64,000 bases of DNA from a candidate division TA06 bacterium (lineage in GTDB: Bacteria; Edwardsbacteria; AC1; EtOH8), in contig JACRJI010000008.1 in NCBI GenBank assembly GCA_016235665.1, positions 248,001 through 312,000 of the forward strand, read 5' to 3'. The notes beneath the pieces are model-generated. The model was not told the DNA's origin. It ran no database searches and saw only the letters and a program-made list of their open reading frames with translations. The position numbers and the translations under genes were made by a program. Positions 1 through 64,000 of the stretch are shown piece by piece. Positions within the stretch are counted from its first letter, which is position 1. Each line of letters opens with the position of its first letter.

Positions 1-168
1 CAGAAAACCTATGTGGGAGCTGTCATCCACCGCCCTTAGTGCCTGGGCCACCTTTCCCAAAAGATCCACATATAGCGGCAGCGGCGGAACGGCATCACCG
101 GCATGCACTGGTCCCGCCAGGGACAGCAGCACCAGGCATAAGGCTATCTTTCTCAGGCAGTCAACCAT
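1..168 (-). CDS. Exported protein, N-terminal fragment (runs off window)
   Basis: Only the first 56 codons are inside the window. The start at 168 is supported by an AGGAGAT Shine-Dalgarno about 7 bases upstream. The reading begins MVDCLRKIALCLVLLSLAG, a short basic n-region followed by a hydrophobic core, then VHA, which fits a signal peptide. The start lies inside the last codons of the upstream hydrolase gene (16-base overlap), so the two are translationally coupled. The visible mature part shows no recognisable domain, and the function is unknown. Confidence 0.7.
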   Translation of the reverse strand, partial: MVDCLRKIALCLVLLSLAGPVHAGDAVPPLPLYVDLLGKVAQALRAVDDSSHIGFL

Positions 169-1100
169 TCTTTTATCTCCTCTTGGTGGTTTTTGACATA
201 GCTCTCCCAGGAATGCGGGTTATTGACGGTAATCTTGGGAGGACCATCGGTGCTAAAGGACTGGCTCAGAATGGCGGCCAGCTCGGTCTTGTTATTTATC
301 TTCAGCAAGTCCTGCGGGTCGATTTTGGATACCTGCCCCGGCACATCCATATAGGCCCAGTCCAGCCGTTTCTTCAGCAGATAGCCGCCCACCGGATCGT
401 AATCCCCGGTGATTGACACCAAGTTTTTAGTGGAGCTGTAATTCCAGAACACAACTTTCCTTGAAGGGCATCTCAAACCGCCCGGCTTTAGCACAGCCAG
501 GTTGCCGGGGACCAGATGCCCGATTTTCTGGGCTACTGTTTTAATCAATTGAACTGGAGAAGCCATAAATATCACATTGGCAAAGCACAGCTTGTCCGGG
601 GACAGGTTATGCAGGGGTTCATCCGCCACTTTATGCAGCATTTCGTAGGTGTGAAAACAACCCAGACTGTGGCAGATAATGCTTATCTTTTGGTTAGTGG
701 CCTTAACACTTCTTTTCTGGCCGTCCAAAACAATCTGCTGTAACTGGGTTATGTAAGCGGTCTGGATAGCGTCGTATGCCGCAGAGTTCAACACCGGCCA
801 AATTATATCGCCGCTGTATTCCGCTATGGTATCGCTGACACTGTCATCGCCAATACCAGGTTTTATGGCGTTTTTAAGGGCTTTGATTGCATCTGTAAAT
901 TTTATCTTCTCCTTGAACCAATCATTAATATCGTCGTAATACAACGAGTAATAGGCAAACTTGCCGGCCTGATCGTCCAGTCCTCCCTTTAACATATCGA
1001 TCAGCACATGGCCATCGCCTTTTTTAGCGTTACCTATTCCATGTACAAACAGTATGGCCCTGTCCTCAGGCCAAACTTGGGTTTCCGGCTTAAAAGGCAT
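153..1100 (-). CDS. Alpha/beta-hydrolase (lipase/esterase-like), 315 aa
   Basis: An early AILFVHGIGNA segment (about residues 15-25) is the oxyanion-type HG motif of lipases. ISIICHSLGCFHTYEML (about residues 140-156) carries the nucleophile elbow in the form C-H-S-L-G, with Ser as the expected nucleophile. The remainder has the length of an alpha/beta-hydrolase fold, and a late NNPHSWESYV could supply the catalytic His. No signal peptide is visible, so it is probably cytoplasmic. It overlaps the following exported-protein gene by 16 bases, which suggests joint translation. The substrate cannot be inferred. The family call is fairly safe; the specific activity is not. Confidence 0.7.
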   Translation of the reverse strand: MPFKPETQVWPEDRAILFVHGIGNAKKGDGHVLIDMLKGGLDDQAGKFAYYSLYYDDINDWFKEKIKFTDAIKALKNAIKPGIGDDSVSDTIAEYSGDIIWPVLNSAAYDAIQTAYITQLQQIVLDGQKRSVKATNQKISIICHSLGCFHTYEMLHKVADEPLHNLSPDKLCFANVIFMASPVQLIKTVAQKIGHLVPGNLAVLKPGGLRCPSRKVVFWNYSSTKNLVSITGDYDPVGGYLLKKRLDWAYMDVPGQVSKIDPQDLLKINNKTELAAILSQSFSTDGPPKITVNNPHSWESYVKNHQEEIKEWLTA

Positions 1101-1164
1101 CTCTGGCCCTTTCCTTTATTGGTTTACCGTTAAATACTTGAACCTCAACCATCCTTTTAATTTC

Positions 1165-1180
1165 GGGCCGCCTCCGGCCC
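1165..1180. terminator. GC-rich hairpin after the 1182-1940 gene
   Basis: GGGCCG-CCTC-CGGCCC gives a 6-bp perfect GC stem with a 4-base loop, starting 2 bases past the stop codon. No clear U-tract follows on the minus strand, so it may be a 3'-end stabiliser rather than a full intrinsic terminator. Confidence 0.4.
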
Positions 1181-1181
1181 T

Positions 1182-1940
1182 CTACTTCACTTTCACCTTC
1201 GAGATCAGCTCCTCGTCGGCCAGCATGGCCAGCCCTATCCCCAGCGGCAGGGCAAAGTAGCAATGCTCCACCGGGATGCCGGACCTGGCCAGGGTCAACA
1301 GCGCCGCCAGGCCCAGGATCAAAGTGGTTAAAAGATTGGGCACGGTGGAACCCATCACCGCCCCGGCCTTTTGGGCCATCTGCTGTACCTTGTTCGTCCC
1401 GTCCTCCGGGGCCGCCATCCCGCCTATCTGGGCGCTGTTCTTGATGTTGATCTTGGCGTAAAAGCCCAGCAGTATCCCGGCCAGCCCGAAAACCAGGTAA
1501 AGGAACAGCGAGGGCACATAGGTGATGCCAAAGGTGCCGGAGCGTCGTACCGGTTCGCCTTTATCCCCGGCCTGGTAGGTATAGTTAAGGGCGAACTGCT
1601 TTTGTCCGGCCGCCACCAGCAGTTCGTTGCCGCCTCTTTTCCAGCCGGGAGCGCTGAGTTTGAACGGCACCAGCAGGTCGTTGCTGTCCCTGGAACCGTT
1701 GACGGTCAGAGGAAACACCGTCCCGCTGTCCGGCCGCATCACAAAGCCCGGCGGGCAGGAAGGCTGTATGTCTATCAGATAAACCCCGCTCTTCTCCTTT
1801 ACCCTTATCTGCACCCACACCGGCACGGTCTTGCCAGGCCCCAGGATGCTGTCGGGCCGGATGATGTCAAAGGCCGGCTGGGCCAAAACTATGCCCGGCA
1901 GAACCAGCACTGCCATCCATAGGTAAAAGAAATGTTTCAT
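1182..1940 (-). CDS. Membrane-anchored exported protein, 252 aa, unknown function
   Basis: The N-terminus (MKHFFYLWMAVLVLPGIVLAQ) is a clear signal peptide. It is followed by about 125 residues of beta-rich extracytoplasmic domain containing PSCPPGFVM. Hydrophobic segments follow near residues 143-162 (LFLYLVFGLAGILLGFYA), 203-218 (LLTTLILGLAALLTLA) and 228-240. The middle loop is Gly/Ala/Gln-rich. The topology suggests a periplasmic sensor or scaffold domain tethered to two or three membrane spans. I do not recognise the family. A GC-rich hairpin lies directly behind its stop (1165-1180). Confidence 0.55.
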   Translation of the reverse strand: MKHFFYLWMAVLVLPGIVLAQPAFDIIRPDSILGPGKTVPVWVQIRVKEKSGVYLIDIQPSCPPGFVMRPDSGTVFPLTVNGSRDSNDLLVPFKLSAPGWKRGGNELLVAAGQKQFALNYTYQAGDKGEPVRRSGTFGITYVPSLFLYLVFGLAGILLGFYAKINIKNSAQIGGMAAPEDGTNKVQQMAQKAGAVMGSTVPNLLTTLILGLAALLTLARSGIPVEHCYFALPLGIGLAMLADEELISKVKVK

Positions 1941-2029
1941 AGGCTGTTTCCTTCTTTTAAGCTGTAGGCTCTAGCTATATTTTCTAAGCTGTTTGTTGCA
2001 AGCCGACATTCGGCGGTTGATGCTGAACT

Positions 2030-2056
2030 GGAGGTAGAGCATTAAACTCTACCTCC
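2030..2056 (-). terminator. 10-bp hairpin downstream of the Cys-rich peptide gene
   Basis: GGAGGTAGAG (2030-2039) is perfectly complementary to CTCTACCTCC (2047-2056), with a 7-base loop. It begins 20 bases past the stop of the 2077-2196 peptide gene. There is no U-run, so I read it as a transcript-end stabiliser or attenuator. Such structures commonly let a short precursor peptide mRNA accumulate (inference). Confidence 0.5.
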
Positions 2057-2076
2057 ATCGGTTGGCTATTCAATCT

Positions 2077-2196
2077 TTAATAGCACACCTTGGTCGGAAT
2101 GCACAGGTTATCCGCACAACAAGAGATCGGTGCCGCATTTTCGCTTTCTGCCTCTGTAGTATAGATATTGTGCTTTCCTGTTCTTAAAATCTCCAT
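2077..2196 (-). CDS. Candidate RiPP precursor peptide, 39 aa, Cys-rich C-terminus
   Basis: This short frame is preceded by a near-perfect GGAGGTGA Shine-Dalgarno 6 bases before the ATG, one of the strongest ribosome sites in the region. The peptide opens with MEILRTGKHNIYTTEAESE, a charged leader-like half. It ends in APISCCADNLCIPTKVCY, a core-like half with four Cys in the last 14 residues (26, 27, 32, 38). It has no signal peptide and no double-Gly site. It lies 91 bases downstream of a radical SAM/SPASM gene on the same strand, the usual arrangement of sactipeptide or ranthipeptide-type precursors with their maturase. A 10-bp hairpin follows. The substrate role is inferred from context and composition; I do not recognise a named precursor family. 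Confidence 0.72.
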   Translation of the reverse strand: MEILRTGKHNIYTTEAESENAAPISCCADNLCIPTKVCY

Positions 2197-2287
2197 ATAT
2201 TCTCACCTCCTTTCTATATAATGATAACGAATCAAAGAAAGGCTGCGCATGCCATTTCACGATCCGCATAATTGCCTTTATTACTTA

Positions 2288-3643
2288 TCATATCTTATCA
2301 AGTTTTTTAACAACCTTGCTTACCGCCCTTTTTAAAAATTCATCCCAATATTCGCATATGCCCGATTCTTCCGGCCGGGCATACCTTTTCCTTACAGTGG
2401 GGCATCCTCCCATACAAAGCGGAAGCAGCTTACAATTTCTGCATATTTCATTATCTATTGGGCTATCTATGAACCATTTTGAAATATTATGATTGGGGCG
2501 GAACGTACCGCCGGAGATAACGCCGCAGTCCTCGTTCTTTCCCAAGGCAGAAGCGCATCTGTATACCTTGCCTCCCGGACCCAGGATCCAGGACCCCATG
2601 AAATCGGCCGAACAATACCTTCCCCTTAAGGGAATCAAGCCGATATAACTTTTATAATCAAAATTCTCCTCGGCGTATTTGGCGGTTCCGGTGACTTCGC
2701 TGAAGTGATTTTCCACTTCGATATAGTCCTTGCCGTCCAGTGATTTCTTGTCCGTCCGCCAATCTATGCAAGTAGTGCTAAAATCCTTTAAATGTCCGGC
2801 CCGGACGTTCACGTTATCGCCCATCATCCATTTTTGTTCCAGCAATTCGTAGGCGCTCTCCTTGGTCTCCTTATCAATATGTATGCGCACAGTAACTTTT
2901 TCAAACACATCTTTCGCTATTATTATCGCTTCCTTAATTTTGCCGAAGGTAGGCCCGCCGTTCTTTAGCATCCTGCGGCGGTTGTGTATTTCTTCTGTAC
3001 CGTCCAGCGTAATTTGAATATGAATGACCCCCAGTTCCTTAAGTCTTTCCGCCCTTTCCCTGGTCAGCAAATATCCGTTGGTTATTATATGGGCGATATA
3101 TTCGATACCGTGTTTTTTGCTCAATTCCATGAGTTTCAAGCTCAATTCCTCAACTATCGCATACCCCAGCAAAGGCTCCCCGCCATACCAGTTGACGAAC
3201 AATTGAGGCGGCTTTATTGTTTTTATTTGTTCATCAACAAATTCCACAATCCTGTCAATATCTTCTTTACCCATTGTGCTGGCATACGGCTCCTCAAAAC
3301 AATAGGTGCACTTGCAATTGCAGGCCATCGTTGGCAGCACAGTTATGGCAAGGCTTTTGGCATTGAACCTGCCTTCCATTATCCTTAGTTTTACCAGGTC
3401 AAGCTCGTTAATTCTCTTATCTAAAATGTAACCATTGTTTACCATTGTTTCGAACAATTCGCCATTATCACTTTTTTTATTGGCATTGGGATCTTTTAGA
3501 ATAGCAGACACCTGTTCTTTGTCTTTATCCAGTAGTTTTGCCATAGCACCGGTATAGGTATTGTATAAGATCGTTACCTTTTCAATGTTAAATGTATAGT
3601 TATAAAATGACGGTTTATAACAAATATTGTCCGTATTTTCCAT
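2288..3643 (-). CDS. Radical SAM/SPASM peptide maturase, 451 aa
   Basis: CNCKCTYCFE (about residue 108) is the radical SAM CxxxCxxC 4Fe-4S motif. NWYGGEPLLG (about 152-161) is the GGEP SAM-binding motif. The C-terminal third has the SPASM pattern: Cys in GRYCSADF and YRCASALG, then CRNCKLLPLCMGGCP and a final GICEYW, which would hold auxiliary clusters. The first 90 residues carry a YNTYTGAMAKLL segment of the kind seen at the N-terminus of peptide-modifying SPASM enzymes, plausibly a leader-binding domain. Known relatives install thioether or C-C crosslinks in ribosomal peptides. The partner here is very likely the 39-residue peptide downstream (2077-2196). Confidence 0.88.
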   Translation of the reverse strand: MENTDNICYKPSFYNYTFNIEKVTILYNTYTGAMAKLLDKDKEQVSAILKDPNANKKSDNGELFETMVNNGYILDKRINELDLVKLRIMEGRFNAKSLAITVLPTMACNCKCTYCFEEPYASTMGKEDIDRIVEFVDEQIKTIKPPQLFVNWYGGEPLLGYAIVEELSLKLMELSKKHGIEYIAHIITNGYLLTRERAERLKELGVIHIQITLDGTEEIHNRRRMLKNGGPTFGKIKEAIIIAKDVFEKVTVRIHIDKETKESAYELLEQKWMMGDNVNVRAGHLKDFSTTCIDWRTDKKSLDGKDYIEVENHFSEVTGTAKYAEENFDYKSYIGLIPLRGRYCSADFMGSWILGPGGKVYRCASALGKNEDCGVISGGTFRPNHNISKWFIDSPIDNEICRNCKLLPLCMGGCPTVRKRYARPEESGICEYWDEFLKRAVSKVVKKLDKI

Positions 3644-4076
3644 GTTGCCTCACTTTTATTGGTTATTTATTTTATGTACAGATAATAGGTACTCTTATAT
3701 GCCGCTGGGCGATTCATTCTACTACGCTATCTACATAGGCTTCCTCCTGTGTCTGCCACAGGCATACTACGGCGGACAGGTCTTCGGGCTCCTGCATCGC
3801 CCCTACGGTTACCATTCAATGTTCTGTATTTCCCGTTAACATGTACCACCGGGCGATTGTCCAATCGCCCCTACGGATTACCATTTTCCATTCACCGTTC
3901 CTAGTTAGTCAACTGGATAGCGGCTACTGGATAGACTTTCAGCATCAGATTTTTTAACTGTTTACTTTTAACATATTTGGTCAAATACTATAGAATATCT
4001 TTATTGCTTGGGAATTATTAAACTACTATGAGAATAACAAAACAGAAGTATTAGTACTATTTTAGTAGGTGATTAT
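3644..4076. other. Intergenic region with REP-like repeats
   Basis: No credible gene in 433 bases. It holds a perfect palindrome GGGCGATTG-TC-CAATCGCCC (3851-3870). A split version has GGGCGAT (3707-3713) pairing with ATCGCCC (3796-3802). Both are followed by CCCTACGG and a similar TTACCATT tail. This resembles dispersed REP-type repeats. The low end (4028-4049) carries the left arm of the inverted repeat around the 4077-4412 gene. Confidence 0.6.
3707..3887. repeat. Two copies of a REP-like palindromic element
   Basis: The two copies share ATCGCCCCTACGG followed by TTACCATT, at about 3796-3816 and 3864-3886. Each is preceded by a complementary GGGCGAT arm. The second is a compact 20-base hairpin; the first is interrupted by about 80 bases that contain their own short inverted repeats. 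No transposase is present in the window. Confidence 0.55.
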
Positions 4077-4458
4077 TTATTCGGGAATATACCTGGAGAA
4101 ATACCATGTTCCATTCGTGCCGTATGAAGACCCGTCGTAATAAAACAGTCCTGAATAACGTTTAATTGGCCCGGCTGTATCAGCAGTCAAATAATAATAA
4201 CCTGCCGGTGGACGAAGTTCCCAGGACAAGCCAAAACCACCATTGATAGCTGCAACAGTGCTGCCATAAGTGCCGCCGCCGCATGTGATGGTCCAGCCGT
4301 TTAAAGCATCAGTATTGAAGATTGCAATTCCGTTCACCCAACTGGGCTCGGCGTATAATAAAACGGAACTCAGTATAACAACTGCTATTACCAATGCAAT
4401 TATTTTATTCATTTGAATACTCCTTTTGTTTATTTCACTTCTATTTAGTTATTCTCAT
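4028..4458. repeat. Inverted repeat pair bracketing the 4077-4412 gene
   Basis: The 22 bases at 4028-4049 are matched by the reverse complement of 4437-4458 at 20 of 22 positions (shared start ATGAGAATAAC, shared end AGAAGT). The arms stand 27 bases beyond the stop and 24 bases before the start codon of the enclosed gene. Confidence 0.8.
4077..4412 (-). CDS. Small exported protein A, 111 aa (paralog family)
   Basis: MNKIIALVIAVVILSSVLLYAEPS is a typical Sec signal peptide. The mature part is about 90 residues, rich in Gly, Tyr and Thr. Its ELRPPAGYYYLTADT segment resembles the strand of carboxypeptidase-regulatory/transthyretin-like folds and the GYY segment of five other small genes nearby. 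It is the most divergent member together with the next one and lacks the C-terminal HPxHN motif of four of them. AAAGGAGT-like sequence precedes the start. The gene sits inside a private inverted repeat. The function is unknown. Confidence 0.7.
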   Translation of the reverse strand: MNKIIALVIAVVILSSVLLYAEPSWVNGIAIFNTDALNGWTITCGGGTYGSTVAAINGGFGLSWELRPPAGYYYLTADTAGPIKRYSGLFYYDGSSYGTNGTWYFSRYIPE

Positions 4459-4563
4459 TATGTTGTAATTCCCTATATACCCCGCACTTCAGGCAATAAA
4501 ACCTTGGCCGTATATCACTCCTTCGTGTTGGGTTTGTAATTTATGTTAACCTATATTCTGTAT

Positions 4564-4972
4564 TGTTAGCAATAAAAAGCACATTTTTATTATGAGTTAT
4601 TCCGTTGGTGGTTCAAAATTAACGTTACCACAATCAGTTGTATAAGAGCCATTGTGGTAGTACGTGGAAACAGAAACCAATGAACCCTGATACCTTTTTG
4701 TGGCAACTAAAGTATAATAACCAGCATCGGGATAATAACCCTGTACTTCAAAATAGCCATTACTACTAGTTACCCCCGAACCACAACTGGGTTGACCGCT
4801 TATAGTAATTGTATAGCCAACCAATGGTACGGAACCATTAGTAAAAGCATAACCTTTAAATACGACGACAGCAGCTAAACCTGTTGAGACCATTAATATG
4901 ATCGACAGGACAGCAAGTAATGCAATTCTTCTCATTTTTCCCCTTTCGTTTATTGGCTTTTTATTGCTAACA
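4564..4972. repeat. Inverted repeat pair bracketing the 4597-4935 gene
   Basis: TGTTAGCAATAAAAAGC (4564-4580) is perfectly repeated in inverse orientation at 4956-4972. The arms lie 16 bases beyond the stop and 20 bases before the start codon. The sequence is unrelated to the repeats around the neighbouring genes. Confidence 0.85.
4597..4935 (-). CDS. Small exported protein B, 112 aa (carboxypeptidase-regulatory-like fold)
   Basis: The signal peptide MRRIALLAVLSIILMVSTGLA is followed by one domain with the classic order of a regulatory-like beta sandwich: VVVFKGYAFTNGSVPLVGYTITISG, then TSSNGYFEVQGYYPDAGYYTLVATK. The SSNGYFEV / GYYTL pair is the signature that links it to proteins at 5502, 5954, 7835 and 8369. 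There are two Cys (PSCGSG and TDCGNV), which may form a disulphide. It is enclosed in a perfect 17-bp inverted repeat. It is probably periplasmic or surface exposed; the role is unknown. Confidence 0.72.
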   Translation of the reverse strand: MRRIALLAVLSIILMVSTGLAAVVVFKGYAFTNGSVPLVGYTITISGQPSCGSGVTSSNGYFEVQGYYPDAGYYTLVATKRYQGSLVSVSTYYHNGSYTTDCGNVNFEPPTE

Positions 4973-5017
4973 TTTTTTTAGGAGGATCCGCTTATGATGT
5001 GATTGGGCAATGCCCCC

Positions 5018-5359
5018 TCACTGCAATAGCTCCAGATTATACGCCGCCGCGCTCTGCGCATCCCCGGCATAAAGCTTCTGCCCGGCCAGGGTGATCTCCC
5101 AAAGCTCCTGATACAACAGGCCCATCTTAAGCCTAAGCTCCCGCTCCTCCCCGCCCCGGAACCTTTGGGCCAGGGCCTTGTCCACCTGTTTTTGGGTCTC
5201 CTTTACCTTTGACAGGAACCCCTGCGGCAACAGACCGGCCGGTTCCAGCCCATCCATTGTGGCCACCAGCATGGTGTAATCGGCTTGAGCCAAAAGATCG
5301 GCGGCTTCCAGCCTTTGAGCGGTAAGGATCAGTTCCTCGGAAGTTATGTTGGTTAGCAT
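5018..5359 (-). CDS. Hypothetical cytoplasmic protein, 113 aa, helical
   Basis: I chose the ATG at 5359 (MLTNITSEELILTAQRL) because AGGAG lies 4 bases upstream; an ATG four codons earlier lacks a ribosome site. The product is almost entirely helical and charged (for example FLSKVKETQKQVDKAL), without signal peptide or Cys. It could be a FliT/FlgN-like or other small helical chaperone, but that is only a resemblance in size and composition. Its GC-richer codon use contrasts with the AT-rich exported genes on both sides. Confidence 0.5.
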   Translation of the reverse strand: MLTNITSEELILTAQRLEAADLLAQADYTMLVATMDGLEPAGLLPQGFLSKVKETQKQVDKALAQRFRGGEERELRLKMGLLYQELWEITLAGQKLYAGDAQSAAAYNLELLQ

Positions 5360-5501
5360 TCGGCTCCTCATGGTAACTATGATACTGAATACTGAATAGT
5401 GGTAATTGATACTGGCTACCTAGCAGGGTCTACTGGGCAGTACCTGCTGAATAGCGTATTGTTCTCTGGAAAATTTTTCGTTAATACCGGTTTCCTAAGT
5501 T

Positions 5502-5870
5502 TCATTGCAGATAGTTGTGAAGAGGATGAGTAGTGGTATGCAGATAGGTAGTGCCAATATGGACCACGTTTTCCCCGTCAAAGTAAAAGTTCACATGGTC
5601 CCAGCCGTGGCTGTCGCGGATACACAGGTTGTAATAGCCGGCAGTAGTGATGTAATAATCATGTATTTGGAAACATCCGGAGTTGTAAGTGCTAGTATTG
5701 TAATTAAGGTACAGCCAATCGCAGGAATACAGATAAACTATTGCTCCGTCATGCCCAGAATCGCCCAGGAAGACATAACCATCGCAAAAAAGAGGATTGG
5801 CCATGGAATCGGTGGCAATGGCAGTTGTTGCCAGGGCCGACAGCATTACTATGAGAAATATATTTTTCAT
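5502..5870 (-). CDS. Small exported protein C, 122 aa (paralog family, HPxHN tail)
   Basis: An N-terminal signal peptide (MKNIFLIVMLSALATTAIA) precedes a mature domain with FLGDSGHDGAIVYLYSCDW, TTAGYYNLCIRDSHGWDH and the ending THPLHNYLQ. Closest in order and spacing to protein D (5954-6337): GHxGAxVxLYSxDWxYL and GYYNLCIxDxxGWxHxNFYxDG are shared. Four Cys could pair. The Shine-Dalgarno is weak (AAAGTGAAAA). Unlike the neighbours, I find no convincing inverted repeat around it. The function is unknown. Confidence 0.7.
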   Translation of the reverse strand: MKNIFLIVMLSALATTAIATDSMANPLFCDGYVFLGDSGHDGAIVYLYSCDWLYLNYNTSTYNSGCFQIHDYYITTAGYYNLCIRDSHGWDHVNFYFDGENVVHIGTTYLHTTTHPLHNYLQ

Positions 5871-5927
5871 TTTTTCACTTTTTTTAATATTTTTCGGTTT
5901 GTCGGATAATAATTAATAATACAAATT

Positions 5928-6381
5928 ATAAAGCTGGAAAAGAATCAGTTATTTTATGGCAGATAATTGTGTACGGGATGTTTGGTAGTGTGTAGATACA
6001 AGTTCCCCACATTGGTCATGTAGTTGCCGTCATAGTAAAAATTATAATGTTCCCAACCGTCACCATCAATGATGCACAGGTTGTAGTATCCCGCGCCTTC
6101 GGTGCACTTATTTACCAGAAAATATCCCGGCGAGGAACTGTCCGGATAGCTGACTGTGGTTGAGTAGTGGTCCAAGTATGTCCAATCGGCAGAGTACAAT
6201 TTTACCGTGGCCCCGTTATGCCCGGTTGATCCCAAAAATAAGCGGCCATAACAGATTGCAGGCAAAGCATAAGAAGTAGTAGTTAATCCGATGACCACCA
6301 AAGCGATCAATGCTGCGAGGATTAAAATCCGTTTCATTTTTCTCCTTGTTTTGATTGTTTATGATTCTTTTCCAGCTTTAT
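5928..6381. repeat. Perfect 20-bp inverted repeat bracketing the 5954-6337 gene
   Basis: ATAAAGCTGGAAAAGAATCA (5928-5947) recurs exactly, inverted, at 6362-6381. The arms are 6 bases beyond the stop codon and 24 bases before the start. A consensus-like promoter lies just outside the right arm (6408-6436). No target-site duplication is visible outside the arms. Confidence 0.9.
5954..6337 (-). CDS. Small exported protein D, 127 aa (paralog family, HPxHN tail)
   Basis: MKRILILAALIALVVIGLTTTSYA is a signal peptide; AAGGAGA precedes the start. The mature part has CYGRLFLGSTGHNGATVKLY, then GYFLVNKCTEGAGYYNLCI and the ending KHPVHNYLP. The order is that of a single regulatory-like/transthyretin-like beta sandwich with Cys added. 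It is the only member with a good sigma-70 promoter directly upstream, and that promoter is outside the inverted repeat that encloses the gene. Probable secreted or surface protein; no known function. Confidence 0.75.
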   Translation of the reverse strand: MKRILILAALIALVVIGLTTTSYALPAICYGRLFLGSTGHNGATVKLYSADWTYLDHYSTTVSYPDSSSPGYFLVNKCTEGAGYYNLCIIDGDGWEHYNFYYDGNYMTNVGNLYLHTTKHPVHNYLP

Positions 6382-6407
6382 TTCTCTCAATTTCAGTTTC
6401 TTGACCG

Positions 6408-6436
6408 TTTATATTACAATACAATCTCGTATTCAA
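6408..6436 (-). promoter_or_regulatory. Sigma-70-type promoter for the 5954-6337 gene
   Basis: On the minus strand TTGAAT (6436-6431), a 17-base spacer, then TATAAA (6413-6408). The predicted start near 6401 puts the right inverted-repeat arm (6362-6381) inside the 5' leader and leaves the promoter outside the repeat-bounded segment. Confidence 0.6.
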
Positions 6437-6560
6437 ATATGCCCGGCAATAATTCACGGATATCATTATCATTAACAACAGATATAGCGGAAATGTTGGA
6501 TGGCAATTCACGTTCCGGTTAAGTGATCTATGATTCCAATATTGACTAACAAACAGACAA

Positions 6561-7781
6561 TCAATATCCTTTTCTCCCCAATTTACTTTTACTTAATATT
6601 ATCTTAAATAATTCCCCCACTTTTTCTTTCCCATCATATAACACTCCGTTGTAAAAGGCGACAGGCATTCCATAGGTCATCATCCCGGTTTTTTTTTGCA
6701 AATCCATCAGCTTTTGATAATTACTGGCATTCGTTATGTCCGTATATCTTATCCTTTGTTTCATTACTTTCTTTGTATTTGGCAAACTGTTTTCAATAAT
6801 TTCTCTGCAATCATCGCAATTTGGTGCGTAAAATAGAATAATCTCATTTTTCAGCACAGTAATCATATCGCTTTTATCTGTGACCAGCATAGACCTGCTT
6901 ATTACGCTATCGTTTCCAGCTACGCGTATATATATATCCACTGCAGTTGCTGTTTCCGAGTTACTTTCAATACTGCTGTCTATGGGTGATTTAATGAAAT
7001 CAAATACCTTTGCTGTGCTATCATAGCTCGCCTGCCAAGTTTGAAGTCCCTTACTGCCTGGGTTAAGTATAAATACACGGCCCTTGTTTCTTTTGTCATC
7101 AATCCCTTTCTCTCCGTTACTTGTGATTATCAGCAGCGGTTTATCATCTTTATAACTTACCACTAATTCATTCTCGTCCTCAATGCTCATATCTGAAAGT
7201 ACTACGAATATATCGGTTCCTTCCTTATAACTAATGAATTCATTAAATATGCTTTTTGTAACCGGTAGCACTTTGAGTTCTTTGGCATGTTCCTCTAATA
7301 AAGGTGATTTGACCCTTATATCGGAAATCGCACTCGTGATTACATACTTTACACCATTCAATTCATACCGAACAGATCTATTCGTCAGCGGATTACCGGC
7401 ATAAAACAGGTTGCAATTAACCCAGGGTAGACCAGCTGTTTTAACATTCATTATTTCAGGGAGTAATTCACCTTTTAATTCAGCCCATCCCACGCCAACT
7501 GCTGCTATATTCATTTTACTTAATTGTTGTAATATAAGATTATTTTTTGTCTTGTTTCCCAATAAATCCATATTATTTCCGTTTAATAACACCGGACCGA
7601 TTGTTTTATAATTATAACTAACCGTGTGTATTTTAGCCAAACCACCCATATCCCTGCCACCGCATTGGCATGATGAAACCTGCCCATTTATCGGTGCTAT
7701 GGCGATAACGTTCACATTTTTAGCCCATGAGTTGCAGATAGTTAATAATAAAAGAATCGTGAATAGTTTAGTATTGATCAT
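6561..7781 (-). CDS. Exported UshA-like protein with C-terminal thioredoxin-like domain, 406 aa
   Basis: The signal peptide MINTKLFTILLLLTICNSWA is followed by INGQVSSCQCGGRDMGGLAKI. This matches the pattern of exported metallophosphoesterase-like (UshA/5'-nucleotidase superfamily) proteins that carry CxC and GGLA(R/K). A body of about 230 residues follows with FVVLSDMSIEDENELV and IITSNGEKG, so some metal ligands may be lost. From about residue 315, IILFYAPNCDDCREIIENSLP is a thioredoxin-like strand with a CxxC motif, then GMPVAFYNGVLYDG resembles the cis-Pro loop. It is embedded among the Cys-containing small exported proteins, so a redox or folding role for them is a reasonable guess. No enzyme activity can be assigned. 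Confidence 0.65.
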   Translation of the reverse strand: MINTKLFTILLLLTICNSWAKNVNVIAIAPINGQVSSCQCGGRDMGGLAKIHTVSYNYKTIGPVLLNGNNMDLLGNKTKNNLILQQLSKMNIAAVGVGWAELKGELLPEIMNVKTAGLPWVNCNLFYAGNPLTNRSVRYELNGVKYVITSAISDIRVKSPLLEEHAKELKVLPVTKSIFNEFISYKEGTDIFVVLSDMSIEDENELVVSYKDDKPLLIITSNGEKGIDDKRNKGRVFILNPGSKGLQTWQASYDSTAKVFDFIKSPIDSSIESNSETATAVDIYIRVAGNDSVISRSMLVTDKSDMITVLKNEIILFYAPNCDDCREIIENSLPNTKKVMKQRIRYTDITNASNYQKLMDLQKKTGMMTYGMPVAFYNGVLYDGKEKVGELFKIILSKSKLGRKGY

Positions 7782-7801
7782 TTTTAGAAACTCAGTCTTT
7801 T

Positions 7802-8278
7802 TAAATTCAACAACCCAACAGATTATTTAATTAACTATTGGCACATGTTGTGTGAGGGATGTGCGCCGCTCTGGAGAACAATATTGTCGAATACCGCTCC
7901 GGTATATACACAAGTGGAATAGAAATTAAGCACATGAGCCCACTTATTACCATATGTTACGCACAGTGAATAATAACCTGCCTGATCCTCGGGATAATGG
8001 GCATCTATATCAAAACGCCCATCCGAAGTTGTAGTGGTATTGGGCCAATAAGTATCACCGCACCAACCCCCATCCGAATGTTCGCAATGCACGGAGGCAC
8101 CAGAGACAACAACTCCATTGTCCCATACAATTCCGGCGACAATCCAATTCCCTGCAAAAGCTGACGTCACTGGGCAGGCAACTATTGCAATCGCCATGAT
8201 AATTAAAATAAGTCTTTTCATTTTTGTCCTTTTTGTCTTTGATTGTTTGTTGATAGAACTGTTGGGTTGTTGAAATTA
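7802..8278. repeat. Inverted repeat pair bracketing the 7835-8221 gene
   Basis: TTCAACAACCCAACAG (7806-7821) recurs exactly, inverted, at 8259-8274. With one mismatch the arms extend to 20 bases (7802-7821 and 8259-8278). The arms lie 13 bases beyond the stop and 37 bases before the start. A one-mismatch half copy, CTGTAGGGTTGTTG (8786-8799), occurs upstream of the next paralog at 8752. Confidence 0.85.
7835..8221 (-). CDS. Small exported protein F, 128 aa (paralog family, HPSHN tail)
   Basis: The signal peptide (MKRLILIIMAIAIVACPVTSAFA) is followed by GIVWDNGVVVSGASVHCEHS, GWCGDTYWPNTTTT, DGRFDIDAHYPEDQAGYY and the ending AHPSHNMCQ. It is a near duplicate of protein G (8369-8752): long blocks are identical, including SGASVHCEHS and YPEDQAGYY. 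Cys residues at matching positions suggest conserved disulphides. It lies inside its own inverted repeat. The fold looks like one regulatory-like beta sandwich; the function is unknown. Confidence 0.75.
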   Translation of the reverse strand: MKRLILIIMAIAIVACPVTSAFAGNWIVAGIVWDNGVVVSGASVHCEHSDGGWCGDTYWPNTTTTSDGRFDIDAHYPEDQAGYYSLCVTYGNKWAHVLNFYSTCVYTGAVFDNIVLQSGAHPSHNMCQ

Positions 8279-8368
8279 CAGTTTAATATAAGACTAACGC
8301 TCTTTTCGTTTTACTCTGCTTCATAACCTGCCTATATCCAATTAGTCACTATCTGATTGTTGGATTAA

Positions 8369-8752
8369 TCATTGACACGTATTATGAGATGGGTGTGCCC
8401 CGCCTTGGAGGGAAACATTCCCAAGATTTCCACTGGTTATCATATTGGAATAAAAGTTAAGCACATGGGCCCGCTTGCTGCCATATATTATACACAAATT
8501 ATAATAACCGGCCTGATCCTCCGGATAGTGGGCAGATATATCAAAACATCCGTCCAAAGTTGTAGTGGTATTGGGCCAATAAGTATCACCACACCAACCC
8601 CCAGCCGAATGTTCGCAATGCACGGATGCACCTGACACAACCATACCGTTGTCATATACAGTTCCATAGCATATCTCGCTGCTTGCCGAGATTGTTGCAG
8701 TGACGCCAACAGTAATTATTGCTGCCATGATGGTAAAAATATGTTTGTTCAT
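8369..8752 (-). CDS. Small exported protein G, 127 aa (duplicate of F)
   Basis: Signal peptide MNKHIFTIMAAIITVGVTATISA. The mature part repeats protein F almost block for block (CYGTVYDNGMVVSGASVHCE, GWCGDTYWPNTTTT, SAHYPEDQAGYYNLCI) and ends AHPSHNTCQ. The strongest difference is in the last third (SNMITSGNLGNVSLQ). It shares the upstream CTGTxGGGTTGTTG element with F, but no inverted partner is seen on its 3' side. It looks like a recent tandem duplication. A heptamer tandem repeat lies upstream at 8831-8872. Confidence 0.75.
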   Translation of the reverse strand: MNKHIFTIMAAIITVGVTATISASSEICYGTVYDNGMVVSGASVHCEHSAGGWCGDTYWPNTTTTLDGCFDISAHYPEDQAGYYNLCIIYGSKRAHVLNFYSNMITSGNLGNVSLQGGAHPSHNTCQ

Positions 8753-8830
8753 TGTCTTTTTCCCTTTTGTGTGTAATTTATAGTACTGTAGGGTTGTTGT
8801 TGGTCATTTAATATGGCTCGAAACCTTTTA

Positions 8831-8872
8831 GTGTTTAGTGTTTAGTGTTTAGTGTTTAGTGTTTAGTGTTTA
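8831..8872. repeat. Tandem heptamer GTGTTTA x6
   Basis: Six perfect consecutive copies of GTGTTTA (42 bases) lie between the histidine kinase stop (8884) and the start of protein G (8752). Perfect short tandem repeats change copy number by slippage, so this may be a variable spacer in the G leader. Confidence 0.9.
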
Positions 8873-8883
8873 TTTTTAATTGT

Positions 8884-10410
8884 TCATCGTTTCAGCACTT
8901 CGTGCAGTTTCAAACTCAATTTGTGAAGACTGAACGGCTTCTGCAAAAACTCCACCCCATGGCTCTTGATCAGCGGCCGGATGCTCTCGTCGCTGTAGCC
9001 CGAGGCGAACAGGGCCTTTAGTTCCGGCTTTTGTTTTTTAAGGATCATGTAAAGCTCCCAACCCGAAAGACCCGGCATGATCATATCGCTCATTAAAAGA
9101 TCTATCTTCCCCTGACGCTGGGCAAACATCTCCAAAGCTTGTTCGCCGTTGCGGGCGGGAAGCACCTGGTATCCCAGACTGGTCAAAAGCTGGATCTCCA
9201 TCTCCCGAACTACATCCTCGTCCTCCACCAGCAGCACCACCCCGTGGCCGAACCGGATGTCGGTCTGCTGTTGGGCGTGCCGGCCCTTGCCCTGATCGGC
9301 CGCCGCCGGCAGGAATATCTTGAAGGTGGTGCCCCGGCCCTTTTCGCTGTAGACGTAGATGTGTCCCTGGTGCTGTTTGACGATGCCGTAGACCACCGAA
9401 AGACCAAGGCCGGTGCCTTGGTCCTTGGTTTTGGTGGTGAAGAATGGCTCGAATAAATGTTTTTGGGTCTCGGCCTCCATCCCGGCCCCGGTGTCGGTGA
9501 CTGTGATCAGGGCATAGCGCCCCGGCTCCACCTCGGGATGGGTTTTGGCATAGTTATCGTCAAGGAATTCCTCTCTGGTGGCGATGGAGAACAGGCCTCC
9601 CTGCTCCATGGCATCCCGGGCGTTCACAGCCAGGTTCATCAGCACCTGCTCCATCTGGGACTGATCGGCCATCACCAACGGCAGGTTGCGTCCCAGGGTG
9701 ATCTCCACCTTGATCCTTTCTCCCAGCAGGCGGGAGATCATCCTCTGGAATTCCGTAACCAGGGGATTCAGGTCCAGCACTTTGAACTCCGCCTTGTTCT
9801 TCCTGGCAAAGGTCAGCAGTTGCCGGGTCAGCACAGCGGCCTTTTCCCCGGCCAGAATGATATCCATGATCCGCTGATGCCAGGGATGTCCGGCCCCGGC
9901 CTCGGTCAGCATCATGTCGCCCGAGGTCAGGATCACCTGGAGGATGTTATTCATGTCGTGGGCCAGCCCCCCGGCCAGATGCCCCACCGCTTCCATCTTC
10001 TGGGCCTGAAGCAGTTTTGCTTCCAGTATCTTATTGTCCGTATTGTCTATCACAGACTGATAGCACGCCAGCAGCTTTCCCTCGCCGTCCCGCACCTGGC
10101 CGTGATAGGCCTGAACTGAGATTACTTTGCCGTCCTTGCGCTGGAGCCTGCATTCGCAGTCCAAAAAGCCGTTCTGCCGGGCCAGCAGCATCTGCTGGAC
10201 CATCCGCTCTTTTTCCGCCGGGATCCAGTGGGGATAGGGCGGCCTGGAATCCTGCATGTCGGCCAGATGGTAACCAGTGACCGCTTCCCATGCCGGGTTG
10301 ACATAGATCACCCTGGAATCATCCGGATGGCAGACCATCAGACCCTGGGGCATGTGGTCCAGGAAACTCTGTCCCAGCATTGTCATGTCCAAGTGGTGTT
10401 CGGCAGACAC
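8884..10410 (-). CDS. PAS hybrid histidine kinase with C-terminal receiver, 508 aa
   Basis: A PAS domain occupies about residues 14-130 (DSRVIYVNPAWEAVTGY). The H-box is GHLAGGLAHDMNNILQ (His near 152), the N-box NARDAM, and the G-boxes DTGAGM and GTGLGLSVVYGIVKQH. A receiver domain fills about 390-505 (LLVEDEDVV, then MSDMIMPG with the phospho-acceptor Asp, then LQKPFS). There is no membrane segment, so it is a cytoplasmic sensor. The start is a GTG at 10410 with AAGGA about 10 bases upstream. No output regulator lies next to it; phosphate could move from the receiver to a partner encoded elsewhere. Confidence 0.88.
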   Translation of the reverse strand: MSAEHHLDMTMLGQSFLDHMPQGLMVCHPDDSRVIYVNPAWEAVTGYHLADMQDSRPPYPHWIPAEKERMVQQMLLARQNGFLDCECRLQRKDGKVISVQAYHGQVRDGEGKLLACYQSVIDNTDNKILEAKLLQAQKMEAVGHLAGGLAHDMNNILQVILTSGDMMLTEAGAGHPWHQRIMDIILAGEKAAVLTRQLLTFARKNKAEFKVLDLNPLVTEFQRMISRLLGERIKVEITLGRNLPLVMADQSQMEQVLMNLAVNARDAMEQGGLFSIATREEFLDDNYAKTHPEVEPGRYALITVTDTGAGMEAETQKHLFEPFFTTKTKDQGTGLGLSVVYGIVKQHQGHIYVYSEKGRGTTFKIFLPAAADQGKGRHAQQQTDIRFGHGVVLLVEDEDVVREMEIQLLTSLGYQVLPARNGEQALEMFAQRQGKIDLLMSDMIMPGLSGWELYMILKKQKPELKALFASGYSDESIRPLIKSHGVEFLQKPFSLHKLSLKLHEVLKR

Positions 10411-10587
10411 GGTTCATGTCCTTTTCGGTTGCGTTTGGCGGTGTGGTAACCTGATCATATTCACGATAAATCCCTTAACAGAATTTACATGATTTTTTTA
10501 CTATCACGGAGTTACTGTGATCCTTGTCTAAACCGCGCCATGATAAATACAATCCAATAAATCATGTTAATCATGTCTAAATAGTAC

Positions 10588-10655
10588 AAAAAAAAACCTG
10601 CACTTCCGGAAAGCTTGCCGCATCCGAAAGCCAGGGGTGCTTCTTGCCAGGTTTC
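10588..10655 (-). terminator. Probable terminator of the small-gene operon
   Basis: AAACCTG and CAGGTTT arms (about 10594-10600 and 10648-10654) enclose about 47 bases that can form further stems. On the minus strand the structure ends in a run of nine T (10596-10588). It lies 30 bases past the stop of the 10685-10942 gene. The long U-run supports intrinsic termination. The internal part is more complex than needed for a simple terminator. Confidence 0.55.
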
Positions 10656-10684
10656 CATCAGGACAGGCCATATATTATGCCCAA

Positions 10685-10942
10685 TCACAGCAGGTTATTT
10701 GCGTCAGTCTTTTGTAACAAAGGATATAACAGCACCATGGCGCTGAAGGCGGCCTGCAGATCCCGGTAAGACCCAAAACTTCCTAAATACTTAAATGAAG
10801 CCAGCGGCCTGGTGGTGATGAAATACCAAATATTATCCTCTGTTCCAGCAAAGGAAGTATTCTGATCCTTATTGGTAGGCTGCAGCAAGTATTCGGTCCC
10901 CACCTCCCGGATGCAGAGATATATCTTGGTCTGTCCGTTCAT
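10685..10942 (-). CDS. Hypothetical protein, 85 aa
   Basis: Not recognised. It begins MNGQTKIYLCIREVGTEYLL; a Trp/Tyr/Phe cluster (NIWYFITTRPLASFKYLGSF) and a hydrophobic helix (LQAAFSAMVLLYPLL) follow. No signal peptide. The ribosome site is weak. It is the last member of a same-strand run of five small genes before a terminator-like structure, so it probably belongs to the operon that starts at 11911. An enzyme is unlikely at this size. Confidence 0.5.
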   Translation of the reverse strand: MNGQTKIYLCIREVGTEYLLQPTNKDQNTSFAGTEDNIWYFITTRPLASFKYLGSFGSYRDLQAAFSAMVLLYPLLQKTDANNLL

Positions 10943-11059
10943 GGGTAACGACTCACTTGGATTTAATTGCCGACCGGGTTGATTCTATCTGACAAATCCA
11001 AGAATCTTTCCTGTTTTCCTGGATTCATTATTGAATTCCGGTTTTCCTATGGCTATTGT

Positions 11060-11314
11060 TCACTGATACTGCCGGTGACAGTCCTGGCACAGTATTTCGC
11101 AGTTGGCAGCCAGATCAGGCGCTTTGCCGCTTATCACCAGCCGGGGCAGGGCTATCCAACCGTCCGGATGCTTTAGCTCAACCACTGAGTTTTTCTTTTC
11201 CCAAAAAAGCGACTTGCCGCAGACTTCTTTCCGGCCTCCGGAAACTACCATCCCCTCGCATTTGCCGCCGGCCCGTTCCCAGGCCTTTTTAAGGGTCTCT
11301 TCAGAGAAATGCAT
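11060..11314 (-). CDS. Small HNH-like (treble-clef) protein, 84 aa
   Basis: The start at 11314 (MHFSEETLKKAWERAGGKCE) has AAGAGG about 8 bases upstream; an in-frame start 34 codons earlier overlaps the preceding gene. KAWERAGGKCE, EVCGKSLFWEKK and ANCEILCQDCHRQYQ are the pattern of small HNH/treble-clef proteins, with Cys pairs that would bind zinc. The catalytic His-Asn set is not obvious (the middle has VVELKHPDGW), so it may be a nucleic-acid-binding relative and not a nuclease. It lies in the putative sigma-54 operon. Confidence 0.6.
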   Translation of the reverse strand: MHFSEETLKKAWERAGGKCEGMVVSGGRKEVCGKSLFWEKKNSVVELKHPDGWIALPRLVISGKAPDLAANCEILCQDCHRQYQ

Positions 11315-11333
11315 TTTATAACCTCTTGTAATG

Positions 11334-11528
11334 TTAGTCTGGCCGACGATCCCGGTCAAACAGGCAGAAATTTTCATTGTCAAGGTGTTTCTTCCAATGA
11401 CAGTCACGGGCGTCACAACACTTGTATTTGTAACACCCTTTTAAAGCTGCTACTGGGATCTTGACCCTGTGCTTCAATTCGCAGACCGGTGAATCATTTT
11501 CCGGATCAACCTGGTTGTTTAATAACAT
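11334..11528 (-). CDS. Hypothetical Cys-rich protein, 64 aa
   Basis: This small frame starts MLLNNQVDPENDSPVCE and has a cluster GCYKYKCCDARDCHWKK plus NFCLFDRDRRPD. The six Cys and one His (CxxxC C...C H) suggest a small metal-binding domain. It begins 10 bases after the stop of the 11539-11736 gene and ends 19 bases before the next start, so it is probably co-translated. The family is not recognised; the frame could be spurious, but spacing and composition argue for a gene. Confidence 0.5.
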   Translation of the reverse strand: MLLNNQVDPENDSPVCELKHRVKIPVAALKGCYKYKCCDARDCHWKKHLDNENFCLFDRDRRPD

Positions 11529-11538
11529 ACTCCATCAA

Positions 11539-11736
11539 TCAACATGATTTGGCAACTGGCAGTTTCACCGGCTCGGCCATCAGCATGGCTTGATGGTAAA
11601 TGATCACCCTCCGGCCCGGTTTGCTGTCCTTGACCGTAGAAACGACCATTTTAAGGTCGTCCTGGGCCAGGACTTTTCCGTAAAAGTCCTGGCCCGTGCT
11701 GAGAATGAAATGGTATGTGTCTATTTTATTGTACAT
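11539..11736 (-). CDS. Small LSm-like protein, 65 aa
   Basis: FILSTGQDFYGKVLAQDDLK followed by MVVSTV, then GRRVIIYHQAMLMAEPV, has the spacing of the Sm1 and Sm2 motifs (small polar turn with G, G-x-V, then D; later a G-x-V-h-h-h strand). At 65 residues it would be a minimal Sm-fold barrel that might form a ring and bind RNA. This is a motif-level inference. No signal peptide; the start ATG has only a weak ribosome site. It lies between the exported peptide gene and the Cys-rich gene. Confidence 0.5.
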   Translation of the reverse strand: MYNKIDTYHFILSTGQDFYGKVLAQDDLKMVVSTVKDSKPGRRVIIYHQAMLMAEPVKLPVAKSC

Positions 11737-11770
11737 GAAAATATTCTTTACTTTAGCTGGTTAATACTGT

Positions 11771-11911
11771 TTAACGTGGGGGCGGGGGAAGCGGCACCGG
11801 GTCATCGCCAAGTACAATTATTGGTTTATTGATAACGGCCGAATAGGCCGGAATCGCAATGGAGCTGATCAAGAGAAAAGCTGCCAGCAAGAACAATGAC
11901 GCCTTTTTCAT
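11771..11911 (-). CDS. Exported proline-rich peptide, 46 aa
   Basis: The start at 11911 is set by AAGGAGAT 5 bases upstream; in-frame codons farther up have no ribosome site and would spoil the signal. MKKASLFLLAAFLLISSIA is a textbook signal peptide with a cleavage site after about residue 25 (PAYSA). That leaves a mature peptide of about 21 residues ending VLGDDPVPLPPPPR. It is the first gene after a -24/-12-like promoter (11958-11972) and three palindromes that follow the giant sigma-54 activator gene. A secreted signal or surface-active peptide is the simplest idea; no family is recognised. Confidence 0.65.
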   Translation of the reverse strand: MKKASLFLLAAFLLISSIAIPAYSAVINKPIIVLGDDPVPLPPPPR

Positions 11912-11957
11912 TTTTATCTCCTTGGATTTTAGTTTTTGTTTACAACATAATATATAT

Positions 11958-11972
11958 CCAAGTTCCATGCCA
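11958..11972 (-). promoter_or_regulatory. Sigma-54 (-24/-12) promoter candidate
   Basis: On the minus strand TGGCATGGAACTTGG fits the sigma-54 consensus TGGCACG-N4-TTGC with GG and TTG at the right spacing. It differs at one base of the -24 element (T for C) and at the final C (G). The predicted start lies near 11946, giving a leader of about 35 bases before the ATG at 11911. A sigma-54 activator gene ends about 210 bases upstream. Confidence 0.6.
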
Positions 11973-12074
11973 GATAAAAATCATACAACACGCAACTCAT
12001 CTATTATATTGTTTTGCAATATTTTACATTACATCATTGATCTTATGCTTTTACTGATGTTGTTGGTGGAAAAC

Positions 12075-12106
12075 AAAAAAGCAGGACATAAATGTCCTGC
12101 TTTTTT
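12075..12106. terminator. Intrinsic terminator behind the sigma-54 activator gene
   Basis: AAAAAA, then GCAGGACAT-AA-ATGTCCTGC (12081-12100), then TTTTTT. It is a strong symmetric stem flanked by A6/T6, so it can act in both directions. It follows the 12180-16919 gene and separates it from the promoter at 11958-11972. Its core is also one of three copies of GACATAAATGTC in this region. Confidence 0.85.
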
Positions 12107-12198
12107 AAATATTACAAATAACTAATTATATAAGTTATTGCATAACAATCTATTAACCCACTATGACATAAATGTCAGGCTAATTGACATTTATGTCA
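12085..12198. promoter_or_regulatory. Three palindromic sites, candidate enhancer (UAS) for the sigma-54 activator
   Basis: TGACAT-N2-ATGTCA occurs at 12164-12177 and 12185-12198, and GACAT-N2-ATGTC at 12085-12096. Centres are 21 bases (two helical turns) and about 80 bases apart. They lie about 145 to 245 bases upstream of the predicted sigma-54 start point, the normal distance for activator sites. The outermost site is inside the last codons of the activator gene (Asp-Ile-Asn-Val), and the innermost forms the terminator stem. The two outer copies can also form a 14-bp hairpin with a 7-base loop. Confidence 0.6.
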
Positions 12199-15100
12199 CG
12201 GTTGATCCCAAATTTCTCCAATATTCGGTAAAAATGCCTTACAGAGACACCATAAATTTTTGCGGCTTTGGTATAATTGCCTTCCGTTGCCTCTAAAATC
12301 CTCAATATTTTCTCTTTTTGGGTGCTATTTATCTCTTGTTTCAAAGTTTGACCTGATTCCAGGAAGTAACCGTCGATCTCCAGATCTTTGCCGGTTATAA
12401 CCTTTTCCTGTGCCAAAAGCACCGCTTTTTGAATTGTATTTTCCAGTTCCCTGATATTGCCGGGCCAGGAATTAATGATGATGGATCTCCGGGCTTCTTC
12501 AGTAAAGGTCAGCCGGCCTTTATTATGCTTTTTCTGGAACTTGTTTTTGAAATATTCGGCCAGGATCAGCACATCGTCCCCCCTTTCCCTTAAAGGCGGA
12601 ATGTCTATCTTTATCCCCTTAAGCCGGTAGTAAAGGTCCTCCCGGAACCTCCCCTCGTTGATCTCGATCTCCAGGTCCTTGTTGGTGGCGCAGATCATCC
12701 GGACATCCACATGGCTGACCGCATCGCTGCCGACCCGCCTGATCTCCCCTGCCTCTATCACCCTTAAAAGCCTGGCTTGCACTCCGGGGCTGGCGCTGGC
12801 GATCTCGTCCAAAAATACCGTACCTCCGTCGGCCGCCTCAAACAGCCCGGTCTTGTCCCTGTTGGCCCCGGTGAACGCCCCTTTGATATAGCCGAACAAC
12901 TCGGATTCCAGCAAAGTCTCCGGCAGGGAGCCGCAGTCCAAAGCCAAAAACTTCTTGTCCTTACGGGACGAAAGCTGATGCACTATCTGGGCCGCCATTT
13001 CCTTGCCGGTGCCCGATTCCCCGTCCAGCAGCACTGTTACATCGGTGGGAGCAGCGGCTTTGATCCGCTTGATCATGCTTTTGACCGCTGCCGAATTACC
13101 GATCATTCCCAACAAAGCCTTGGACCCAGAGCCATGATGCTCCCGGCTTTTTGATCGTAATTCTTCCAGCAACCGGTGGCTTTCAATGACCGCTCCCAGG
13201 ATCTGGGCCAAAGCTTTGGTGAAATCCCTTTGGGCCTGGTTGAAAATTCCGCTTTTAAGACGGGAATCAAGATATATGGCTCCCAGCGTTCCTTCCCGCG
13301 ATCTTAAGGGCAGGCATAACAATGAACGGATGGCATTTCGCTTGACGCTCAAGCGGGAGCTGAGGGTTTCATCCAATTGAGCATCGTTGGAGACCACCAT
13401 GGTCTCCCCGGCGGCTGCCGCCATCACGGCATTGGAGGAAAACTCCAGCGCGTCGTGCTGGGTATCGGGATCCAGATCAGTCTTGGCTGCCAGAAACAGT
13501 TTTGAATTCTCATCCATTAAGAACAGGCCGCCCCTTTCGGCGTTAAGAAGCTTGACCGTTACATCCAGGCAGCTTTGGGCCAGCTCGGCCTGGTTCCTGC
13601 CGGGATCCAGCAAGGCAGCGATCTGATACAGCCCTTCCAGCATTTGAGTTCCGGGCATGATATTGCCCGGGGCAAACAACTGATGGACTGCTGCCAGGAT
13701 GGTGTTTCTTGTCCGCTCCAGGTAAACCGGCGCTCCCATTTTTTGGAACTCGGCCTCGGCAAATAGCAGACCGGGCATCATTTTTTCCGCATCGGTAAAG
13801 CCATCCGATGATATGGCTAATTCTCCCGTCTTCAGCCAGGTTTTGGCGGATTCTGCCGGATCGCCGTTGTCCTTAAGCTCGCCTGCGGCCTCCATGGCTA
13901 GGTCCAGGCCTTTTTTCAGATCACCGTTTTTAGCCATATATATTCCTTCCAGCATTTTAAGCTGCGCCTTTTCAGTTTCGTCTTCAGTCTTGTTTCTTGC
14001 CATTACTAAAAGATCGTTCATCTTTATAAGGTCGTTGAGACCACCGGCAGCCAAAGCCCCGTAATAAAGACAATCCCAGTGAATTTTTTGCGATGAAACC
14101 ACCATAGCTTTTTGGATGAAATCCAAGCCTTCGCCATATCGGTCGTCTTCTGTATAAACAATTCCAATGTCTTTTCTAATAATACTTGCCACATGATCTA
14201 ACTCATTTTTTAATGCTAAATCCAGGCAACGTGTAAGTGTTTTTATTGCGTATTCAATTTTACCCAAAAGGTGATCTTTTAATGCAGCGTTAGCAAGACT
14301 TATTAACATGCCCTGCACATCGGCAATTTCATTGTAAACATTATATGCTGCCAAATATTTTTCTTTTGAAAGGTTTGTTTGATCTAACTTTCCATATACT
14401 AACGCTAAATTAACAATTATATTGGCTTGCAGAGCAAAACCATCACCCACATTAAAATTGTTTTCCGCCTTTTGCAAACATAAAAGAGCATTGCCCCAAT
14501 CTTTTAATCTAATGTTTATTAAACCCAAGTTGCACCAGGCATAGCATAAAATACCATATTGCCCTTCTTGTTCTATCAGGTTGATGCACGTTTCAATATA
14601 TGATTTGGCTTTAGTTAAATTACCAGCCTGCAATAAACTGTACCCTAAAATATTCAATAATTTCGCTTTCCCCGTTACGTCGGGGGTTTCAATCAAGGCG
14701 GCCTTTTCGGCCCAACAAACAACCTGTTCAAAATCATTTAATAAATGATGATGCCGGGCCAAAGAATTATATATCTCAAAGCATGTGCTGTCGGAACATT
14801 GGCTTGAGTCTGCGCTTTTCAAAGCTTCGTCCAAGGCAGCCCCGCCCTCATCCATTTTTCCCTGCAGTCCAAGCACCCAGCCCTTATAGGCCAGATACAG
14901 GCAATGCTGATCGGCAGTCCTGATTGATTGGACCCCGGATTCCAGTGCATCCAATGCCGGTATATATTCGCCCTTGTTGGCATATAGTTTGGACAATATC
15001 TGGTAATAATCCCACTCTCCGGAAAGCTTTCCCGCCATTGCTTCCCATAATTCTATGGCCGGAGCCCACCGGCTTGTCCGTTGGTAAAGGTCTACCAGTT

Positions 15101-16919
15101 TCCTGGCCATTTGAACCTGTTCCTTGATCACCAGCCGGCCGGAATCAATCAACAGCCGTCCAATATACAGCATCTTCTCCAGATCATTGACGCTCTTGGC
15201 CTGTTCAAATAATCTTTTGCCTTCGGATAACCATTGCTGCTGCATATTTATTTCATCCCAGAATATCCAGCGGGCCAAAGAAGGTGCTTCATTTTTCAGG
15301 CCGGACGCTGCCGGGGCTGTCATCACCGTTTTTAAACTACGATCAGTTTGTTCCAGGATGAAAGACCGCAGAATGTCCCCATCCACCCGGCCGCTGTCAT
15401 CCAGCCAATAGTCCGGATCGGAGACCGCCGCTGTCTTCTGTGATACCGCATCGCCTTCCAGGCATATCTTCTTCAAAGTCTCCCGGCCTTCATTGTCAAG
15501 GCTTTTCCAGCGCCGGCCAATGTCGGCGGCTATATCCTCCGGAATGGTCCGGTCGAAAAACATTTTTTGCCAGTCTATCTGCCAATGGTTCTGTTTTTGT
15601 CCAATGACAGCGCTGGCTTGGCAATATTTCAGATACAACCTGGCAAATGTAATATTACTTCCGGCTTTACGCCAGATCCAATCGGACAGGTTGTACAGTT
15701 CCCAGGCGCTGATCCCGGTTAAATAGTTAGAAAGAACATTGCAGTATTCATGCTTTTGGAATTTTAGCAAAGCCGCATTGCCGATTTTAGGAAACCGGTG
15801 ATTTGACGGGTTAATGGCAACTACTGTTTGGCCGGGCCTTTCTTTTAACCAGTCCAGGGTATCTCCGTCCGTTATACCATCTATCAGCAAAACTGTATCT
15901 GGCGGAATAACCTGATACAATTTATCCTCTTCTATCCGTCCGGCATTCAAACAGGCTGATGAAAGTCCGGCCATCTGGCTGATAAAGTTCAATTCTCTTA
16001 AAAAAGATGTCTTTCCCCTGCCTGGTCCGGCTGAAACAATAAACAGGCCGGATCTCCCCGGACGCAAATGTTCCACGGCTTTTGCCAGAGCCGCGTTTTG
16101 GCCGGAATAGCGAAAGGACCCCGGGGGTTCCAGACAACATCCACTGCCGGAATGACTCAAGGCCTGAATCAGCTGAGATGCTGAATGATATCTTTCCTGG
16201 GGCCAAAAGCTCAAAGCTTTTATCCCGATCTCGGATTGCTTGTCATCCAATGTTTCCCTGAGCCGCAGGCTCCATGACTGATTTTCCTCCAGCCGGTCCT
16301 TGGCCGACGGAAGTTGCCCGGTCATCATCTGAAATAGCAGCAAGCCCAGACTGTAGACATCGGAACTTTGGGTGGGCCCGGCGCTGCCGCTTAGAACCTC
16401 AGGAGCCGAGTATTCGGCGGTACCGGTAAAGCCGGAACTTAGTTCAGCGCTTGTTTTCCGGGCCAGCCCCAGGTCTATCAGCTTTACCCTTCCCTCCGGA
16501 CCTATCAGGATATTTCCCGGCTTGATGTCTCCGTGGATGTATTCCCGCCCATGGAGATATGCCACAATGCCGGCCATCCTGACCCAGATATCCCACAGCT
16601 CTTTTTTGTCCGGCTGGTTCTGCTGAATATAGGTGTCCAAAGTGGCTCCGGAAAAATGTTCAAAGGCGGCCAGGGACTTTTCATCCTGGCAATAATAGTC
16701 AAAAGCCTTCAGCAGGCCGGAATGGTCCATCCGGTAAAGCCGGATGAACTCCAGTTTCAAGTCATGGCCCGAGCCCTTAACAGATATCTTGACCACTACA
16801 GACCGGCCGGTCAGCCTGTCTTCGGCCAGGTATACTTCGCCTTCCCCTCCCTGCCCCAATTTTTCCAGGGCTCGGTAACGCCAGTGCAGTTCTGTTTTAT
16901 GTTTTACGGTTTGGCTCAT
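12180..16919 (-). CDS. Ser/Thr kinase - ATPase - TPR - GAF - sigma-54 activator fusion, 1579 aa
   Basis: Residues 1-265 are a protein kinase: GQGGEGEVYLA loop, VVVKIS lysine, HGDIKPGN catalytic loop (about 130), DLG in place of DFG, SAPE. Near residue 300 SAGPGRGKTSFLREL is a P-loop with a Walker B-like VLLIDG, as in AAA/STAND ATPases. About 560-1060 is TPR-like helical repeat, and 1090-1255 a GAF domain. From 1270 the sigma-54 AAA+ module has GESGTGKE (Walker A), GAFTGA (sigma-54 contact) and FLDEI (Walker B). A Fis-type helix-turn-helix ends the protein. It is cytoplasmic. TTGAAA-N17-TATACT ends 7 bases before the ATG, so the message is probably leaderless. The TPR-coding part (about 14.1-14.7 kb) is clearly more AT-rich than both ends. 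Likely target: the small-gene operon beginning at 11911. Confidence 0.9.
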   Translation of the reverse strand: MSQTVKHKTELHWRYRALEKLGQGGEGEVYLAEDRLTGRSVVVKISVKGSGHDLKLEFIRLYRMDHSGLLKAFDYYCQDEKSLAAFEHFSGATLDTYIQQNQPDKKELWDIWVRMAGIVAYLHGREYIHGDIKPGNILIGPEGRVKLIDLGLARKTSAELSSGFTGTAEYSAPEVLSGSAGPTQSSDVYSLGLLLFQMMTGQLPSAKDRLEENQSWSLRLRETLDDKQSEIGIKALSFWPQERYHSASQLIQALSHSGSGCCLEPPGSFRYSGQNAALAKAVEHLRPGRSGLFIVSAGPGRGKTSFLRELNFISQMAGLSSACLNAGRIEEDKLYQVIPPDTVLLIDGITDGDTLDWLKERPGQTVVAINPSNHRFPKIGNAALLKFQKHEYCNVLSNYLTGISAWELYNLSDWIWRKAGSNITFARLYLKYCQASAVIGQKQNHWQIDWQKMFFDRTIPEDIAADIGRRWKSLDNEGRETLKKICLEGDAVSQKTAAVSDPDYWLDDSGRVDGDILRSFILEQTDRSLKTVMTAPAASGLKNEAPSLARWIFWDEINMQQQWLSEGKRLFEQAKSVNDLEKMLYIGRLLIDSGRLVIKEQVQMARKLVDLYQRTSRWAPAIELWEAMAGKLSGEWDYYQILSKLYANKGEYIPALDALESGVQSIRTADQHCLYLAYKGWVLGLQGKMDEGGAALDEALKSADSSQCSDSTCFEIYNSLARHHHLLNDFEQVVCWAEKAALIETPDVTGKAKLLNILGYSLLQAGNLTKAKSYIETCINLIEQEGQYGILCYAWCNLGLINIRLKDWGNALLCLQKAENNFNVGDGFALQANIIVNLALVYGKLDQTNLSKEKYLAAYNVYNEIADVQGMLISLANAALKDHLLGKIEYAIKTLTRCLDLALKNELDHVASIIRKDIGIVYTEDDRYGEGLDFIQKAMVVSSQKIHWDCLYYGALAAGGLNDLIKMNDLLVMARNKTEDETEKAQLKMLEGIYMAKNGDLKKGLDLAMEAAGELKDNGDPAESAKTWLKTGELAISSDGFTDAEKMMPGLLFAEAEFQKMGAPVYLERTRNTILAAVHQLFAPGNIMPGTQMLEGLYQIAALLDPGRNQAELAQSCLDVTVKLLNAERGGLFLMDENSKLFLAAKTDLDPDTQHDALEFSSNAVMAAAAGETMVVSNDAQLDETLSSRLSVKRNAIRSLLCLPLRSREGTLGAIYLDSRLKSGIFNQAQRDFTKALAQILGAVIESHRLLEELRSKSREHHGSGSKALLGMIGNSAAVKSMIKRIKAAAPTDVTVLLDGESGTGKEMAAQIVHQLSSRKDKKFLALDCGSLPETLLESELFGYIKGAFTGANRDKTGLFEAADGGTVFLDEIASASPGVQARLLRVIEAGEIRRVGSDAVSHVDVRMICATNKDLEIEINEGRFREDLYYRLKGIKIDIPPLRERGDDVLILAEYFKNKFQKKHNKGRLTFTEEARRSIIINSWPGNIRELENTIQKAVLLAQEKVITGKDLEIDGYFLESGQTLKQEINSTQKEKILRILEATEGNYTKAAKIYGVSVRHFYRILEKFGINRDINVN

Positions 16920-16926
16920 AGACTGA

Positions 16927-16955
16927 AGTATACCCTCTTAGCATATATATTTCAA
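16927..16955 (-). promoter_or_regulatory. Sigma-70 promoter giving a leaderless transcript
   Basis: TTGAAA (16955-16950), 17-base spacer, TATACT (16932-16927). Only 7 bases separate the -10 element from the ATG at 16919, so transcription should start at or next to the start codon. No Shine-Dalgarno is present at a useful distance. Confidence 0.65.
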
Positions 16956-16990
16956 GTCTAAATAATATTTGATTTTACCTGTGACACATG

Positions 16991-17022
16991 AAAAGCCCCC
17001 GGATCGCTCCGGAGGCTTTTTA
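16991..17022 (-). terminator. Terminator of the efflux operon
   Basis: AAAAGCC, CCGGA, loop TCGC, TCCGG, then GGCTTTTT: a stem of about 12 bp with one bulged pair and a T-run on both sides. It lies 76 bases past the stop of the MacB-like permease gene and ends the tetR-to-permease operon. Confidence 0.85.
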
Positions 17023-17097
17023 TGTTATTATATTATTAGCCCAGTCCTTACTGGTCAGCCTAAGTTTTACGCAGGCAGATGGCTGGGCTAAATATTT

Positions 17098-18336
17098 TTA
17101 CTCGTATCTCAAAGCCTCTATAGGATCCAGATCGGCCGCCCTTTGGGCCGGATACCAGCCAAAGAATATCCCCACCGCGGCCGAAAAGCCGAAGCCCAGC
17201 AGCACCGACCACCAGCTGACCGAAGCCGGCAGTTTTATGACCAGAGAGACCAGCCCGGCCAGGATGAAGCCCAGGATCATCCCGGTAACGCCGCCCACCA
17301 GGGAAAGCGAAACCGCCTCGATGATGAACTGGCGCATGATGTCCTTCTTGCGGGCTCCGATGGCCTTGCGGATGCCGATCTCTTTGATCCGCTCGCTGAC
17401 CGACACCAGCATGATGTTCATGATGCCGATGCCGCCCACCAGCAGCGACAACAGGGTCACGCCGATCATCAGCCCAAAGACACCGGCGGTGATCTTCTTG
17501 AAGATCCCCATCAGCTGGTCGGCGGTGACGATGCCAAAATCATCCGGTTTGGATGGCGGAACTTTGCGCCTCCGGCGCAGAAGCTCAGTGACCTCATCCT
17601 TGGCGGTCTCGATGTGGGCCAAGTCCAGCGGCTGGACCGCGATGGTCACCGAACCGCCCCGGCCCCGGTTGCGGATCTGCCCGGTGAAAATCTTCTCAAA
17701 GGTGGAAATGGGGATGATGATCATGTTGTCCTGGTCATTGCCCAGGAATGATCCCTTTTTACCCAGCAGGCCTATCACCTCAAAGCGGTTGCCGCCGATG
17801 ATCACTTCCTTGCCCAGGGGATCCTGATGGCCGAACAGTTTTTCCACCACGGTCGAGCCTAGCATGGCCACCTGGCGGCTGTGCACCATATCTACGTTGG
17901 ACAGGGGCCGTCCGTCGATGATCTCGTATTCGGCAATGAACTGGTAGTCGGTGGTGGTGCCGTTGACCTCGGTGCCCAGCACCTCCTGCTTCTGGTACTT
18001 GACATTGGCCATATTGTCCAGGATGGGGGCCACCCGCAGCACCGAGGGGCAGTTGTCCCTGACGGCATACGCGTCCTCGATGGTCAGGTTCTTGCGGCCC
18101 CTGGTATTAAGCCAGTCTTCGTGGCTCATCACCAATCCCTGTTTCTGAACATAGAGGGTGGTGGTACCCAGCGACGACAGCTGTTTGGCTATCATCTTGT
18201 TGAAGCCGTCTATCAAAGCCAGCATGCCGATCACCGTCAGTACCCCGATCATGATGCCCAAGGTGGTCAGCCCCGAGCGGAGCTTGTGAGCCCAGATGGC
18301 GTCAAAGGCCAGCCGGACCGATTCCCAGATATTCAT
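17098..18336 (-). CDS. MacB-like ABC transporter permease, 412 aa
   Basis: One N-terminal span (LRSGLTTLGIMIGVLTVIGMLAL) precedes a large periplasmic domain (about 45-285). Three C-terminal FtsX-type spans follow (VFGLMIGVTLLSLLVGGIGIMNIML, AVSLSLVGGVTGMILGFI, WWSVLLGFGFSAAVGIFFG). RIKEIGIRKAIGA and the terminal PAQRAADLDPIEALRYE are hallmarks of the MacB family. It pairs with the ATPase at 18399 and adaptor at 19086; with the TolC-type channel it would form a tripartite exporter. The substrate (drug, peptide or lipoprotein) cannot be told. It ends the operon before a good terminator. Confidence 0.92.
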   Translation of the reverse strand: MNIWESVRLAFDAIWAHKLRSGLTTLGIMIGVLTVIGMLALIDGFNKMIAKQLSSLGTTTLYVQKQGLVMSHEDWLNTRGRKNLTIEDAYAVRDNCPSVLRVAPILDNMANVKYQKQEVLGTEVNGTTTDYQFIAEYEIIDGRPLSNVDMVHSRQVAMLGSTVVEKLFGHQDPLGKEVIIGGNRFEVIGLLGKKGSFLGNDQDNMIIIPISTFEKIFTGQIRNRGRGGSVTIAVQPLDLAHIETAKDEVTELLRRRRKVPPSKPDDFGIVTADQLMGIFKKITAGVFGLMIGVTLLSLLVGGIGIMNIMLVSVSERIKEIGIRKAIGARKKDIMRQFIIEAVSLSLVGGVTGMILGFILAGLVSLVIKLPASVSWWSVLLGFGFSAAVGIFFGWYPAQRAADLDPIEALRYE

Positions 18337-18398
18337 AATGATATTCCTTTGAAGCTGTAGGCTATAAGCTTAGGGCTGATAGCATAAAGCTAAGAGTT

Positions 18399-19079
18399 TT
18401 ATTTCCTTACTATTTGGTCGGCCACGATCTCTCCGTCCAGTATCCGCACCATTCGCCGGGCATGCTCGCCCACCTTTTGGTCGTGGGTCACCAGGATCAC
18501 TGTCTTTCCTTCCTGGTGCAGCCGGTCGAACAAGGCCATGATCTCCACCCCGGTCTTGCTGTCCAGATTGCCGGTGGGCTCGTCGGCCAGCAGGATGGCC
18601 GGATTGTTAACCAGGGCCCTGGCGATTGAAACCCGCTGCCGTTCGCCCCCGGACATCTCGGTGGGCTTGTGGTGGATCCGGTGGGCCAGCCCCACCGACT
18701 CCAGCGAAGACACGGCCTTGGCCTTTCTGGTCTGGGCGTCAACCCCGGCGTACTGCATGGGCAGTTCCACGTTGTGCAGGGCCGAGGAGCGGGGCAACAG
18801 GTTGAAGGTCTGGAATACGAATCCGATCTTCTTGTTGCGCACCACCGCCAGCTGGTCGTCGTCCATTTCAGAGACCATCAGTCCGTCCAGGTGATAACTG
18901 CCGGTGGTGGGGGTGTCCAGACAGCCGATCAGGTTCATCAGGGTGGATTTGCCGGAGCCTGAAGGGCCCATGATGGACACGTACTCCCCGGCCGTGATGT
19001 CCAGCGACACCCTTTTCAGGGCGTCCACCGCTACCCCGTCCATCTTATAGGTTTTTGACAGGTTCTCCATTTTTATCAT
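18399..19079 (-). CDS. MacB/LolD-type ABC transporter ATPase, 226 aa
   Basis: Complete ATPase: Walker [10 protein letters not shown] (about 39-47), Q-loop FQTFNLLPR, signature [15 protein letters not shown], Walker [15 protein letters not shown]-loop VTHD. The FQTFNLLP and DEPTGNLDS wording is typical of the MacB/LolD/FtsE subgroup. The start sits 6 bases after the stop of the adaptor gene, so translation is coupled. It would energise the permease encoded next. Confidence 0.94.
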
Positions 19080-19085
19080 AAGGGC

Positions 19086-20357
19086 CTACTTTCCGGCATT
19101 ATCTTGTTTTCCGGCCGCCTTGGCTGTACCGGTCTTGATCTTGTCATTGTGTTTCAGGTTCCGCAGCACGCTGAAAGGCCCTTTGATCACTTCCTGGCCT
19201 TCGGTCAGACCGCTGACCACCTCGATGTTTTCCTGATCCGATGTTCCTGTCTGCACTGGCGTAATTACCGCCCGGCCCTTTTCCATCACATAGACCACTT
19301 CCTGCTCCTTCTCCTTGACCCTCTTGCCGTCATTGGAGCTGTCGTCCGCCAGGGCGGTCCCTTTTCCGCCCTTGTCCTTTTTGGGGTCCGCCTGTTTGCG
19401 CTCCGCCTCCGCCTTGCGCATCACCACCGATTGGATTGGTATCAGCATGATGCCTGTCTTATGGGCGGTGGTGATCTCCACGTTGGCCGACATCCCGGAC
19501 TTGAGGTCTGTTGATTTGTCTATGATCCTGGTCTTGACGGTATAGTTCACCGAGGCGTTGCTGGTGGAGGAAGAACTGGAAGAGATGGCGGCGTTGCCCA
19601 CCTCGGAGACCACTCCCTTGAATGTTCTGCCGATGATGGCGTCCACTTCCACCTGGGCCTCCTGCCCCAGCTTGATATCCTTGACATCGCTCTCGTCCAC
19701 CTGGGCCTCCACCTCCATCTGCGACAGGTCGGCCACGGTCATGATCACCGACCCGGCATTGTTCATGGTCCCGGTGACCACCACTTCCCCCACCTCCACG
19801 TTGAGCTGCACTACCGTGCCGTTGATGGGCGAGGTGATGGTGGTCTTGGCGTAGGTGTCCTGGGCCTGCTCCAGCGAAGCCTCGGCCTGGGTCAGCCGGG
19901 CCCGGTCCAGGTTGTACTGGGTGGTGGTGGCCTCGTTCTCCTCTTGGGATATCAGCCCGGCGGCAAAAAGTTCCTGCTTGCGCTTGTAGATCAGCTCGGT
20001 CTGGGCCAGGTTGGCCTGGGCCAGCTCCAGGCTGGCTTTGTTCTGCTTGACCTGGGCGGCATAGCTGGCGGGGTCGATCTGCACCAGCACCTGTCCCTGG
20101 CGGACCTTGTCTCCCTCCTTGACCGGCAGCCTGGTGATCTTGCCCATCACATAAGCCGAGATCTGAACCTCGGTCTCGGCCTTGACGTTGCCTGGGGCCG
20201 AGACGGTGGAGATGATCTCACCCGTTTTGACCTTGGCCGACTGGATGGTCAGTTTCTTGCTGCCCCGGGCGATGTTGGAAACGACCAAGATCAGCACCAG
20301 CAGCACCGCACCGGATATGATCCATAATTTTTTGCTTTTGAGATTGATCTTTTTCAC
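19086..20357 (-). CDS. MacA/HlyD-type periplasmic adaptor, 423 aa
   Basis: An N-terminal membrane anchor (LWIISGAVLLVLILVVSNIA) is followed by a biotinyl-lipoyl-like half motif (ISAYVMGKITRLPVKEGDKV), a helical hairpin (about 95-170) and the second half motif (TSPINGTVVQLNVEVGEVV). The beta-barrel region carries VEAQVDESDVKDIKLGQEA. The C-terminal part includes an unusually charged insertion (KQADPKKDKGGKGTALADD) before VVYVMEKG. Known MacA proteins link the permease to a TolC channel. Confidence 0.92.
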   Translation of the reverse strand: MKKINLKSKKLWIISGAVLLVLILVVSNIARGSKKLTIQSAKVKTGEIISTVSAPGNVKAETEVQISAYVMGKITRLPVKEGDKVRQGQVLVQIDPASYAAQVKQNKASLELAQANLAQTELIYKRKQELFAAGLISQEENEATTTQYNLDRARLTQAEASLEQAQDTYAKTTITSPINGTVVQLNVEVGEVVVTGTMNNAGSVIMTVADLSQMEVEAQVDESDVKDIKLGQEAQVEVDAIIGRTFKGVVSEVGNAAISSSSSSTSNASVNYTVKTRIIDKSTDLKSGMSANVEITTAHKTGIMLIPIQSVVMRKAEAERKQADPKKDKGGKGTALADDSSNDGKRVKEKEQEVVYVMEKGRAVITPVQTGTSDQENIEVVSGLTEGQEVIKGPFSVLRNLKHNDKIKTGTAKAAGKQDNAGK

Positions 20358-20451
20358 TTGGTCACTCCTGAAATTTAGATTTGAAACGTTGTATTTATTC
20401 AGACAATCGTGAAATCCTGTAAATCCTGTCTATTCCCGGAAAGGTCTGTCG

Positions 20452-21735
20452 TTACCATTTGCCCAAAGCCTTGTCCAGCCTGGCCAGGGAAAGGTAATAA
20501 TCGCACAAAGTATTGGTGGCCTGCTGCTGGGCCTGGTTATAGGTCAGCTGGCTGGACAAAAGGTCCAGCACCGAGGCAGATCCTAACCGGTATTTTTCAG
20601 TGGTCAGCTTGTAATCTTCGGAAGCTTGCTGCAGCAGATCCGTCACCAGGCCGATGGCTTCCCGGGACATCGCCAGGCTCAGTTTGGCCAGCTTCAACTC
20701 GGAATAGACCGCCTGCCGGGAAGAAAAGAGATCGGCATCGGCAATTTTCAACTGGGCGGCGGCTTGGCGGATGCGGGAAGCGGAAATGCCTCCGTCAAAA
20801 ACATTCCAATTCAATGATAGTGACGCGCTCCAAGAATCGTGTTCCATCCAATCAGAGTTGCCTTTGAACTGGCGGGAATCTGAATAGCCGTAATTATAAG
20901 AACCGGAAAGATAAGGGAGTTTATCCAGCCAGGCAGACCAAAGCCCGGCTTTTTTGCTTTTTTGGTTCTTGCTGGCCAAACGATAGGCCGGGTTCTGTTC
21001 CAGTTCGGAGGCAGTTACGCTGTCGCTGACCGCTTTCATAAGACCGGTGTCGGGAAAGACCAGGTTGGGGTTGATGACCGCTTCACCTGAAAGCCCCAGC
21101 AGACCGGCCAATGACTGCTTGGCGGTCAACAGATTGCTCTCGGCAGAAAGCAGGTCCACCCGGTTCTGGGTCAGCCGGACCTGGATCTTTAGCATGTCGG
21201 CCCGGCTTAAGGAACCCAGTTGAAACATGGCTTCGGCTCTCTTGGCCTGTTCCTGGCTTTGTTTGACGGAAGACCGGGCCACTTCCACCGCCTTTTCCAG
21301 CTTGGCCAGGCCGTAGAACGCCTCCTTGACCCGGTAGGCCAGCGAAGCCACCGATAGTTGATAAGCCGCCCCGGCCGACTGCCGGGCCAGCGCCGTGCCG
21401 GTGATGCCTGCCCAGCCGGACAGATTCACCAGGCTCATGCCCACATTTAGCCCTGTGCTGTAGGTATCGGAATGCCCGTTTTGGTCGATGGTGGCCGGGC
21501 CTCTTTGGGTATAGCTTGAGCTGCCCGATAGATGGGGAAGAATGGTTCCCACCGAACCCTGCAGCGAGGCACCGGCCAGGCTCAGGTTGGCCTGGGCTTT
21601 TTTGATCTCCGGGCTTTGTTTTAAGGCCAGGGAAACGCATTGTTCCACAGTCAGAGAATCAGCAGCATGTGCCAAACCCGCCCAGGCCAAGTAAAACGCC
21701 ATAGAAAACAGGTATAATTTCCTCATTTTGTTCAT
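20452..21735 (-). CDS. TolC-family outer membrane efflux protein, 427 aa
   Basis: Signal peptide MRKLYLFSMAFYLAWAGLAHA, then two OEP repeats: SLTVEQCVSLALKQSPEIKKAQANL starts the first and a matching LASKNQKSKKAGLW helix starts the second. Long coiled-coil helices (AEASL/AKRAEAMFQLGSLSRADML and KYRLGSASVLDLLSSQLTYNQA) are the periplasmic barrel. It fits the family length. It is the first structural gene after tetR and would be the outer channel for the MacAB-like pump. Confidence 0.92.
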   Translation of the reverse strand: MNKMRKLYLFSMAFYLAWAGLAHAADSLTVEQCVSLALKQSPEIKKAQANLSLAGASLQGSVGTILPHLSGSSSYTQRGPATIDQNGHSDTYSTGLNVGMSLVNLSGWAGITGTALARQSAGAAYQLSVASLAYRVKEAFYGLAKLEKAVEVARSSVKQSQEQAKRAEAMFQLGSLSRADMLKIQVRLTQNRVDLLSAESNLLTAKQSLAGLLGLSGEAVINPNLVFPDTGLMKAVSDSVTASELEQNPAYRLASKNQKSKKAGLWSAWLDKLPYLSGSYNYGYSDSRQFKGNSDWMEHDSWSASLSLNWNVFDGGISASRIRQAAAQLKIADADLFSSRQAVYSELKLAKLSLAMSREAIGLVTDLLQQASEDYKLTTEKYRLGSASVLDLLSSQLTYNQAQQQATNTLCDYYLSLARLDKALGKW

Positions 21736-21818
21736 TTTTATCCATTTTAGTGATTATTGGGTATTATCTTTAAACTGGAAATACTATTATATTACGCAAA
21801 AAACCTGATAAAAGTTTC

Positions 21819-22391
21819 CTATTTGCTGCTGATACCATGCAAATACGTATCCATGATCTGGTTCACCAAATAATCCTTCTTTTTCCCGGGGAATTCCATG
21901 ACCGCTACTTTTACCATGAAGCCCAGCTGCACTGCCATGAACCGGGGATCACCCCTTTTGAATAATTTCTGACTTATGCCGTCGGCTATCACTTCCGCCA
22001 CCAGGCTGTCGATTTTGGAATTGTTTCTTTTAAAGTGAGCGCGCCTGGTTTTTATCTTGCTTCCTTCTATCTCGTGCAACAGGATCATCAAGGAGCGGTT
22101 GGTCATCAGCAGATCGGTCATATCCGAGACCATTTTCCTGAGCTTTGCTTCCGGCGGCTCCTTTTTCCTGACATCGCGGGAAAGGCAATCGGTAAGATCG
22201 CTGATAGCCTGGTTCAGAATGCTGAAATACAGGTCCTCCTTGCCGGGGAAGTACCGGTATATGGTGCCTTTGCCGATGCCGGCCTGCCCGGCCACGTCTT
22301 CCATCAGCGTTTTTTGGAATCCCCGCTTGGCAAACACCACCGCGGCGGCTTTTAATATTTCCTGGCGCTTCAGATCGGTAACCGTTCTCAT
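21819..22391 (-). CDS. TetR-family repressor of the efflux operon, 190 aa
   Basis: The N-terminal helix-turn-helix is classic: ILKAAAVVFAKRGFQKTLME and IGKGTIYRYFPGKEDLY. The remaining helical core is the ligand/dimer domain. It is the first gene of its operon, with a consensus promoter and a perfect palindrome at 22418-22435, so it very likely represses itself and the pump genes behind it. The inducer is unknown. Confidence 0.93.
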   Translation of the reverse strand: MRTVTDLKRQEILKAAAVVFAKRGFQKTLMEDVAGQAGIGKGTIYRYFPGKEDLYFSILNQAISDLTDCLSRDVRKKEPPEAKLRKMVSDMTDLLMTNRSLMILLHEIEGSKIKTRRAHFKRNNSKIDSLVAEVIADGISQKLFKRGDPRFMAVQLGFMVKVAVMEFPGKKKDYLVNQIMDTYLHGISSK

Positions 22392-22417
22392 TTTATGCCT
22401 TTGCTATATAGATAATG

Positions 22418-22442
22418 GAACTGACTGGTCAGTTCTATTATA
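22418..22442 (-). promoter_or_regulatory. TetR operator over the transcription start
   Basis: GAACTGAC-TG-GTCAGTTC (22418-22435) is a perfect 8+8 palindrome. It starts one base downstream of the -10 box TATAAT (22442-22437), so a bound repressor would cover the start site. Confidence 0.85.
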
Positions 22443-22465
22443 CGCAATACACCTGTGAATGTCAA
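22437..22465 (-). promoter_or_regulatory. Consensus sigma-70 promoter of the tetR-efflux operon
   Basis: TTGACA (22465-22460), 17-base spacer, TATAAT (22442-22437): a perfect match to consensus in both boxes. It drives tetR, tolC-like, macA-like and macB-like genes. Confidence 0.9.
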
Positions 22466-22498
22466 GGGGGCTCAAATAATATTTTTTAGAAATAAACT

Positions 22499-22560
22499 AA
22501 CGGCCTTTCGCCAAAAGCGTCCGCCCTGGAGGGTAACGGATGCCTGAGGGAAAGACCGTT
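22499..22560. other. Compact two-stem structured element, unknown
   Basis: An outer stem pairs AACGG and CTTTC (22499-22509) with GAAAG and CCGTT (22550-22560), with one mismatch. An inner stem pairs 22517-22526 with 22531-22543 around the loop TGGA, with a TAA bulge. It lies upstream of the tetR promoter and past the terminator of the 22695-26105 gene. It may be a repeat element or a structured RNA. Confidence 0.45.
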
Positions 22561-22626
22561 TAAGGATAAATCCTAACATAACATTAGACCGGAGATCAGC
22601 CCAAAAGGTTTAACCGCCAATAAATA

Positions 22627-22659
22627 AAAGCGGACGGGATAACATATCCCGTCCGCTTT
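22627..22659 (-). terminator. Terminator of the Kelch-type exported protein gene
   Basis: AAAGCGGACGGGAT (22627-22640), loop AACAT, ATCCCGTCCGCTTT (22646-22659): a perfect 14-bp stem with short A/T ends, 35 bases past the stop at 22695. Confidence 0.85.
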
Positions 22660-22694
22660 GTCCGGCGCTTTCCGCCTAATGGTTCAGGTCAGGG

Positions 22695-25600
22695 TTATTT
22701 TACCATCAGCAGTTTTTTGGTGGACTGGAAGCTGCCGCTGTTCATCCGGTACATGTACACTCCGTTAGCAACTTTCTGTCCCGCCTCGTTCCGCCCGTTC
22801 CAGGTGACTTGGTGGTATCCGGCGCCCATGTTGCCGTTGACCAGGGTTTTTACCCTCTGCCCCGCGATGTTGTAGACCTCGATCTTCACCTGTCCCGCTT
22901 GGGGCAGGGCGAACTTAATGGTGCTGTTATCGCGGCTGGGGTTGGGATAGCTGGAGGCTAAGCTGTACACCCTGGGCAATCCGGCCTCAGAAGGCTGTCC
23001 GGCGGCGCCTGCTGCAAGATAAGTATGCCCCAGAACCCGGAAGATGGCGTCCATGGAAGAACCCGCAATAACGCTGGCCCTTAACCAGTCAGTGCCGGCG
23101 CCAAACCCGCCTCCGGGATTGAGCCATGAAGCTTCTGTCCCGGTGATGGCAGATTGCAGGTTCATTCCATATTGACCGTCCTTTTTGGCGGAAAATGCCA
23201 TATAGGGAGCGCAGGTCATCCAGCTTTTGCCGGGGGTCAGAACCACCGGGTTATCCAGATATACGATGAATTGAATTTCGCTTGAACCGGTTGTATCCTC
23301 GTCAAAAACCGCCGGGTTCATGTTCTCTGTCCACAATGCCTGGCTGAAGGCCGGGAAATGGCTGGCCGAGCTGTCACCGGTAAAGGCCAGATACAGGCTG
23401 TCCAAAACATGACCGGTGTGGCTGTTCCAGTAGGTGCCTTCTATCTCCACCGCTGTGATCTTCACAGAATCATAGCCGGCCGGGATATCAATGTCATCGG
23501 CCACATAGCAGCTGAATGACGGGTAGTCATAGAATATCTGGGAAGCGCCGTAGTTTTCCATTGTGTTTAACTGGTTGGCGATGACCTCCGGGGCTTCCCA
23601 AGTGGTAAAGGTGAACGGATTGGGGGCGGTCCCCGCCTTAAGATCGTAACCGTCCAAAGATTTTCCGGAATCCACCGAGACGCTGCAGACAGTCGAGTAA
23701 GCAAAAGCCGAGTGGTTCAGCGTCATGGTGGCCAGGTCTGCGCTCCAGGCCCTGGACCAGCCGGCGGGATCGGGATTGCAGGAATACGTGACAGTGGTGG
23801 TGTCCATCGGCTTGGAGAAGTTCACGGTTATCGGCGCCAGCAGGTGCACTCCGGTACCGTTGTTTGCCGGATCCACTGCAGTAACCACCGGGTTGGCTTT
23901 ATCCGAAGTGCCAAGGAACAGGGCCTCGTTCTCACCGGTGCTTTCCCCGGCAATTACGTACAACCACTCACCCATAATGGCTGCCTGTCCGGCGCCAATG
24001 GTGGCCGATGTCTTATCTGGCAGTTGGGTCCAAGTGTCTTCGGCTGGTGAATAATAATAGGCCGTAGCAGTAGCACTGCTGCCATTATACCCTGCAGCCA
24101 CGTAAAGTTTATGGTCGCGGACAGCAGTGGAAGGCCGGCAAAGGTTACCGGCTGGATAGGGTGTGCCGGCGGTCCAGGTTATACTGGTAGGATCAGTGGT
24201 ATCTATCACCCCGTAGTAACAGGCGCTGGTAAGGTACCCGCCTACCGAAACGATGGTGTCACCGCAGACTCCGCCGCCATTGGTACCCACGGTGCCCGGA
24301 ATGGCAGTTCCGGAGTTCCAGCTGTCATTGGCAACATCGTAGATCTGGACATTGTTGATTTGGGGCATTGTCCAGTTCCCGCCGCCCATGACGTATATCA
24401 ACGAGTCGCGCCACAAACCAGCCGCTGCTTCCATGGTGGCGGTGGGAAGGCTGGCCCTGGTGGTCAGCGAATCCCCATCCGGCCAATAGCAATAGACAGA
24501 GGTCAAGGGATTGGCCCAGGTCTCGCAGCCACCGATGACAAATATCCTGTCGCCTAGGGTAATGGCCGAGGCGCCGAACAGGTTGGTGGGAAAAGTAATG
24601 GCCGAATTGTTCCAGGTCTCTGTCAATGTATCATAATACTGGATAGTGTTGCAGAAAGTACCGCCGGGGGCTCCTCCGAACAGGTAAATCCGGCCGTTCC
24701 ATGGCGCCACGGCCTGGCCATACTGGTATGTTGGTAACGGGGTTTTAGATACCCAGATATTGTATCCGCTGCCGAAAGAACCAGATATTGTATCGTTAGC
24801 ATTATTCATATCATGGTCCATTTCGGCATAAGCCGTCATCTGGTAGATGCCCTCCAGCCTTACTCCCGGCCAGGCGGGGAATTCTACGGTGGTGTCGGCC
24901 CCGCCGGCCAGCCCGCTGATGTTAACTTCCTGGTCATACATCAGGTTTCCGCCGTAGGTGGCCTCGAAATTAGCTGTAAAGTCGGCGGTCTGGGTTGCCG
25001 CATTATGGAAGACTACTCTGGGTATGATATCGAGATCGGGATTGGCCGAACCCAGCGGGTTAAGTATCGCGTTTGCGGCCACATCCAGGTCCCAGGTGCG
25101 GAATTGCTTGGCCAAGGTGTCGTTCCAGTTGTAGTCATCGGCCAATGTCGTCCAAACAACTGCAGTATACCTGGTATAAGCCGCCGGAGTGAAGCCGCTG
25201 AAGATGAACTGCCTTAAGGAATCGGGTAGAATGCTGTCCGGGCTGGCTATCAGGGCCGAATCCAGGTAGAGTTGTGCTCCCAAGCTGTCGTTGATCCGGA
25301 AGAAAATCTGGAAATCGCTCTCCGGGCTCATTCCAAGGTCCTGAATGGTGGCAGTCGGCGTGAAAGGCACCGTCGGCGTGATCACAGCGGTCGGAAGATC
25401 GATGGAATTGACGCAGACATCATGGCCGGTTGGAATATATTCATGTCCCACGCTGACGTCGTCAATGAAAATCCCGTCGCCGCAGTCATCGGTATGATGG
25501 AAAGCCAAATAGACGGTCTGCCCGGCATACGCCGAAAGGTCTACGGCATATTGTGTCCAGGAATATACATAGTTGCCAGCACCATAATCATCATATAGAT

Positions 25601-26105
25601 GCAGCAAAGTGGTCGTAAAGCTTGCCGGCTGATTGTCCCCGGTTGATATTTTTATGTAAGTATCATCCTCATAACCGGGATCGTAGACATTCATCCAAAA
25701 ATAGAGTGTATCATTTGCCTGTATCGTTATTTGGGGAGTGATAAGCCAGTCTTCGGAATATTCGGAACAGTCATAATCAATGAAAGCGCTGTAACTGCCG
25801 TTATAGTAATCCAGATCAGACTGTTGCCAGGATTCATCCATGCCGGCGAGGTCTTGGGTGGTCCAGCCAGCCGGCGGAAAAGTTCCCTCAAAGTCTTCCT
25901 GTAAGTGCCAGGCTTTGGGATCGAGTTTTTTGACTGGAACAGCGCTCTTTTTTACCGCTACCGGTTTGGTCCGCAGTCTGCTGCGCCAGCCTTTAGCGCC
26001 GGTGGCACTGGATGCAGGATCCAGGTTTCCGCCCAGGTTCTTTGCCAGGCCTATACCTGCCGTAAAAAACAGAGCCAGGGTCAACAATACCCACTTTCTG
26101 GTCAT
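22695..26105 (-). CDS. Large exported protein with Kelch repeats and C-terminal FlgD-like sorting domain, 1136 aa
   Basis: Signal peptide MTRKWVLLTLALFFTAGIGLA. Residues about 70-220 (EDFEGTFPPAGWTTQD, YDCSEYSEDWLITPQI, IFIDDVSVG) form a cleaved-adhesin/MAM-like jelly roll. Residues about 225-450 resemble two CARDB-like beta domains. Residues about 460-690 carry Kelch repeats (GRIYLFGGAPGG, RIFVIGGCE, LIYVMGGGN). VTAVDPANNGTGVHLLAPIT is a bacterial Ig-like domain. The end (LASSYPNPSRDNSTIKFALP, KVANGVYMYRMNSG) is the FlgD-like/Por-type sorting domain. AAGGAG precedes the ATG. Surface or secreted protein; a carbohydrate or protein binding role is plausible. Confidence 0.85.
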   Translation of the reverse strand: MTRKWVLLTLALFFTAGIGLAKNLGGNLDPASSATGAKGWRSRLRTKPVAVKKSAVPVKKLDPKAWHLQEDFEGTFPPAGWTTQDLAGMDESWQQSDLDYYNGSYSAFIDYDCSEYSEDWLITPQITIQANDTLYFWMNVYDPGYEDDTYIKISTGDNQPASFTTTLLHLYDDYGAGNYVYSWTQYAVDLSAYAGQTVYLAFHHTDDCGDGIFIDDVSVGHEYIPTGHDVCVNSIDLPTAVITPTVPFTPTATIQDLGMSPESDFQIFFRINDSLGAQLYLDSALIASPDSILPDSLRQFIFSGFTPAAYTRYTAVVWTTLADDYNWNDTLAKQFRTWDLDVAANAILNPLGSANPDLDIIPRVVFHNAATQTADFTANFEATYGGNLMYDQEVNISGLAGGADTTVEFPAWPGVRLEGIYQMTAYAEMDHDMNNANDTISGSFGSGYNIWVSKTPLPTYQYGQAVAPWNGRIYLFGGAPGGTFCNTIQYYDTLTETWNNSAITFPTNLFGASAITLGDRIFVIGGCETWANPLTSVYCYWPDGDSLTTRASLPTATMEAAAGLWRDSLIYVMGGGNWTMPQINNVQIYDVANDSWNSGTAIPGTVGTNGGGVCGDTIVSVGGYLTSACYYGVIDTTDPTSITWTAGTPYPAGNLCRPSTAVRDHKLYVAAGYNGSSATATAYYYSPAEDTWTQLPDKTSATIGAGQAAIMGEWLYVIAGESTGENEALFLGTSDKANPVVTAVDPANNGTGVHLLAPITVNFSKPMDTTTVTYSCNPDPAGWSRAWSADLATMTLNHSAFAYSTVCSVSVDSGKSLDGYDLKAGTAPNPFTFTTWEAPEVIANQLNTMENYGASQIFYDYPSFSCYVADDIDIPAGYDSVKITAVEIEGTYWNSHTGHVLDSLYLAFTGDSSASHFPAFSQALWTENMNPAVFDEDTTGSSEIQFIVYLDNPVVLTPGKSWMTCAPYMAFSAKKDGQYGMNLQSAITGTEASWLNPGGGFGAGTDWLRASVIAGSSMDAIFRVLGHTYLAAGAAGQPSEAGLPRVYSLASSYPNPSRDNSTIKFALPQAGQVKIEVYNIAGQRVKTLVNGNMGAGYHQVTWNGRNEAGQKVANGVYMYRMNSGSFQSTKKLLMVK

Positions 26106-26169
26106 GGTTTTCTCCTTGTTATATTATGCTGAGATTTTGGTTTATTTGCAATAACTTTCACAACCTATG

Positions 26170-26198
26170 ATTATACACGTTAAAACCCGGTATGTCAA
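26170..26198 (-). promoter_or_regulatory. Consensus sigma-70 promoter of the Kelch-type gene
   Basis: TTGACA (26198-26193), 17-base spacer, TATAAT (26175-26170), both boxes perfect. The predicted start near 26163 gives a leader of about 58 bases. Confidence 0.88.
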
Positions 26199-26231
26199 CC
26201 AGTCCCCTAATGCAGATATTTTAAACAAACA

Positions 26232-26267
26232 AAATGCCCCAGACTTTTAAAAAGCCTGGGGTATTTC
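26232..26267. terminator. Terminator after the acyl-CoA dehydrogenase gene
   Basis: AAATGCCCCAG-CTTTT-AA-AAAG-CTGGGGTATTT: a stem of about 14 bp with one mismatch, 19 bases past the stop codon at 26286. It separates this gene from the Kelch-type gene. Confidence 0.75.
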
Positions 26268-26285
26268 AGGAATATATGATTTTCC

Positions 26286-27446
26286 TTATTCCTTCCCTCC
26301 GGCCGCCTCCTTGATCAGGTTGGAGGCGATCACGGTGCGCTGGATCTGGTTGGTGCCCTCGTAGATCTGGGTGATCTTGGCGTCGCGCATCATCTTCTCC
26401 ACCGGGTATTCCTTCATGTAGCCATAGCCGCCCAGCACCTGGACAGCGTTGGTGGTCACTTCCATGGCCACATCCGACGCAAAGCACTTGCACATGGCGC
26501 TCTCCTTGGCGAACTTCTTCTCACCGGAGTCGATCATCCTGGCCGTGGCATAGACCAGCGACCGGGCGGCTTCCAGCTTCATGGCCATGTCGGCCAGCAT
26601 GAACTGCACCCCCTGGAAGGCCGAGATCGGCTTGCCAAACTGCACCCGCTCCCGGGAATACTTCACCGCTTCGTCCAGCGCCCCCTGGGCTATGCCCAAA
26701 GCCTGGGCCGCCACGCCGGGACGGGTCCGGTCCAAAGTGCCCATGGCCACCAGAAAGCCCATGCCCTCCTTGCCCAGCACCTGATCCTTGTGGATCCGGC
26801 AGTTGTCGAACACCAGCTCGCGGGTGACCGAGGCCCTGATGCCCATCTTGTTCTCCTTCTTGCCGAAGGAGAACCCGGGCGTCCCCTTTTCCACGATGAA
26901 GGCGGTGGCCCCGCGGCTGCCCTTGGATTTGTCGGTCAGGGCCACCACGGTATAGATCTCGGCCTCGCCGCCGTTGGTGATCCACTGCTTGGTGCCGTTG
27001 AGCACAAAGAAATCCCCGTCCCTGACCGCAGTGGTCTGGATGCCGCCGGCATCCGAACCGGCGTTGGCCTCGGTCAGACCGAAGGCCCCCAGTTTCTTGC
27101 CGCTGGCGATGTCCGGCAGGTATTTCTTCTTCTGTTCCTCGGTGCCGAACAGGATGATGGGGAAGGTCCCCAGCCCGGTGGCGGCAAAGGACAGTGAGAT
27201 TCCCCCGCAGAAGCGGGACAGCTCCTCGGTGGCGATCACCATCTCCATCACCCCGCCGCCCATGCCCCCGAAGGCTTCCGGGATATAGACCCCGCAGATG
27301 TCGGCCGCAGCCAACAGCTTGATTATGTCCCAGGGGAATTCACCGGTCTCGTCGTAATGTTCGCGCACCGGCTTGATCTTCTCCACCCCTATCTTGTGGC
27401 AGAGGTCCTTGATCATCATCTGTTCTTCGGTCAGAAAGTAGTTCAT
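26286..27446 (-). CDS. Acyl-CoA dehydrogenase, 386 aa
   Basis: I use the ATG at 27446 (MNYFLTEEQMMIKDLC); a TTG four codons earlier lies inside the ribosome site. N-terminal helical domain, then FGLTEANAGSDAGG (FAD contact), WITNGGEAEIYTVV, and RVQFGKPISAFQGVQ. QVLGGYGYMKEYPVEKMMRDAK and IYEGTNQIQR contain the catalytic Glu of short-chain type enzymes. Length and motif order are normal. It oxidises acyl-CoA at C2-C3, passing electrons to ETF. No ETF genes are adjacent. Confidence 0.95.
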   Translation of the reverse strand: MNYFLTEEQMMIKDLCHKIGVEKIKPVREHYDETGEFPWDIIKLLAAADICGVYIPEAFGGMGGGVMEMVIATEELSRFCGGISLSFAATGLGTFPIILFGTEEQKKKYLPDIASGKKLGAFGLTEANAGSDAGGIQTTAVRDGDFFVLNGTKQWITNGGEAEIYTVVALTDKSKGSRGATAFIVEKGTPGFSFGKKENKMGIRASVTRELVFDNCRIHKDQVLGKEGMGFLVAMGTLDRTRPGVAAQALGIAQGALDEAVKYSRERVQFGKPISAFQGVQFMLADMAMKLEAARSLVYATARMIDSGEKKFAKESAMCKCFASDVAMEVTTNAVQVLGGYGYMKEYPVEKMMRDAKITQIYEGTNQIQRTVIASNLIKEAAGGKE

Positions 27447-27534
27447 TTCAGCCCTCAATTTGCAATGTGTGTTTATTTACAGGAACCTGCCCACTAAATA
27501 CACTAAAGGAGACTAATATATTACTTTCCATTAT

Positions 27535-28332
27535 TTAGTGGATTTCGCGGGTAAGGTTTTCTTCGGACTTCAGTTTTTCCAGGGTCTGCTGGGCCGCCAG
27601 CTGTTCGGCTTCCTTCTTGGTGCCGGCCCGGGCCAGCCCGTAGCGCTTGCGGGAGATTTTCAGCTCCACCTCAAAGGTCCGGTGGTGCTCTGGGCCGGCG
27701 TCCGATTTAAGGGTGTAGCGGACGGGGCGGTCATCCCGGCGGGACTGCATGTATTCCTGGAGCAGGCCCTTGAAATTCTTGTAGGCCTCGTTGTTGGAAA
27801 GATGGATGATCTGCCAGAATAGCGTTTTTTGCAGAAATATCCTGACCGCCTTTAGGCCGGAATCCAGATAATAGGCCGCGATCAGCGATTCCATGGCATC
27901 GCAGAGTATGGAATCCTTGTAGCGCCCGCCGGAAGAAACTTCCTCCCGGGACATCTCCAGCAGTTCCCCCACTCCCAGTTCCTTGGCCAGCTTGGCCAAA
28001 ATCTTCTTACTGACCACCAGGGACCGGACCTCGGTCAGCTGGCCCTCGTCGTCCTTGGGCCTGGATGTGTAGAGGTATTCGCAGACCAAAAGACCCAGCA
28101 CCGAATCACCCAAAAGTTCCAGCCGTTCGTTGGAATCAATGTGGCGTCCGGCGGCCGAGCGGTGCTTAAGGGCCTGGAGAAAATAGTTCCGGTTCTTTAT
28201 CTTCCAACCCAGCCTCTGCCGGATCTTATCCAGCGCCTGCTGGCGTTCCGGGGAGAGTTTTTTGTCCCCGGCGCCGAATAACTTTTTAAACAATTGGATT
28301 CCAGGATTGATTTTGGAAATTTGACTTTTCAA
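27535..28332 (-). CDS. rnc: Ribonuclease III, 265 aa
   Basis: The catalytic domain has NERLELLGDSVLGLLVCEYLY (Glu and Asp ligands) and DAMESLIAAYYLDSG with the second acidic pair. A C-terminal double-stranded-RNA-binding domain (YKNFKGLLQEYMQ to AGTKKEAEQLAAQQTLEKL) follows. It processes rRNA precursors and structured mRNAs. An N-terminal extension of about 35 residues is slightly long for the family. It is placed directly after fabF, as in many bacteria where rnc follows the fab-acpP genes. Confidence 0.96.
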   Translation of the reverse strand: MKSQISKINPGIQLFKKLFGAGDKKLSPERQQALDKIRQRLGWKIKNRNYFLQALKHRSAAGRHIDSNERLELLGDSVLGLLVCEYLYTSRPKDDEGQLTEVRSLVVSKKILAKLAKELGVGELLEMSREEVSSGGRYKDSILCDAMESLIAAYYLDSGLKAVRIFLQKTLFWQIIHLSNNEAYKNFKGLLQEYMQSRRDDRPVRYTLKSDAGPEHHRTFEVELKISRKRYGLARAGTKKEAEQLAAQQTLEKLKSEENLTREIH

Positions 28333-28388
28333 CGAAAAATAAGATTAAAGCAACGTTTGATTCTGTATTTGCAGTATACTGCAAAACA

Positions 28389-29630
28389 TTAAGATACGTA
28401 TTCTTTAAAAGCCAGACAAACATTATGACCGCCGAAACCGAATGAATTGGAAAGCGCCGCCCTGACCTTGGCCGGCCGGGCCTTATTGGGCACATAATCC
28501 AGGTCGCATTCCGGATCCGGGGTGGTGTAGTTGATGGTGGGATGAATGACCCCGTTCTTGATGGTCAGCACGGTGGCCACGGCCTCCACCCCGGCGGCCG
28601 CCCCCAGCAGGTGGCCGGTCATGGATTTGGTGGAAGACACCGCCAGCTTTTTGGCATGGTCGCCGAAGACCGTCTTTATGGCCGCGGTCTCGTATTTGTC
28701 GTTCATGTCGGTGGAGGTGCCGTGGGCGTTGATATAATCCACCTCCTCCGGCTTCAGGTCTCCGGTCCTCAGCGCCATTTTCATGGCCCTAACCGCGCCC
28801 TCGCCGCCGGGGGCCGGCGCCGTGATATGGTGGGCGTCGCCGCTGGCGCCGTAGCCAACCAGTTCGGCATAGATCTTGGCGCCACGGGCCTTGGCGTGCT
28901 CCAATTCCTCCAGGATCAGTATCCCGGCGCCCTCGCCCATCACAAAGCCGTCGCGGTCCTTGTCAAAGGGTCTTGAGGCGTGTTCCGGATCGTCGTTGCG
29001 CAGGGACAGGGCCCTTAAGGCGCAGAAGCCGGCCAAAGCCAGCGGGGTGATCGGGGCCTCGGCCCCGCCGCAGATCATGGCGTCGCTGTCGCCGGTCTGG
29101 ATGCTCTTCAGCGCTTCGCCTATGGCATGGCCGCCCGAGGCGCAGGCCGAGACCGTGGCAAAGTTGGGGCCCTTGGCCCCGAAAGAAATGGAGACCTGCC
29201 CGGCCGCGATGTCGCTGATCATCATGGGCACGAAGAACGGGGAGACCCGGTCCGGCCCGGCCTGGATCAGCTTGGTGTGCTGCTCTTCCCAGGTCTCGGT
29301 GCCGCCGATGCCGGAGGCGATGATCACCCCGGTGCGCTCGGCCAGTTCCCCTTCGATCTTGATCCCGGAATCATCTATGGCCATTTTTGAGGCCGCCATG
29401 GCGTAATGAGTATAGCGGTCCATCCGGCGCAGTTCCTTGCGGTCTATGAACTGGGACGGGTCAAAGTTCTTGACCTCGCCGGCGATCCGCGCGCTATATT
29501 TTGAGACGTCGAACCGGGTGATCTGCCCAATCCCATTCCGGCCTTCGGTCAGACTTTTCCAAAATTCATCCTGACTGTTTCCCACGGGGGAAATGACCCC
29601 CAATCCGGTGATAACAACCCTTCGTTTCAT
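28389..29630 (-). CDS. fabF: 3-oxoacyl-ACP synthase II, 413 aa
   Basis: [14 protein letters not shown] holds the catalytic Cys. [14 protein letters not shown] and [16 protein letters not shown] hold the two His. [14 protein letters not shown] is the typical end. It elongates acyl-ACP by condensing malonyl-ACP. Full length. It follows acpP with a strong hairpin (29665-29696) between the two, which may set the ratio of ACP to FabF. Confidence 0.97.
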
Positions 29631-29664
29631 AATCTTTTCTATCTGCCGTTGTTGTTTTTGGTAC

Positions 29665-29696
29665 GGAGAGGCGCCTGAGTTGAAAAGCGCCTCTCC
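29665..29696. promoter_or_regulatory. 10-bp hairpin between acpP and fabF
   Basis: GGAGAGGCGC (29665-29674) pairs with GCGCCTCTCC (29687-29696) across a 12-base loop. There is no T-run, so it is more likely a processing or attenuation site that leaves acpP mRNA abundant, in keeping with the large need for ACP (inference). Confidence 0.6.
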
Positions 29697-29720
29697 TGTT
29701 TCTGCTTGGGATCCGGGTAT

Positions 29721-29969
29721 TTATTTCCCGGCCTTCTCGGCCATCTTCTTTTCGATATATTCCACCGCCACGCCCACCTTGGTAAGCTTTTCGGCTTCGT
29801 CGTCCGGGATCTCCATCCCGAATTTCTCTTCCAGGGCCATCACCAGTTCCACGGTGTCCAGCGAATCGGCGCCCAGATCCTCGATGAACGAGGCCTCCAT
29901 GGTCACCTGCGAAGCGTCCACACCCAACCGGTCGATGACGATCTTCTTGACATCATCTATTACTGCCAT
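29721..29969 (-). CDS. acpP: Acyl carrier protein, 82 aa
   Basis: The start is the ATG at 29969 ([16 protein letters not shown]), preceded by AAAGGAGGTG; the GTG inside this sequence is the ribosome site and not the start. [20 protein letters not shown] carries the Ser that receives phosphopantetheine. Acidic, normal length. It holds growing acyl chains for FabD, FabH, FabG and FabF. Confidence 0.97.
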
Positions 29970-30051
29970 TTGTTTCACCTCCTTTTCTAGTGGTTTATTA
30001 AATTGTTGGTATGTTACTTAAGTTATTCTCTATCCTATTTAGCTTCTCCTT

Positions 30052-30090
30052 CCCTCTCATAATGCGTTAGGAGAGGGACCAAGGGTGAGG
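30052..30090. repeat. CCCTCTC/GAGAGGG hairpin repeat in the acpP leader
   Basis: CCCTCTC (30052-30058) pairs with GAGAGGG (30071-30077), followed by ACCAAGGGTGAGG. The wording is that of widespread intergenic repeats. It occupies most of the gap between fabG and acpP. Confidence 0.45.
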
Positions 30091-30092
30091 TC

Positions 30093-30833
30093 TCACATCA
30101 CCAAACCGCCATCCACATGCAGCACCTGGCCGGTAATATAGGCCGCCTGCTCCGATACCAGGAATAGCACCGCGTTGGCCACATCGTCCACGCTGCCCAT
30201 CCGGCCCAGCGGGATGCCCTTCTTGTAGTTCTCCTTGACCTCGTCGGTCAACTTGGCGGTCATGGCGGTCTCGATGAAACCCGGGGCGATGGCGTTGCAG
30301 GTGATGTTGCGCGAGGCGAACTCCTTGGCGGTGGACTTCGTGAAGGCGATCAAACCTCCTTTGGATGCCGCGTAGTTGGACTGCCCGGCGTTGCCCATCA
30401 CGCCTATCACTGAGGACATGTTGACTATCCGTCCGTAGCGCTGTTTCATCATGATCCGGGTGACGGCTTTGGTCAGCAGGAAGGCGCCTTTAAGGTTGAC
30501 GTCCAGCACCAGGTCCCAGTCCTTCTCTTCCATCCGCATCATCAGGTTGTCGCGGGTCACCCCGGCATTGTTGACTAAGATGTCCAATGCTGTAAATGTC
30601 TCCTGGGCTTTCTTCACTAACTCCGTGACCTCAGCAGCATCGGCTACGTTGCACTTGACAGCGATGGCCTTCCGGCCCAGGGCCTCGATCTCCCTGGCGG
30701 TCTTATCGGCCTCTTCCAGATTGACGTCGCTGACCACGATGTTGGCCCCGGCCTTGGCCAGCGCCAGGGCGATTGATTTTCCTATGCCCTGGGCCGAACC
30801 GGTAACGATGGCGTTTTTATTTTCTAGGATCAT
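30093..30833 (-). CDS. fabG: 3-oxoacyl-ACP reductase, 246 aa
   Basis: Short-chain dehydrogenase: AIVTGSAQGIGKSIA (NADPH loop), NNAGVTRDNLMMRM, SSVIGVMGNAGQSNYAASKGG with the catalytic Ser, Tyr and Lys. The final LHVDGGLVM is typical. It reduces 3-oxoacyl-ACP. The start lies 2 bases after the stop of the embedded lipoprotein gene, so the two are translated together. Confidence 0.96.
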   Translation of the reverse strand: MILENKNAIVTGSAQGIGKSIALALAKAGANIVVSDVNLEEADKTAREIEALGRKAIAVKCNVADAAEVTELVKKAQETFTALDILVNNAGVTRDNLMMRMEEKDWDLVLDVNLKGAFLLTKAVTRIMMKQRYGRIVNMSSVIGVMGNAGQSNYAASKGGLIAFTKSTAKEFASRNITCNAIAPGFIETAMTAKLTDEVKENYKKGIPLGRMGSVDDVANAVLFLVSEQAAYITGQVLHVDGGLVM

Positions 30834-30835
30834 TT

Positions 30836-31879
30836 TTACCTTAAGATAAAGTCAATCGTGCTGGTGGTGTTTTTACCCAGTACAAAGGTAACCTTGTTAG
30901 CAGTATACCCATTTTTTACCGCGTAAACCGTGACACTGTCGCAGACCTTTACGTTGCCCAAATCGGTTCCCATCGCATCAGTCATATTGAATAACGAATC
31001 AATCGGTAGGTCGCTAATAGTAAAAGCGCCTTGAGCATCTGAGCAAGCATTGACCCTTGTAGAAGAACTGTCAATTATATTTATAAAGACAGGTTTTGTG
31101 TACTTGAAGGTGGAATCGTGCCGGGCAAGAGTTAATTCAGAAACAAAATAACCTGAAGCTAAAGTTATGCTACTATCATTCAACCCATTCCAGGCTATTA
31201 AATAAGAACCGGCCACGCTAGTTTGATTTACTAGAGTTTTAACGGTTTTATCGTTTTGTTTTATTAGCAGAGAAGTTTGGCTACTGCCGGCTAGTGAATA
31301 ATAAAAACTTGTATTTAAATAAAAGGGACATGGGCGTGCGGGATAAAAGGCATCATGGGGTATGGGTATTGGTCCCCCCAACCAGACCGGTCCGTAATAA
31401 TATTTTGCACCGCTAACATCGATTAAACAAAGCCTGAAATAATAAGAGGTATCAGAAGCTGTAGTGCTGTCAATGTATATGTAATTAACTGTTGATGATG
31501 TCGTTCCTGCTGCGGCAATTTCGCCTATCTTAACAAAACCCATATCTAGCCAAACCGACCTTTCGATATCCCATCGGTATGTAGAGGATTCATAATCAGT
31601 ACTCCAGTTTAACTGCACTCCATTTGTGATCCGGGAAGCTGTAAAACTCACCAAACTACAAGGGTCTGTTTTTGCTTTTTGTTTTGCCACCGCAGTAAAA
31701 AAATATTTTACTTTTATGGCCGCGCTGTCTATGGGATTACCTGAAGAATCTTTTACTGTGCCCGTTATAATAGTGCTTGTACCAGGCACCAACGGTGTTT
31801 CGGTTGGAACACTGTCTTTGCTGCAGCCATAAAAAGCCAGACTAACCATCAGCATACATAGAAACACATGCTGCTTCAT
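30836..31879 (-). CDS. Lipoprotein with carboxypeptidase-regulatory-like domains, 347 aa
   Basis: MKQHVFLCMLMVSLAFYGCSKD has a lipobox (AFYGC), so the mature protein starts at Cys19. STIITGTVKDSSGNPIDSAAIKVKY is a regulatory-like domain, followed by a fibronectin-like domain (ASRITNGVQLNWSTDYESS). A FlgD-like strand set appears (KTVKTLVNQTSVAGSYLIAW), then a second regulatory-like domain (NACSDAQGAFTISDLP). It sits between fabD and fabG with only 2 bases to fabG. Its AT-rich codons contrast with both neighbours, suggesting later insertion. The function is unknown. Confidence 0.8.
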   Translation of the reverse strand: MKQHVFLCMLMVSLAFYGCSKDSVPTETPLVPGTSTIITGTVKDSSGNPIDSAAIKVKYFFTAVAKQKAKTDPCSLVSFTASRITNGVQLNWSTDYESSTYRWDIERSVWLDMGFVKIGEIAAAGTTSSTVNYIYIDSTTASDTSYYFRLCLIDVSGAKYYYGPVWLGGPIPIPHDAFYPARPCPFYLNTSFYYSLAGSSQTSLLIKQNDKTVKTLVNQTSVAGSYLIAWNGLNDSSITLASGYFVSELTLARHDSTFKYTKPVFINIIDSSSTRVNACSDAQGAFTISDLPIDSLFNMTDAMGTDLGNVKVCDSVTVYAVKNGYTANKVTFVLGKNTTSTIDFILR

Positions 31880-31924
31880 ACTGCAACCTCAAACATTTAC
31901 TACGTTTATTCCTTTAGAGCCTTT

Positions 31925-32863
31925 TCAGACCTTTTTAAGCGCTTCCAGGGTCTCTGCCAAAGTCTTGGAATCCTCCACGTTCAGCACATTGATCTCCGGA
32001 GCTATCCGCTTGATCAGCCCCTTAAGCACCCGGCCCGGGCCGCACTCCACCATGGTGGTCACGCCCAGCGAGGCCATCTTCTTGACCGACTCTTCCCATC
32101 GCACCGGTTTCTTCACCTGTTCTATCAAAAGCTCCTTGATGGTGGCCGGGCTGTGCACCGGCTCAGCTGAGACATTGGCGATCACCGGGCAGGCCGGTTC
32201 TTTAAAGGAGACCTGGTTCAATGCCCGCCGCATGCCGTACTGGGCGATATCCATCAGTTCCGAGTGGAAGGCGCCGGAGACCTCCAGCTGCACCGCCCGC
32301 TTGGCTCCCTTGGCCTTGGCCAGTTCCATGGCCTTCTCCACCGCCCTAACCTCGCCCGAGATCACGGTCTGCTCGGATGAATTGAAATTGGCGGCTTCCA
32401 CGATGCCCGCTTCCCGGGCCTGGTGGCAGATTTGCTCCACATCCCTGGGATCCAGTCCCAGGATGGCCGCCATGGTGCCGGGCTGGATGTCGCCGGAGAT
32501 GGCCATCAGCGAGCCGCGGATGCGCACCAGGCGCACGGCGTCCTCAAAGGCAATGGCCCCGGCCGCCACCAGGGCGGAATATTCGCCCAGGCTGTGCCCG
32601 GCGGTATAGTCGAACTTGATGCCTTCCTTCTGCAGCAGGCGGAAGGCGGCGATGGAATGTATCAAAATGGCCGGCTGGGCGTTGTGGGTCATCCTCAGCT
32701 CGCCGGGCGTGCTTTCAAAGCAGATCTTGGTGATGTCGAATTTCAGGGCCTCGTTGGCCTTTTCGTAAGTTTCCTTGGCCAGCGGGTGGTTGTCGAACAG
32801 ATCCTTGCCCATGCCCACGTACTGGGCGCCCTGGCCGGGGAATATGAATGCTGTCTTGGACAT
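31925..32863 (-). CDS. fabD: Malonyl-CoA:ACP transacylase, 312 aa
   Basis: FIFPGQGAQYVGMGKDL opens the protein. TAGHSLGEYSALVAAG carries the catalytic Ser in GHSLG. VSGAFHSELM provides the His. Length is normal. It transfers malonyl groups to ACP. It is separated from fabG, its usual neighbour, by the lipoprotein gene. Confidence 0.96.
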   Translation of the reverse strand: MSKTAFIFPGQGAQYVGMGKDLFDNHPLAKETYEKANEALKFDITKICFESTPGELRMTHNAQPAILIHSIAAFRLLQKEGIKFDYTAGHSLGEYSALVAAGAIAFEDAVRLVRIRGSLMAISGDIQPGTMAAILGLDPRDVEQICHQAREAGIVEAANFNSSEQTVISGEVRAVEKAMELAKAKGAKRAVQLEVSGAFHSELMDIAQYGMRRALNQVSFKEPACPVIANVSAEPVHSPATIKELLIEQVKKPVRWEESVKKMASLGVTTMVECGPGRVLKGLIKRIAPEINVLNVEDSKTLAETLEALKKV

Positions 32864-32937
32864 ACTTTACCTCTTAATTTTATGGGACACTTATGGACAC
32901 TGATTTGTATTCAATATTCCGTATTCAGTATTCAGGT

Positions 32938-33918
32938 TTACCACCGTATCAGCACCGCCCCCCAGGTCAGACCGGCCCCGAAGGCCACCAGCATTATCAG
33001 GTCGCCTTTCTTGATCTTTCCGTTCCGTACCGCCTCATCCAATGCGATGGGTATGGAAGCCGCCGAAGTATTGCCGTATTTCTGGATATTGATGTATATC
33101 TTCTCGTTCCCGGCCCCCAGCCGCTCGGCGATGGCTTCTATGATCCGGATGTTGGCCTGGTGCGGGATCAGCAGATTCAGCTGTTCCTTGGAAACTCCGG
33201 CGCTGGCCAGCGCCTTGGTCGAGGCATCCAGCATGTTCCGGACGGCATGGGGAAACACCTTGTTCCCGGCCATCTTCACAAAGTGCATCTTCTCGTCCAC
33301 CGTCTTATGGGTGGCCGGGTTCAGACTGCCGCCGCCCGGCTGGAAGATCAGGTCGCCCAGGTTGCCGTCGGCGCCCAGATAGGTGGACAGGATACCCCTT
33401 TCATCTTCCACCTCGCCCAGCACCGCCGCCCCGGCCCCGTCCCCGAACAGCACGCAGGTGCCGCGGTCGGTCCAGTCGGTGATCTTGGTCAGCTCCTCCG
33501 CCCCTATCACCAGCACCTTGCGCCTGGGATCGGCCACTATCAGCGAGCGGGCCAGTTCCAGGCCGTAGATGAACCCGGTACAGCCGGCGGAAATATCGAA
33601 GGCCGCGGCGTTCTTGGCCCCCAGCGCCGCCTGAACCAGACAGGCGGTGGAGGGAAACATCATGTCCGGCGTGACCGTGCCGATCAGGATGAAATCCAAA
33701 TCCTCCGGCTTAACCCCGGAAGCTTCCAGCGCCTTTTTGGCTGCTTCCAGCGACAGCTTGGAGGTCGGGGTCTTCTCGTCGGAGACATGGCGTTCTTTGA
33801 TGCCGCTGCGCTGGGTTATCCACTCATCGGTGGTCTCGACCATCTTCTCCAGGTCGGCATTGGTCAGTATCTTTTCGGGAACGTACGAACCTGTTCCCAA
33901 AATGGCTATCCGTTTCAT
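32938..33918 (-). CDS. fabH: 3-oxoacyl-ACP synthase III, 326 aa
   Basis: DISAGCTGFIYGL contains the catalytic Cys, LIPHQANIRIIEA the His and YGNTSAASIPIAL the Asn. The start KRIAILGTGSYVPEKILTN is typical. It starts fatty acid synthesis from acyl-CoA and malonyl-ACP. It overlaps the end of plsX by 4 bases, an arrangement found in many bacteria. Confidence 0.97.
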   Translation of the reverse strand: MKRIAILGTGSYVPEKILTNADLEKMVETTDEWITQRSGIKERHVSDEKTPTSKLSLEAAKKALEASGVKPEDLDFILIGTVTPDMMFPSTACLVQAALGAKNAAAFDISAGCTGFIYGLELARSLIVADPRRKVLVIGAEELTKITDWTDRGTCVLFGDGAGAAVLGEVEDERGILSTYLGADGNLGDLIFQPGGGSLNPATHKTVDEKMHFVKMAGNKVFPHAVRNMLDASTKALASAGVSKEQLNLLIPHQANIRIIEAIAERLGAGNEKIYINIQKYGNTSAASIPIALDEAVRNGKIKKGDLIMLVAFGAGLTWGAVLIRW

Positions 33919-35051
33919 TTTTCAAATTCCTCGGTGTTTAAGGATTCCAACTGCTCCTGAATATGGCCGTTCACCCGGTGGGTAACGCAGCGGGTGGCAA
34001 CCAATATGGCATTCTTGATGGCTTTGGCGCTGGAACGTCCGTGGCAGATGATACAGACACCATTGACGCCCAAAAGCGGTGCCCCGCCATATTCCTCGTA
34101 ATCAAGGTCTTGGGCAAACCTTTTCAAGGCCGGCTTCAGCAACAAAGCGCCCAGCTTGGCCAGAATGCTGGTGTTGATATAACGCTTGATGGAGCCGTAG
34201 AACATCCTGACAACGCTCTCGGCGAACTTAAGGATGATGTTGCCGATGAACCCGTCGCAGACCACCACGTCGGCCGTGCCCCGTAGGATGTCCTTGCCCT
34301 CGATGTTGCCTATGAAGTTGAGCTTGCTGGCCGACAGCAGTTCGTGGGCCTTTAAGATGCTCTCGCTGCCCTTGGATTTTTCCTCGCCCACCGACAACAG
34401 CCCCACCTTGGGATTGTTGCGTTCAAAGACATATTGGGCATAGGAAGAACCCATAAAGGCGAACTGCAGAAGATGGTGGGGTTTGCAGTCCATGTTGGCA
34501 CCGACGTCTATCATGATGCAGCCGCCGTGCTCGGTGGGCATAAAACTGGCTATGGCCGGCCGGGCCACCCCCTTCAGCCTTCCCAATTCGAACAGCGAAG
34601 CCGCCATCACCGCCCCGGTGTTGCCGGTGGAGATGAAGGCCTGGGCCTTCTTGTCCTTTTGCAGCCTTAATCCCACCAGGATGGAGGAATCCCGTTTGCG
34701 GCGCAGGGCGTCGGTCGGGGACTCGTGCATCTCCACGGCCTGGGAAGCGTGCACCACCTCCACCCCGTACTTTTTCAGGTCTTCCTCTTCATACTTGTCT
34801 TCACCCACACCCTGAGCCAGTTCGGTCTTGATGGCCACCTCGTCGCCCACCAGTATCACCTTGTAGCGCCCCTTGGCTAATTTGGCGGCCTGGATGGCTC
34901 CCTCTATGATGGGAGCCGGACCGTGATCTCCGCCCATGGCATCTACCACAACCGTCACTACTTCAGTTCCGGTCGGGATCTGGGCCATGGCTGCTCCGCT
35001 GGTAAGATCAGAGCTTTTGGAGTTCTTTTTCTTGATGGGTTTAGGCGGCAT
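33915..35051 (-). CDS. plsX: Phosphate acyltransferase PlsX, 378 aa
   Basis: VVVDAMGGDHGPAPIIEGAI is the family start. FISTGNTGAVMAASLFELGR, GGCIMIDVGANMDC and VVVCDGFIGNIILKFAESV are all conserved blocks. It makes acyl-phosphate from acyl-ACP for phospholipid synthesis. The first 30 residues (KPIKKKNSKSSDLTSG) are an extra basic tail; a start at the internal MAQIPTG is possible. Confidence 0.95.
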   Translation of the reverse strand: MPPKPIKKKNSKSSDLTSGAAMAQIPTGTEVVTVVVDAMGGDHGPAPIIEGAIQAAKLAKGRYKVILVGDEVAIKTELAQGVGEDKYEEEDLKKYGVEVVHASQAVEMHESPTDALRRKRDSSILVGLRLQKDKKAQAFISTGNTGAVMAASLFELGRLKGVARPAIASFMPTEHGGCIMIDVGANMDCKPHHLLQFAFMGSSYAQYVFERNNPKVGLLSVGEEKSKGSESILKAHELLSASKLNFIGNIEGKDILRGTADVVVCDGFIGNIILKFAESVVRMFYGSIKRYINTSILAKLGALLLKPALKRFAQDLDYEEYGGAPLLGVNGVCIICHGRSSAKAIKNAILVATRCVTHRVNGHIQEQLESLNTEEFEK

Positions 35052-35081
35052 TTTTATTGAAGCAACAGTTTAAAATGTAAC

Positions 35082-35264
35082 TTATACTTCTTTGATGGCA
35101 ACGATTTCCCGTCCGCCATAATATCCGCAATTGGGGCAGGCCCGGTGCGGCATACGGGGCTGATGGCAATGGGAACAATTCACCAGATTCGGCTTGACCA
35201 GCTTCCATGTGGCCCGGCGTTTGTTGGTGCGGGAATTTGAGTGTCTTCTCTTGGGGACTGGCAT
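35082..35264 (-). CDS. rpmF: 50S ribosomal protein L32, 60 aa
   Basis: MPVPKRRHSNSRTNKRRATW is the diagnostic start. NCSHCHQ and CPNCGYYGGR give the four-Cys zinc form. It directly precedes plsX, the usual order. The yceD-like gene commonly found before rpmF is absent; ddl takes its place. Confidence 0.97.
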   Translation of the reverse strand: MPVPKRRHSNSRTNKRRATWKLVKPNLVNCSHCHQPRMPHRACPNCGYYGGREIVAIKEV

Positions 35265-35305
35265 TGGATATCTCCTTAATTAAAAAATAAATTGCATTTC
35301 TATGG

Positions 35306-36289
35306 TTATCGTTTCCGGGAGCTGTCCAGTATCTCCAGCACCAGCTGGTCGTATCCCATTCCCTCGGCCTTGGCCTCGGCCGGCATATCGGAAAGGTCGG
35401 TCATGCCGGGATTGGTATTGACCTCCAGCACGTAGACTGTACCGGAGCGGTCGACTATGGCATCCACCCGGGACCATCCGTGGCAGCCCAGGACCTGGTG
35501 TGCCTTCAGGGTCACCTGCTGGGTCCTGGCGTATATGCTGCCCGGCAGGCGGGCCGGTACGTGGAACTCTGTCAGGCCGCCGGTATATTTGGCCTGATAG
35601 TCGTAGAATTCATTCTTGGGCACCAATTCCAGCACCGGCAAAGCCCTGGCCTTGGCACCGCAGCCTAAAATGCCCACTGTGACGTTCATTCCCTGAATGA
35701 AGCGCTCGGCCATCACCTGGCCGTAATGTTTGTGGATCTGGATGAATGACTTTACGGCCTGTACCTGGTTCTTGGCTATGGAAACACCCAGGGAAGAGCC
35801 TTCATCCACCGGCTTGATCACCAGCGGAAGTTCCAGGTCGTCCACCGCTTCATGGGCCGCCTTTTTGGGGTCTTGCCTTGGTCCTGCCCAGCAGTATTCA
35901 GGAGTGGGTATCCCCTGTTCGTTGAATATCTTTTTGGAAAAGACCTTGTTCATGGCCAGAGCCGAGGCCAGCACCCCGGAGCCGGTGTAGGGAATGTCCA
36001 TCATCTCCAGCAAGCCCTGGACCGTGCCGTCCTCGCCGTACCGGCCGTGCAGGATCACGAAGACGGCGTCGATCTTCTTGTTTCTCAGCTCGGTTCCCAG
36101 ATCCAGCCCGGCGTCTATACCCACGGCCTGAAGGCCCTTACGTTTGAGGGCTTCCAGCACGTTCCGGCCGGAGCGCAGCGAAACCTCCCGCTCCCCAGAC
36201 CTTCCGCCCATCAGCACCGCGATCTTCTTGCCGGTAAAATGTTTTATTATCCGTCGGCTGTTCAAGCTTTGACCTGTCCGAAAATTCAT
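35306..36289 (-). CDS. ddl: D-alanine--D-alanine ligase, 327 aa
   Basis: IAVLMGGRSGEREVSLRSG is the ATP-grasp family start, HGRYGEDGTVQGLLEMMDIPYTGSGVL the substrate loop, PLVIKPVDEGSSLGVS the ATP-binding strand and VLEVNTNPGMTDLSDMP the metal and substrate end. It makes the D-Ala-D-Ala dipeptide for peptidoglycan. About 20 residues precede the family start. It lies 10 bases after the stop of pdxJ. Confidence 0.95.
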   Translation of the reverse strand: MNFRTGQSLNSRRIIKHFTGKKIAVLMGGRSGEREVSLRSGRNVLEALKRKGLQAVGIDAGLDLGTELRNKKIDAVFVILHGRYGEDGTVQGLLEMMDIPYTGSGVLASALAMNKVFSKKIFNEQGIPTPEYCWAGPRQDPKKAAHEAVDDLELPLVIKPVDEGSSLGVSIAKNQVQAVKSFIQIHKHYGQVMAERFIQGMNVTVGILGCGAKARALPVLELVPKNEFYDYQAKYTGGLTEFHVPARLPGSIYARTQQVTLKAHQVLGCHGWSRVDAIVDRSGTVYVLEVNTNPGMTDLSDMPAEAKAEGMGYDQLVLEILDSSRKR

Positions 36290-36299
36290 TGTTCTATGT

Positions 36300-37043
36300 T
36301 CAGCGTTTTAACAGTCTGACCATGCGGCGTACTGCCTTGGGAAGTCCCGCCAGCACTGCTTCGGCAATTATCGAGTGCCCGATGTTCAACTCAGTAATCT
36401 GGGGGATATTCACCACCGGTTTTACATTCAAATAATTCAACCCGTGCCCGGCGTGGACCTCCATTCCCAGTTCAGAAGCAAGTCTGGCTGCCTTGGCCAG
36501 ACGATCCAGCTGAAATGCCGCCCTGCGGCTGTTGCCCGGCGCCGCTTCCCAGGCCAAGGAATAGGCATTGGTATTCAGTTCCACCGCCCGGGCCCCCAGT
36601 TTTAAAGCCGTCCTGATCTGCATTTCATCCGGCTCGATGAACAGGGTTGACCGGATGCCGGCTTGGTTCAACTCTTTTACCGCTAGCGCCACCCGCCCCC
36701 GGGCTTTGATCAGATCCAGGCCTCCCTCGGTGGTTATTTCATCGGGGTTTTCCGGGACCAGGCAGACGGCGTCCGGTTTTATCTTTACGGCTATGGCCAT
36801 CATCGGAATAGTGGCGGCCATCTCAATGTTAAGATGGGTCTTCACAGCTTTGGACAGCTTAATCACATCCTGGTCCTGGATATGTCTCCGGTCGGAGCGC
36901 AGATGCACGGTAATGCCTTCCGCCCCGGCTTTTTCGGCCAGTCCGGCGGCGGCCACCGGGTCGGGCTGGCAAGCCAGCCGGGCCTGTCTTACTGTGGCCA
37001 CATGGTCAATGTTGACGCCCAGGCGTACTTTTTTTAGCTTCAA
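36300..37043 (-). CDS. pdxJ: Pyridoxine 5'-phosphate synthase, 247 aa
   Basis: RLGVNIDHVATVRQAR is the family start, EGITVHLRSDRRHIQD and ELNTNAYS hold active-site residues, and HAGHGLNYLNV binds phosphate. I use the TTG at 37043 because AGGA lies 6 bases upstream and the length then matches the family; a longer TTG start at 37079 lacks support. It makes vitamin B6 phosphate. The pairing with ddl is unusual but not informative. Confidence 0.94.
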   Translation of the reverse strand: MKLKKVRLGVNIDHVATVRQARLACQPDPVAAAGLAEKAGAEGITVHLRSDRRHIQDQDVIKLSKAVKTHLNIEMAATIPMMAIAVKIKPDAVCLVPENPDEITTEGGLDLIKARGRVALAVKELNQAGIRSTLFIEPDEMQIRTALKLGARAVELNTNAYSLAWEAAPGNSRRAAFQLDRLAKAARLASELGMEVHAGHGLNYLNVKPVVNIPQITELNIGHSIIAEAVLAGLPKAVRRMVRLLKR

Positions 37044-37128
37044 TGATTTTCCTATGACCCGGCAAAGCCGGAACGCCAAAAATCAAGTCTGGCTCTTTAA
37101 GAATTCTGCCTTTACCCGGGGCAACAAT

Positions 37129-37183
37129 AAACCACGGACAGTAGCCTTGCAGATTTTTACTGCATCCGCTTAGACCGTGGTTT
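37129..37183. terminator. Hairpin after the 37205-37495 gene
   Basis: AAACCACGG (37129-37137) pairs with CCGTGGTTT (37175-37183), and TGCAG with CTGCA inside. It lies 22 bases past the stop. The T-run is weak, so termination is likely but not certain. Confidence 0.5.
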
Positions 37184-37204
37184 AAAATATTTTATCCCGC
37201 CCGG

Positions 37205-37495
37205 TTATTTGACGATGATGGCTGCCGGTATTACCACACAATATCCCAGCACCAGCATTACCGGAGCCAGATTCATGGTCAGCCAGCCGTCCACGCCGCC
37301 CTTAAAAGGATGCACAAAAGGGAATCCCCCGCCGAAAACCGGGCTGGTCAGGAACAAAAACCCCAGGATTATCAGAACCAGACCGGTTCCGAACAGAATA
37401 TAGTTTTTGCGGTTAAATCCCAGCGGAGTTTCCGGCACTACGACAGTTTTTTCCGGGACGGCCTTGGCCTTATTTTTAAATTCTTTTTTAGACAT
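37205..37495 (-). CDS. Small membrane protein, DUF3098-like, 96 aa
   Basis: A basic N-terminal tail (MSKKEFKNKAKAVPEKTVVV) is followed by FNRKNYILFGTGLVLIILGF, the first span, then a Pro/Gly-rich loop and a second span (APVMLVLGYCVVIPAAIIV). The NYILxGxGLVxIILGF wording resembles DUF3098 inner membrane proteins of Bacteroidetes-like lineages. The function is unknown. Confidence 0.65.
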   Translation of the reverse strand: MSKKEFKNKAKAVPEKTVVVPETPLGFNRKNYILFGTGLVLIILGFLFLTSPVFGGGFPFVHPFKGGVDGWLTMNLAPVMLVLGYCVVIPAAIIVK

Positions 37496-37670
37496 ATTGT
37501 TTCCTTTTATATAGACTTTAAGTATACTATTTTAAGGGCCGTTTGTCAAGATAAAACCTATCATTACCATGGGTTGCCTGATTTGACTGAGAACCTCATG
37601 GCATAACCCGGGAGTTTCCCTTTAGCCAGATTTTAATCTTATTTTTTGAAGATAATTGCCCGATCTTCTG

Positions 37671-38741
37671 TCACAACTGATTGTTTTTAAGGCAAGGGTC
37701 GCAGACCGTGTTACTGCTGTATATTCCGCCTGATTTTACCGCCCGGCGGGCTTCCCGGTACTTTTCATTGTTCCAGATCTCAAGGATGCCGGCATCAGCC
37801 AGGGAACCGAAATCATCCCTCTGATAATAACTGCCGCAGCAGGGGGCTATTCCGCCGTCTGTTCTTAGGGAAATCTGGCCCCATAGGTAATTGCATTGGG
37901 GTTTAATTACGGTCTTTTGGCCGGCAGCGGTCCGGAAAAGATGGTACCGTGGATCAGCGGGCAAGAAATCATTCAATTGGGATCGTTTCTGGGTATCATC
38001 CTTATAGACCATTTCCTCCATGTTGGAAAAAGAGGAGATAAACCTGATCTCATCCACCCCGGTTTCCCGGGCCAGCTTGGCGGCTCCGGCCACCTCATGT
38101 TCGTTGAAAGAAAATACTATGAACTGCCAGATCACCCTGGGCTTGGCCGATCTGTTTTTATCCCTTTTCTGGATAATGCTCCTCATATTGGCCATGACTT
38201 TTTCAAAATCGCCTCCCCGGCGGTATTGCAGGTAGGTTTGGCTGCTGATCCCGTCCAGCGAAATTATCAGGGTATCCAGACCGGAGCCTAGGAGTTGATC
38301 AGTCATTTTGGGTTCAAATAAAGTCAGATTGCTGGAAACGATGGTCTTTATCCGCCGTCGGGAACAATATTTCACAAATTCAAACAATTCCGGGTTCAAT
38401 AAGGGTTCCCCCCAGTTGTATAAATAGACCTCATAAAGATAAGGGGACAAAGGATCCACTGCCTGTTTGAACAGGTCAAATGACAATGCGGAAACCTTTC
38501 GTTCGGTCAGCATCCGTCCGGTCGGACACAGCGGGCAATGAAGGTTGCACCCGTTGAACGGCTCTACGATCAGCTTGACCGGCTTGGCCCAGGCCTTTTC
38601 CGGTTTGATCATGTTCTGGAGCAGCACCAGGACCAGATTGCCCAGCTTGCGGGCTGAATTGTAAGGGGTAAAAATAAACCTTGTTATATAATCCAGCCAA
38701 GGGTTCTCCTGCCAGGGGTATTTTATCCGGGTTCTGTTCAT
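37671..38741 (-). CDS. Radical SAM/SPASM protein, 356 aa
   Basis: EPFNGCNLHCPLCPTGR is the CxxxCxxC cluster site and YNWGEPLLNPELF the GEP motif. ISLDGISSQTYLQYR is common in the family. The C-terminal part has CNYLWGQISLRTDGGIAPCC and CDPCLKNN, a SPASM-type cluster site. It heads toward the end of an overlapping set with a methyltransferase (4-base overlap), another radical SAM protein and two glycosyltransferases, which suggests a shared pathway for a surface or membrane-linked compound. The substrate is unknown. Confidence 0.85.
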   Translation of the reverse strand: MNRTRIKYPWQENPWLDYITRFIFTPYNSARKLGNLVLVLLQNMIKPEKAWAKPVKLIVEPFNGCNLHCPLCPTGRMLTERKVSALSFDLFKQAVDPLSPYLYEVYLYNWGEPLLNPELFEFVKYCSRRRIKTIVSSNLTLFEPKMTDQLLGSGLDTLIISLDGISSQTYLQYRRGGDFEKVMANMRSIIQKRDKNRSAKPRVIWQFIVFSFNEHEVAGAAKLARETGVDEIRFISSFSNMEEMVYKDDTQKRSQLNDFLPADPRYHLFRTAAGQKTVIKPQCNYLWGQISLRTDGGIAPCCGSYYQRDDFGSLADAGILEIWNNEKYREARRAVKSGGIYSSNTVCDPCLKNNQL

Positions 38742-39730
38742 TTTTCGGGACCGTCATTTCTCATACCCACAACGTAAATGTGATGGGCATGCCTGAGCTT
38801 GAACCACCGGGGCATATTTTGTTCCAGCCAGCTGAATAGATGCAGGATGGCTCCAGGTCTTTGTTCTTCGCCCTTCAGGTTCCAGTTCCACTTCCTGCCA
38901 AAGAGACCGGCTATTCTTCGTAGATCGGCGGTCAGGGACATGTCCGAAGTATCCAGGGTGGGGGGAACATCCACCCCTCCGGCTTCAACCACCTTCAAAC
39001 CCGCCCGTCTAAAGGCTTCTTTGATCCCGGACGGATTCATCAATGCCTCATTTCCGTGATCCCAGGGAATGTTCCTGCCTCTATGCCATTGACGGTGCAG
39101 CCAAACCCCGCTGTTGTCATTGACCGTTATCATCATTACCGTGTTGGCGGATACCCGGAAGAGTTCCCTCAGGTATGATTCCGGATCATTCATTTGTTCC
39201 AGCATGCAAAAACTCCAGACCAGGTCATATGATCGGTCCGGATATTTAAGTTTTGCCACCGGGCACTGGCAGGACTCCATCTTGCCGGCCAAACCCATCT
39301 GCTTCCAGGTATCACCGGCCCGTTCTAAAAGCAGGGATGACGGATTGGACAGGGCCACCGGTTTTTCCGCTATTTTCGCCAAACAAAGGCTGTTGGCGCC
39401 GGGAACGCCGGTGATGCCGTCGGCTGGAGACTCAAGGACGCTTTTCAGATCGTATTTTAAACAGGTACTCATTAACAGATCATTTACCATCAGCCGTTCA
39501 TATTGCGTGCCAAAACCCTCATTGACGTTAACATCCCGGTAACCTGCCAGGTTCTTTTCTACCAAGGCAATGATCCTTTGATCATCGTTGTCATGGACAG
39601 CGGATGGCCCGGCATCGGCTTTGCCTTCCATGATCTGCCGGATGAATACGGCCAGGATGAAGATATTCAATGGAATATAGCAAAGCCACCAGACGAACAG
39701 GGCTGCAATATTTTTAACTATTTTAAGCAT
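38738..39730 (-). CDS. SAM-dependent methyltransferase-like protein with N-terminal span, 330 aa
   Basis: One hydrophobic segment at the N-terminus (IAALFVWWLCYIPLNIFILAVF) anchors it. DRSYDLVWSFCMLEQMNDPE, then SYLRELFRVSANTVMMITVND, matches the post-motif region of class I methyltransferases (type 11). The glycine-rich motif I is poorly conserved (GITGVPGANSLCLAKI). Target unknown. It ends with a 4-base overlap into the radical SAM gene at 38741. Confidence 0.7.
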   Translation of the reverse strand: MLKIVKNIAALFVWWLCYIPLNIFILAVFIRQIMEGKADAGPSAVHDNDDQRIIALVEKNLAGYRDVNVNEGFGTQYERLMVNDLLMSTCLKYDLKSVLESPADGITGVPGANSLCLAKIAEKPVALSNPSSLLLERAGDTWKQMGLAGKMESCQCPVAKLKYPDRSYDLVWSFCMLEQMNDPESYLRELFRVSANTVMMITVNDNSGVWLHRQWHRGRNIPWDHGNEALMNPSGIKEAFRRAGLKVVEAGGVDVPPTLDTSDMSLTADLRRIAGLFGRKWNWNLKGEEQRPGAILHLFSWLEQNMPRWFKLRHAHHIYVVGMRNDGPEK

Positions 39731-39752
39731 AGAAGTGTTATTGTGTCTGAAA

Positions 39753-40817
39753 TCAAAATAATAAATCCCGGAGCACTTTCAACGAAGTCCTGAGATCCAG
39801 CATCATGTTGGTATAGGCCGCGTTGGCCAGGGGACAGGCGCAGGCCCTATTTTTGATCAGTTCCCTGACGGCATCCGCTTTTGGCGACCGCCACAATTTC
39901 CTGAAGTTATAATCGAAATCCTTTAGTGAGCCCATCTCATCCCCTTTGATGCAGCAGGCCCACACTTTTCCATCCGGCATGATCTGGACCGAGGCGGTCC
40001 CGGCGTAGCATTTTAGCCCGGCAGCGCCGGACAAAACCCGGGAAACATATTGATAGTAATGTTTTCTGAAGGCCTGCACCAGCCCGGCCGTTCCCCTTTT
40101 CCTGTTTTCAGCCGTTTCGGAGATCAGAACATCGGCCGCGCTTTTATATTGCTTCGGGGTTGGGGTAATGGAAATGTTTTGGTTTTTCAGCTCCACCCGT
40201 TCCTCGGCGATCTCGGCCACCAGCGAATCGGTATTCAAGGACAATAAAGTTTTCCGGTCAAAAGCAAAGCTGTCTGCGTTTTGTGCTGAGATCACCGTCC
40301 CGATGCCTACGGTCAGATTCGGCAGGTTTGCTTCTTTCAACAGTTTTATGGTCTCTACCGCCCTGGCATAGGCGCCGGCACTGCCCCGGATATGATCCTG
40401 TTTTGGGCCCACCGAATCTATTGAGACATTTACTATGAACCGGATCCCTTTGTGTTCATGGGCCAGTATTTTCACCACATCCCGAATGCGGTCAGGCAGA
40501 CTGCCATTGGTGGGGATGTTGACAATTTTGGGCCGGCAGGTCCGGCAGAACAGGTCTACAATGGTTTCAAGGTTATCCCTTAAGAACGGCTCTCCGCCGG
40601 AAAATGTCACCCAATAGGGAGAACAGCCCAGTGATTTGAATATCTTCGTATAATCTTCAACAGTAAGTTCCGGGACAGGATCTTCCCAGATGCGGCAGGT
40701 GGCGCAGCGGTAATTGCAGCGGGTGGTAAGGCTGATTGTATAATTGAATGGCAGTACTTTTGGCCAGCCGGTGGCCCGGAAAAGCCGGTAAAGTATCTGG
40801 GCCGGTAGCAAATTCAT
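39753..40817 (-). CDS. Radical SAM protein, 354 aa
   Basis: SLTTRCNYRCATCRIW is the cluster motif and VTFSGGEPFLRDN the GGEP motif; VNVSIDSVGPKQDHIRG follows. A C-terminal Cys set (KCYAGTASVQIMPDGKVWAC and ACACPLANA) suggests an auxiliary cluster. It overlaps the glycosyltransferase gene by 4 bases. It belongs to the same unit as the radical SAM gene at 37671 but is only distantly related in sequence. Confidence 0.87.
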   Translation of the reverse strand: MNLLPAQILYRLFRATGWPKVLPFNYTISLTTRCNYRCATCRIWEDPVPELTVEDYTKIFKSLGCSPYWVTFSGGEPFLRDNLETIVDLFCRTCRPKIVNIPTNGSLPDRIRDVVKILAHEHKGIRFIVNVSIDSVGPKQDHIRGSAGAYARAVETIKLLKEANLPNLTVGIGTVISAQNADSFAFDRKTLLSLNTDSLVAEIAEERVELKNQNISITPTPKQYKSAADVLISETAENRKRGTAGLVQAFRKHYYQYVSRVLSGAAGLKCYAGTASVQIMPDGKVWACCIKGDEMGSLKDFDYNFRKLWRSPKADAVRELIKNRACACPLANAAYTNMMLDLRTSLKVLRDLLF

Positions 40818-41707
40818 GATCGTTCCTCTACCTGCTTGGTGGAAGAGGCCATGGGCCAGATGAACGGATTTCTTTTCAGGACATGGAAATCGATCCAGGC
40901 CAGAAGCCTGGCCAGGGCTTCCAGGGAAACCGCCCCGGCCAAGAAGGCCAGCCGGCGGGGCGACCAGGACAGTTCGTCCTTAAGCAGGGCCAGCACTTTT
41001 AGATTGTTCATGGTATCGGGAAGCTTCCAGTCCGGCCTCAGTATTTTCATATGATGGTAGCCTATCAGGTGCCGGCGGCGGACCTTGAAGAAATCAGCCA
41101 GGTTCTCCGGGCCGCGGTTGTAAAATACCGCTCCGGGAACATAACTGTTTATAAATCCCTTTTCCAGGACCTGCATCACTATCCAGGTTTCGTCGGTGGC
41201 GGTGTCCACCGGGATCCCGCCGATCACCTTCCGGAAGGCCACCGCCTCTCCGGCCTTGAAACCGTTCAAAGCCAGCCGGTGATGCAGCCGCCAGAACAAA
41301 CCAACATAATAACCGATGAAATCACCGGGATCGTTCAGTGGTATGATCTGTCCGGCCGCCACGCCGGTTTTGGGGTCGTCAAATGCCTTGAGCATTTCCT
41401 CCAGCGCTCCGGGCCGGGGCAGAATATCTCCGCTTAACATTACCAGAATAGGGGAAACGGAACTGCTGATGAACAAGTTGACCGCCGAAGCCTTTCCCTC
41501 CCTGCTTTCCTGCACCAGCAGGCGGATCCGGGGATCAGCTTTCATCTTTTTACTGACAATGTCCGGAGTGCCGTCGGTGCAGCCGGAGGCAATAACGATG
41601 ACTTCCTCCAGGATGTAACAGGATGAGTCAAACATTAAAAGGCGGTCCAAAAGTTTTTCAATATTGGCCGCCTCGTTATAACATGGTATGCCGATCGATA
41701 TTTTCAT
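40814..41707 (-). CDS. Glycosyltransferase family 2, 297 aa
   Basis: The start at 41707 (MKISIGIPCYNEAANIEKLL) overlaps the previous stop by 4 bases and has AAGGAC upstream. GIPCYNEAANI and VIVIASGCTDGTPDIV are the nucleotide-sugar strands. MLSGDILPRPGALEEML takes the place of the metal-binding DxD. DETWIVMQVLEKGF and YNRGPENLADFFKVRRRHL are the acceptor-side blocks. A hydrophobic segment near residue 250 may attach it to the membrane. Confidence 0.85.
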   Translation of the reverse strand: MKISIGIPCYNEAANIEKLLDRLLMFDSSCYILEEVIVIASGCTDGTPDIVSKKMKADPRIRLLVQESREGKASAVNLFISSSVSPILVMLSGDILPRPGALEEMLKAFDDPKTGVAAGQIIPLNDPGDFIGYYVGLFWRLHHRLALNGFKAGEAVAFRKVIGGIPVDTATDETWIVMQVLEKGFINSYVPGAVFYNRGPENLADFFKVRRRHLIGYHHMKILRPDWKLPDTMNNLKVLALLKDELSWSPRRLAFLAGAVSLEALARLLAWIDFHVLKRNPFIWPMASSTKQVEERS

Positions 41708-42813
41708 AAGGACAATGTCCTTAACACCGCATCCCGGACAGATTCCGGGGTCAGGTCTGACATGCAGACTGGATCGGGACAATATGTTTTATAGCAGGGA
41801 GAGCACTTTGCCCCGGCCGAAAGTTTTTCGCCTTTTTGATACAGGTCAATTTCCTGGCTGCAGGTGGGGCCGAACAAGGCCACCGTCCTTTTGCCCAAAG
41901 CGATCCCCAAATGCATCCCCAAAGTATCGGCGCTGACCAGCAGGTCCAGGGCGCTGATGACCGCTGCGAACTGGCGTAATTCCAGGCTGGTCCCGGGATT
42001 GATGAAACCGGGGCAGCTTTTGGCGATGGCCTGGTTCAGCTGGGCCTCTTCGGAGCCGCCCAGCAGCAGCAAGCCGATGTCTTTATGCCCGGCCAAAAGC
42101 CTTCCCAGCCTGATGAAATTTTCTTTGGGCCAGCTTTTGGTGGGAAAAGCCCGTCCGGTTCCGGTGTTGATCCCCACCAGATGCTTTTTGCCCTTCAACC
42201 GGGAGAATTTATGCAAGTGTACCTTTGCCCAGGATAATTCTTCCCCGGTAAGGCTCAGCACATAAAGCTGCTGCCGGTATTTCAGCCCGCAAGCCTCGAT
42301 GACCAGCTGTTGATAGCTTTTTTGGTTAACCTGGAATTTGAGATGGTTGGAAAGTCCCAGACCGTAAAGATACTTTGAATTCTTATCCAGGGGGATCAGC
42401 TGTCCCAGCCTGTCCACCCCGAACCCGTATTTACGTTTGGCCCGGACCTGTACGGCCATCCCGGCCAAGTGGGGCTCCTTGTCCAGGCAGATTGCCAAGT
42501 CATATCTTTGAGAAGAGATCTCCATCACCGCTTCAAGAGAATAGGCCAGCAGTCTGTCGATGTGGGGGTTCCCCTCCAGCAAAGGCATGGCATCCGGGGC
42601 GGTCAGCCAGGTAAGGCGGCTTAGGGGGTATTTTTGCTTTAAAGCCGCGGCCAAAGGAGTGGTGCGCAATACATCACCCTTGGCAGCGGTCTTGATCAGC
42701 AGTATATTCCCCTTCCAAGGACGGTACTCACGGCACGACTGGCAGTCCGGGTTGAGCGGGCAGGGCTTGTAACCCAGAAAATGCCGGCAATCAGGCTTGG
42801 GAAACGGCATCAT
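41704..42813 (-). CDS. Glycosyltransferase family 9 (heptosyltransferase-like), 369 aa
   Basis: ILLIKTAAKGDVLRTTPLAA is the typical start strand. VGINTGTGRAFPTKSWPKEN and LVSADTLGMHLGIALGKRTV are conserved nucleotide-sugar sites. It has extra Cys-rich ends: CRHFLGYKPCPLNPDCQSC at the N-terminus and AKCSPCYKTYCPDPVCM near the C-terminus, possibly a metal site. Members add heptose or other sugars to lipopolysaccharide. The start overlaps the regulator gene by 23 bases. Confidence 0.87.
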   Translation of the reverse strand: MMPFPKPDCRHFLGYKPCPLNPDCQSCREYRPWKGNILLIKTAAKGDVLRTTPLAAALKQKYPLSRLTWLTAPDAMPLLEGNPHIDRLLAYSLEAVMEISSQRYDLAICLDKEPHLAGMAVQVRAKRKYGFGVDRLGQLIPLDKNSKYLYGLGLSNHLKFQVNQKSYQQLVIEACGLKYRQQLYVLSLTGEELSWAKVHLHKFSRLKGKKHLVGINTGTGRAFPTKSWPKENFIRLGRLLAGHKDIGLLLLGGSEEAQLNQAIAKSCPGFINPGTSLELRQFAAVISALDLLVSADTLGMHLGIALGKRTVALFGPTCSQEIDLYQKGEKLSAGAKCSPCYKTYCPDPVCMSDLTPESVRDAVLRTLSL

Positions 42814-44308
42814 CGTGCTTCAGTTCTTTAAGTTTGTATTGCAGGGTGCGCAAGCTGATCCCCAGCTGATCCGCCGTCTGGCGGCGGTTGCCCTGGCATG
42901 ATTTTAAGGTGGCGATGATCAGGTTCTTCTCCATCTCCCTCATGGACTGGCCGGACACCACGGCGGCGGGTCCGGACCTGGCGGTTTTTATCTGATCGGG
43001 AAGATCTTCCAGGCGGATGGTCTGGCCCTTGGCCATCACCACGGCATAGGAAATGACGTTTTCCAGTTCCCGAATGTTTCCCGGCCAGCCGTAATCCATC
43101 AGAACGGCCAGGGCTTTGTTCTCTATCTGGTCGATGCCTTTGGACTGGGCGGCGGGTGCGGTCTGAAGGAAATGCCGGCAAAGCAGAGGAATGTCGCTCT
43201 GCCTTTCCCGCAGGCTGGGCAGGTTGATGGTCACCACATTAAGGCGGTAGAAAAGATCTTCCCGGAACCGGCCAGATTTTACTTCCTGGATCAGGTCCCG
43301 GTTGGTGGCCGAGATCACCCGGACGTCAACTTTGATGCTCTGGGTATCCCCCACCCGGCGCATCTCGCCGTCCTGCAGCACCCGCAGGAGCTTGGCCTGG
43401 ATGGCCGGCGAGATATCTCCGATCTCGTCCAGAAAGAAAGTGCCGCCGTCGGCCATCTCGAACAGGCCCATCTTGTTGGTGGCGGCCCCGGTAAAGGCGC
43501 CTTTTTTATAGCCGAACAATTCTGATTCCAGCAGGGTCTCAGGCAGGGCGCCGCAGTACTGGGCCACAAAATTCTTTTCCTTGCGGGGACCGTTATAATG
43601 GATGGCCTTGGCCACCAATTCCTTGCCGGTGCCGGATTCGCCCTGGATCAGGACCGGGACATTGCTGTCCAGCACCTTCTCCACCACAGAAAGGGCCGCC
43701 AGGAACTTGGTGGACTGCCCGACGATGTTCTCGAACCGGTACTGGCGGCTGATCTCCTCCTTCAGGATCAGGTTCTCCTGCCTCAGCCGGGCCTGAAGCC
43801 TGGCATTCTCTATGGAAATGGCCGCCATGTTGGCGAAGGCCGCCAGGAATACTTTGTCCCGCTCGGTGAAGACATTCCTGGTGGTGCGGCTGTCCACATA
43901 GATCAGGCCGATGGTCTGGTCCTGCTTTTTAAGGGGAACGCAGATGATGGAGAGGATGTTGTAAAGCATCACGCTCTCCGAGCCGGAGAACCGGGGATCG
44001 GTCTTGGCATCGGAGGTCAGGGTCCCTTCCCCGCTTTCCAGCACCTGGGTCAGGATGGTCTGGGAGATCTCATCGGGGTTTTCTATGGGCCGGCGCTGGA
44101 AGTTGCGGGCCACCTTCACCGCCAGTTCACCCGACGGTTGTTCCTTGATCATCAGCAGGCCCCGCTCGGCCTTGGTGGTGGAGATCACCAGATCCATTAC
44201 CCGGTTGAACAGCTCCTCCGGCTCCTGGATGGAGTTGATCACCTGGCTGATGTCGTAAAGGGCCAGCATTCCCTCTTTATCGACTTGTTTTAATTCCTCG
44301 GTAGACAT
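42791..44308 (-). CDS. GAF - sigma-54 activator, 505 aa
   Basis: A GAF domain (about 25-175; [28 protein letters not shown]) is followed by the AAA+ module with [22 protein letters not shown] and [10 protein letters not shown] Fis-type helix-turn-helix ends it ([20 protein letters not shown]). There is no receiver domain, so it responds to a small ligand or protein partner. It opens the glycosyltransferase/radical SAM unit and may control it, or the chemosensory genes upstream; no -24/-12 site was found close by. Confidence 0.93.
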
Positions 44309-44328
44309 TTTTAGTTAAGTTGATATTA

Positions 44329-45282
44329 TTATGGTATGATGAAAGTTGCTTCGGAAGCTGCGGTATTCCCGTCGATGTCGGTGGTTCTTACTACCCAGGT
44401 GTAACCACCGGAAACAAGTGATGCATTGCAGTTAACATTGGAGACACTGGCTGTGGTCAAAGACCATTTAAGCTGGGTCCCCTGCCAGATCTCAATGGTG
44501 ATTTCTACCCCGCTCGCTTGGCTATTGGTCCAGCTTAAAGTGCCTGGCAGGGTTAACAGCGTTCCGTTATTGGGCATAAGGTTTGTCGGGACAGAACTGA
44601 ATAATGGAACAAAAGACTGTAGTGCTGATAGGCCCTCCCCCGGCTCTATGATGAAAAATACCGGTCGTCCAATAATCAATGTTTCAGGGTCAGGAACGGA
44701 TCCAAAGATTATTCCCAGATTAAGATCCCAGCTATAACTGTTGCTTAAGGAGTCAAAAGCAGTGACCTGGGCTGGATAATTGAAGTTATTGACCACTGAA
44801 TAAAAGAAATAATCTCCCAAGTAGCTCTGGCCGTCAGGGTGAGTTCCCCGGCATTCCAGTTTCAGGCCTCTGTCAAAAGTCCCATTTTCGTGGGCTATCA
44901 CATAAGTGTTGACCTTGGGCAGTAACAAAGATGGTTTCCCGGTCAAAATGAAATCTTTCTCCAGTTTGCCGTCGGCAGGAACATCTATCGTATCTAAAGC
45001 GTCCCGGTATTGGGGATGGCTGACCGTCAGCACATATCTTTCCCCTCCGGTAAGATCCAGGCTGTAGGCTCCTTGGGCATCGCAAACGGTATTGATATTG
45101 ACCGGACGGGCTGTGACCACCGCTCCCGGCACCGGTGATGCTTTTGAATTGCGGACCGTGCCCCAAACCCCCCGGCCGTTGACCGGATCAAGCGGGTTAT
45201 CGCGCTTGGCATCCGGCCCGCAGCCCAGAACGGCCAGCAGACTAAAGGCCAATAGCACTATGAAAGGATTTGTTTTTTTCAT
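44329..45282 (-). CDS. Lipoprotein with carboxypeptidase-regulatory-like domain, 317 aa
   Basis: The ATG at 45282 gives MKKTNPFIVLLAFSLLAVLGC, a signal with lipobox LAVLGC; a TTG four codons earlier also fits. RDNPLDPVNG and GRGVWGTVRNSKASPVPGAV, then TVCDAQGAYSLDLTGGERYV, form a regulatory-like domain of about 80 residues. A C-terminal fibronectin-like domain (TLPGTLSWTNSQASGVEITI) follows. It is coupled to the upstream gene with an 8-base gap. Probable surface or periplasmic protein. Confidence 0.78.
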   Translation of the reverse strand: MKKTNPFIVLLAFSLLAVLGCGPDAKRDNPLDPVNGRGVWGTVRNSKASPVPGAVVTARPVNINTVCDAQGAYSLDLTGGERYVLTVSHPQYRDALDTIDVPADGKLEKDFILTGKPSLLLPKVNTYVIAHENGTFDRGLKLECRGTHPDGQSYLGDYFFYSVVNNFNYPAQVTAFDSLSNSYSWDLNLGIIFGSVPDPETLIIGRPVFFIIEPGEGLSALQSFVPLFSSVPTNLMPNNGTLLTLPGTLSWTNSQASGVEITIEIWQGTQLKWSLTTASVSNVNCNASLVSGGYTWVVRTTDIDGNTAASEATFIIP

Positions 45283-45290
45283 TGATGGGG

Positions 45291-46004
45291 TCAATCAGTA
45301 AGAACAATGTCCAGTGCGCTGTAGAACCAAAAGGATACCGCCAGGTTTATTCCGAAGTTCCTGGTTCTATACCAGGCATTATAAGTATCATACTTGGGCC
45401 CGATGGCATCGGGATCGGTGGCGTTCAGGTAACTTTGATGGCTTAAATAGGTGCCTAAAAACACCGTACCCAGTCCGGCGGCAATGCCAAGGGCCGATCG
45501 TTTCAGTACTTTTCCCTTCCTGGTCTCCCCCCGGTAAGACTGTCCCCAGCCCGGCCACAGGGCGGTGCGCCACAAACAGGGATACTTTTGAGGCTTGCCT
45601 TTATCAAAGATCATCCCGGCCTGCACCCCCGATTGTCCCTGACTTTGGGCGTTTTCCAGCTGAGCCCGCTTGAAAACGCTGATGATCTTGGGGGAGACGA
45701 ATTCCGGATTCAATTCCAATTTAGGTTTGGTGACCAAAATAGCTTTGAACGCGCCAACAGCCTGATCGTCATCACCCAGGGCCACCAAAGAGAAAGCCAG
45801 GTAAGTGCGCAGGTAGACAAGATCACTAGGAGTGTAGACCGCAGTGTCAGCCAGCGCTTTTTGGGCGGTAATGACCACCTCATTGTAAAATCCACGTTCG
45901 TACGATGCCACCACCGCTCCCAAATAGTTGCTGCCTTGGGCAAAAACGGGAAAGTAACCGGCTGCCCAGATCAGCAGAAATGATATGAATAATATTTTTT
46001 TCAT
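45291..46004 (-). CDS. Exported DUF5683-like protein, 237 aa
   Basis: The start at 46004 (MKKILFISFLLIWAAGYFPVFA) overlaps the kinase stop by 4 bases; longer in-frame starts would remove the signal peptide. TPR-like helices (about 25-120) are followed by LWRTALWPGWGQSYRGETRKGKV, a motif of DUF5683-type membrane proteins, and two spans (LGIAAGLGTVFLGTYL, FGINLAVSFWFYSALDIVL). Likely a partner of the PEGA kinase encoded before it. Confidence 0.68.
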   Translation of the reverse strand: MKKILFISFLLIWAAGYFPVFAQGSNYLGAVVASYERGFYNEVVITAQKALADTAVYTPSDLVYLRTYLAFSLVALGDDDQAVGAFKAILVTKPKLELNPEFVSPKIISVFKRAQLENAQSQGQSGVQAGMIFDKGKPQKYPCLWRTALWPGWGQSYRGETRKGKVLKRSALGIAAGLGTVFLGTYLSHQSYLNATDPDAIGPKYDTYNAWYRTRNFGINLAVSFWFYSALDIVLTD

Positions 46005-47725
46005 TTCAGGATTATGTTCCGGTCCAAAGTCTTTTCCTCTTCGATGTTCAGGTTTTCTTTCCACTCTTTTCCCGCCGGGCCTGAAAGTTTTAGTTCATGT
46101 TCCCCGATGGAAATTTTCAACGGCGACCCCAGCGGAGTGGTCCCCATCTCCTCTCCGTCTATGTGAACCACTGCCCAGGGAGAAACGGTAAGCCTTAAGT
46201 ATCCAAAAGCCTCCGGCATAAAAACATCCAACGATAAGGTGTCGCCGGGACCTATTGCCAGGGTATCAAGGTATTCCCTGCGGTTGGGATGCCTTAGTAT
46301 CAATTGGTATTTGCCGGGTGAAAGCTTTAGCGGATTATCCAAAGGCGTGCGTTCGTAATATCGGCCGTTAAGATATATCTCGGCCCAGGGTTTCACCGAA
46401 AGTTTAAGAAAGCCAGGATCATTGTTTTGAGGTATCAGATTGGCCGTAAGGTTAAGGTTCTGGCCGGGATTTAGCCTGAGGTTGATCTGTTTTGTCTGAA
46501 AACCTTCCTTGGTGACCGTAACCCGGTACTGCCCAGGATCCAGATTTTGAATGGTCAGGGGAATTCTGCCGTAATCGCGGCCATTTATGGCCACCTCCGC
46601 CCCTTCCGTACCAGAAACCAAAACTGTTTGCTGCTGGATCGCCGGTCTGCCTGTATCCGGAATATTTATATTAACGGAGTCCGCCCGGGGCATACTGCCA
46701 TTGGCTTTACGGCTGGCGATATATCCTTTGACATTTTGATAGACCCAGCTGCTGGAAAATACCATCAACGCCGCCAAAGTAGCAATGAACAGGGTCTGAC
46801 GGACCACGAAGACCCGCCGCTCGGTCCGGGCCATTTTTTTTATCAGGGTCAGGTCTTCCTGCCGGGGAACATAGCTTAGGGGCGCGCTGATATAGCGGGA
46901 AAGCGCTTCAGGACTGCCCATCTGGTATGGCGTCAGTCCGGCTAAAAGTTTTCCGGCATCGCCGTAACGGTGCTTGGGGTTCTTGTCCAAGAGCTTCTGA
47001 ATTACCGAGTCCACCCCCAGCGGTAGTTCGGAATCCTGCCGGGCCAGGCTTTTGGGAACCAGCCGCAGGGTCCGGTCAATGGTCTCGGAGTGGGTCTGTC
47101 CGGCAAAAGGGTTATTCCCGGAAAGCATCTCGTAGAACATCACCCCCAGGGCATAGATGTCGGACTGGGCATCGGCCGGCTGGCCTTTTAACTGTTCCGG
47201 GGCCAGATAGGCCGGGGTCCCCACAAAGGTCCCGGGATCGGTTATTCCCAGAGCCTCCTGGGCGTAGGCCAGCCCAAAATCTGTGATCTTAACCCCGCCC
47301 CCCCTGGTCAGCATGACATTGGCCGGCTTGATATCCCGGTGGATGATCTGGTTCTGGTGGGCGTGCCAAAGACCCTGAGCTATCTGCCCCACCACATAGA
47401 CTGACAGCAAAAAAGGAAGTTTTTGCTGTTGGGCCAACAGATCCTTTAGAGAACAACCGTCAATATATTCCAGGATTATGTAATATGACCCTTCCAGTTC
47501 AAAGTAATCGGTCACATCCACAATGTTCTCGTGATGCAGCCGTCCCAGCAGCTTGGCCTCGCGTTCAAATCTTTTTACAAAACCCTGATCGTTGGCCAGA
47601 TGAGGATGAAGCTGTTTGATCACCACCTGCCGGCCCAGCTCGGCATGCCGCCCCAGATAGATCGTGGCCATGCCCCCGCTGGAAAGCACCGAGCTGACCT
47701 GGTAATTGCCGATCCTTTCCTTCAT
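46001..47725 (-). CDS. Ser/Thr protein kinase with PEGA repeats, 574 aa
   Basis: The kinase domain (1-265) has SGGMATIYLG, VVIKQLHPH, HRDIKPANVM, DFGLA and LAPEQ: all catalytic residues are present. A single span at about 310-335 (TLFIATLAALMVFSSSWVYQ) leads to three extracytoplasmic PEGA repeats (VLVSGTEGAEVAINGRDYGR, KPWAEIYLNGRYYERTPLD, SPWAVVHIDGEEMGTTPLG). It probably senses surface or envelope state and signals inward. It overlaps the CheW-like gene by 4 bases, coupling it to chemosensory genes. Confidence 0.92.
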   Translation of the reverse strand: MKERIGNYQVSSVLSSGGMATIYLGRHAELGRQVVIKQLHPHLANDQGFVKRFEREAKLLGRLHHENIVDVTDYFELEGSYYIILEYIDGCSLKDLLAQQQKLPFLLSVYVVGQIAQGLWHAHQNQIIHRDIKPANVMLTRGGGVKITDFGLAYAQEALGITDPGTFVGTPAYLAPEQLKGQPADAQSDIYALGVMFYEMLSGNNPFAGQTHSETIDRTLRLVPKSLARQDSELPLGVDSVIQKLLDKNPKHRYGDAGKLLAGLTPYQMGSPEALSRYISAPLSYVPRQEDLTLIKKMARTERRVFVVRQTLFIATLAALMVFSSSWVYQNVKGYIASRKANGSMPRADSVNINIPDTGRPAIQQQTVLVSGTEGAEVAINGRDYGRIPLTIQNLDPGQYRVTVTKEGFQTKQINLRLNPGQNLNLTANLIPQNNDPGFLKLSVKPWAEIYLNGRYYERTPLDNPLKLSPGKYQLILRHPNRREYLDTLAIGPGDTLSLDVFMPEAFGYLRLTVSPWAVVHIDGEEMGTTPLGSPLKISIGEHELKLSGPAGKEWKENLNIEEEKTLDRNIILK

Positions 47726-48096
47726 GTTTTCAAACCGGTCAAAATGGCTTCCAGGTTTAGGTCTAAATATGTCTGTTCGGCCGCCAGCGCCACCCCGGAA
47801 TAATTAGTCATAAAAGCCAGGACAGCAGGCCAGGGCAGGTGCCGGGACGGATCAATATCCTCCAACCCCAGCACTTCATCGGCAGTGATCTCAAAATATC
47901 TGTTCTGATGGCAGCATTTTATCAAAGCCTGGTTTTTAGATTCTCCGTGGGCCAAACCCAAAAACTTGGCCAGGTCAACCTTCAAATTCCCGGTTTTTTT
48001 CAAACTCTCATCCTTTTTTTCCAGCCCCACCGAGATGATGGCGTCAACCTTGAGAGCCAGCCGGGCCGGGCCTATTTTAAAGGTCAATAATCGCAT
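47722..48096 (-). CDS. Short CheW-like protein, 124 aa
   Basis: LLTFKIGPARLALKVDAIIS matches the first strand pair of CheW domains, and VDLAKFLGLAH matches the IIDLxxxLG block; YFEITADEVLGLEDID matches the later VDxVxxV part. It is shorter than normal CheW and divergent, so I give it no symbol. It lies between a chemoreceptor and the PEGA kinase and could link them. Confidence 0.62.
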   Translation of the reverse strand: MRLLTFKIGPARLALKVDAIISVGLEKKDESLKKTGNLKVDLAKFLGLAHGESKNQALIKCCHQNRYFEITADEVLGLEDIDPSRHLPWPAVLAFMTNYSGVALAAEQTYLDLNLEAILTGLKT

Positions 48097-48103
48097 GATC
48101 TTA

Positions 48104-49870
48104 TCATTTTGACGATTTGAATCTGCCCACCAAATTGTTCATTTTAACGGCGGTATGGGAAAGTGTCTGGGCTACCGCCGAAAGTTCTTCCATGGAAGCG
48201 GTCTGCTGCTCCACAGCTGCCGCCACTTCTTGGGTGGAGGCCGCGGTCTCGATGGCTATGGCTGATACTTCCGAGGCCAGCTGCACTACCTGTCCGGCGC
48301 TTTTGGTCTGGGCCCGGCTGGATTCCGAGATCTGCTTGACCATGGTACCGGCCACCGTTACCGTGCTGTTGATGACCTTGAGAGCCTGCTCGGTCTGATC
48401 CACGCTGGTCCGACTGTTTTCTATTGACTGCTGGGTCTGGGCGATCACCTCCACCGTTCTGGATATCTCGGCCTCGATGTCGCGGATCAGGGAAGAAGCC
48501 TGCTGGGCGGAATTCCCGGCCTCCACCGCCAGCGAGCGGATCTCGTCGGCCACCACGGAGAATCCCTTGCCGGCCTCACCGGCCCGGGCTGCTTCGATGG
48601 CGGCATTCAGGGCCAGAAAATCTATCTGCTGGGCCAGGTTGGAGACCAAGGCCGCCACCCCGCCTATCTCCTTGGATTTTTGCTGCAATTTGACCACCTT
48701 CTGGCTGGTCTGATCGGCCGATTGGTATATCTCAGCTATTTTCTGGACCGCCTCCGATGTTTTGGCCGCCCCCTGCTGGGATGAATCCACCGCCCTTTGG
48801 GATGAGACCGTGGTCATCCTGACCTGTGAATCTATCCGCTTGGCGGCTTCGGAAAAATCCTGCAATGACTTGGCCACCGAGGTCAGCCGTTCCGACTGAA
48901 CGGTGGCTCCTTTGGATATCTGCTGAATGGTGGAAGAGATCTCCTGCCCCGAGGCGTTCATCTGCTGGGAGGAGGATGCCAGTTCCTGGGCGCTGGCCGC
49001 CACCTCGGCCGCCACCTTTTCTATGTCGCTTACCAGATGGTCCAGCAGTTTAACGAACTGATTGTACTGGTGACAAAGATCGCCCAGCTCGTTGTTGGCC
49101 AGCAGCGGAAGATGTCGGCCCAATCCCCGGTTTTCGCCGCTGATCTCGGACAAGGCTTGCACCAGAGAATCTATCACTCCGGTAATGTTCCTTGAAGCCA
49201 GATAAGCAATGATCAGGGTGGCCGCCAATCCTATCAGAGCGATCAGGGTCATCTGGTTCAGCCGCCCCATCATCACGCCGAAAGAAAGAGACAGCAGCAT
49301 CACCACCAGAAACAGGGTTATCAGCCGGTAGGTCAGGGATATCCGGTAGGTTTTTTTGATAACCTCGGACTGGCGCCCCAGATGAAGCATGGCCAGCCTG
49401 ACGACAATGTCCTTAAGTAAAAATTCTTCCATCAGAAAAATCAATGCCCCCAGTACCAGGGCAGTAACCACCGAATAAAGCAAGATGTACCAGAAACTGG
49501 TGGCCTGGGCCAGCAGGGCCACAATCAGCCAGATCACCGGAACTGCAATTATAAAGTTGACCGCCATATGCAGGGCCGAAACCAGGGGAAAATCAAGGGC
49601 CGCCTTAAAGGCCTCGGTAGCGGTCTGGGGACTGGACAAAGGATCTGACAAAAATTCCGTGACGGTTTTTAATCGTTTCCGGTTCCAGAGCTGGGTCAGT
49701 CCGGCCAGCGCCAGCGAGATGGGGATCCCGCTCCACAGCATCACCCGGTTGGCCTGCGGGGGAAAGGCCGCCACCTTGCTGACGAAATACATCAAAAAGG
49801 GCACACCGAAAAGCAAGGCCAGCAGATCCGGCAGGGCCAGGGCCAGCTTTAGTTTTTTCTCCGGCATCAT
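48104..49870 (-). CDS. Methyl-accepting chemotaxis protein, 588 aa
   Basis: About five N-terminal membrane segments ([42 protein letters not shown], and others to residue 230) are followed by a HAMP-like linker and a long signalling coil. The kinase-contact tip is [20 protein letters not shown], with [15 protein letters not shown] after it. It has no large periplasmic domain, so it may sense membrane or energy state. It overlaps the preceding receptor gene by 4 bases. Confidence 0.94.
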
Positions 49871-51912
49871 TTTCCCTGGCCCTCCTTAACAGTAAAGTTT
49901 CCTACCAGACGTTTCATCTCCTCGGCCGACCGGGCAAGTTCCTGGGCGCTGGCGGTCATCTCCTGCATTGAAGCCATCTGCTCCTGGTGGGCGGCCGCGG
50001 TCTGTTCCATGCCGGAAGCCGTTTCCTCTGCCACCGCCTCCACTTGCTCTATGGCCAGCACTATCCTCTTGGCCCCCTCCACCTGTCCTTCGGTGGTCTG
50101 GGATATCTTCAGCGATCCCTCGGATGAATTTTTCACCGTCTCGATGATCTGGAAGAATGCCTTGTTCCCGTTCTCAGCCAGTTGTTTGCCGCTGCCCACT
50201 TCCACCAAGCCCTCCCGCATGGCGTTGACGGTCTGAATGGTCTCGGACTGGATCTCCTTGATCAGTCCATCTATCTGCTTGGTGGCGGAGGCTGTGCGTT
50301 CGGCCAGCTTTTTAACCTCGCCGGCCACCACCGCAAAACCCCGGCCCGATTCGCCGGCCCGGGCCGCCTCGATGGCCGCGTTCAGGGCCAGCAGATTGGT
50401 GCGCCAGGCCACGGCCGAGATCAGTTCTGTGATCTGGCTGATCTCACCGGTCTTCTTCTCCAGCCCCCCGATCACGAACGACAGCCTGGTCATGGTGTCG
50501 TCGATCTTGCCCATCTGCTCAGTGATGGCGGTCATGGCCTTCTCGCCCTCCGAGGCCATACCCAAAGCCTGGCTGGCCGATTTGGCTGCTTCCTGGGCGC
50601 TTAAATTGACCTCATCAACCGAGGAAGATATTTCGTTGATGGCGTCCTTGGTCTCCTTGACCGACGAAACCTGGGTGACTGAGCCCTGTGAGACCCTCTG
50701 CAGGGTGGCGGAGATCTCCTGCTGGGAGGCGCTCATCTCCTGAGTGGAGGCTGCCAGTTCCTCGGAAGTGGCGGCCACGTTGTTGGCGGTGTTCATCACT
50801 ATCCTGACCAGCTCTTCCAGTCTGGCGGCAAAACTGTTGAAATGCATGCCCAGCCTGCCTATTTCATCATTGGCCGAATACTGCACCCGGCGGGTCAGAT
50901 CGGCCGAGCTTTCGGCCAGGTCCTTAAGCATGCTGCCCAGCTGGCCGATGGGCTGGGAAACCATCCGGCGGATCATGTTCCTGATCAAAAAGATGACTAT
51001 CAGAAAAGTAACCAACAGTAAAACCACCACATTGGTCAGCATTTTCTGGAACAAAGGAGTAATGATCTCGGCGTAGAACTGGGCTTGGTCGCTTACCAGC
51101 ATTTCCTGCTGCAAAAAACCGGTCAGCACGTTGAACATCGTCACCAACAGTATTCCGGTAACCAATGTCAGTGCGGAAAAAAGCACGATGGCAAAACTGG
51201 AGATCAGTTTGGATTCAATGCTGACGCTGTTTTCTTTTTCCTGCGACTTAAGGAGGGTCATCACCGACCATCCGATTATCACAGCCGGAACCAGCATGGC
51301 CAGAAGTCCTATCCAGCCCAGCCGGGAATACAGGAATACCGCCAGGATTGAGACGGGGGCCAGGGTCAGGTTGAGCTTAAGGTCGGCCCAGGTCATTTTC
51401 ATGGTTTCCGGCCAGCCGAAGTCACCGGTGATTAAATGGTAGCTTCCCACCATAAAATCATTGACTATGACGTAGACCAGCAAAACCCCTATCAATACCG
51501 GAATATTGAGCCATCCCAAAACATCACCGCCTCCCTTGCCCTGCAGCAGGATGAAGGCCTGGGACATCAGAAATACAGCCAATACGAATTGTCCCCCGAT
51601 GAAGAAAACCCTTTGCCACGGTTTTTTCCGCCTGATCTGGTGGAAGATGGAGCTGACGGCTATGACCAGGGCCGCCGGAGCCGGACCCCAGACCAGAAAA
51701 GTGAAGTAGACCATCACCAGATCCAGCGAGACATGCACCCCGCCGGGCAGGGCCACGGTAAACCACTGGCATCCGGTGCCTATCACCAAAAGTGTCAGCA
51801 TCAGCCAGAGCGGTACCCCGATCCCGCCTTTCAGCATATAGAACAGCAAGCCCAGGCCCAGAACAGTTACCGCCCAGGCGTATAAGCTTTGCCATTTGGA
51901 TCTGTTGTTCAT
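49867..51912 (-). CDS. Methyl-accepting chemotaxis protein with MASE-like N-terminus, 681 aa
   Basis: The N-terminal 230 residues hold seven or so spans ([18 protein letters not shown] to [19 protein letters not shown]), like the MASE-type domains of some GGDEF/HD-GYP sensors. A second pair of spans ([36 protein letters not shown]) frames a short loop before HAMP. The signalling tip is [25 protein letters not shown]-like module on a chemoreceptor is uncommon. Confidence 0.92.
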
Positions 51913-52004
51913 AATTTATCAATCTCCGCGATTTTAGGCTTGTATGAATTTGTTTTCTATTCTGGGTCTATAGTTCAGGACATGGATCATGTCACCGGAT
52001 AAAC

Positions 52005-52433
52005 TTATTGTGCCACTTGTTTTATTAAAGTTTTAGTCTCAATGATAAATACCAGCTTCCCCTGATGCTCAAAAGCCTGCTGTACCTTTCCCTGGTCCTG
52101 AATGAAATTCTTATCCACCGAGATCAAGGAAGCAAGTGGAATGTCCACTATGGGTCCGATCTCCTCCACCAACAGTCCGGTCTCTTTTCCGGCAGTGACC
52201 GTGATCACCAGATCACCGATGAGGACCGGCTGCGTGCTTCCCAGGAACAAGCCCAGGTCGGCTACCGGCACCTGTTTGTCCTGCCAGAGGCACATTCCGG
52301 TGATGAAACCGTTGTCCCGGGGCAGGACGGTGATGTCGGGGTGATAGATCACCTCCTGCACCGCCGTCATTTCCAAAGCAAAGAGCTCTGCTCCGGAGCG
52401 GACTATCAGAGCTTTTCCGGCAGTTTCGCCCAC
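52005..52433 (-). CDS. cheW: CheW chemotaxis coupling protein, 142 aa
   Basis: I choose the GTG at 52433, just 2 bases after the TGA of the TPR gene, with GAGGA 10 bases upstream; a longer frame runs back inside that gene. ALIVRSGAELFALEMTAVQEVIY, PVADLGLFLG and TGLLVEEIGPIVDIPLASL are the CheW blocks. It joins receptors to CheA, which is not in this window. Confidence 0.85.
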   Translation of the reverse strand: MGETAGKALIVRSGAELFALEMTAVQEVIYHPDITVLPRDNGFITGMCLWQDKQVPVADLGLFLGSTQPVLIGDLVITVTAGKETGLLVEEIGPIVDIPLASLISVDKNFIQDQGKVQQAFEHQGKLVFIIETKTLIKQVAQ

Positions 52434-52435
52434 TT

Positions 52436-53290
52436 TCAGGCTTCCTCGCTTTTCAAAGTGTCGATCTGCTCCTGAGCCTCCTTTGACCACCAGTTGCCTG
52501 GCGAGAGTTTGATGCATTTCTCCCATTCCCGGATGGCCGCCCCAGGCATCTTTTTATGGTAATAAGCCTGCCCCAGGTGGTAGTAGGCTTCTATCAGATT
52601 CGGCCCCAGCACAGTGGCCTTGGAGAAGAAGAATATGGCGTCATCCAGCATCTGCCGCTCCAGATAGACCAGCCCCATGTAATAATGGGAGTAAAGCACC
52701 GCGGACCGGTCTTTGCCGGATTTAAGCACCCGGCTGAAATGCTCGATGGCCTCGCCGTAGATCTGTTTTTTAAGGCAGACGAATCCCAGGTTGTTGCGCA
52801 CCGCATCGTTATTGGGCTCCAGCTGCAGAACTTTAAGACAGATCTCCAAAGCCTGGTCATAATTCCCCTGATAACTGTAGGCCCAGCCCAAAAGACCCAT
52901 GGCCTTGGTGTCGGTGGGATTCAGCTTGACCGCATTGCTTAGCGAGCCGATGGCCTTTTCGTATTCCCCGCTGCAGATCTGGTTCCAGCCTTCGGCCACA
53001 TAGGTGGAACTCCCCAGGCTGTCGGTGCGCATGGTCTCCACAAAGGAGCGGATCATCAGCTTAGATTGGTCCTCGCTGACCGGGGCCGATTTGTAGACCG
53101 AGATCAGCGTTTTGACTGAATCCTGCAAACTTAACAGGTGCTTCAAGGCTATGGCAATGTCCTTGTATAACTCGCGGATCTCCCGCTCCATCTGCCCTTC
53201 CTGCCCCTTGGCCTCGGGAACTTTAAGCCGTTCCTTCAGGACCGCGATCTTGCCTTGGTAATCCTTGACAATATCTTCCAGCACCGGCAT
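52436..53290 (-). CDS. TPR-repeat protein of the chemosensory locus, 284 aa
   Basis: A helical N-terminus (about 1-95) is followed by five TPR units starting at YVAEGWNQICSGEYEKAIGS; NPTDTKAMGLLGWAYSYQGN, PNNDAVRNNLGFVCLKKQIY and LIEAYYHLGQAYYHKKMPGA are clear. No signal peptide. It is coupled to cheW by a 2-base gap and likely scaffolds or modulates the array. Confidence 0.82.
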   Translation of the reverse strand: MPVLEDIVKDYQGKIAVLKERLKVPEAKGQEGQMEREIRELYKDIAIALKHLLSLQDSVKTLISVYKSAPVSEDQSKLMIRSFVETMRTDSLGSSTYVAEGWNQICSGEYEKAIGSLSNAVKLNPTDTKAMGLLGWAYSYQGNYDQALEICLKVLQLEPNNDAVRNNLGFVCLKKQIYGEAIEHFSRVLKSGKDRSAVLYSHYYMGLVYLERQMLDDAIFFFSKATVLGPNLIEAYYHLGQAYYHKKMPGAAIREWEKCIKLSPGNWWSKEAQEQIDTLKSEEA

Positions 53291-53693
53291 GTCAGCATCC
53301 CCTTATCAAATGTTTTTACTATTCGGGCCTTGATTGTAAATAATACGTTTGATAGCCCCATGGAATAGGTTATCCAACGGAGTTAATCTTATAGCCACGA
53401 CCTTTCGCTTATGCTATATGTTTGCCTTCCCTTGGGGGCCGTAGCTTCAGCGAAGGCCTCAGGTCGTGGCAGGCAATCTATGAAACCCGATGGGCTTTAG
53501 CCCCAGAGAGGAAACGAAGCGCTTCCGCTAAAGCTATGGCGTTTGAAGAAGCCCGGCATTAAGCGTAAGCGGAAGAGATTACTATGCCTATATCGGTGTA
53601 TGGATTAATCATCCGGGGTTGAAACCCCAAGAGATTTTTTATCCCTCAGCCATAAGCTAAAGCTCGTGGCAATGAATAGTATTATCAATCATT
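53291..53693. repeat. Hairpin-rich intergenic region (REP-like)
   Basis: No gene in 403 bases. Inverted repeats: GCCACGACCT (53394-53403) with AGGTCGTGGC (53461-53470), with TTCGCT/AGCGAA nested inside; CTTCCGCT (53522-53529) with AGCGGAAG (53568-53575); and GGGGTTGAAACCCC (53615-53628) followed by a T6 run. It resembles a composite of dispersed palindromic repeats. The last hairpin could also end transcription on the plus strand. Confidence 0.6.
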
Positions 53694-54740
53694 TTATGAA
53701 CAGGCCGAAACTATGGCCCCGGGGATCTGGTCCAGCGGCAACACCAGGTCCACCATCCCAGTCTCAATTGCTGATTTCGGCATTCCAAAGACCACGCAGG
53801 TGCTGCGGTCCTCGGCAATGGTATGCCCTCCCTGCCGTTTAATGGCCGCCATTCCCTTGGCTCCGTCATGCCCCATCCCGGTTAATATCACTCCCACTAA
53901 CGGCAGTTTGGCGCTGGCCGCCAATGATTCCATGGTCACATCCACCGAGGGCCGCACCCCGAAACGGGGCGGATCCTGGTTAAGCTGGATATTCTGTCCG
54001 GACGGATCAATTGTCAAATGATAATCGGCCGGAACCAAAAGCGCCAGTCCGGGCTTGACAATGTCTCCCTCCTTGGCCTCCTGCACCATGATCCGGCTGC
54101 GGGAGGAAAGCCTTTCCGCCAGGGATTTGGTGAAGCCTACCGGCATATGCTGGATCAGTATCAACCCGGCATTGAGATTTCCTGGAAGTTTCGGAATGAT
54201 CTCGGCCAAAGCCCTGGTGCCGCCGGTCGATGAGCCAATGGCCACAATCTTCTGGCCGTGGGCCGGGGAGTGGGCAATGGCCGATGCCGGCTCGGCTTTC
54301 TTGTGGCGCTGGTTCCTTAATTTATCCAGGTCCACCCCGGCCGCCACGGTTATCTTTTCCACCAGCTGCTGGCGGACCTTTTCTATGTCCAGCGAGATTG
54401 AGCCCGAAGGTTTGGTGACGAAATCAACCGCTCCCAGCTCCAGGGCCAGCAGGGTTGCCTCCGCGCCTTCCACCGCATGGGCAGAGAGCATCAGGACAGC
54501 CACCGGGGTCTCGCTCATCAGACGGGCCAGGGCCTTCAGCCCGTCCATGACCGGCATCTCGATGTCCAGAGTCACCACATCGGGTTTGAGTTTTTTTACC
54601 TGAGCCAAACATTCTAACCCATCATTAGCGGTTCCGGCCAGTTCCAATCCCGGTGTAGTGGAGATTATATCGCCCACCATTTTCCGCATTAGAGCGGAAT
54701 CGTCTACCACCAGTACCCGTATAGGTTTTTTATTAGTCAT
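53694..54740 (-). CDS. cheB: CheB chemoreceptor methylesterase/response regulator, 348 aa
   Basis: Receiver domain 1-120 (VLVVDDSALMRKMV; phospho-acceptor Asp in VTLDIEMPVMDG). The esterase domain has GSSTGGTRAL (Ser), ILIQHMPVGFTK (His) and LTGMGHDGAKGM (Asp), a full catalytic triad. It removes methyl groups from receptors when phosphorylated by CheA. The linker is normal. Confidence 0.96.
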   Translation of the reverse strand: MTNKKPIRVLVVDDSALMRKMVGDIISTTPGLELAGTANDGLECLAQVKKLKPDVVTLDIEMPVMDGLKALARLMSETPVAVLMLSAHAVEGAEATLLALELGAVDFVTKPSGSISLDIEKVRQQLVEKITVAAGVDLDKLRNQRHKKAEPASAIAHSPAHGQKIVAIGSSTGGTRALAEIIPKLPGNLNAGLILIQHMPVGFTKSLAERLSSRSRIMVQEAKEGDIVKPGLALLVPADYHLTIDPSGQNIQLNQDPPRFGVRPSVDVTMESLAASAKLPLVGVILTGMGHDGAKGMAAIKRQGGHTIAEDRSTCVVFGMPKSAIETGMVDLVLPLDQIPGAIVSACS

Positions 54741-54788
54741 TTATTGTGTCAGTCCCTTAATGGTCATTGGCATATTATCAATGTAAGG

Positions 54789-57700
54789 TTATCGAAGCAT
54801 TACTGCCTTTTTGGTGCTGCTGAATGACCCGGCTTGTAACCTGTAGAAGTAAATCCCCGCAGCTACTTGCCGGGTACATTCATCCCTGCCATCCCAATTG
54901 ATTGAGTAGTAACCGGGCTGCTGGTTTTCGCTGACCAGCGTTTTCACAACCTGCCCCAGAGTATTGTAAATCTTTATGCGGACATTACCCGGCTGGGCGA
55001 TCTGATAATTGATGTTTGTTGCCTGCTTGCAGGGGTTGGGATAACATTGGCTTAATCCAAAAACCGTGGGCGCTGAATTTGCAATTTGCCTTTTGCCGGC
55101 AAATTGAGCCCCGCCCAACGTTCCCATGTCGAAAAACATCTTAAAACGCTGTAACCGGTCGTTGTGGGTGTCGGCCACGTAGAGATACTTGCCGTCCGGG
55201 CTTACTGCCAGGCCCTGCGGCAGCTTAAACTGTCCGGCTTCTTGGCCTTGGATGCCAAAGGTCAATAACTTGTTGTGCCAAGGGTCAAGCTCTATTACCC
55301 GGTTGTTGTAAACATCGGCAATGTACAGGTTGTTATTGTTGTCAAAACAGATGTCCCAAGGTTTGTCCAGGCCCAAGCTGTCTATTGAATTTACCAGATT
55401 CCCAGTGGTGTCAAATATGGCAACCCTGTCATTTTGGGAATCACAGACATAAACCAGTTTTTCAGCCTCATTATTGCGGATGGCTATTCCGGCCGGTTGA
55501 TTTAAGTAATTGTTTCCAAATTGCCTAATAAATGCTCCGGTTTTGTTAAATACCTGCACCCTGCCATTCAAGTGATCAACCACGTAGATTTCGTTGCCGC
55601 TGATCGTAATTCCGGTGGGTTGGTTGAACTCGCCCTGTTGATTGCCGTATTTGCCTATGGCGCTTAAATAGTTGCCCTGTCCGTCGTATTTCTTTACTTT
55701 GGACTGGTAGCAGTCGGTTATCCAGATATTGCCGGAATCATCAACCGCAATTCCCTTTGGGTGATTGAGGCCCAAGGTATCCTGGCAGGTGTATTTATAC
55801 CCAAAACACAGCAGGGAATCGCCCTCCGGTGAGAACTTCCATATCTTGTCGGCTTGAGTGTCGGTTACGTAGATATTGCCGAAATTGTCGCAGGTGGCGT
55901 CAACCGGCAGGCTATTGAAGGTGGCAAACTCGGAAGTGATGGCTTGGGCAGGCAGGTCCGGCCCCGTTAACACCTGCACATAGTGGGTGTCTGCTCTGGC
56001 ATTTCCGGCCAGGTCGTTGGCCGTAAACCGGAGCATATAGATATCGTCCGAAAGCATATCTGTGTTCCAGGAGTACAGCAGCATGCTGTAATACGGTCCG
56101 TTGACGTTTATATGCGTTGTGTTAGTGAATAATGCCTGCCAATTGTCGCTTGCGTATGGCTGGCAATCAAGGGTCCAGTCTTTGAAATTTTGGTCGGCTG
56201 ACCATCCGCAAACCGGTACGGTCCCGTTAACATAACTTAAATCAAGGGGTATATCCAAACTAACCGCAGGTTTGGTCATATCCAGAATGATATCGTCATA
56301 CCAGCCTGGTTCGCTGCTGATGTTGCCGGGCAGGTCTTTCAACTGCATATAAACCCGTTTTGTGCCGTCATCCGGAGAAAGCTTGTAATACAAGGGATAG
56401 TTGGTATCGGCATAGCCCCACCCGTCAAATACATATGTATTCTGTGGCACATTATCGGGCAACGCCCCTGTTTTCAACTCCACCGGTTCCAGGCGAATAT
56501 TATCAACGGCGATGGTGTTGAATAATGTTCCCGGATCAGGGGGCGGCGGCGGAAGTTGGATGCCAAAGATATTATAGCTTATTTCAATTCTGTCTAAGGA
56601 CCGGGCAGTATCCACTTTAAGGGTAAAGGTATCGGAGCTTGCCTTCCATACTACCTCCGGAGTGGAAGCGATCGGCTTATCCAAAAGCCTTACGCCATTG
56701 GGGAAAAGCGAGTCGGCATAAAATACATCCACGTATTTATACGAGGATATGACGTCATGGGAATAGATATCGTCCGACAACCGGAATAATTTGTTGCGAT
56801 GCGGGTTGATTTCCGATCCGGGTATGATCTGTTTGGCCGAAGACCCTATCTGTGCAGGGCCTGGGCCGGTATGAACGCCTTTTAAATGTAAAAAGCCATC
56901 GTAAAATTCTGCGTTGTCTAAAGTCCAATTTGCAGTATCTGCAAATGTGCCGTTTTTGACTAAATTTACGTAGCCGGAATCGCTGCCAAACGGTTTTTCG
57001 GCAAAGCGCATTTGGGATAAGCCGGGGAACAGATCAGTTCCAGACAGTTTCACGTTTACAGTTTGGGAGTTCGTGAAGTTAGCGTTGTTGTTGATCGTGA
57101 TAGCGCCATTCACAGGGGGAACATCGTTGAATAATATCTGGGCGGAGTATTTTGGGGTCAGTATCTTTCCTCCGCCGATCTTAAACTGAAGCTCAAATAT
57201 ATTGGCCTTATTGTCTACTGAATTCTCCAGGTACTTTATGGACGAAGCGCTGTAAGGCAGCCAGTCCGAAGTATCCGCGGCCCAGTAATAGCTTATGTAA
57301 TCCGGGTTTGCTGCCGTGTCCGCCTGGGTTTTTACGTAGTATTTTTGGGTTACCTGAATGGAATCCTGGCTTAAAGGCGTGCTTACATTGGGCGTTATTT
57401 CGGCAAATTTGAAATTTGTATGTATTGCCCCGTTATTGATCTTTGGGGCCGAGGCAAACGGCACTATGCGCAGTAACCGGCCGCCGCCGGGCAACAGCTT
57501 AACCGTAAAACAGGTGTCTTTACTTGCGGGCATGAGGCCGGTTATGGTTTTATTGTTCAGGACATCAACAATAAAATACGAATTGGGCTGGCCAAACGAC
57601 GGCATATAATTTATGGTTACAATCAGTGTGGCTGTGTCCGTTTTTAAACAATGACGGTTTACCAGCATTAAATATTTTTGGGTTGAATCCCCTATTTCGT

Positions 57701-58997
57701 AAAAGAGCGAGCTTTCGTAATATATGTCCCTGATCTCCGTTGGCGTAGAACTGTCAAATGTAATGCCTTTAATTATTGAACTGCTGTTTATCTTGTCTAT
57801 CCGGCAAGGATCGTAACAACGCAGGTTCATTAGGGTTGGGCCTAATACTTTTAAGGTATCGCATAATTCCTTAGTCCAATCGAAAACACGAAACCTAGCA
57901 CTATCTGTGTATTGAATCTCAGGGTATTTAGTTTTACTTCGTGGATCTCTATTTATTTCTAATGGGCCAAAATATTCAATATGCGGATTGTCCCAATCCT
58001 GACGGCCGCTACGGTATTGGGCCACAGATATCCCTTTGGCTCCGCGGCTTATGGCCAGCCAGCCCTGAACCCTTATTTCCTCTCGGGTGGGCCAGCGGTA
58101 TCTGGGCCAGATCATCGTATCATTATAACCGTCTTCACGCGAAGTGTATATGTTCGAATACCACTTGGTCTCCGGGTGCTCCTTTTCGAAATATTTAAAG
58201 CAGGTGTCGCAACCGTCAATCATCCATTCCTGCAGGGTATTTTGGAAAACCGGACCGGAATACGGAAGGCCCGCATAGTTAAAATACATGTCGTTTTCCA
58301 TGACGCCCAAATGGCAATAGTTATTCTCATCGCAAAAGTCCTGGACGAATCTTGCAAACGGCACTTCAGCTTGATTCCAGGCTTTAATGCAAAAGAAAAA
58401 CAGGTTGCTTCTTTTTAAATTAACCGGGGCCCTGCTGTCCCAGTATTGGGAAAAATATTTCATGTATTTTATCCGGTTGTCCCATTTTTCCCAATGGGAA
58501 ACGCCCAGCGAATCGTTATAATTGCCCTCCCATCCCATGATAAGGCCCTTAAAACCCTTTTTATCCCTATATGTCTGTATTATGGTATCGGCCAGATGTT
58601 TTAAGGTATCTTCCCAGGCAACCGGCACGTTGCTGGTATCTAAACCCCAGTTATAAAATAGTTCGCTTACGCGTGCGCCTGCCAGGATAGGCCTTGTGCC
58701 AAAGGCCATATACATTTTAAACGCGCCGTTTTGGGGTTCGCAAAGCGAATCCAGCCAGCCGTTTTCGCCGAAAGGTTGGCCTGTTTTGGGGTGAAATACC
58801 GGATCGTGAACGTCTTGTTCTATGGCATTCACACCAAGTAGCGTTAAATTATCAGATTCATCTTTTACGCTAAAATACTGTTCCAAACCCGGGCGGTAAA
58901 AGCCCCAAGCGCTTAAATAGAAAGTTGAATCCTGAGCATTGCAAAAAGCAACGATACCAAACAATACTATCGTTAAGAGAGGTATTTTCTTATTCAT
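54789..58997 (-). CDS. Giant exported protein: glycosidase-like barrel, NHL propeller, FlgD-like sorting domain, 1402 aa
   Basis: Signal peptide MNKKIPLLTIVLFGIVAFCNA. Residues about 25-480 (SAWGFYRPGLEQYFSV, LIMGWEGNYNDSLGVSHWEK, ISRGAKGISVAQYRSG) look like a TIM-barrel of glycoside-hydrolase type; catalytic residues are not certain. Residues 500-1000 are Ig- and carbohydrate-binding-like beta domains. Residues 1030-1290 carry NHL repeats (GIAVDDSGNIWITDCYQSK, GNEIYVVDHLNGRVQVF). The end (LSQCYPNPCKQATNINYQI, AAGIYFYRLQAGSFSSTKK) is the sorting domain. It sits inside the chemosensory locus. Confidence 0.82.
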   Translation of the reverse strand: MNKKIPLLTIVLFGIVAFCNAQDSTFYLSAWGFYRPGLEQYFSVKDESDNLTLLGVNAIEQDVHDPVFHPKTGQPFGENGWLDSLCEPQNGAFKMYMAFGTRPILAGARVSELFYNWGLDTSNVPVAWEDTLKHLADTIIQTYRDKKGFKGLIMGWEGNYNDSLGVSHWEKWDNRIKYMKYFSQYWDSRAPVNLKRSNLFFFCIKAWNQAEVPFARFVQDFCDENNYCHLGVMENDMYFNYAGLPYSGPVFQNTLQEWMIDGCDTCFKYFEKEHPETKWYSNIYTSREDGYNDTMIWPRYRWPTREEIRVQGWLAISRGAKGISVAQYRSGRQDWDNPHIEYFGPLEINRDPRSKTKYPEIQYTDSARFRVFDWTKELCDTLKVLGPTLMNLRCYDPCRIDKINSSSIIKGITFDSSTPTEIRDIYYESSLFYEIGDSTQKYLMLVNRHCLKTDTATLIVTINYMPSFGQPNSYFIVDVLNNKTITGLMPASKDTCFTVKLLPGGGRLLRIVPFASAPKINNGAIHTNFKFAEITPNVSTPLSQDSIQVTQKYYVKTQADTAANPDYISYYWAADTSDWLPYSASSIKYLENSVDNKANIFELQFKIGGGKILTPKYSAQILFNDVPPVNGAITINNNANFTNSQTVNVKLSGTDLFPGLSQMRFAEKPFGSDSGYVNLVKNGTFADTANWTLDNAEFYDGFLHLKGVHTGPGPAQIGSSAKQIIPGSEINPHRNKLFRLSDDIYSHDVISSYKYVDVFYADSLFPNGVRLLDKPIASTPEVVWKASSDTFTLKVDTARSLDRIEISYNIFGIQLPPPPPDPGTLFNTIAVDNIRLEPVELKTGALPDNVPQNTYVFDGWGYADTNYPLYYKLSPDDGTKRVYMQLKDLPGNISSEPGWYDDIILDMTKPAVSLDIPLDLSYVNGTVPVCGWSADQNFKDWTLDCQPYASDNWQALFTNTTHINVNGPYYSMLLYSWNTDMLSDDIYMLRFTANDLAGNARADTHYVQVLTGPDLPAQAITSEFATFNSLPVDATCDNFGNIYVTDTQADKIWKFSPEGDSLLCFGYKYTCQDTLGLNHPKGIAVDDSGNIWITDCYQSKVKKYDGQGNYLSAIGKYGNQQGEFNQPTGITISGNEIYVVDHLNGRVQVFNKTGAFIRQFGNNYLNQPAGIAIRNNEAEKLVYVCDSQNDRVAIFDTTGNLVNSIDSLGLDKPWDICFDNNNNLYIADVYNNRVIELDPWHNKLLTFGIQGQEAGQFKLPQGLAVSPDGKYLYVADTHNDRLQRFKMFFDMGTLGGAQFAGKRQIANSAPTVFGLSQCYPNPCKQATNINYQIAQPGNVRIKIYNTLGQVVKTLVSENQQPGYYSINWDGRDECTRQVAAGIYFYRLQAGSFSSTKKAVMLR

Positions 58998-59008
58998 AAC
59001 GGGTCCCT

Positions 59009-60802
59009 TTACCTTATTAACGATATTTTTTGGGTTTGTGTAATGTCTTCTGTTTTTTGACAGATAAAATAGACGCCATTGGATAATCGCTGCCCTTGCT
59101 CATTGGTCCCACTCCATGTTAAATTGTATATTCCCGCATTCTGTTTGCCATTGATTAATGTTTTTACTCTTTGCCCGGTAATATTATAAATATTTAAAGA
59201 AACATGTTGGGTTTTATCCAAAGAATACTGGATATTTGCCAAAGCATAAAACGGATTTGGCCATAATTTTATTTTTTGCACTTTACCTTTTGCATTTTCT
59301 GTTGGCTCTCCCTCCACTCCACCCGGCGTCCCATCGGCATATATCCTCTGTGCGTATATATAAAACTCTTCCCAAGCGCATACTAAACCACCTGAAAGAT
59401 CACTGCATACCTTAGGGTACCTATCGGAAGCAGTTGATACACTGTCTACAGTGACACCCGTAGCACCCCAATATGCTAAACCTTCATTTGTTAAACGCTG
59501 TGAATAAAGCCTTGTCTGGCCAGCAACTATTAACACATCACCAGAATCATCTTTACTTATATTATAATCCCCACCAGGAAAGAAATTAAAGACCTCACTA
59601 CCATTACTCCATAGGGGTGTTGCTGTTACATCGAAACTTTGTGCAGTATCAAGATTAACAATAATAAAACCATTATCGTCATTTGCACATAAAACATCCC
59701 ATCCACCAGAACCGTACCTGCCAGTAAAAACCCCCACGCTATCCCATTGCTTGACTCCATTGCTGTCAAACGATTGAACGTATGTTTTCCCGTCAACAAG
59801 AAAATCATACCAACCGATGTACGCCCCGCCAATATTATTTGGCACTGGGTTGTTGGCTAGTTGTATACTATCTCTCACACAAACTGATATTCCATCCGCT
59901 ATCCATCTAATGTTACCCAACGAATCCAATAATTGGGCATATATATCTTTCCCCGTAGTGTTCCTATTACGGTAATCTTCCCACCAAGTTATCGCTGTTG
60001 AGCCTTTATTGTTAACACATACTAATGGGTCAAGCTGTAAATCATCCGCCGTGCATACCGGCACTCCGTCAGCCTGCCACAATATGTTACCATTGGCATC
60101 CACCCGCTGGGCATATATGTCGTCGCTGGTCGTTCCCACATCCCTTTCATCCTGCCAGGCCATCACCGCCCCGTTCCTCCCGTCGGCGCACATGTTCACA
60201 TAGGCCGAGGGTAGGCTGCATACAGTTATCCCGTTCTCCGGCCACACCCGGTTGCCCAGGCTGTCCAACCTTTGGGCGTATATATGAGGATATCCCGTGC
60301 CGTCACGGCCCCATTCCTCCCAGGATATGATCGCTCCACCGGCTCCGTCGCTTACTATATCGGCAAACCACGCTTCGCTGTTGGTCAAACTGCATACCGG
60401 AACTCCGTCTGTCTGCCACACCATATTGCCCCCGCTGTCCACCCGCTGGGCGTATATGTCATAATCCGTGTCGCTGCCGCCTAACCGGTATTGTTCCTGC
60501 CAGCAGATTATGGCCCCGCTTTTTCCGTCCGTGCAGATCCGGGCTTGCTCCGGAAAACCCACGTTTACCACCCGTATACCGTTAGGCTGCCAGCTAGGGG
60601 ATTTGACCCCTCCCCGCTGCGAAGAGGATTCGGGGACCGGCACTGAACAAAGCCCTGAGCCTGCCGAAGGGCGAAATGTTAGGCCGTCTTTTGGCCGGGC
60701 ATGGTCCTCCCGCTGGTCGTGGGCAAATACCCGGGCAACAGGCTGGGCAATTGCCGTGACGTAAAGCAACGCTGCTGCAAGCAACAAAAATATCTTTTTC
60801 AT
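59009..60802 (-). CDS. Exported repeat protein with FlgD-like sorting domain, 597 aa
   Basis: Signal peptide MKKIFLLLAAALLYVTAIAQ. A repeat of about 50 residues occurs five to six times with the core DxYAQRVDSxGNxxWxxDGV and VCS, alternating with SDGAGGAIISWEEW-like strands; it may form a propeller. The end (LWPNPFYALANIQYSLDKTQ, LSNGVYFICQKTED) is the sorting domain. Residues about 41-50 are coded by a short palindromic repeat (60652-60672). GC content falls sharply in the segment 59.4-60.0 kb. The stop is 11 bases before the next start. Confidence 0.78.
   Translation of the reverse strand: MKKIFLLLAAALLYVTAIAQPVARVFAHDQREDHARPKDGLTFRPSAGSGLCSVPVPESSSQRGGVKSPSWQPNGIRVVNVGFPEQARICTDGKSGAIICWQEQYRLGGSDTDYDIYAQRVDSGGNMVWQTDGVPVCSLTNSEAWFADIVSDGAGGAIISWEEWGRDGTGYPHIYAQRLDSLGNRVWPENGITVCSLPSAYVNMCADGRNGAVMAWQDERDVGTTSDDIYAQRVDANGNILWQADGVPVCTADDLQLDPLVCVNNKGSTAITWWEDYRNRNTTGKDIYAQLLDSLGNIRWIADGISVCVRDSIQLANNPVPNNIGGAYIGWYDFLVDGKTYVQSFDSNGVKQWDSVGVFTGRYGSGGWDVLCANDDNGFIIVNLDTAQSFDVTATPLWSNGSEVFNFFPGGDYNISKDDSGDVLIVAGQTRLYSQRLTNEGLAYWGATGVTVDSVSTASDRYPKVCSDLSGGLVCAWEEFYIYAQRIYADGTPGGVEGEPTENAKGKVQKIKLWPNPFYALANIQYSLDKTQHVSLNIYNITGQRVKTLINGKQNAGIYNLTWSGTNEQGQRLSNGVYFICQKTEDITQTQKISLIR
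60652..60672. repeat. REP-like palindrome inside a coding region
   Basis: GCCCT-GAGCCTGCCGA-AGGGC is a 5-bp hairpin whose wording (CCCTGAGNNTGNCGAAGGG) I know as a common dispersed repeat in bacteria. Here it is read in frame near the N-terminus of the 59009-60802 protein. Confidence 0.5.
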
Positions 60803-60926
60803 TTTCTTCTCTTATCGCATTACTTTTAAACAAAGATTCTTAACGTAAAAATCCTTTTAAATCCATTTCATTTTTATTGTATCCAAGATTAACTAAAGTC
60901 CGAAACATGTAGACACGATCATTACG

Positions 60927-61421
60927 TCATATCTCCTTAAGCCCCGCCTTGAACGACCGTACCAGCACCGTTCCCGTGGAAAGTATGAATTCCACCGAGC
61001 GGCCGTAATCTCCTCCGGTATCCTCGGCCGTTATTGGAATGTTCAGGGAGTTAAGCACCCTTTTGGCCTCCTGGGCGTTCCGCTGGCCGATGTTGACCCC
61101 GCCGTCCCTGCGGTTCAATAAAAGTCCGGCGAACATAGTGGCCCCGCCGGCCAGTTTGGCCCTGATCCTGAAGCGCTGACAGCCCAGTCCCTCCATCTCC
61201 AGCAGCATCTGTTCTATTGCTGTCTGGGGGCACTTGCCCGGCTGGGCCTTAAGCCGGCTCATCTCAGGCGACGGAAGCATTACATGGGCCAGTCCCCCGA
61301 TCCTGGCCTCCGGATCGTACAATATTATGGCCAGGCAGGAACCAAGACCATGGGTGGTGATGATGGCTGGCTCCCGCTCCACCCTTAAGTCGGCAATTTT
61401 TACTATTACTTCGTTGGACAA
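60927..61421 (-). CDS. cheD: CheD chemoreceptor glutamine deamidase, 164 aa
   Basis: THGLGSCLAIILYDPEARIG carries the catalytic Cys and GLAHVMLPSP the His. LAGGATMF and NIGQRNAQEAKRVL are conserved. It deamidates Gln in receptor helices and can act with CheC. It is 16 bases past cheR, in the same operon. Confidence 0.94.
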   Translation of the reverse strand: MSNEVIVKIADLRVEREPAIITTHGLGSCLAIILYDPEARIGGLAHVMLPSPEMSRLKAQPGKCPQTAIEQMLLEMEGLGCQRFRIRAKLAGGATMFAGLLLNRRDGGVNIGQRNAQEAKRVLNSLNIPITAEDTGGDYGRSVEFILSTGTVLVRSFKAGLKEI

Positions 61422-61437
61422 TTATTTTAAACCGTAT

Positions 61438-62262
61438 TTAGCCGTTAAGCTGATATATACGTTCCTTGGGATCAAAAGGGGTAAAAGATTCTTTAACTGT
61501 TCCGAAAAGCGTTTCCACTTTGCCCAGCACCAGGAAACCTCCGGGACGCAGGCTTTTTTTGAAACTATCGAAGATGAACTCCTGGGCCTGACGGGAAAAG
61601 TAGATCAGCACATTGCGGCATAATATCAGGTCCAGGCCGGAAAAGACTGATGGTTCCAGCAGATCAAAATGCCGGTATTCCACCATTCGCTTGATGCCGT
61701 CGTCCAAATGATAATTCTTTGAATTCTGTTTGAAGTATTTTTTTATCAGTTCGGAAGGGATCTCATTCATGCTGTTCTGGTCATAAATACCCTGCCGGGC
61801 CTTCTCCATGCTTTGCCGGTCAATATCGGTGGCAATGATCCGGCAGGGGCGGTTTATGCCGCTTCCTCCTGAGAACTCCCGCCACAAAATGGCCAGGCTG
61901 TAGGGCTCTTCTCCCGAAGAGCATCCGGCGCTCCAGATGGTAAGGGGACTGTTCTGGTCTGCTTGGCCAGCCAGCAAAGGCATAACCCTGGCTGATATCG
62001 CCTTAAAAGTCTCGGGGTTGCGGTAAAAATTGGTGACGTTGATGGTCAGGGCATCCAGTAATTTTGGGTACTCGGACTTATCCTGAGCCAGCCTCCGGGC
62101 ATATTCCGGATATGTGCTAAGCTGGCAGGCTCTCAGCCGGACGGCCAGCCGCCTTTTTAACGGCCGTTCCTTGTATTGCAAAATGTCAAAGCCGGTATCG
62201 GCGTTTATCATTTTGGCCAGTTCCATCAACTGGGGATCAGTGATGGCGTCTTTGAACATCAT
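61438..62262 (-). CDS. cheR: CheR chemoreceptor methyltransferase, 274 aa
   Basis: An N-terminal helical domain (LKRRLAVRLRACQLSTYPEY) precedes the methyltransferase core: IWSAGCSSGEEPYSLAI is the SAM loop, RIIATDIDRQSMEKARQGIY the second motif and LDLILCRNVLIYFS the third. It methylates receptor Glu residues, opposed by CheB. It overlaps the preceding gene by 4 bases. Confidence 0.96.
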   Translation of the reverse strand: MMFKDAITDPQLMELAKMINADTGFDILQYKERPLKRRLAVRLRACQLSTYPEYARRLAQDKSEYPKLLDALTINVTNFYRNPETFKAISARVMPLLAGQADQNSPLTIWSAGCSSGEEPYSLAILWREFSGGSGINRPCRIIATDIDRQSMEKARQGIYDQNSMNEIPSELIKKYFKQNSKNYHLDDGIKRMVEYRHFDLLEPSVFSGLDLILCRNVLIYFSRQAQEFIFDSFKKSLRPGGFLVLGKVETLFGTVKESFTPFDPKERIYQLNG

Positions 62263-63866
62263 CTTTTTTCGGCCAGATCAAGATTGCGCCTGATCATCTG
62301 GTTTGATGGATCCAGCTCCAGAGCTTTTTTCCACCATTTCACCGCATTGTCCTTTTGCCCCTGTTTAAGGCAAAGATTTCCCAGCTTGTAAAGCTGCTGG
62401 ACATCCGCCAGCCCCATGCCGGCCACCCGGGAAAGCACTTCCACCGCCTGGGCCCAGAGGCTGTTGCGGTAATAAAGCTCTGAAAGATTTTGAAGCAGAG
62501 TTCTGTTTTCCGGGGAGACCTTGAGCGCGGCCTGGTAGTGGCGTTCCGCCTCTTCCACCTGGCCCCGGGCCTGCCAGAGAGCGGCAATATTGTTCTCGGA
62601 TGACGGGTTGATCCGTCCGCCTTGGGAGCACTCCTGCCAGTGTTCTATGGCTTGATCCCATTGGCTGCTGCGATAGGCTGCCAGGCCCAGCAGAAAACTT
62701 CCCAACAGGGTTTTCTTTCCCTGCTGTTCCAGCGACAACAACTGATCCCGGGCAGAGCTCCACTCTTTTTTGCGGCAGGCCAGATGGGCCAGATTGAGTT
62801 TTGGGGTCAGGCTTCCCGGGTCCATCTCTAAAGCTTTTTTATACTGACGGACGGCATCATCGTATTCCCCCATGGCTTCCAGGGCCAGCCCCAGATTATT
62901 GTAACTGCAGGCTTTTTGGGGTTCAATGGCAATGGTCTCCAGGAATTCGGTGGCGGCCTCGGCGTACTCCGCCTTACGGAAATGGATCAGGCCCAGATAG
63001 AAACGGGCATCGGCCTCATCTGGTTTGATCTCCACTATCCTCCGGTATTCCCGGTAAGCCTCTTCGTACATCTGGGTCTTGTAAAAGGCGATCCCCAGGT
63101 TGCGGTGTTCATCAACCGCCCCGCTCCCGGTTCCGGCAGCGGTCCGGGCCCTTTCGTTGCCCCGTTTGACCAGTCCCGCCCGCAGCAAACCGTAAATGAC
63201 CTTGGAGGTCAGGAATTCTCCCAGCGAAGAAGCCTCCATTACCTCGCCCATGGTGCGGCGGCCATCTATCAGCTGCATCACCTGGCGCTCTTCCTCGTTC
63301 AGCTCCATCTCCACCTGCTGGGAGCCTTCTAAAATAAGCCTTTCCAGAATTATCTGGGTCCCCGGCAGTTTGGCTTCCAGATTTTTCCATTCGTCGATCC
63401 GGCGGGCCTCTTCCAGCAGCAGATTCAGGACATCCAGTGATACTGTAATGGTCTCCTCGGTGGGCAGGGTGTCCGGTTCAAAAAAGAAATCCCCCTCTTC
63501 CCAGCGCAGCAGATAAAATATGGCATCAGCAATCTGCCGGGAAACATCGGATTCCAGGTCCTGTTTGGTCAGCAGCCCCAAATGGATCAGGATGCCGCCT
63601 AACCGGCGGCCATCCGTATCAGCTTGCTGATGTTTCAGGGCCTCCTCCAGCTGGGAATTGGTGATTAAACCCCGGGACAGCAAACGGTCGCCTAACCGGT
63701 CGGGCCGGTTCAACAGATTGCTGTAACATATCTTTCCGTCGTTGAAAAATATGCTTCCGAAATTCTTGCCGTCAGTGACCTTCAAACATCCGGTCTTGTG
63801 TCCCACCGACAGAAGCTGAAGCACATCGGGCAGGCTTATTTCCTTAAAGGATCCTTTAATGGCCAT
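62259..63866 (-). CDS. DUF4388 (PATAN)-TPR protein, 535 aa
   Basis: The start MAIKGSFKEISLPDVLQLLS, then GKNFGSIFFNDGKICYSNLL, is a DUF4388/PATAN domain. A region with LGDRLLSRGLITNSQLEEAL and LGGILIHLGLLTKQDLES follows. From about residue 260, nine or so TPR units run to the end (AVDEHRNLGIAFYKTQMYEE, KACSYNNLGLALEAMGEYDD). Similar proteins accompany chemosensory and gliding genes as adaptors. No signal peptide. Confidence 0.85.
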   Translation of the reverse strand: MAIKGSFKEISLPDVLQLLSVGHKTGCLKVTDGKNFGSIFFNDGKICYSNLLNRPDRLGDRLLSRGLITNSQLEEALKHQQADTDGRRLGGILIHLGLLTKQDLESDVSRQIADAIFYLLRWEEGDFFFEPDTLPTEETITVSLDVLNLLLEEARRIDEWKNLEAKLPGTQIILERLILEGSQQVEMELNEEERQVMQLIDGRRTMGEVMEASSLGEFLTSKVIYGLLRAGLVKRGNERARTAAGTGSGAVDEHRNLGIAFYKTQMYEEAYREYRRIVEIKPDEADARFYLGLIHFRKAEYAEAATEFLETIAIEPQKACSYNNLGLALEAMGEYDDAVRQYKKALEMDPGSLTPKLNLAHLACRKKEWSSARDQLLSLEQQGKKTLLGSFLLGLAAYRSSQWDQAIEHWQECSQGGRINPSSENNIAALWQARGQVEEAERHYQAALKVSPENRTLLQNLSELYYRNSLWAQAVEVLSRVAGMGLADVQQLYKLGNLCLKQGQKDNAVKWWKKALELDPSNQMIRRNLDLAEKR

Positions 63867-63888
63867 TTGTCAGATCAAAAATAATGAA

Positions 63889-64000
63889 TTAAAATTCTTC
63901 CATTAGCCTGTCTTCAACCCAGGGCCAGTTTTCTTCAATGGTTCCAGTCTTTTCCGCCAGTATGTCATCAGATTTTGCTTGGATTGCTGGTTCCGGCAGG
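63889..64000 (-). CDS. C-terminal end of an acidic protein (runs off window)
   Basis: A frame enters from the window edge and ends at 63889: the last residues are GTIEENWPWVEDRLMEEF. It is 36 codons, acidic, and stops 22 bases before the DUF4388 gene start. It is too short for a family; the position suggests another member of the chemosensory operon. Confidence 0.55.
   Translation of the reverse strand, partial: LPEPAIQAKSDDILAEKTGTIEENWPWVEDRLMEEF

What the first reader, a model, noticed from the sequence alone, without database searches (positions are those of the whole stretch)
4028..8278. Four small exported-protein genes are each bracketed by a different, private inverted repeat
Perfect or near perfect 17-22 bp inverted pairs flank four genes: 4028-4049/4437-4458 (20 of 22), 4564-4580/4956-4972 (17 of 17), 5928-5947/6362-6381 (20 of 20) and 7802-7821/8259-8278 (19 of 20). 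Arms lie 6-27 bp beyond the stop and 20-37 bp before the start. The arms differ between genes but match within each gene, so they were made or are maintained as pairs. Chance occurrence of four is negligible. They may be invertible cassettes, a gene-capture product, or mRNA panhandles joining 5' and 3' ends.
Basis: seen in the sequence. Interest (0 to 1): 0.85.

Follow-up and report, generated by a model that had tools for sequence, protein, structure and literature searches.

The report
mRNAs closed by private end-pairing
In an uncultured bacterial phylum, a family of small exported proteins is encoded by genes whose messages have complementary start and end segments, different for each gene, so each message can probably zip its two ends together; a few single cases are known, but not as the trait of a whole gene family.

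Summary
The four inverted repeats are real, lie where stated, and are the only such pairs in the 64 kb. They mark a protein family, not this stretch alone. The family has 19 members: 13 in this genome and 6 in four sister-genus genomes of the phylum (Candidatus Edwardsbacteria). In 16 of 19 the leader, 20-46 nt before the start codon, is complementary to the trailer, 6-32 nt after the stop; 14 pairs are strong and two weak. The arms differ between members, but each fits its partner: mean duplex energy is -26.0 kcal/mol, against -13.9 when trailers are swapped (0 of 100,000 permutations). About 1,200 other genes sampled show almost nothing like it apart from dispersed repeats. The arms are therefore maintained as pairs. 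Orientation is constant, 5' arms are A-rich, terminators follow the 3' arm in four members, and no site-specific recombinase lies on the window's contig. This favours an mRNA 5'-3' panhandle over invertible or captured cassettes. The Shine-Dalgarno region stays free, so the likeliest role is mRNA stabilisation, as in B. subtilis hbs, not icaR-like translational block. RNA-level action and stabilisation are inferred, not shown.

The parts
4437..4458 (-). 5' arm (leader) of gene 4077-4412
   Evidence: pairs with 4028-4049, 20 of 22; ends 24 nt before ATG
4077..4412 (-). small exported protein gene, 111 aa, signal peptide plus transthyretin-like/CarboxypepD_reg-like fold
4028..4049 (-). 3' arm (trailer) of gene 4077-4412
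   Evidence: 27 nt after stop
4956..4972 (-). 5' arm of gene 4597-4935
   Evidence: 17 of 17 with 4564-4580
4597..4935 (-). small exported protein gene, 112 aa, same family
4564..4580 (-). 3' arm of gene 4597-4935
5502..5870 (-). family member without its own arms; directly follows the 3' arm of 5954-6337
   Evidence: only an 8-bp match between the 5954 leader and the 5502 trailer
6362..6381 (-). 5' arm of gene 5954-6337
   Evidence: 20 of 20 with 5928-5947
5954..6337 (-). small exported protein gene, 127 aa, same family
5928..5947 (-). 3' arm of gene 5954-6337, 6 nt after stop
8259..8278 (-). 5' arm of gene 7835-8221
   Evidence: 19 of 20 with 7802-7821
7835..8221 (-). small exported protein gene, 128 aa, same family
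   Evidence: CarboxypepD_reg E 6.7e-4, below cut-off
7802..7821 (-). 3' arm of gene 7835-8221
8369..8752 (-). tandem paralog of 7835-8221 (68% identical) without its own 3' arm
8786..8799 (-). 5' arm of gene 8369-8752; pairs 13 of 14 with the 3' arm of 7835-8221, so a two-gene message would also be bracketed
   Evidence: (pair I21)

Best explanation
Each gene of this family is a single-gene transcription unit whose mRNA leader and trailer contain a private complementary pair of 10-22 nt. In the mRNA the two segments pair into a 5'-3' panhandle that closes the message into a loop. The ribosome-binding site, between the 5' arm and the start codon, stays single-stranded, so translation can proceed. 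The most likely role is to hide both ends of a small, abundant or long-lived mRNA from end-dependent decay: RNase E/G entry at the 5' end, RNase Y cleavage in the leader, and 3' exonucleases at the trailer. This would resemble the stabilising 5'/3' UTR interaction of B. subtilis hbs. Shown here: arms are paired by selection within each gene; this holds in five genomes; the positions are conserved; other genes almost never have it. Inferred: the pairing acts in RNA, in cis, and stabilises the mRNA.
For: Leader-trailer pairing is found in 16 of 19 members at conserved positions. Own duplex energy is -26.0 against -13.9 (sd 1.1) permuted, 0 of 100,000. Cross-pairing among paralogs of this genome (-12.2) is at shuffle level (-11.7), own pairing is -24.6. 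The panhandle forms with probability 0.79-0.98 in all 16 folded transcripts, against 0.06-0.45 with the 3' arm shuffled. 5' arms have A > T in 14 of 16, and 3' arms are U-rich (35 A, 135 T) although the stop-to-arm spacer is A-rich (122 A, 66 T). Hairpin terminators follow the 3' arm in L026_10575, L030, L032 and L027, placing the arm inside the message there. Close homologs keep their arms: L025_11031 and L028_11184 share ACCAAA(A)GCAAAAGG across genera at under 50% protein identity; L026_9015 and 10575 differ by one compensatory G-C/A-U change. RNase Y, RNase E/G and RNase III are encoded, RNase J was not found.
Against: No RNA-seq, 5' ends or decay data exist here. Intrinsic terminators are not evident for most members, including those in the window. 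Clear -10 boxes just upstream of the 5' arm are seen in only some members. Few G-U pairs occur in the arms (three within duplexes), so co-variation does not by itself separate RNA from DNA pairing; one related pair also shows a broken C-A pair. Two members (L026_10077, L031_9694) have only 10-bp arms, and three have none of their own. Close orthologs for a clean count of compensatory changes were not available.
Confidence: 0.62

Rival explanations
1. Invertible DNA cassettes: recombination between the two arms flips the gene relative to an outside promoter, giving on/off expression.
For: Perfect 13-22 bp inverted repeats flanking single exported-protein genes resemble invertible segments; the genome has six Phage_integrase and two resolvase domain genes, and one XerD-like gene lies about 3 kb from the C13 cluster.
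Against: Arms share no core sequence that one recombinase could recognise; no such recombinase lies on contig C8, where 8 of the 13 members sit; all 16 bracketed genes have start codon and Shine-Dalgarno next to the leader arm, and neighbours keep one direction; paired arms drift with protein relatedness.
Confidence: 0.1
2. RNA-level repression: the trailer, in cis or as a cleaved 3' UTR-derived sRNA, pairs with the leader to lower translation or direct RNase III cleavage (icaR or OppZ type).
For: The same complementarity would serve; RNase III is encoded in the window (27535-28332); icaR and OppZ are documented.
Against: In icaR and OppZ the paired segment covers the ribosome-binding site; here the 5' arm ends 20-46 nt before the start codon and the Shine-Dalgarno is outside it. 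Many arms are only 10-17 bp, short for efficient RNase III cutting (general knowledge).
Confidence: 0.17
3. Mobile or captured cassettes: the arms are terminal inverted repeats or scars of gene capture.
For: Members occur in clusters and are patchily present (absent as full members from two same-genus genomes).
Against: Terminal repeats of one element family should be shared; these are private and change together within each gene. No transposase, shared boundary or target duplication was seen at the brackets.
Confidence: 0.05
4. Assembly or amplification artefact.
For: The relatives' records found are metagenome-assembled genomes.
Against: Same layout in five genomes, in one gene family only.
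Confidence: 0.01

Closest known systems
Bacillus subtilis hbs mRNA 5'/3' UTR interaction (Braun et al. 2017, cited in PMC7821165 and PMC8406224)
   Same: A short (14 nt) leader-trailer duplex in one mRNA; organism has RNase Y.
   Different: One gene with one duplex; here at least 16 homologous genes in five genomes of another phylum, each with its own arm sequence; stabilisation not tested here.
Staphylococcus aureus icaR mRNA 5'/3' UTR pairing (Ruiz de los Mozos et al. 2013, cited in PMC7821165)
   Same: Trailer pairs with leader of the same mRNA; RNase III present.
   Different: icaR uses an anti-Shine-Dalgarno UCCCC motif and represses; here the Shine-Dalgarno is free and the duplexes are long and private.
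Type I toxin mRNAs of the hok kind (5'-3' fold-back; from own knowledge)
   Same: Small gene with long-range end pairing.
   Different: Products are 110-130 aa secreted beta-proteins, not small membrane toxins; no antisense RNA was identified.
Invertible DNA segments (invertons; PMC5903667 listed as a general reference)
   Same: Short inverted repeats flank a segment of a few hundred bases.
   Different: No common recombination core, no recombinase on the contig, no inverted copy.
Processing stalks of pre-rRNA (from own knowledge)
   Same: Each RNA is bracketed by its own inverted repeat.
   Different: Here the bracketed RNA is an mRNA and many duplexes are short for RNase III.

Membership tests
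hbs-type stabilising 5'/3' UTR interaction | complementary segments in leader and trailer of the same gene | tested here: met
hbs-type stabilising 5'/3' UTR interaction | both segments lie inside the mature mRNA | tested here: inconclusive
   terminators just after the 3' arm in 4 of 16; no transcript data
hbs-type stabilising 5'/3' UTR interaction | the relevant endonuclease RNase Y is present | tested here: met
   725 bits against TIGR03319
hbs-type stabilising 5'/3' UTR interaction | pairing raises mRNA half-life | not testable with these tools
   needs expression experiments
icaR-type repression | trailer pairs with the ribosome-binding site | tested here: not met
   arm ends 20-46 nt before ATG, Shine-Dalgarno outside the arm
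Invertible DNA cassette | inverted repeats flank the segment | tested here: met
Invertible DNA cassette | repeats share a recombinase core; recombinase nearby | tested here: not met
   private arms; none on C8
Invertible DNA cassette | both orientations exist | tested here: inconclusive
   16 of 16 bracketed genes are in one orientation relative to their arms in the assemblies; no reads were available
Transposon with terminal inverted repeats | terminal repeats shared among copies | tested here: not met
   cross-pairing at shuffle level
Known Rfam RNA family | covariance-model match | tested here: not met
   no match at E <= 1 in 3600-9000

The most novel reading that the evidence does not exclude
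A whole family of secreted-protein genes carries an obligatory, sequence-private self-closing tag on its mRNAs: the constraint is on the pairing and not on the sequence, so each paralog's message circularises only with itself. This would be a family-wide bacterial closed-loop mRNA architecture, possibly tied to export or local translation.
Probability: 0.35. Interest if true: 0.85.

Novelty: new variant of a known kind. Interest (0 to 1): 0.68.

Why it matters
Leader-trailer pairing in bacterial mRNAs is known from a handful of single genes. Here it is a conserved, rapidly re-written trait of one gene family across several genera of a phylum with little or no experimental work. That gives a natural comparative test of closed-loop mRNAs in bacteria and a template for finding others: search for gene-private complementarity instead of a sequence motif. 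If stabilisation is confirmed, these arm pairs could be tested as portable mRNA-stabilising elements.

Tried and rejected
Rfam scan of 3600-9000: nothing. Wider homolog searches: the 19-row alignment was too diverse for a collection scan; the GWTI subfamily found no relatives in genome contigs or viral contigs; the L030/L032 subfamily found two family records already in hand, which named the phylum, plus one weak hit in Pseudozobellia (28% identity) that was not pursued. Hits in G090, G092, G001, G002 and G006 are parts of long proteins or weak and were not counted. Sigma-70-like promoters are at shuffle frequency, so start-site placement is not claimed; -10-like boxes 4-6 nt upstream of the arm were seen in only a few members. 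Intrinsic terminators are absent by simple scan for most members. Other bracketed genes found in samples were dispersed repeats, palindromic hairpins or A/T-rich wobble matches. The L086 exported gene was rejected because its 5' match lies inside the coding region. The primary hbs paper is not held, so it is cited through two reviews.

Full report
OBSERVATION. The four inverted pairs are present as described. Scanning all 64 kb for inverted repeats with spacing 100-900 nt, score +1 per match and -2 per mismatch, threshold 15, returns exactly those four and nothing else. Markov-resampled copies of 3600-8900 give about 0.03 pairs of score 14 or more. Each pair tightly brackets one short minus-strand gene coding for a signal peptide and about 90-105 further residues.

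THE FAMILY. Six genes of the window are homologous (4077, 4597, 5502, 5954, 7835 and 8369). Profile searches found further members in this genome on contigs C8, C13 and C1, and in four genomes of sister genera, 19 in all, with a wide score gap to everything else. Thirteen are in this genome, eight of them on contig C8. Public records of two of the relatives name the phylum: Candidatus Edwardsbacteria, also called UBP2. AlphaFold2 on the family alignment gives a signal helix and a beta-sandwich (mean pLDDT 89.6). Its nearest solved structures are transthyretin-like and carboxypeptidase regulatory domains, with no E-value below 0.001, in line with weak CarboxypepD_reg Pfam matches below cut-off. 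These look like small secreted transthyretin-like proteins of unknown role.

THE ARMS ARE A FAMILY TRAIT. For every member the leader and trailer were compared. Sixteen of 19 have complementary segments at the same places: the 5' arm ends 20-46 nt before the start codon and the 3' arm begins 6-32 nt after the stop. Fourteen are strong (12-22 bp, one with a single-base bulge); L026_10077 and L031_9694 have 10 bp. 5502-5870, 8369-8752 and L028_9701 have none of their own. Relatives in other genera (L028, L029, L030, L032) have arms comparable to those in the window, though shorter (12-16 bp). With the trailers permuted among members, mean duplex energy falls from -26.0 to -13.9 kcal/mol (sd 1.1) and none of 100,000 permutations reaches the observed value. 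In 408 other genes of the first sample only two scored 12 or more, one being an A/T-rich wobble match and one a palindromic hairpin repeat. In 806 more genes from 800 kb of three genomes, seven did: three belong to a GCCACAGAGACAC repeat, one to a gene between palindromic repeats, one has its 5' match inside the coding sequence, and two are weak. Other small exported proteins in these samples lack the feature.

MAINTAINED AS PAIRS. Arms resemble each other among close homologs and diverge among distant ones, while pairing persists. L025_11031 (this genome) and L028_11184 (another genus) share the core ACCAAA(A)GCAAAAGG, but one duplex extends outward and the other inward. L026_9015 and L026_10575 share TGAATAAACTTA, with one G-C/A-U compensatory difference and one broken pair (C-A against C-G). 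L030 and L032 share GAAAAGCAG. In the tandem pair 8369/7835 the leader arm is conserved, the first copy has no trailer arm of its own, and its leader can still pair 13 of 14 with the second gene's trailer, as expected for duplication of a bracketed unit followed by loss. Within this genome the leader of one paralog does not pair with the trailer of another beyond shuffle level (-12.2 against -11.7; own pairs -24.6). That is what 'private' means here.

RNA OR DNA. Four facts point to RNA. First, orientation is constant: the 5' arm is A-rich (A > T in 14 of 16), the 3' arm U-rich although the stop-to-arm spacer is A-rich. Second, strong hairpins resembling intrinsic terminators stand just beyond the 3' arm in L026_10575, L030 and L032, and a weaker one in L027, which would put that arm inside the message. 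Third, the full transcripts are predicted to form the panhandle with probability 0.79-0.98 against 0.06-0.45 after shuffling the 3' arm; two window transcripts fold more stably than shuffles (z -3.6 and -2.6). Fourth, no shared recombination core exists, and the genome's tyrosine and serine recombinases lie on C10-C14, none on C8. None of these is proof: few wobble pairs occur in the arms and no transcript or read data are available.

MECHANISM. The Shine-Dalgarno lies between the 5' arm and the start codon and is outside the arm, which speaks against icaR-type blocking. A duplex of 10-22 bp near both ends of a short message would shield the 5' end and leader from end-sensing RNase E/G and from RNase Y, and the trailer from 3' exonucleases. 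The genome encodes RNase Y and an RNase E/G, RNase J was not detected, and RNase III is in the window. The closest documented case is B. subtilis hbs, where a 14-nt 5'/3' UTR interaction protects against RNase Y (reviews PMC7821165 and PMC8406224). Stabilisation is therefore my leading inference; repression in cis or by a trailer-derived sRNA is the main rival.

NOVELTY. Bacterial leader-trailer pairing is known from single mRNAs. A conserved, family-wide version with gene-private arms was not found in the literature searched, a limited open-access search. I file it as a new variant of a known kind, with the RNA-level action still to be shown.

Noticed in passing
window 2288-3643 (-): Radical SAM/SPASM enzyme resembling RiPP peptide maturases (TIGR04334 250 bits, below its cut-off of 600), next to the exported-protein cluster; no precursor peptide was sought.
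   Followed up: partly
window 6561-7781 (-): 406-aa exported protein weakly matching UshA-like PCGU (seleno)proteins (NF041198, E 4.7e-7), sitting between family members.
   Followed up: partly
window 8832-8875: Short tandem repeat of TTTAGTG units upstream of gene 8369-8752.
   Followed up: no
window 12164-12198; L026 8740-8858; L031 13020-13120: A palindrome around GACATAAATGTC recurs in inverted pairs at several loci and two genera; possibly a dispersed element.
   Followed up: no
L042 9973-10455: A 134-aa gene that looks like a DUF559-type endonuclease (from memory, not tested) is bracketed by two copies of a palindromic hairpin CCCCTTCTCTT...AAGAGAAGGGG.
   Followed up: no
L083 6818-7394: A small gene resembling an IS200/RAYT-type transposase (from memory, not tested) is bracketed by palindromic repeats.
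   Followed up: no
L090 5424-5742 and 6514-6538; L087 around 7009-7611: Nested inverted copies of a GCCACAGAGACACAGAGGC-like repeat, dispersed in this genome.
   Followed up: no
L028 9543-9564/10324-10345; L029 9484-9504/10338-10358: ACTTTCTCTT...AAGAGAAAGT repeats surround the armless family member L028_9701 and similar ones lie around the G009 member.
   Followed up: no
L028 6971-8518: A transporter-like gene (515 aa) has A/T-rich wobble complementarity between leader and trailer (score 16.9); probably a degenerate dispersed repeat.
   Followed up: partly

What the first reader, a model, noticed from the sequence alone, without database searches (positions are those of the whole stretch)
4077..8752. 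Local expansion of six small exported proteins with a shared GYY block and, in four, a C-terminal HPxHN motif
Proteins at 4077, 4597, 5502, 5954, 7835 and 8369 share a signal peptide, one regulatory-like beta domain and a GYY(N/S/T/Y)L strand. Those at 5502, 5954, 7835 and 8369 end HPLHNYLQ, HPVHNYLP, HPSHNMCQ and HPSHNTCQ. A fixed tail at the very C-terminus may bind metal or act as a sorting or processing signal. Such an array suggests variable surface or extracellular effectors.
Basis: partly seen in the sequence, partly recalled or inferred. Interest (0 to 1): 0.65.

Follow-up and report, generated by a model that had tools for sequence, protein, structure and literature searches.

The report
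Small exported proteins with shared tails
A little-studied bacterium carries a cluster of small exported proteins, four of which end in the same short histidine-containing tail and flank a gene for a probable redox protein, which suggests a family of small carrier proteins whose function is still untested.

Summary
Six minus-strand ORFs encode small proteins with a signal peptide and one beta-sandwich domain, and four end HPxHN-x-x-x. They are not one uniform array of six. A tree built without the tails puts the four tailed proteins in one clade with four homologues from this and two related genera. The 4077 and 4597 proteins belong to a shorter-tailed branch. The GYY block is the generic motif of the carboxypeptidase-regulatory/transthyretin-like fold, which the AlphaFold model confirms (Z about 10.7). 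HPxHN itself occurs only in this genome (4 of 19 family members examined). An HxxH at the same place occurs in 6 of 19, in two genera, always together with a second His. A Cys at one fixed arm position occurs in 4 of the 8 arm-bearing proteins. In all three genomes that have it, the gene for a short UshA-like/glutaredoxin-like protein (window 6561-7781) is followed by an arm-bearing protein. That UshA-like domain has lost the phosphatase metal ligands and keeps CxC and CxxC. Best reading: small periplasmic carriers whose arm presents a His or Cys ligand to a redox partner. Metal binding is plausible but untested. Diversifying selection and a sorting signal are not supported.

The parts
8369..8752 (-). 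arm-bearing TTR-like exported protein, tail HPSHNTCQ (HxxH plus arm Cys)
   Evidence: ORF; alignment A2; clade
7835..8221 (-). arm-bearing TTR-like exported protein, tail HPSHNMCQ (HxxH plus arm Cys); 53 bases upstream of the UshA-like gene, same strand
   Evidence: ORF; A2; clade
6561..7781 (-). exported UshA-like/glutaredoxin-like protein, metal ligands lost, CQC and CDDC kept; partner gene
   Evidence: paired with an arm-bearing gene in 3 of 3 genomes that have the short form
5954..6337 (-). arm-bearing TTR-like exported protein, tail HPVHNYLP (HxxH, no arm Cys)
   Evidence: ORF; A2; clade
5502..5870 (-). arm-bearing TTR-like exported protein, tail HPLHNYLQ (HxxH, no arm Cys); the protein that was modelled
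   Evidence: ORF; model pLDDT 87; fold
4597..4935 (-). TTR-like exported protein of the short-tailed branch
4077..4412 (-). TTR-like exported protein of the short-tailed branch (GWTI type)

Best explanation
The array is a set of exported single-domain proteins with a transthyretin-like (carboxypeptidase-regulatory-like) beta sandwich. Four of them belong to an 'arm' subfamily: after the last strand comes a 12-14 residue arm carrying HxxH (and P) or a Cys at a fixed position. I think the arm is a ligand handle. In the HxxH members it would make a three-His site with the W-x-H histidine at the root of the arm, holding a metal ion such as copper, zinc or nickel. In members with the arm Cys it could carry a thiol. 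The handle would be presented to the neighbouring exported UshA-like/glutaredoxin-like protein, which has lost the phosphatase metal ligands and would work through its CxC and CxxC cysteines. The array would then be an amplified, diverged set of carriers around one redox partner. Shown: the ORFs, the subfamily, the fold by prediction, the arm's conservation, the gene pair, the loss of ligands in the partner. Inferred: physical interaction, metal or thiol chemistry, periplasmic place.
For: Four tails kept with synonymous codon changes only at H, P, H, N. The arm-bearing eight are one clade in a tree built without signal peptides and arms (95/91). HxxH at the same distance from the last strand in 6 of 8 arm proteins, including G003:C70 of another genus; Cys at +11 after the last-strand Leu in 4 of 8, namely 4 of the 6 that lie by a short UshA-like gene. 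The W-x-H His is present in 6 of 6 HxxH proteins and 0 of 13 others. In the model the strand that bears it (90-97) comes just before the last strand (103-109), from which the arm leaves; that they form a hairpin is my reading of the strand order. All 3 short UshA-like genes found in the 10 genomes of the family have an arm gene next downstream on the same strand; none of the 9 long UshA-Trx-membrane homologues has a family member near. The partner has a 5'-nucleotidase/SoxB fold (Z 22.2 and 20.6) and lacks the Asp/His/Asn ligands.
Against: No metal, thiol transfer or interaction was tested, and the model's coordinates could not be read, so the three-His site is not shown. HPxHN is confined to one genome. 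The G008:C31 and G003:C26 proteins, which are paired with the UshA-like gene, have no HxxH; 5502 and 5954 have no arm Cys; so no single residue is common to all arms. HxxH and W-x-H may be linked by descent (one clade, one loss). The G003:C70 and G000:C1 HxxH proteins have no UshA-like neighbour in the DNA seen (C1 is cut by the contig end). The pair is known from only three genomes and was not found in the flanks of 21 UshA-like loci from other families. The partner's model is only fair (pLDDT 68).
Confidence: 0.38

Rival explanations
1. Ordinary lineage-specific expansion: small exported beta-sandwich proteins with a structural or adhesive role. The tail is merely an inherited end that has drifted little, and its nearness to the UshA-like gene is incidental.
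For: The fold is common and often only structural. 11 of 19 homologues have no such arm. Tandem copies without any redox neighbour occur on C13. The exact tail is in one genome only.
Against: HPxHN columns are more conserved than the rest (P 0.008); the HxxH position is shared with another genus; the UshA-like pair recurs in three genera.
Confidence: 0.35
2. The arms are substrates of the nearby radical SAM/SPASM enzyme (2288-3643), that is, a RiPP-like modification of protein tails.
For: The enzyme lies 0.4 kb downstream of the array on the same strand and resembles peptide maturases (best Clo7bot TIGR04334, 250.5 bits, cutoff 600).
Against: A 39-aa Cys-rich ORF with a strong ribosome site follows the enzyme (2077-2196), and 2 of 3 other related enzymes in these genomes have a like-sized Cys-bearing ORF downstream (G009, G000:C10). 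No radical SAM gene was seen near the arm genes of G008:C31 and G003:C26.
Confidence: 0.06
3. The C-terminal tail is a sorting or processing signal.
For: It is at the very C-terminus of exported proteins.
Against: Only these four of 15 HPxHN DNA matches end an exported ORF in this genome; there is no hydrophobic or basic segment as in known C-terminal sorting signals (sequence; recalled knowledge).
Confidence: 0.07
4. Variable surface or extracellular effectors under diversifying selection.
For: Multi-copy exported proteins that differ strongly in the signal peptide and loops.
Against: dN/dS about 0.28 for the only pair where dS is not saturated; no toxin-like or effector domain found.
Confidence: 0.07

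Closest known systems
Carboxypeptidase regulatory-like / transthyretin-like domain (Pfam PF13620; C-terminal domain of carboxypeptidases D and N)
   Same: Seven-strand beta sandwich, GxYxL motif; Z 10.7 (rmsd 1.8, 78 aligned) to carboxypeptidase N and 10.6 to D; weak profile hits
   Different: Stand-alone exported protein; all scores below Pfam's cutoff; the arm is extra
UshA-like (seleno)protein NF041198
   Same: Window 6561-7781 matches weakly over residues 31-245; CQC lies at the CxU/CxC place given for this family (PMC2398784 and PMC13188914, passages)
   Different: 28.8 bits against a cutoff of 275; has a C-terminal glutaredoxin-like CxxC part; phosphatase ligands lost
SoxB-SoxYZ (thiosulfohydrolase and its carrier protein)
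   Same: UshA-fold partner plus small exported carrier with a reactive residue on an arm; SoxB Z 20.6 to the partner's model; carrier-arm cysteine of SoxY (PMC5336275, start of abstract and passages)
   Different: No GGCGG end; Cys in only 4 of 8 arms; partner lacks the metal ligands; no SoxZ-like partner seen
PCuAC/TlpA copper-chaperone and thioredoxin-like pairs
   Same: Idea of a small exported beta-sandwich metal chaperone with a thioredoxin-like partner (recalled; papers seen in the search listing only)
   Different: Different partner fold and motif; no sequence match was tested

Membership tests
CarboxypepD_reg PF13620 | Score at or above Pfam's gathering cutoff (32.3 bits) | tested here: not met
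   Window 7835: 20.4 bits, 8369: 15.0; best homologue G003 29.8 bits
CarboxypepD_reg PF13620 | Transthyretin-like / carboxypeptidase-regulatory fold | tested here: met
   AlphaFold model pLDDT 87; Z 10.7 to 2nsm, 10.6 to 1qmu, 10.2 to 5aq0
5-hydroxyisourate hydrolase / transthyretin-related protein | C-terminal YRGS motif (recalled) | tested here: not met
   No YRGS at the end of any of the 19 aligned proteins; NCBIfam PRK15036 14.1 bits against a cutoff of 217
UshA-like (seleno)protein NF041198 | NCBIfam cutoff 275 bits | tested here: not met
   28.8 bits; G008 52.2, G003 29.2
5'-nucleotidase / UshA | Metallophosphoesterase fold | tested here: met
   Z 22.2, rmsd 3.0, 259 aligned to 3ive
5'-nucleotidase / UshA | Metal ligands (D-x-H, GD, GNH, later His) | tested here: not met
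   D-x-H reads P-x-N, GD reads GN, GNHE reads GWAE, later His positions lost (alignments; ligand list recalled)
SoxB-SoxYZ | SoxY C-terminal GGCGG arm (motif recalled) | tested here: not met
   Tails listed
SoxB-SoxYZ | SoxY fold | tested here: inconclusive
   The 50 rows do not decide it
Metal-binding carrier | Bound transition metal | not testable with these tools
   Needs purified protein

The most novel reading that the evidence does not exclude
A new carrier-arm system that works like SoxY-SoxB but is built from other parts: transthyretin-like carriers present a His or Cys arm to a phosphatase-derived redox protein (CxC plus CxxC), moving a metal, sulfur or selenium atom outside the cytoplasm, with the array supplying carriers of different ligand type.
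Probability: 0.12. Interest if true: 0.65.

Novelty: new variant of a known kind. Interest (0 to 1): 0.38.

Why it matters
If the arm is a ligand handle for the UshA-like/glutaredoxin-like partner, it would suggest a function for a redox branch of the UshA family, whose selenoprotein members appear in the tables of the reviews I looked into (passages only), and would show a carrier-and-partner design that arose independently of Sox. If not, it is one more lineage-specific set of small exported domains.

Tried and rejected
Sorting signal: the HPxHN DNA pattern in the own genome gave 15 matches (backward control 5); only the four window genes end an exported ORF.

Diversifying selection: Nei-Gojobori by script; dS was saturated in 4 of 5 pairs, so only 7835/8369 can be read.

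Homologues beyond the taxonomic family: the genome-contig scan gave one locus, L024, where the match overlaps a 536-aa transporter-like ORF, so chance. In 386 genomes, A5 found 17 full-length places (89 bits or more) in 5 genomes of the own family; the other 34 genomes with a match gave at most 34.1 bits, mostly pieces of long proteins (at most 11 candidates scored per genome). Viral contigs none; plasmids none with 8369. Metagenomes were not scanned (stated cap 0).

Pairing elsewhere: 36 UshA-like loci (21 of other families, 15 views of the nine long genes of the own family) held no ORF that matches A5 or A4 (positive control). Flanks are about 1.5 kb from the match, and only about 0.3 kb behind the long genes, so this is a weak negative. 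By place, no A5 match lies on the long genes' contigs except on G000:C13, about 87 kb away. Small neighbours of the 21 loci show no common partner.

Matches dismissed as signal-peptide or chance hits below cutoff: SH2, Dr_adhesin, ExtJ, toxin B-subunit models. SoxY does not appear in the rows. Promoter-like and terminator-like sites: 28 against a shuffled mean of 21.3, and 5 against 6.3, not useful. No Rfam match in the window. One literature search on TTR-like domains with HxxH gave nothing on point in its listing.

Full report
Observation. The six ORFs are present on the minus strand at the stated places. Each begins with a signal-peptide-like stretch and holds a GYY(Y/T/N/S)L block; four end HPLHNYLQ, HPVHNYLP, HPSHNMCQ and HPSHNTCQ. 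In the alignment of the four, 4 of 5 HPxHN columns are invariant against 17 of 89 other gap-free mature columns (P = 0.008), with synonymous codon changes only at H, P, H and N. 7835 and 8369 are 65% identical, 5502 and 5954 48%; between the two pairs I compared 5502/8369 (34%) and 5954/7835 (32%).

Family. Profile A1 finds 12 places at E <= 1.2e-6 in the own genome: six in the window, two 2-5 kb before its start, three on C13 and one on C1. In the taxonomic family 5 of 10 genomes have a match. Of 386 genomes, only the own family has full-length matches (17 places, 89 bits or more, 5 genomes); 34 other genomes have at most 34.1 bits. Nineteen members were aligned (A5; one of them added by eye). 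A tree of the mature cores, with signal peptides and the eight arms cut off, puts the eight arm-bearing proteins on one side of a branch with support 95/91: the four of the window, G008:C31, G003:C26, G000:C1 and G003:C70. The 4077 and 4597 proteins lie on the other side with the short-tailed members. Branches are long, and the order within the eight is open.

Fold. The model of 5502 (mean pLDDT 87, pTM 0.72) is a seven-strand sandwich whose last strand ends at 109, followed by an arm without secondary structure. The best structural matches are the C-terminal domain of a transhydroxylase subunit and the regulatory domains of carboxypeptidases N and D (Z 10.7, 10.7, 10.6; rmsd 1.8). Pfam CarboxypepD_reg is hit below cutoff. 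So GYY is the fold's usual GxYxL strand (motif recalled).

Arm. After the last-strand Leu or Phe the eight have 12-14 residues, the other eleven 3-10. HxxH at +5/+8 is in 6 of 8, Pro at +6 in 6 of 8, Cys at +11 in 4 of 8 (7835, 8369, G008:C31, G003:C26), and HPxHN in 4 of 8, all in this genome. The six HxxH proteins also carry a His two residues after the Trp (Arg in 8369) of W-x-H; the two arm proteins without HxxH have Arg in that column, and none of the other eleven has His there. Strand order in the model puts this His near the root of the arm; this is inference, as coordinates could not be read. Because the six are near one another in the tree, this is one or two events, not six.

Partner. 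Window 6561-7781 encodes an exported protein with a UshA-like domain (residues about 20-292; Z 22.2 to a 5'-nucleotidase, 20.6 to SoxB; model pLDDT 68) and a C-terminal glutaredoxin- or thioredoxin-like part with CDDC (all weak). The phosphatase metal ligands are lost; CQC and CDDC are conserved in all ten aligned homologues as CxC and CxDC. CQC is at the place given as CxU for UshA-like selenoproteins (PMC2398784 and PMC13188914, passages read; that the places correspond is my reading). In 10 genomes of the family, three have this short form (own, G008, G003), and in all three an arm-bearing gene follows on the same strand. Gaps, by subtraction of the ends, are 223, 78 and 90 bases. In the window two more arm genes lie before it, the nearer 53 bases away. 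Nine genomes hold a long form of about 790 aa with further redox and DsbD-like membrane parts; none has a family member near it.

Reading. I take the arm proteins to be exported carriers or ligand proteins for the UshA-like/glutaredoxin-like partner. That would work like the SoxY carrier arm and SoxB, whose arm cysteine carries sulfur intermediates (PMC5336275, passages), but it is not a member of that system: the GGCGG end is absent and the partner's ligands are gone. A copper, zinc or nickel site made of HxxH and W-x-H is the other form of the same idea. Neither has been tested. An ordinary structural expansion is nearly as likely (0.35 against 0.38).

Selection on the one readable pair is purifying (dN 0.26, dS 0.93). 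The tail is not a genome-wide signal. Homologues without the exact tail are the majority. The six are four plus two.

Noticed in passing
window 2077-3643 (-): Radical SAM/SPASM peptide-maturase-like gene (2288-3643) followed by a 39-aa Cys-rich ORF (2077-2196) with a strong ribosome site: a likely RiPP locus with no family match for the peptide.
   Followed up: partly
L042 6908-8412; L043 7460-9457: Related radical SAM genes in G009 and on C10 of the own genome have 41-aa and 35-aa Cys-bearing ORFs downstream; a third (L041, G005) had none that my gene caller found.
   Followed up: partly
L033 7659-8379; L039 11184-11993; L040 8870-9970: Short-tailed TTR-like genes in three genomes are each followed on the same strand by homologous small proteins with the motif EGNYGKTG-KLQEFGIAPR: a second recurring gene pair of unknown role.
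   Followed up: partly
window 5018-5371 (-): ORF between the TTR-like genes, without family match, related to a 235-aa protein about 2.4 kb from the radical SAM gene of G009 (L042 4009-4716; E 1.6e-12).
   Followed up: partly
L047-L055: About 790-aa fusions of UshA-like, thioredoxin-like and DsbD/CcdA-like membrane parts in 9 of 10 genomes of the family (the membrane part named by eye); L048 also matches SoxB's NCBIfam model at E 5e-14, below cutoff.
   Followed up: partly
window 8820-8890 (-): Short tandem run of cactaaa-type units before the first gene of the array (seen in the sequence).
   Followed up: no
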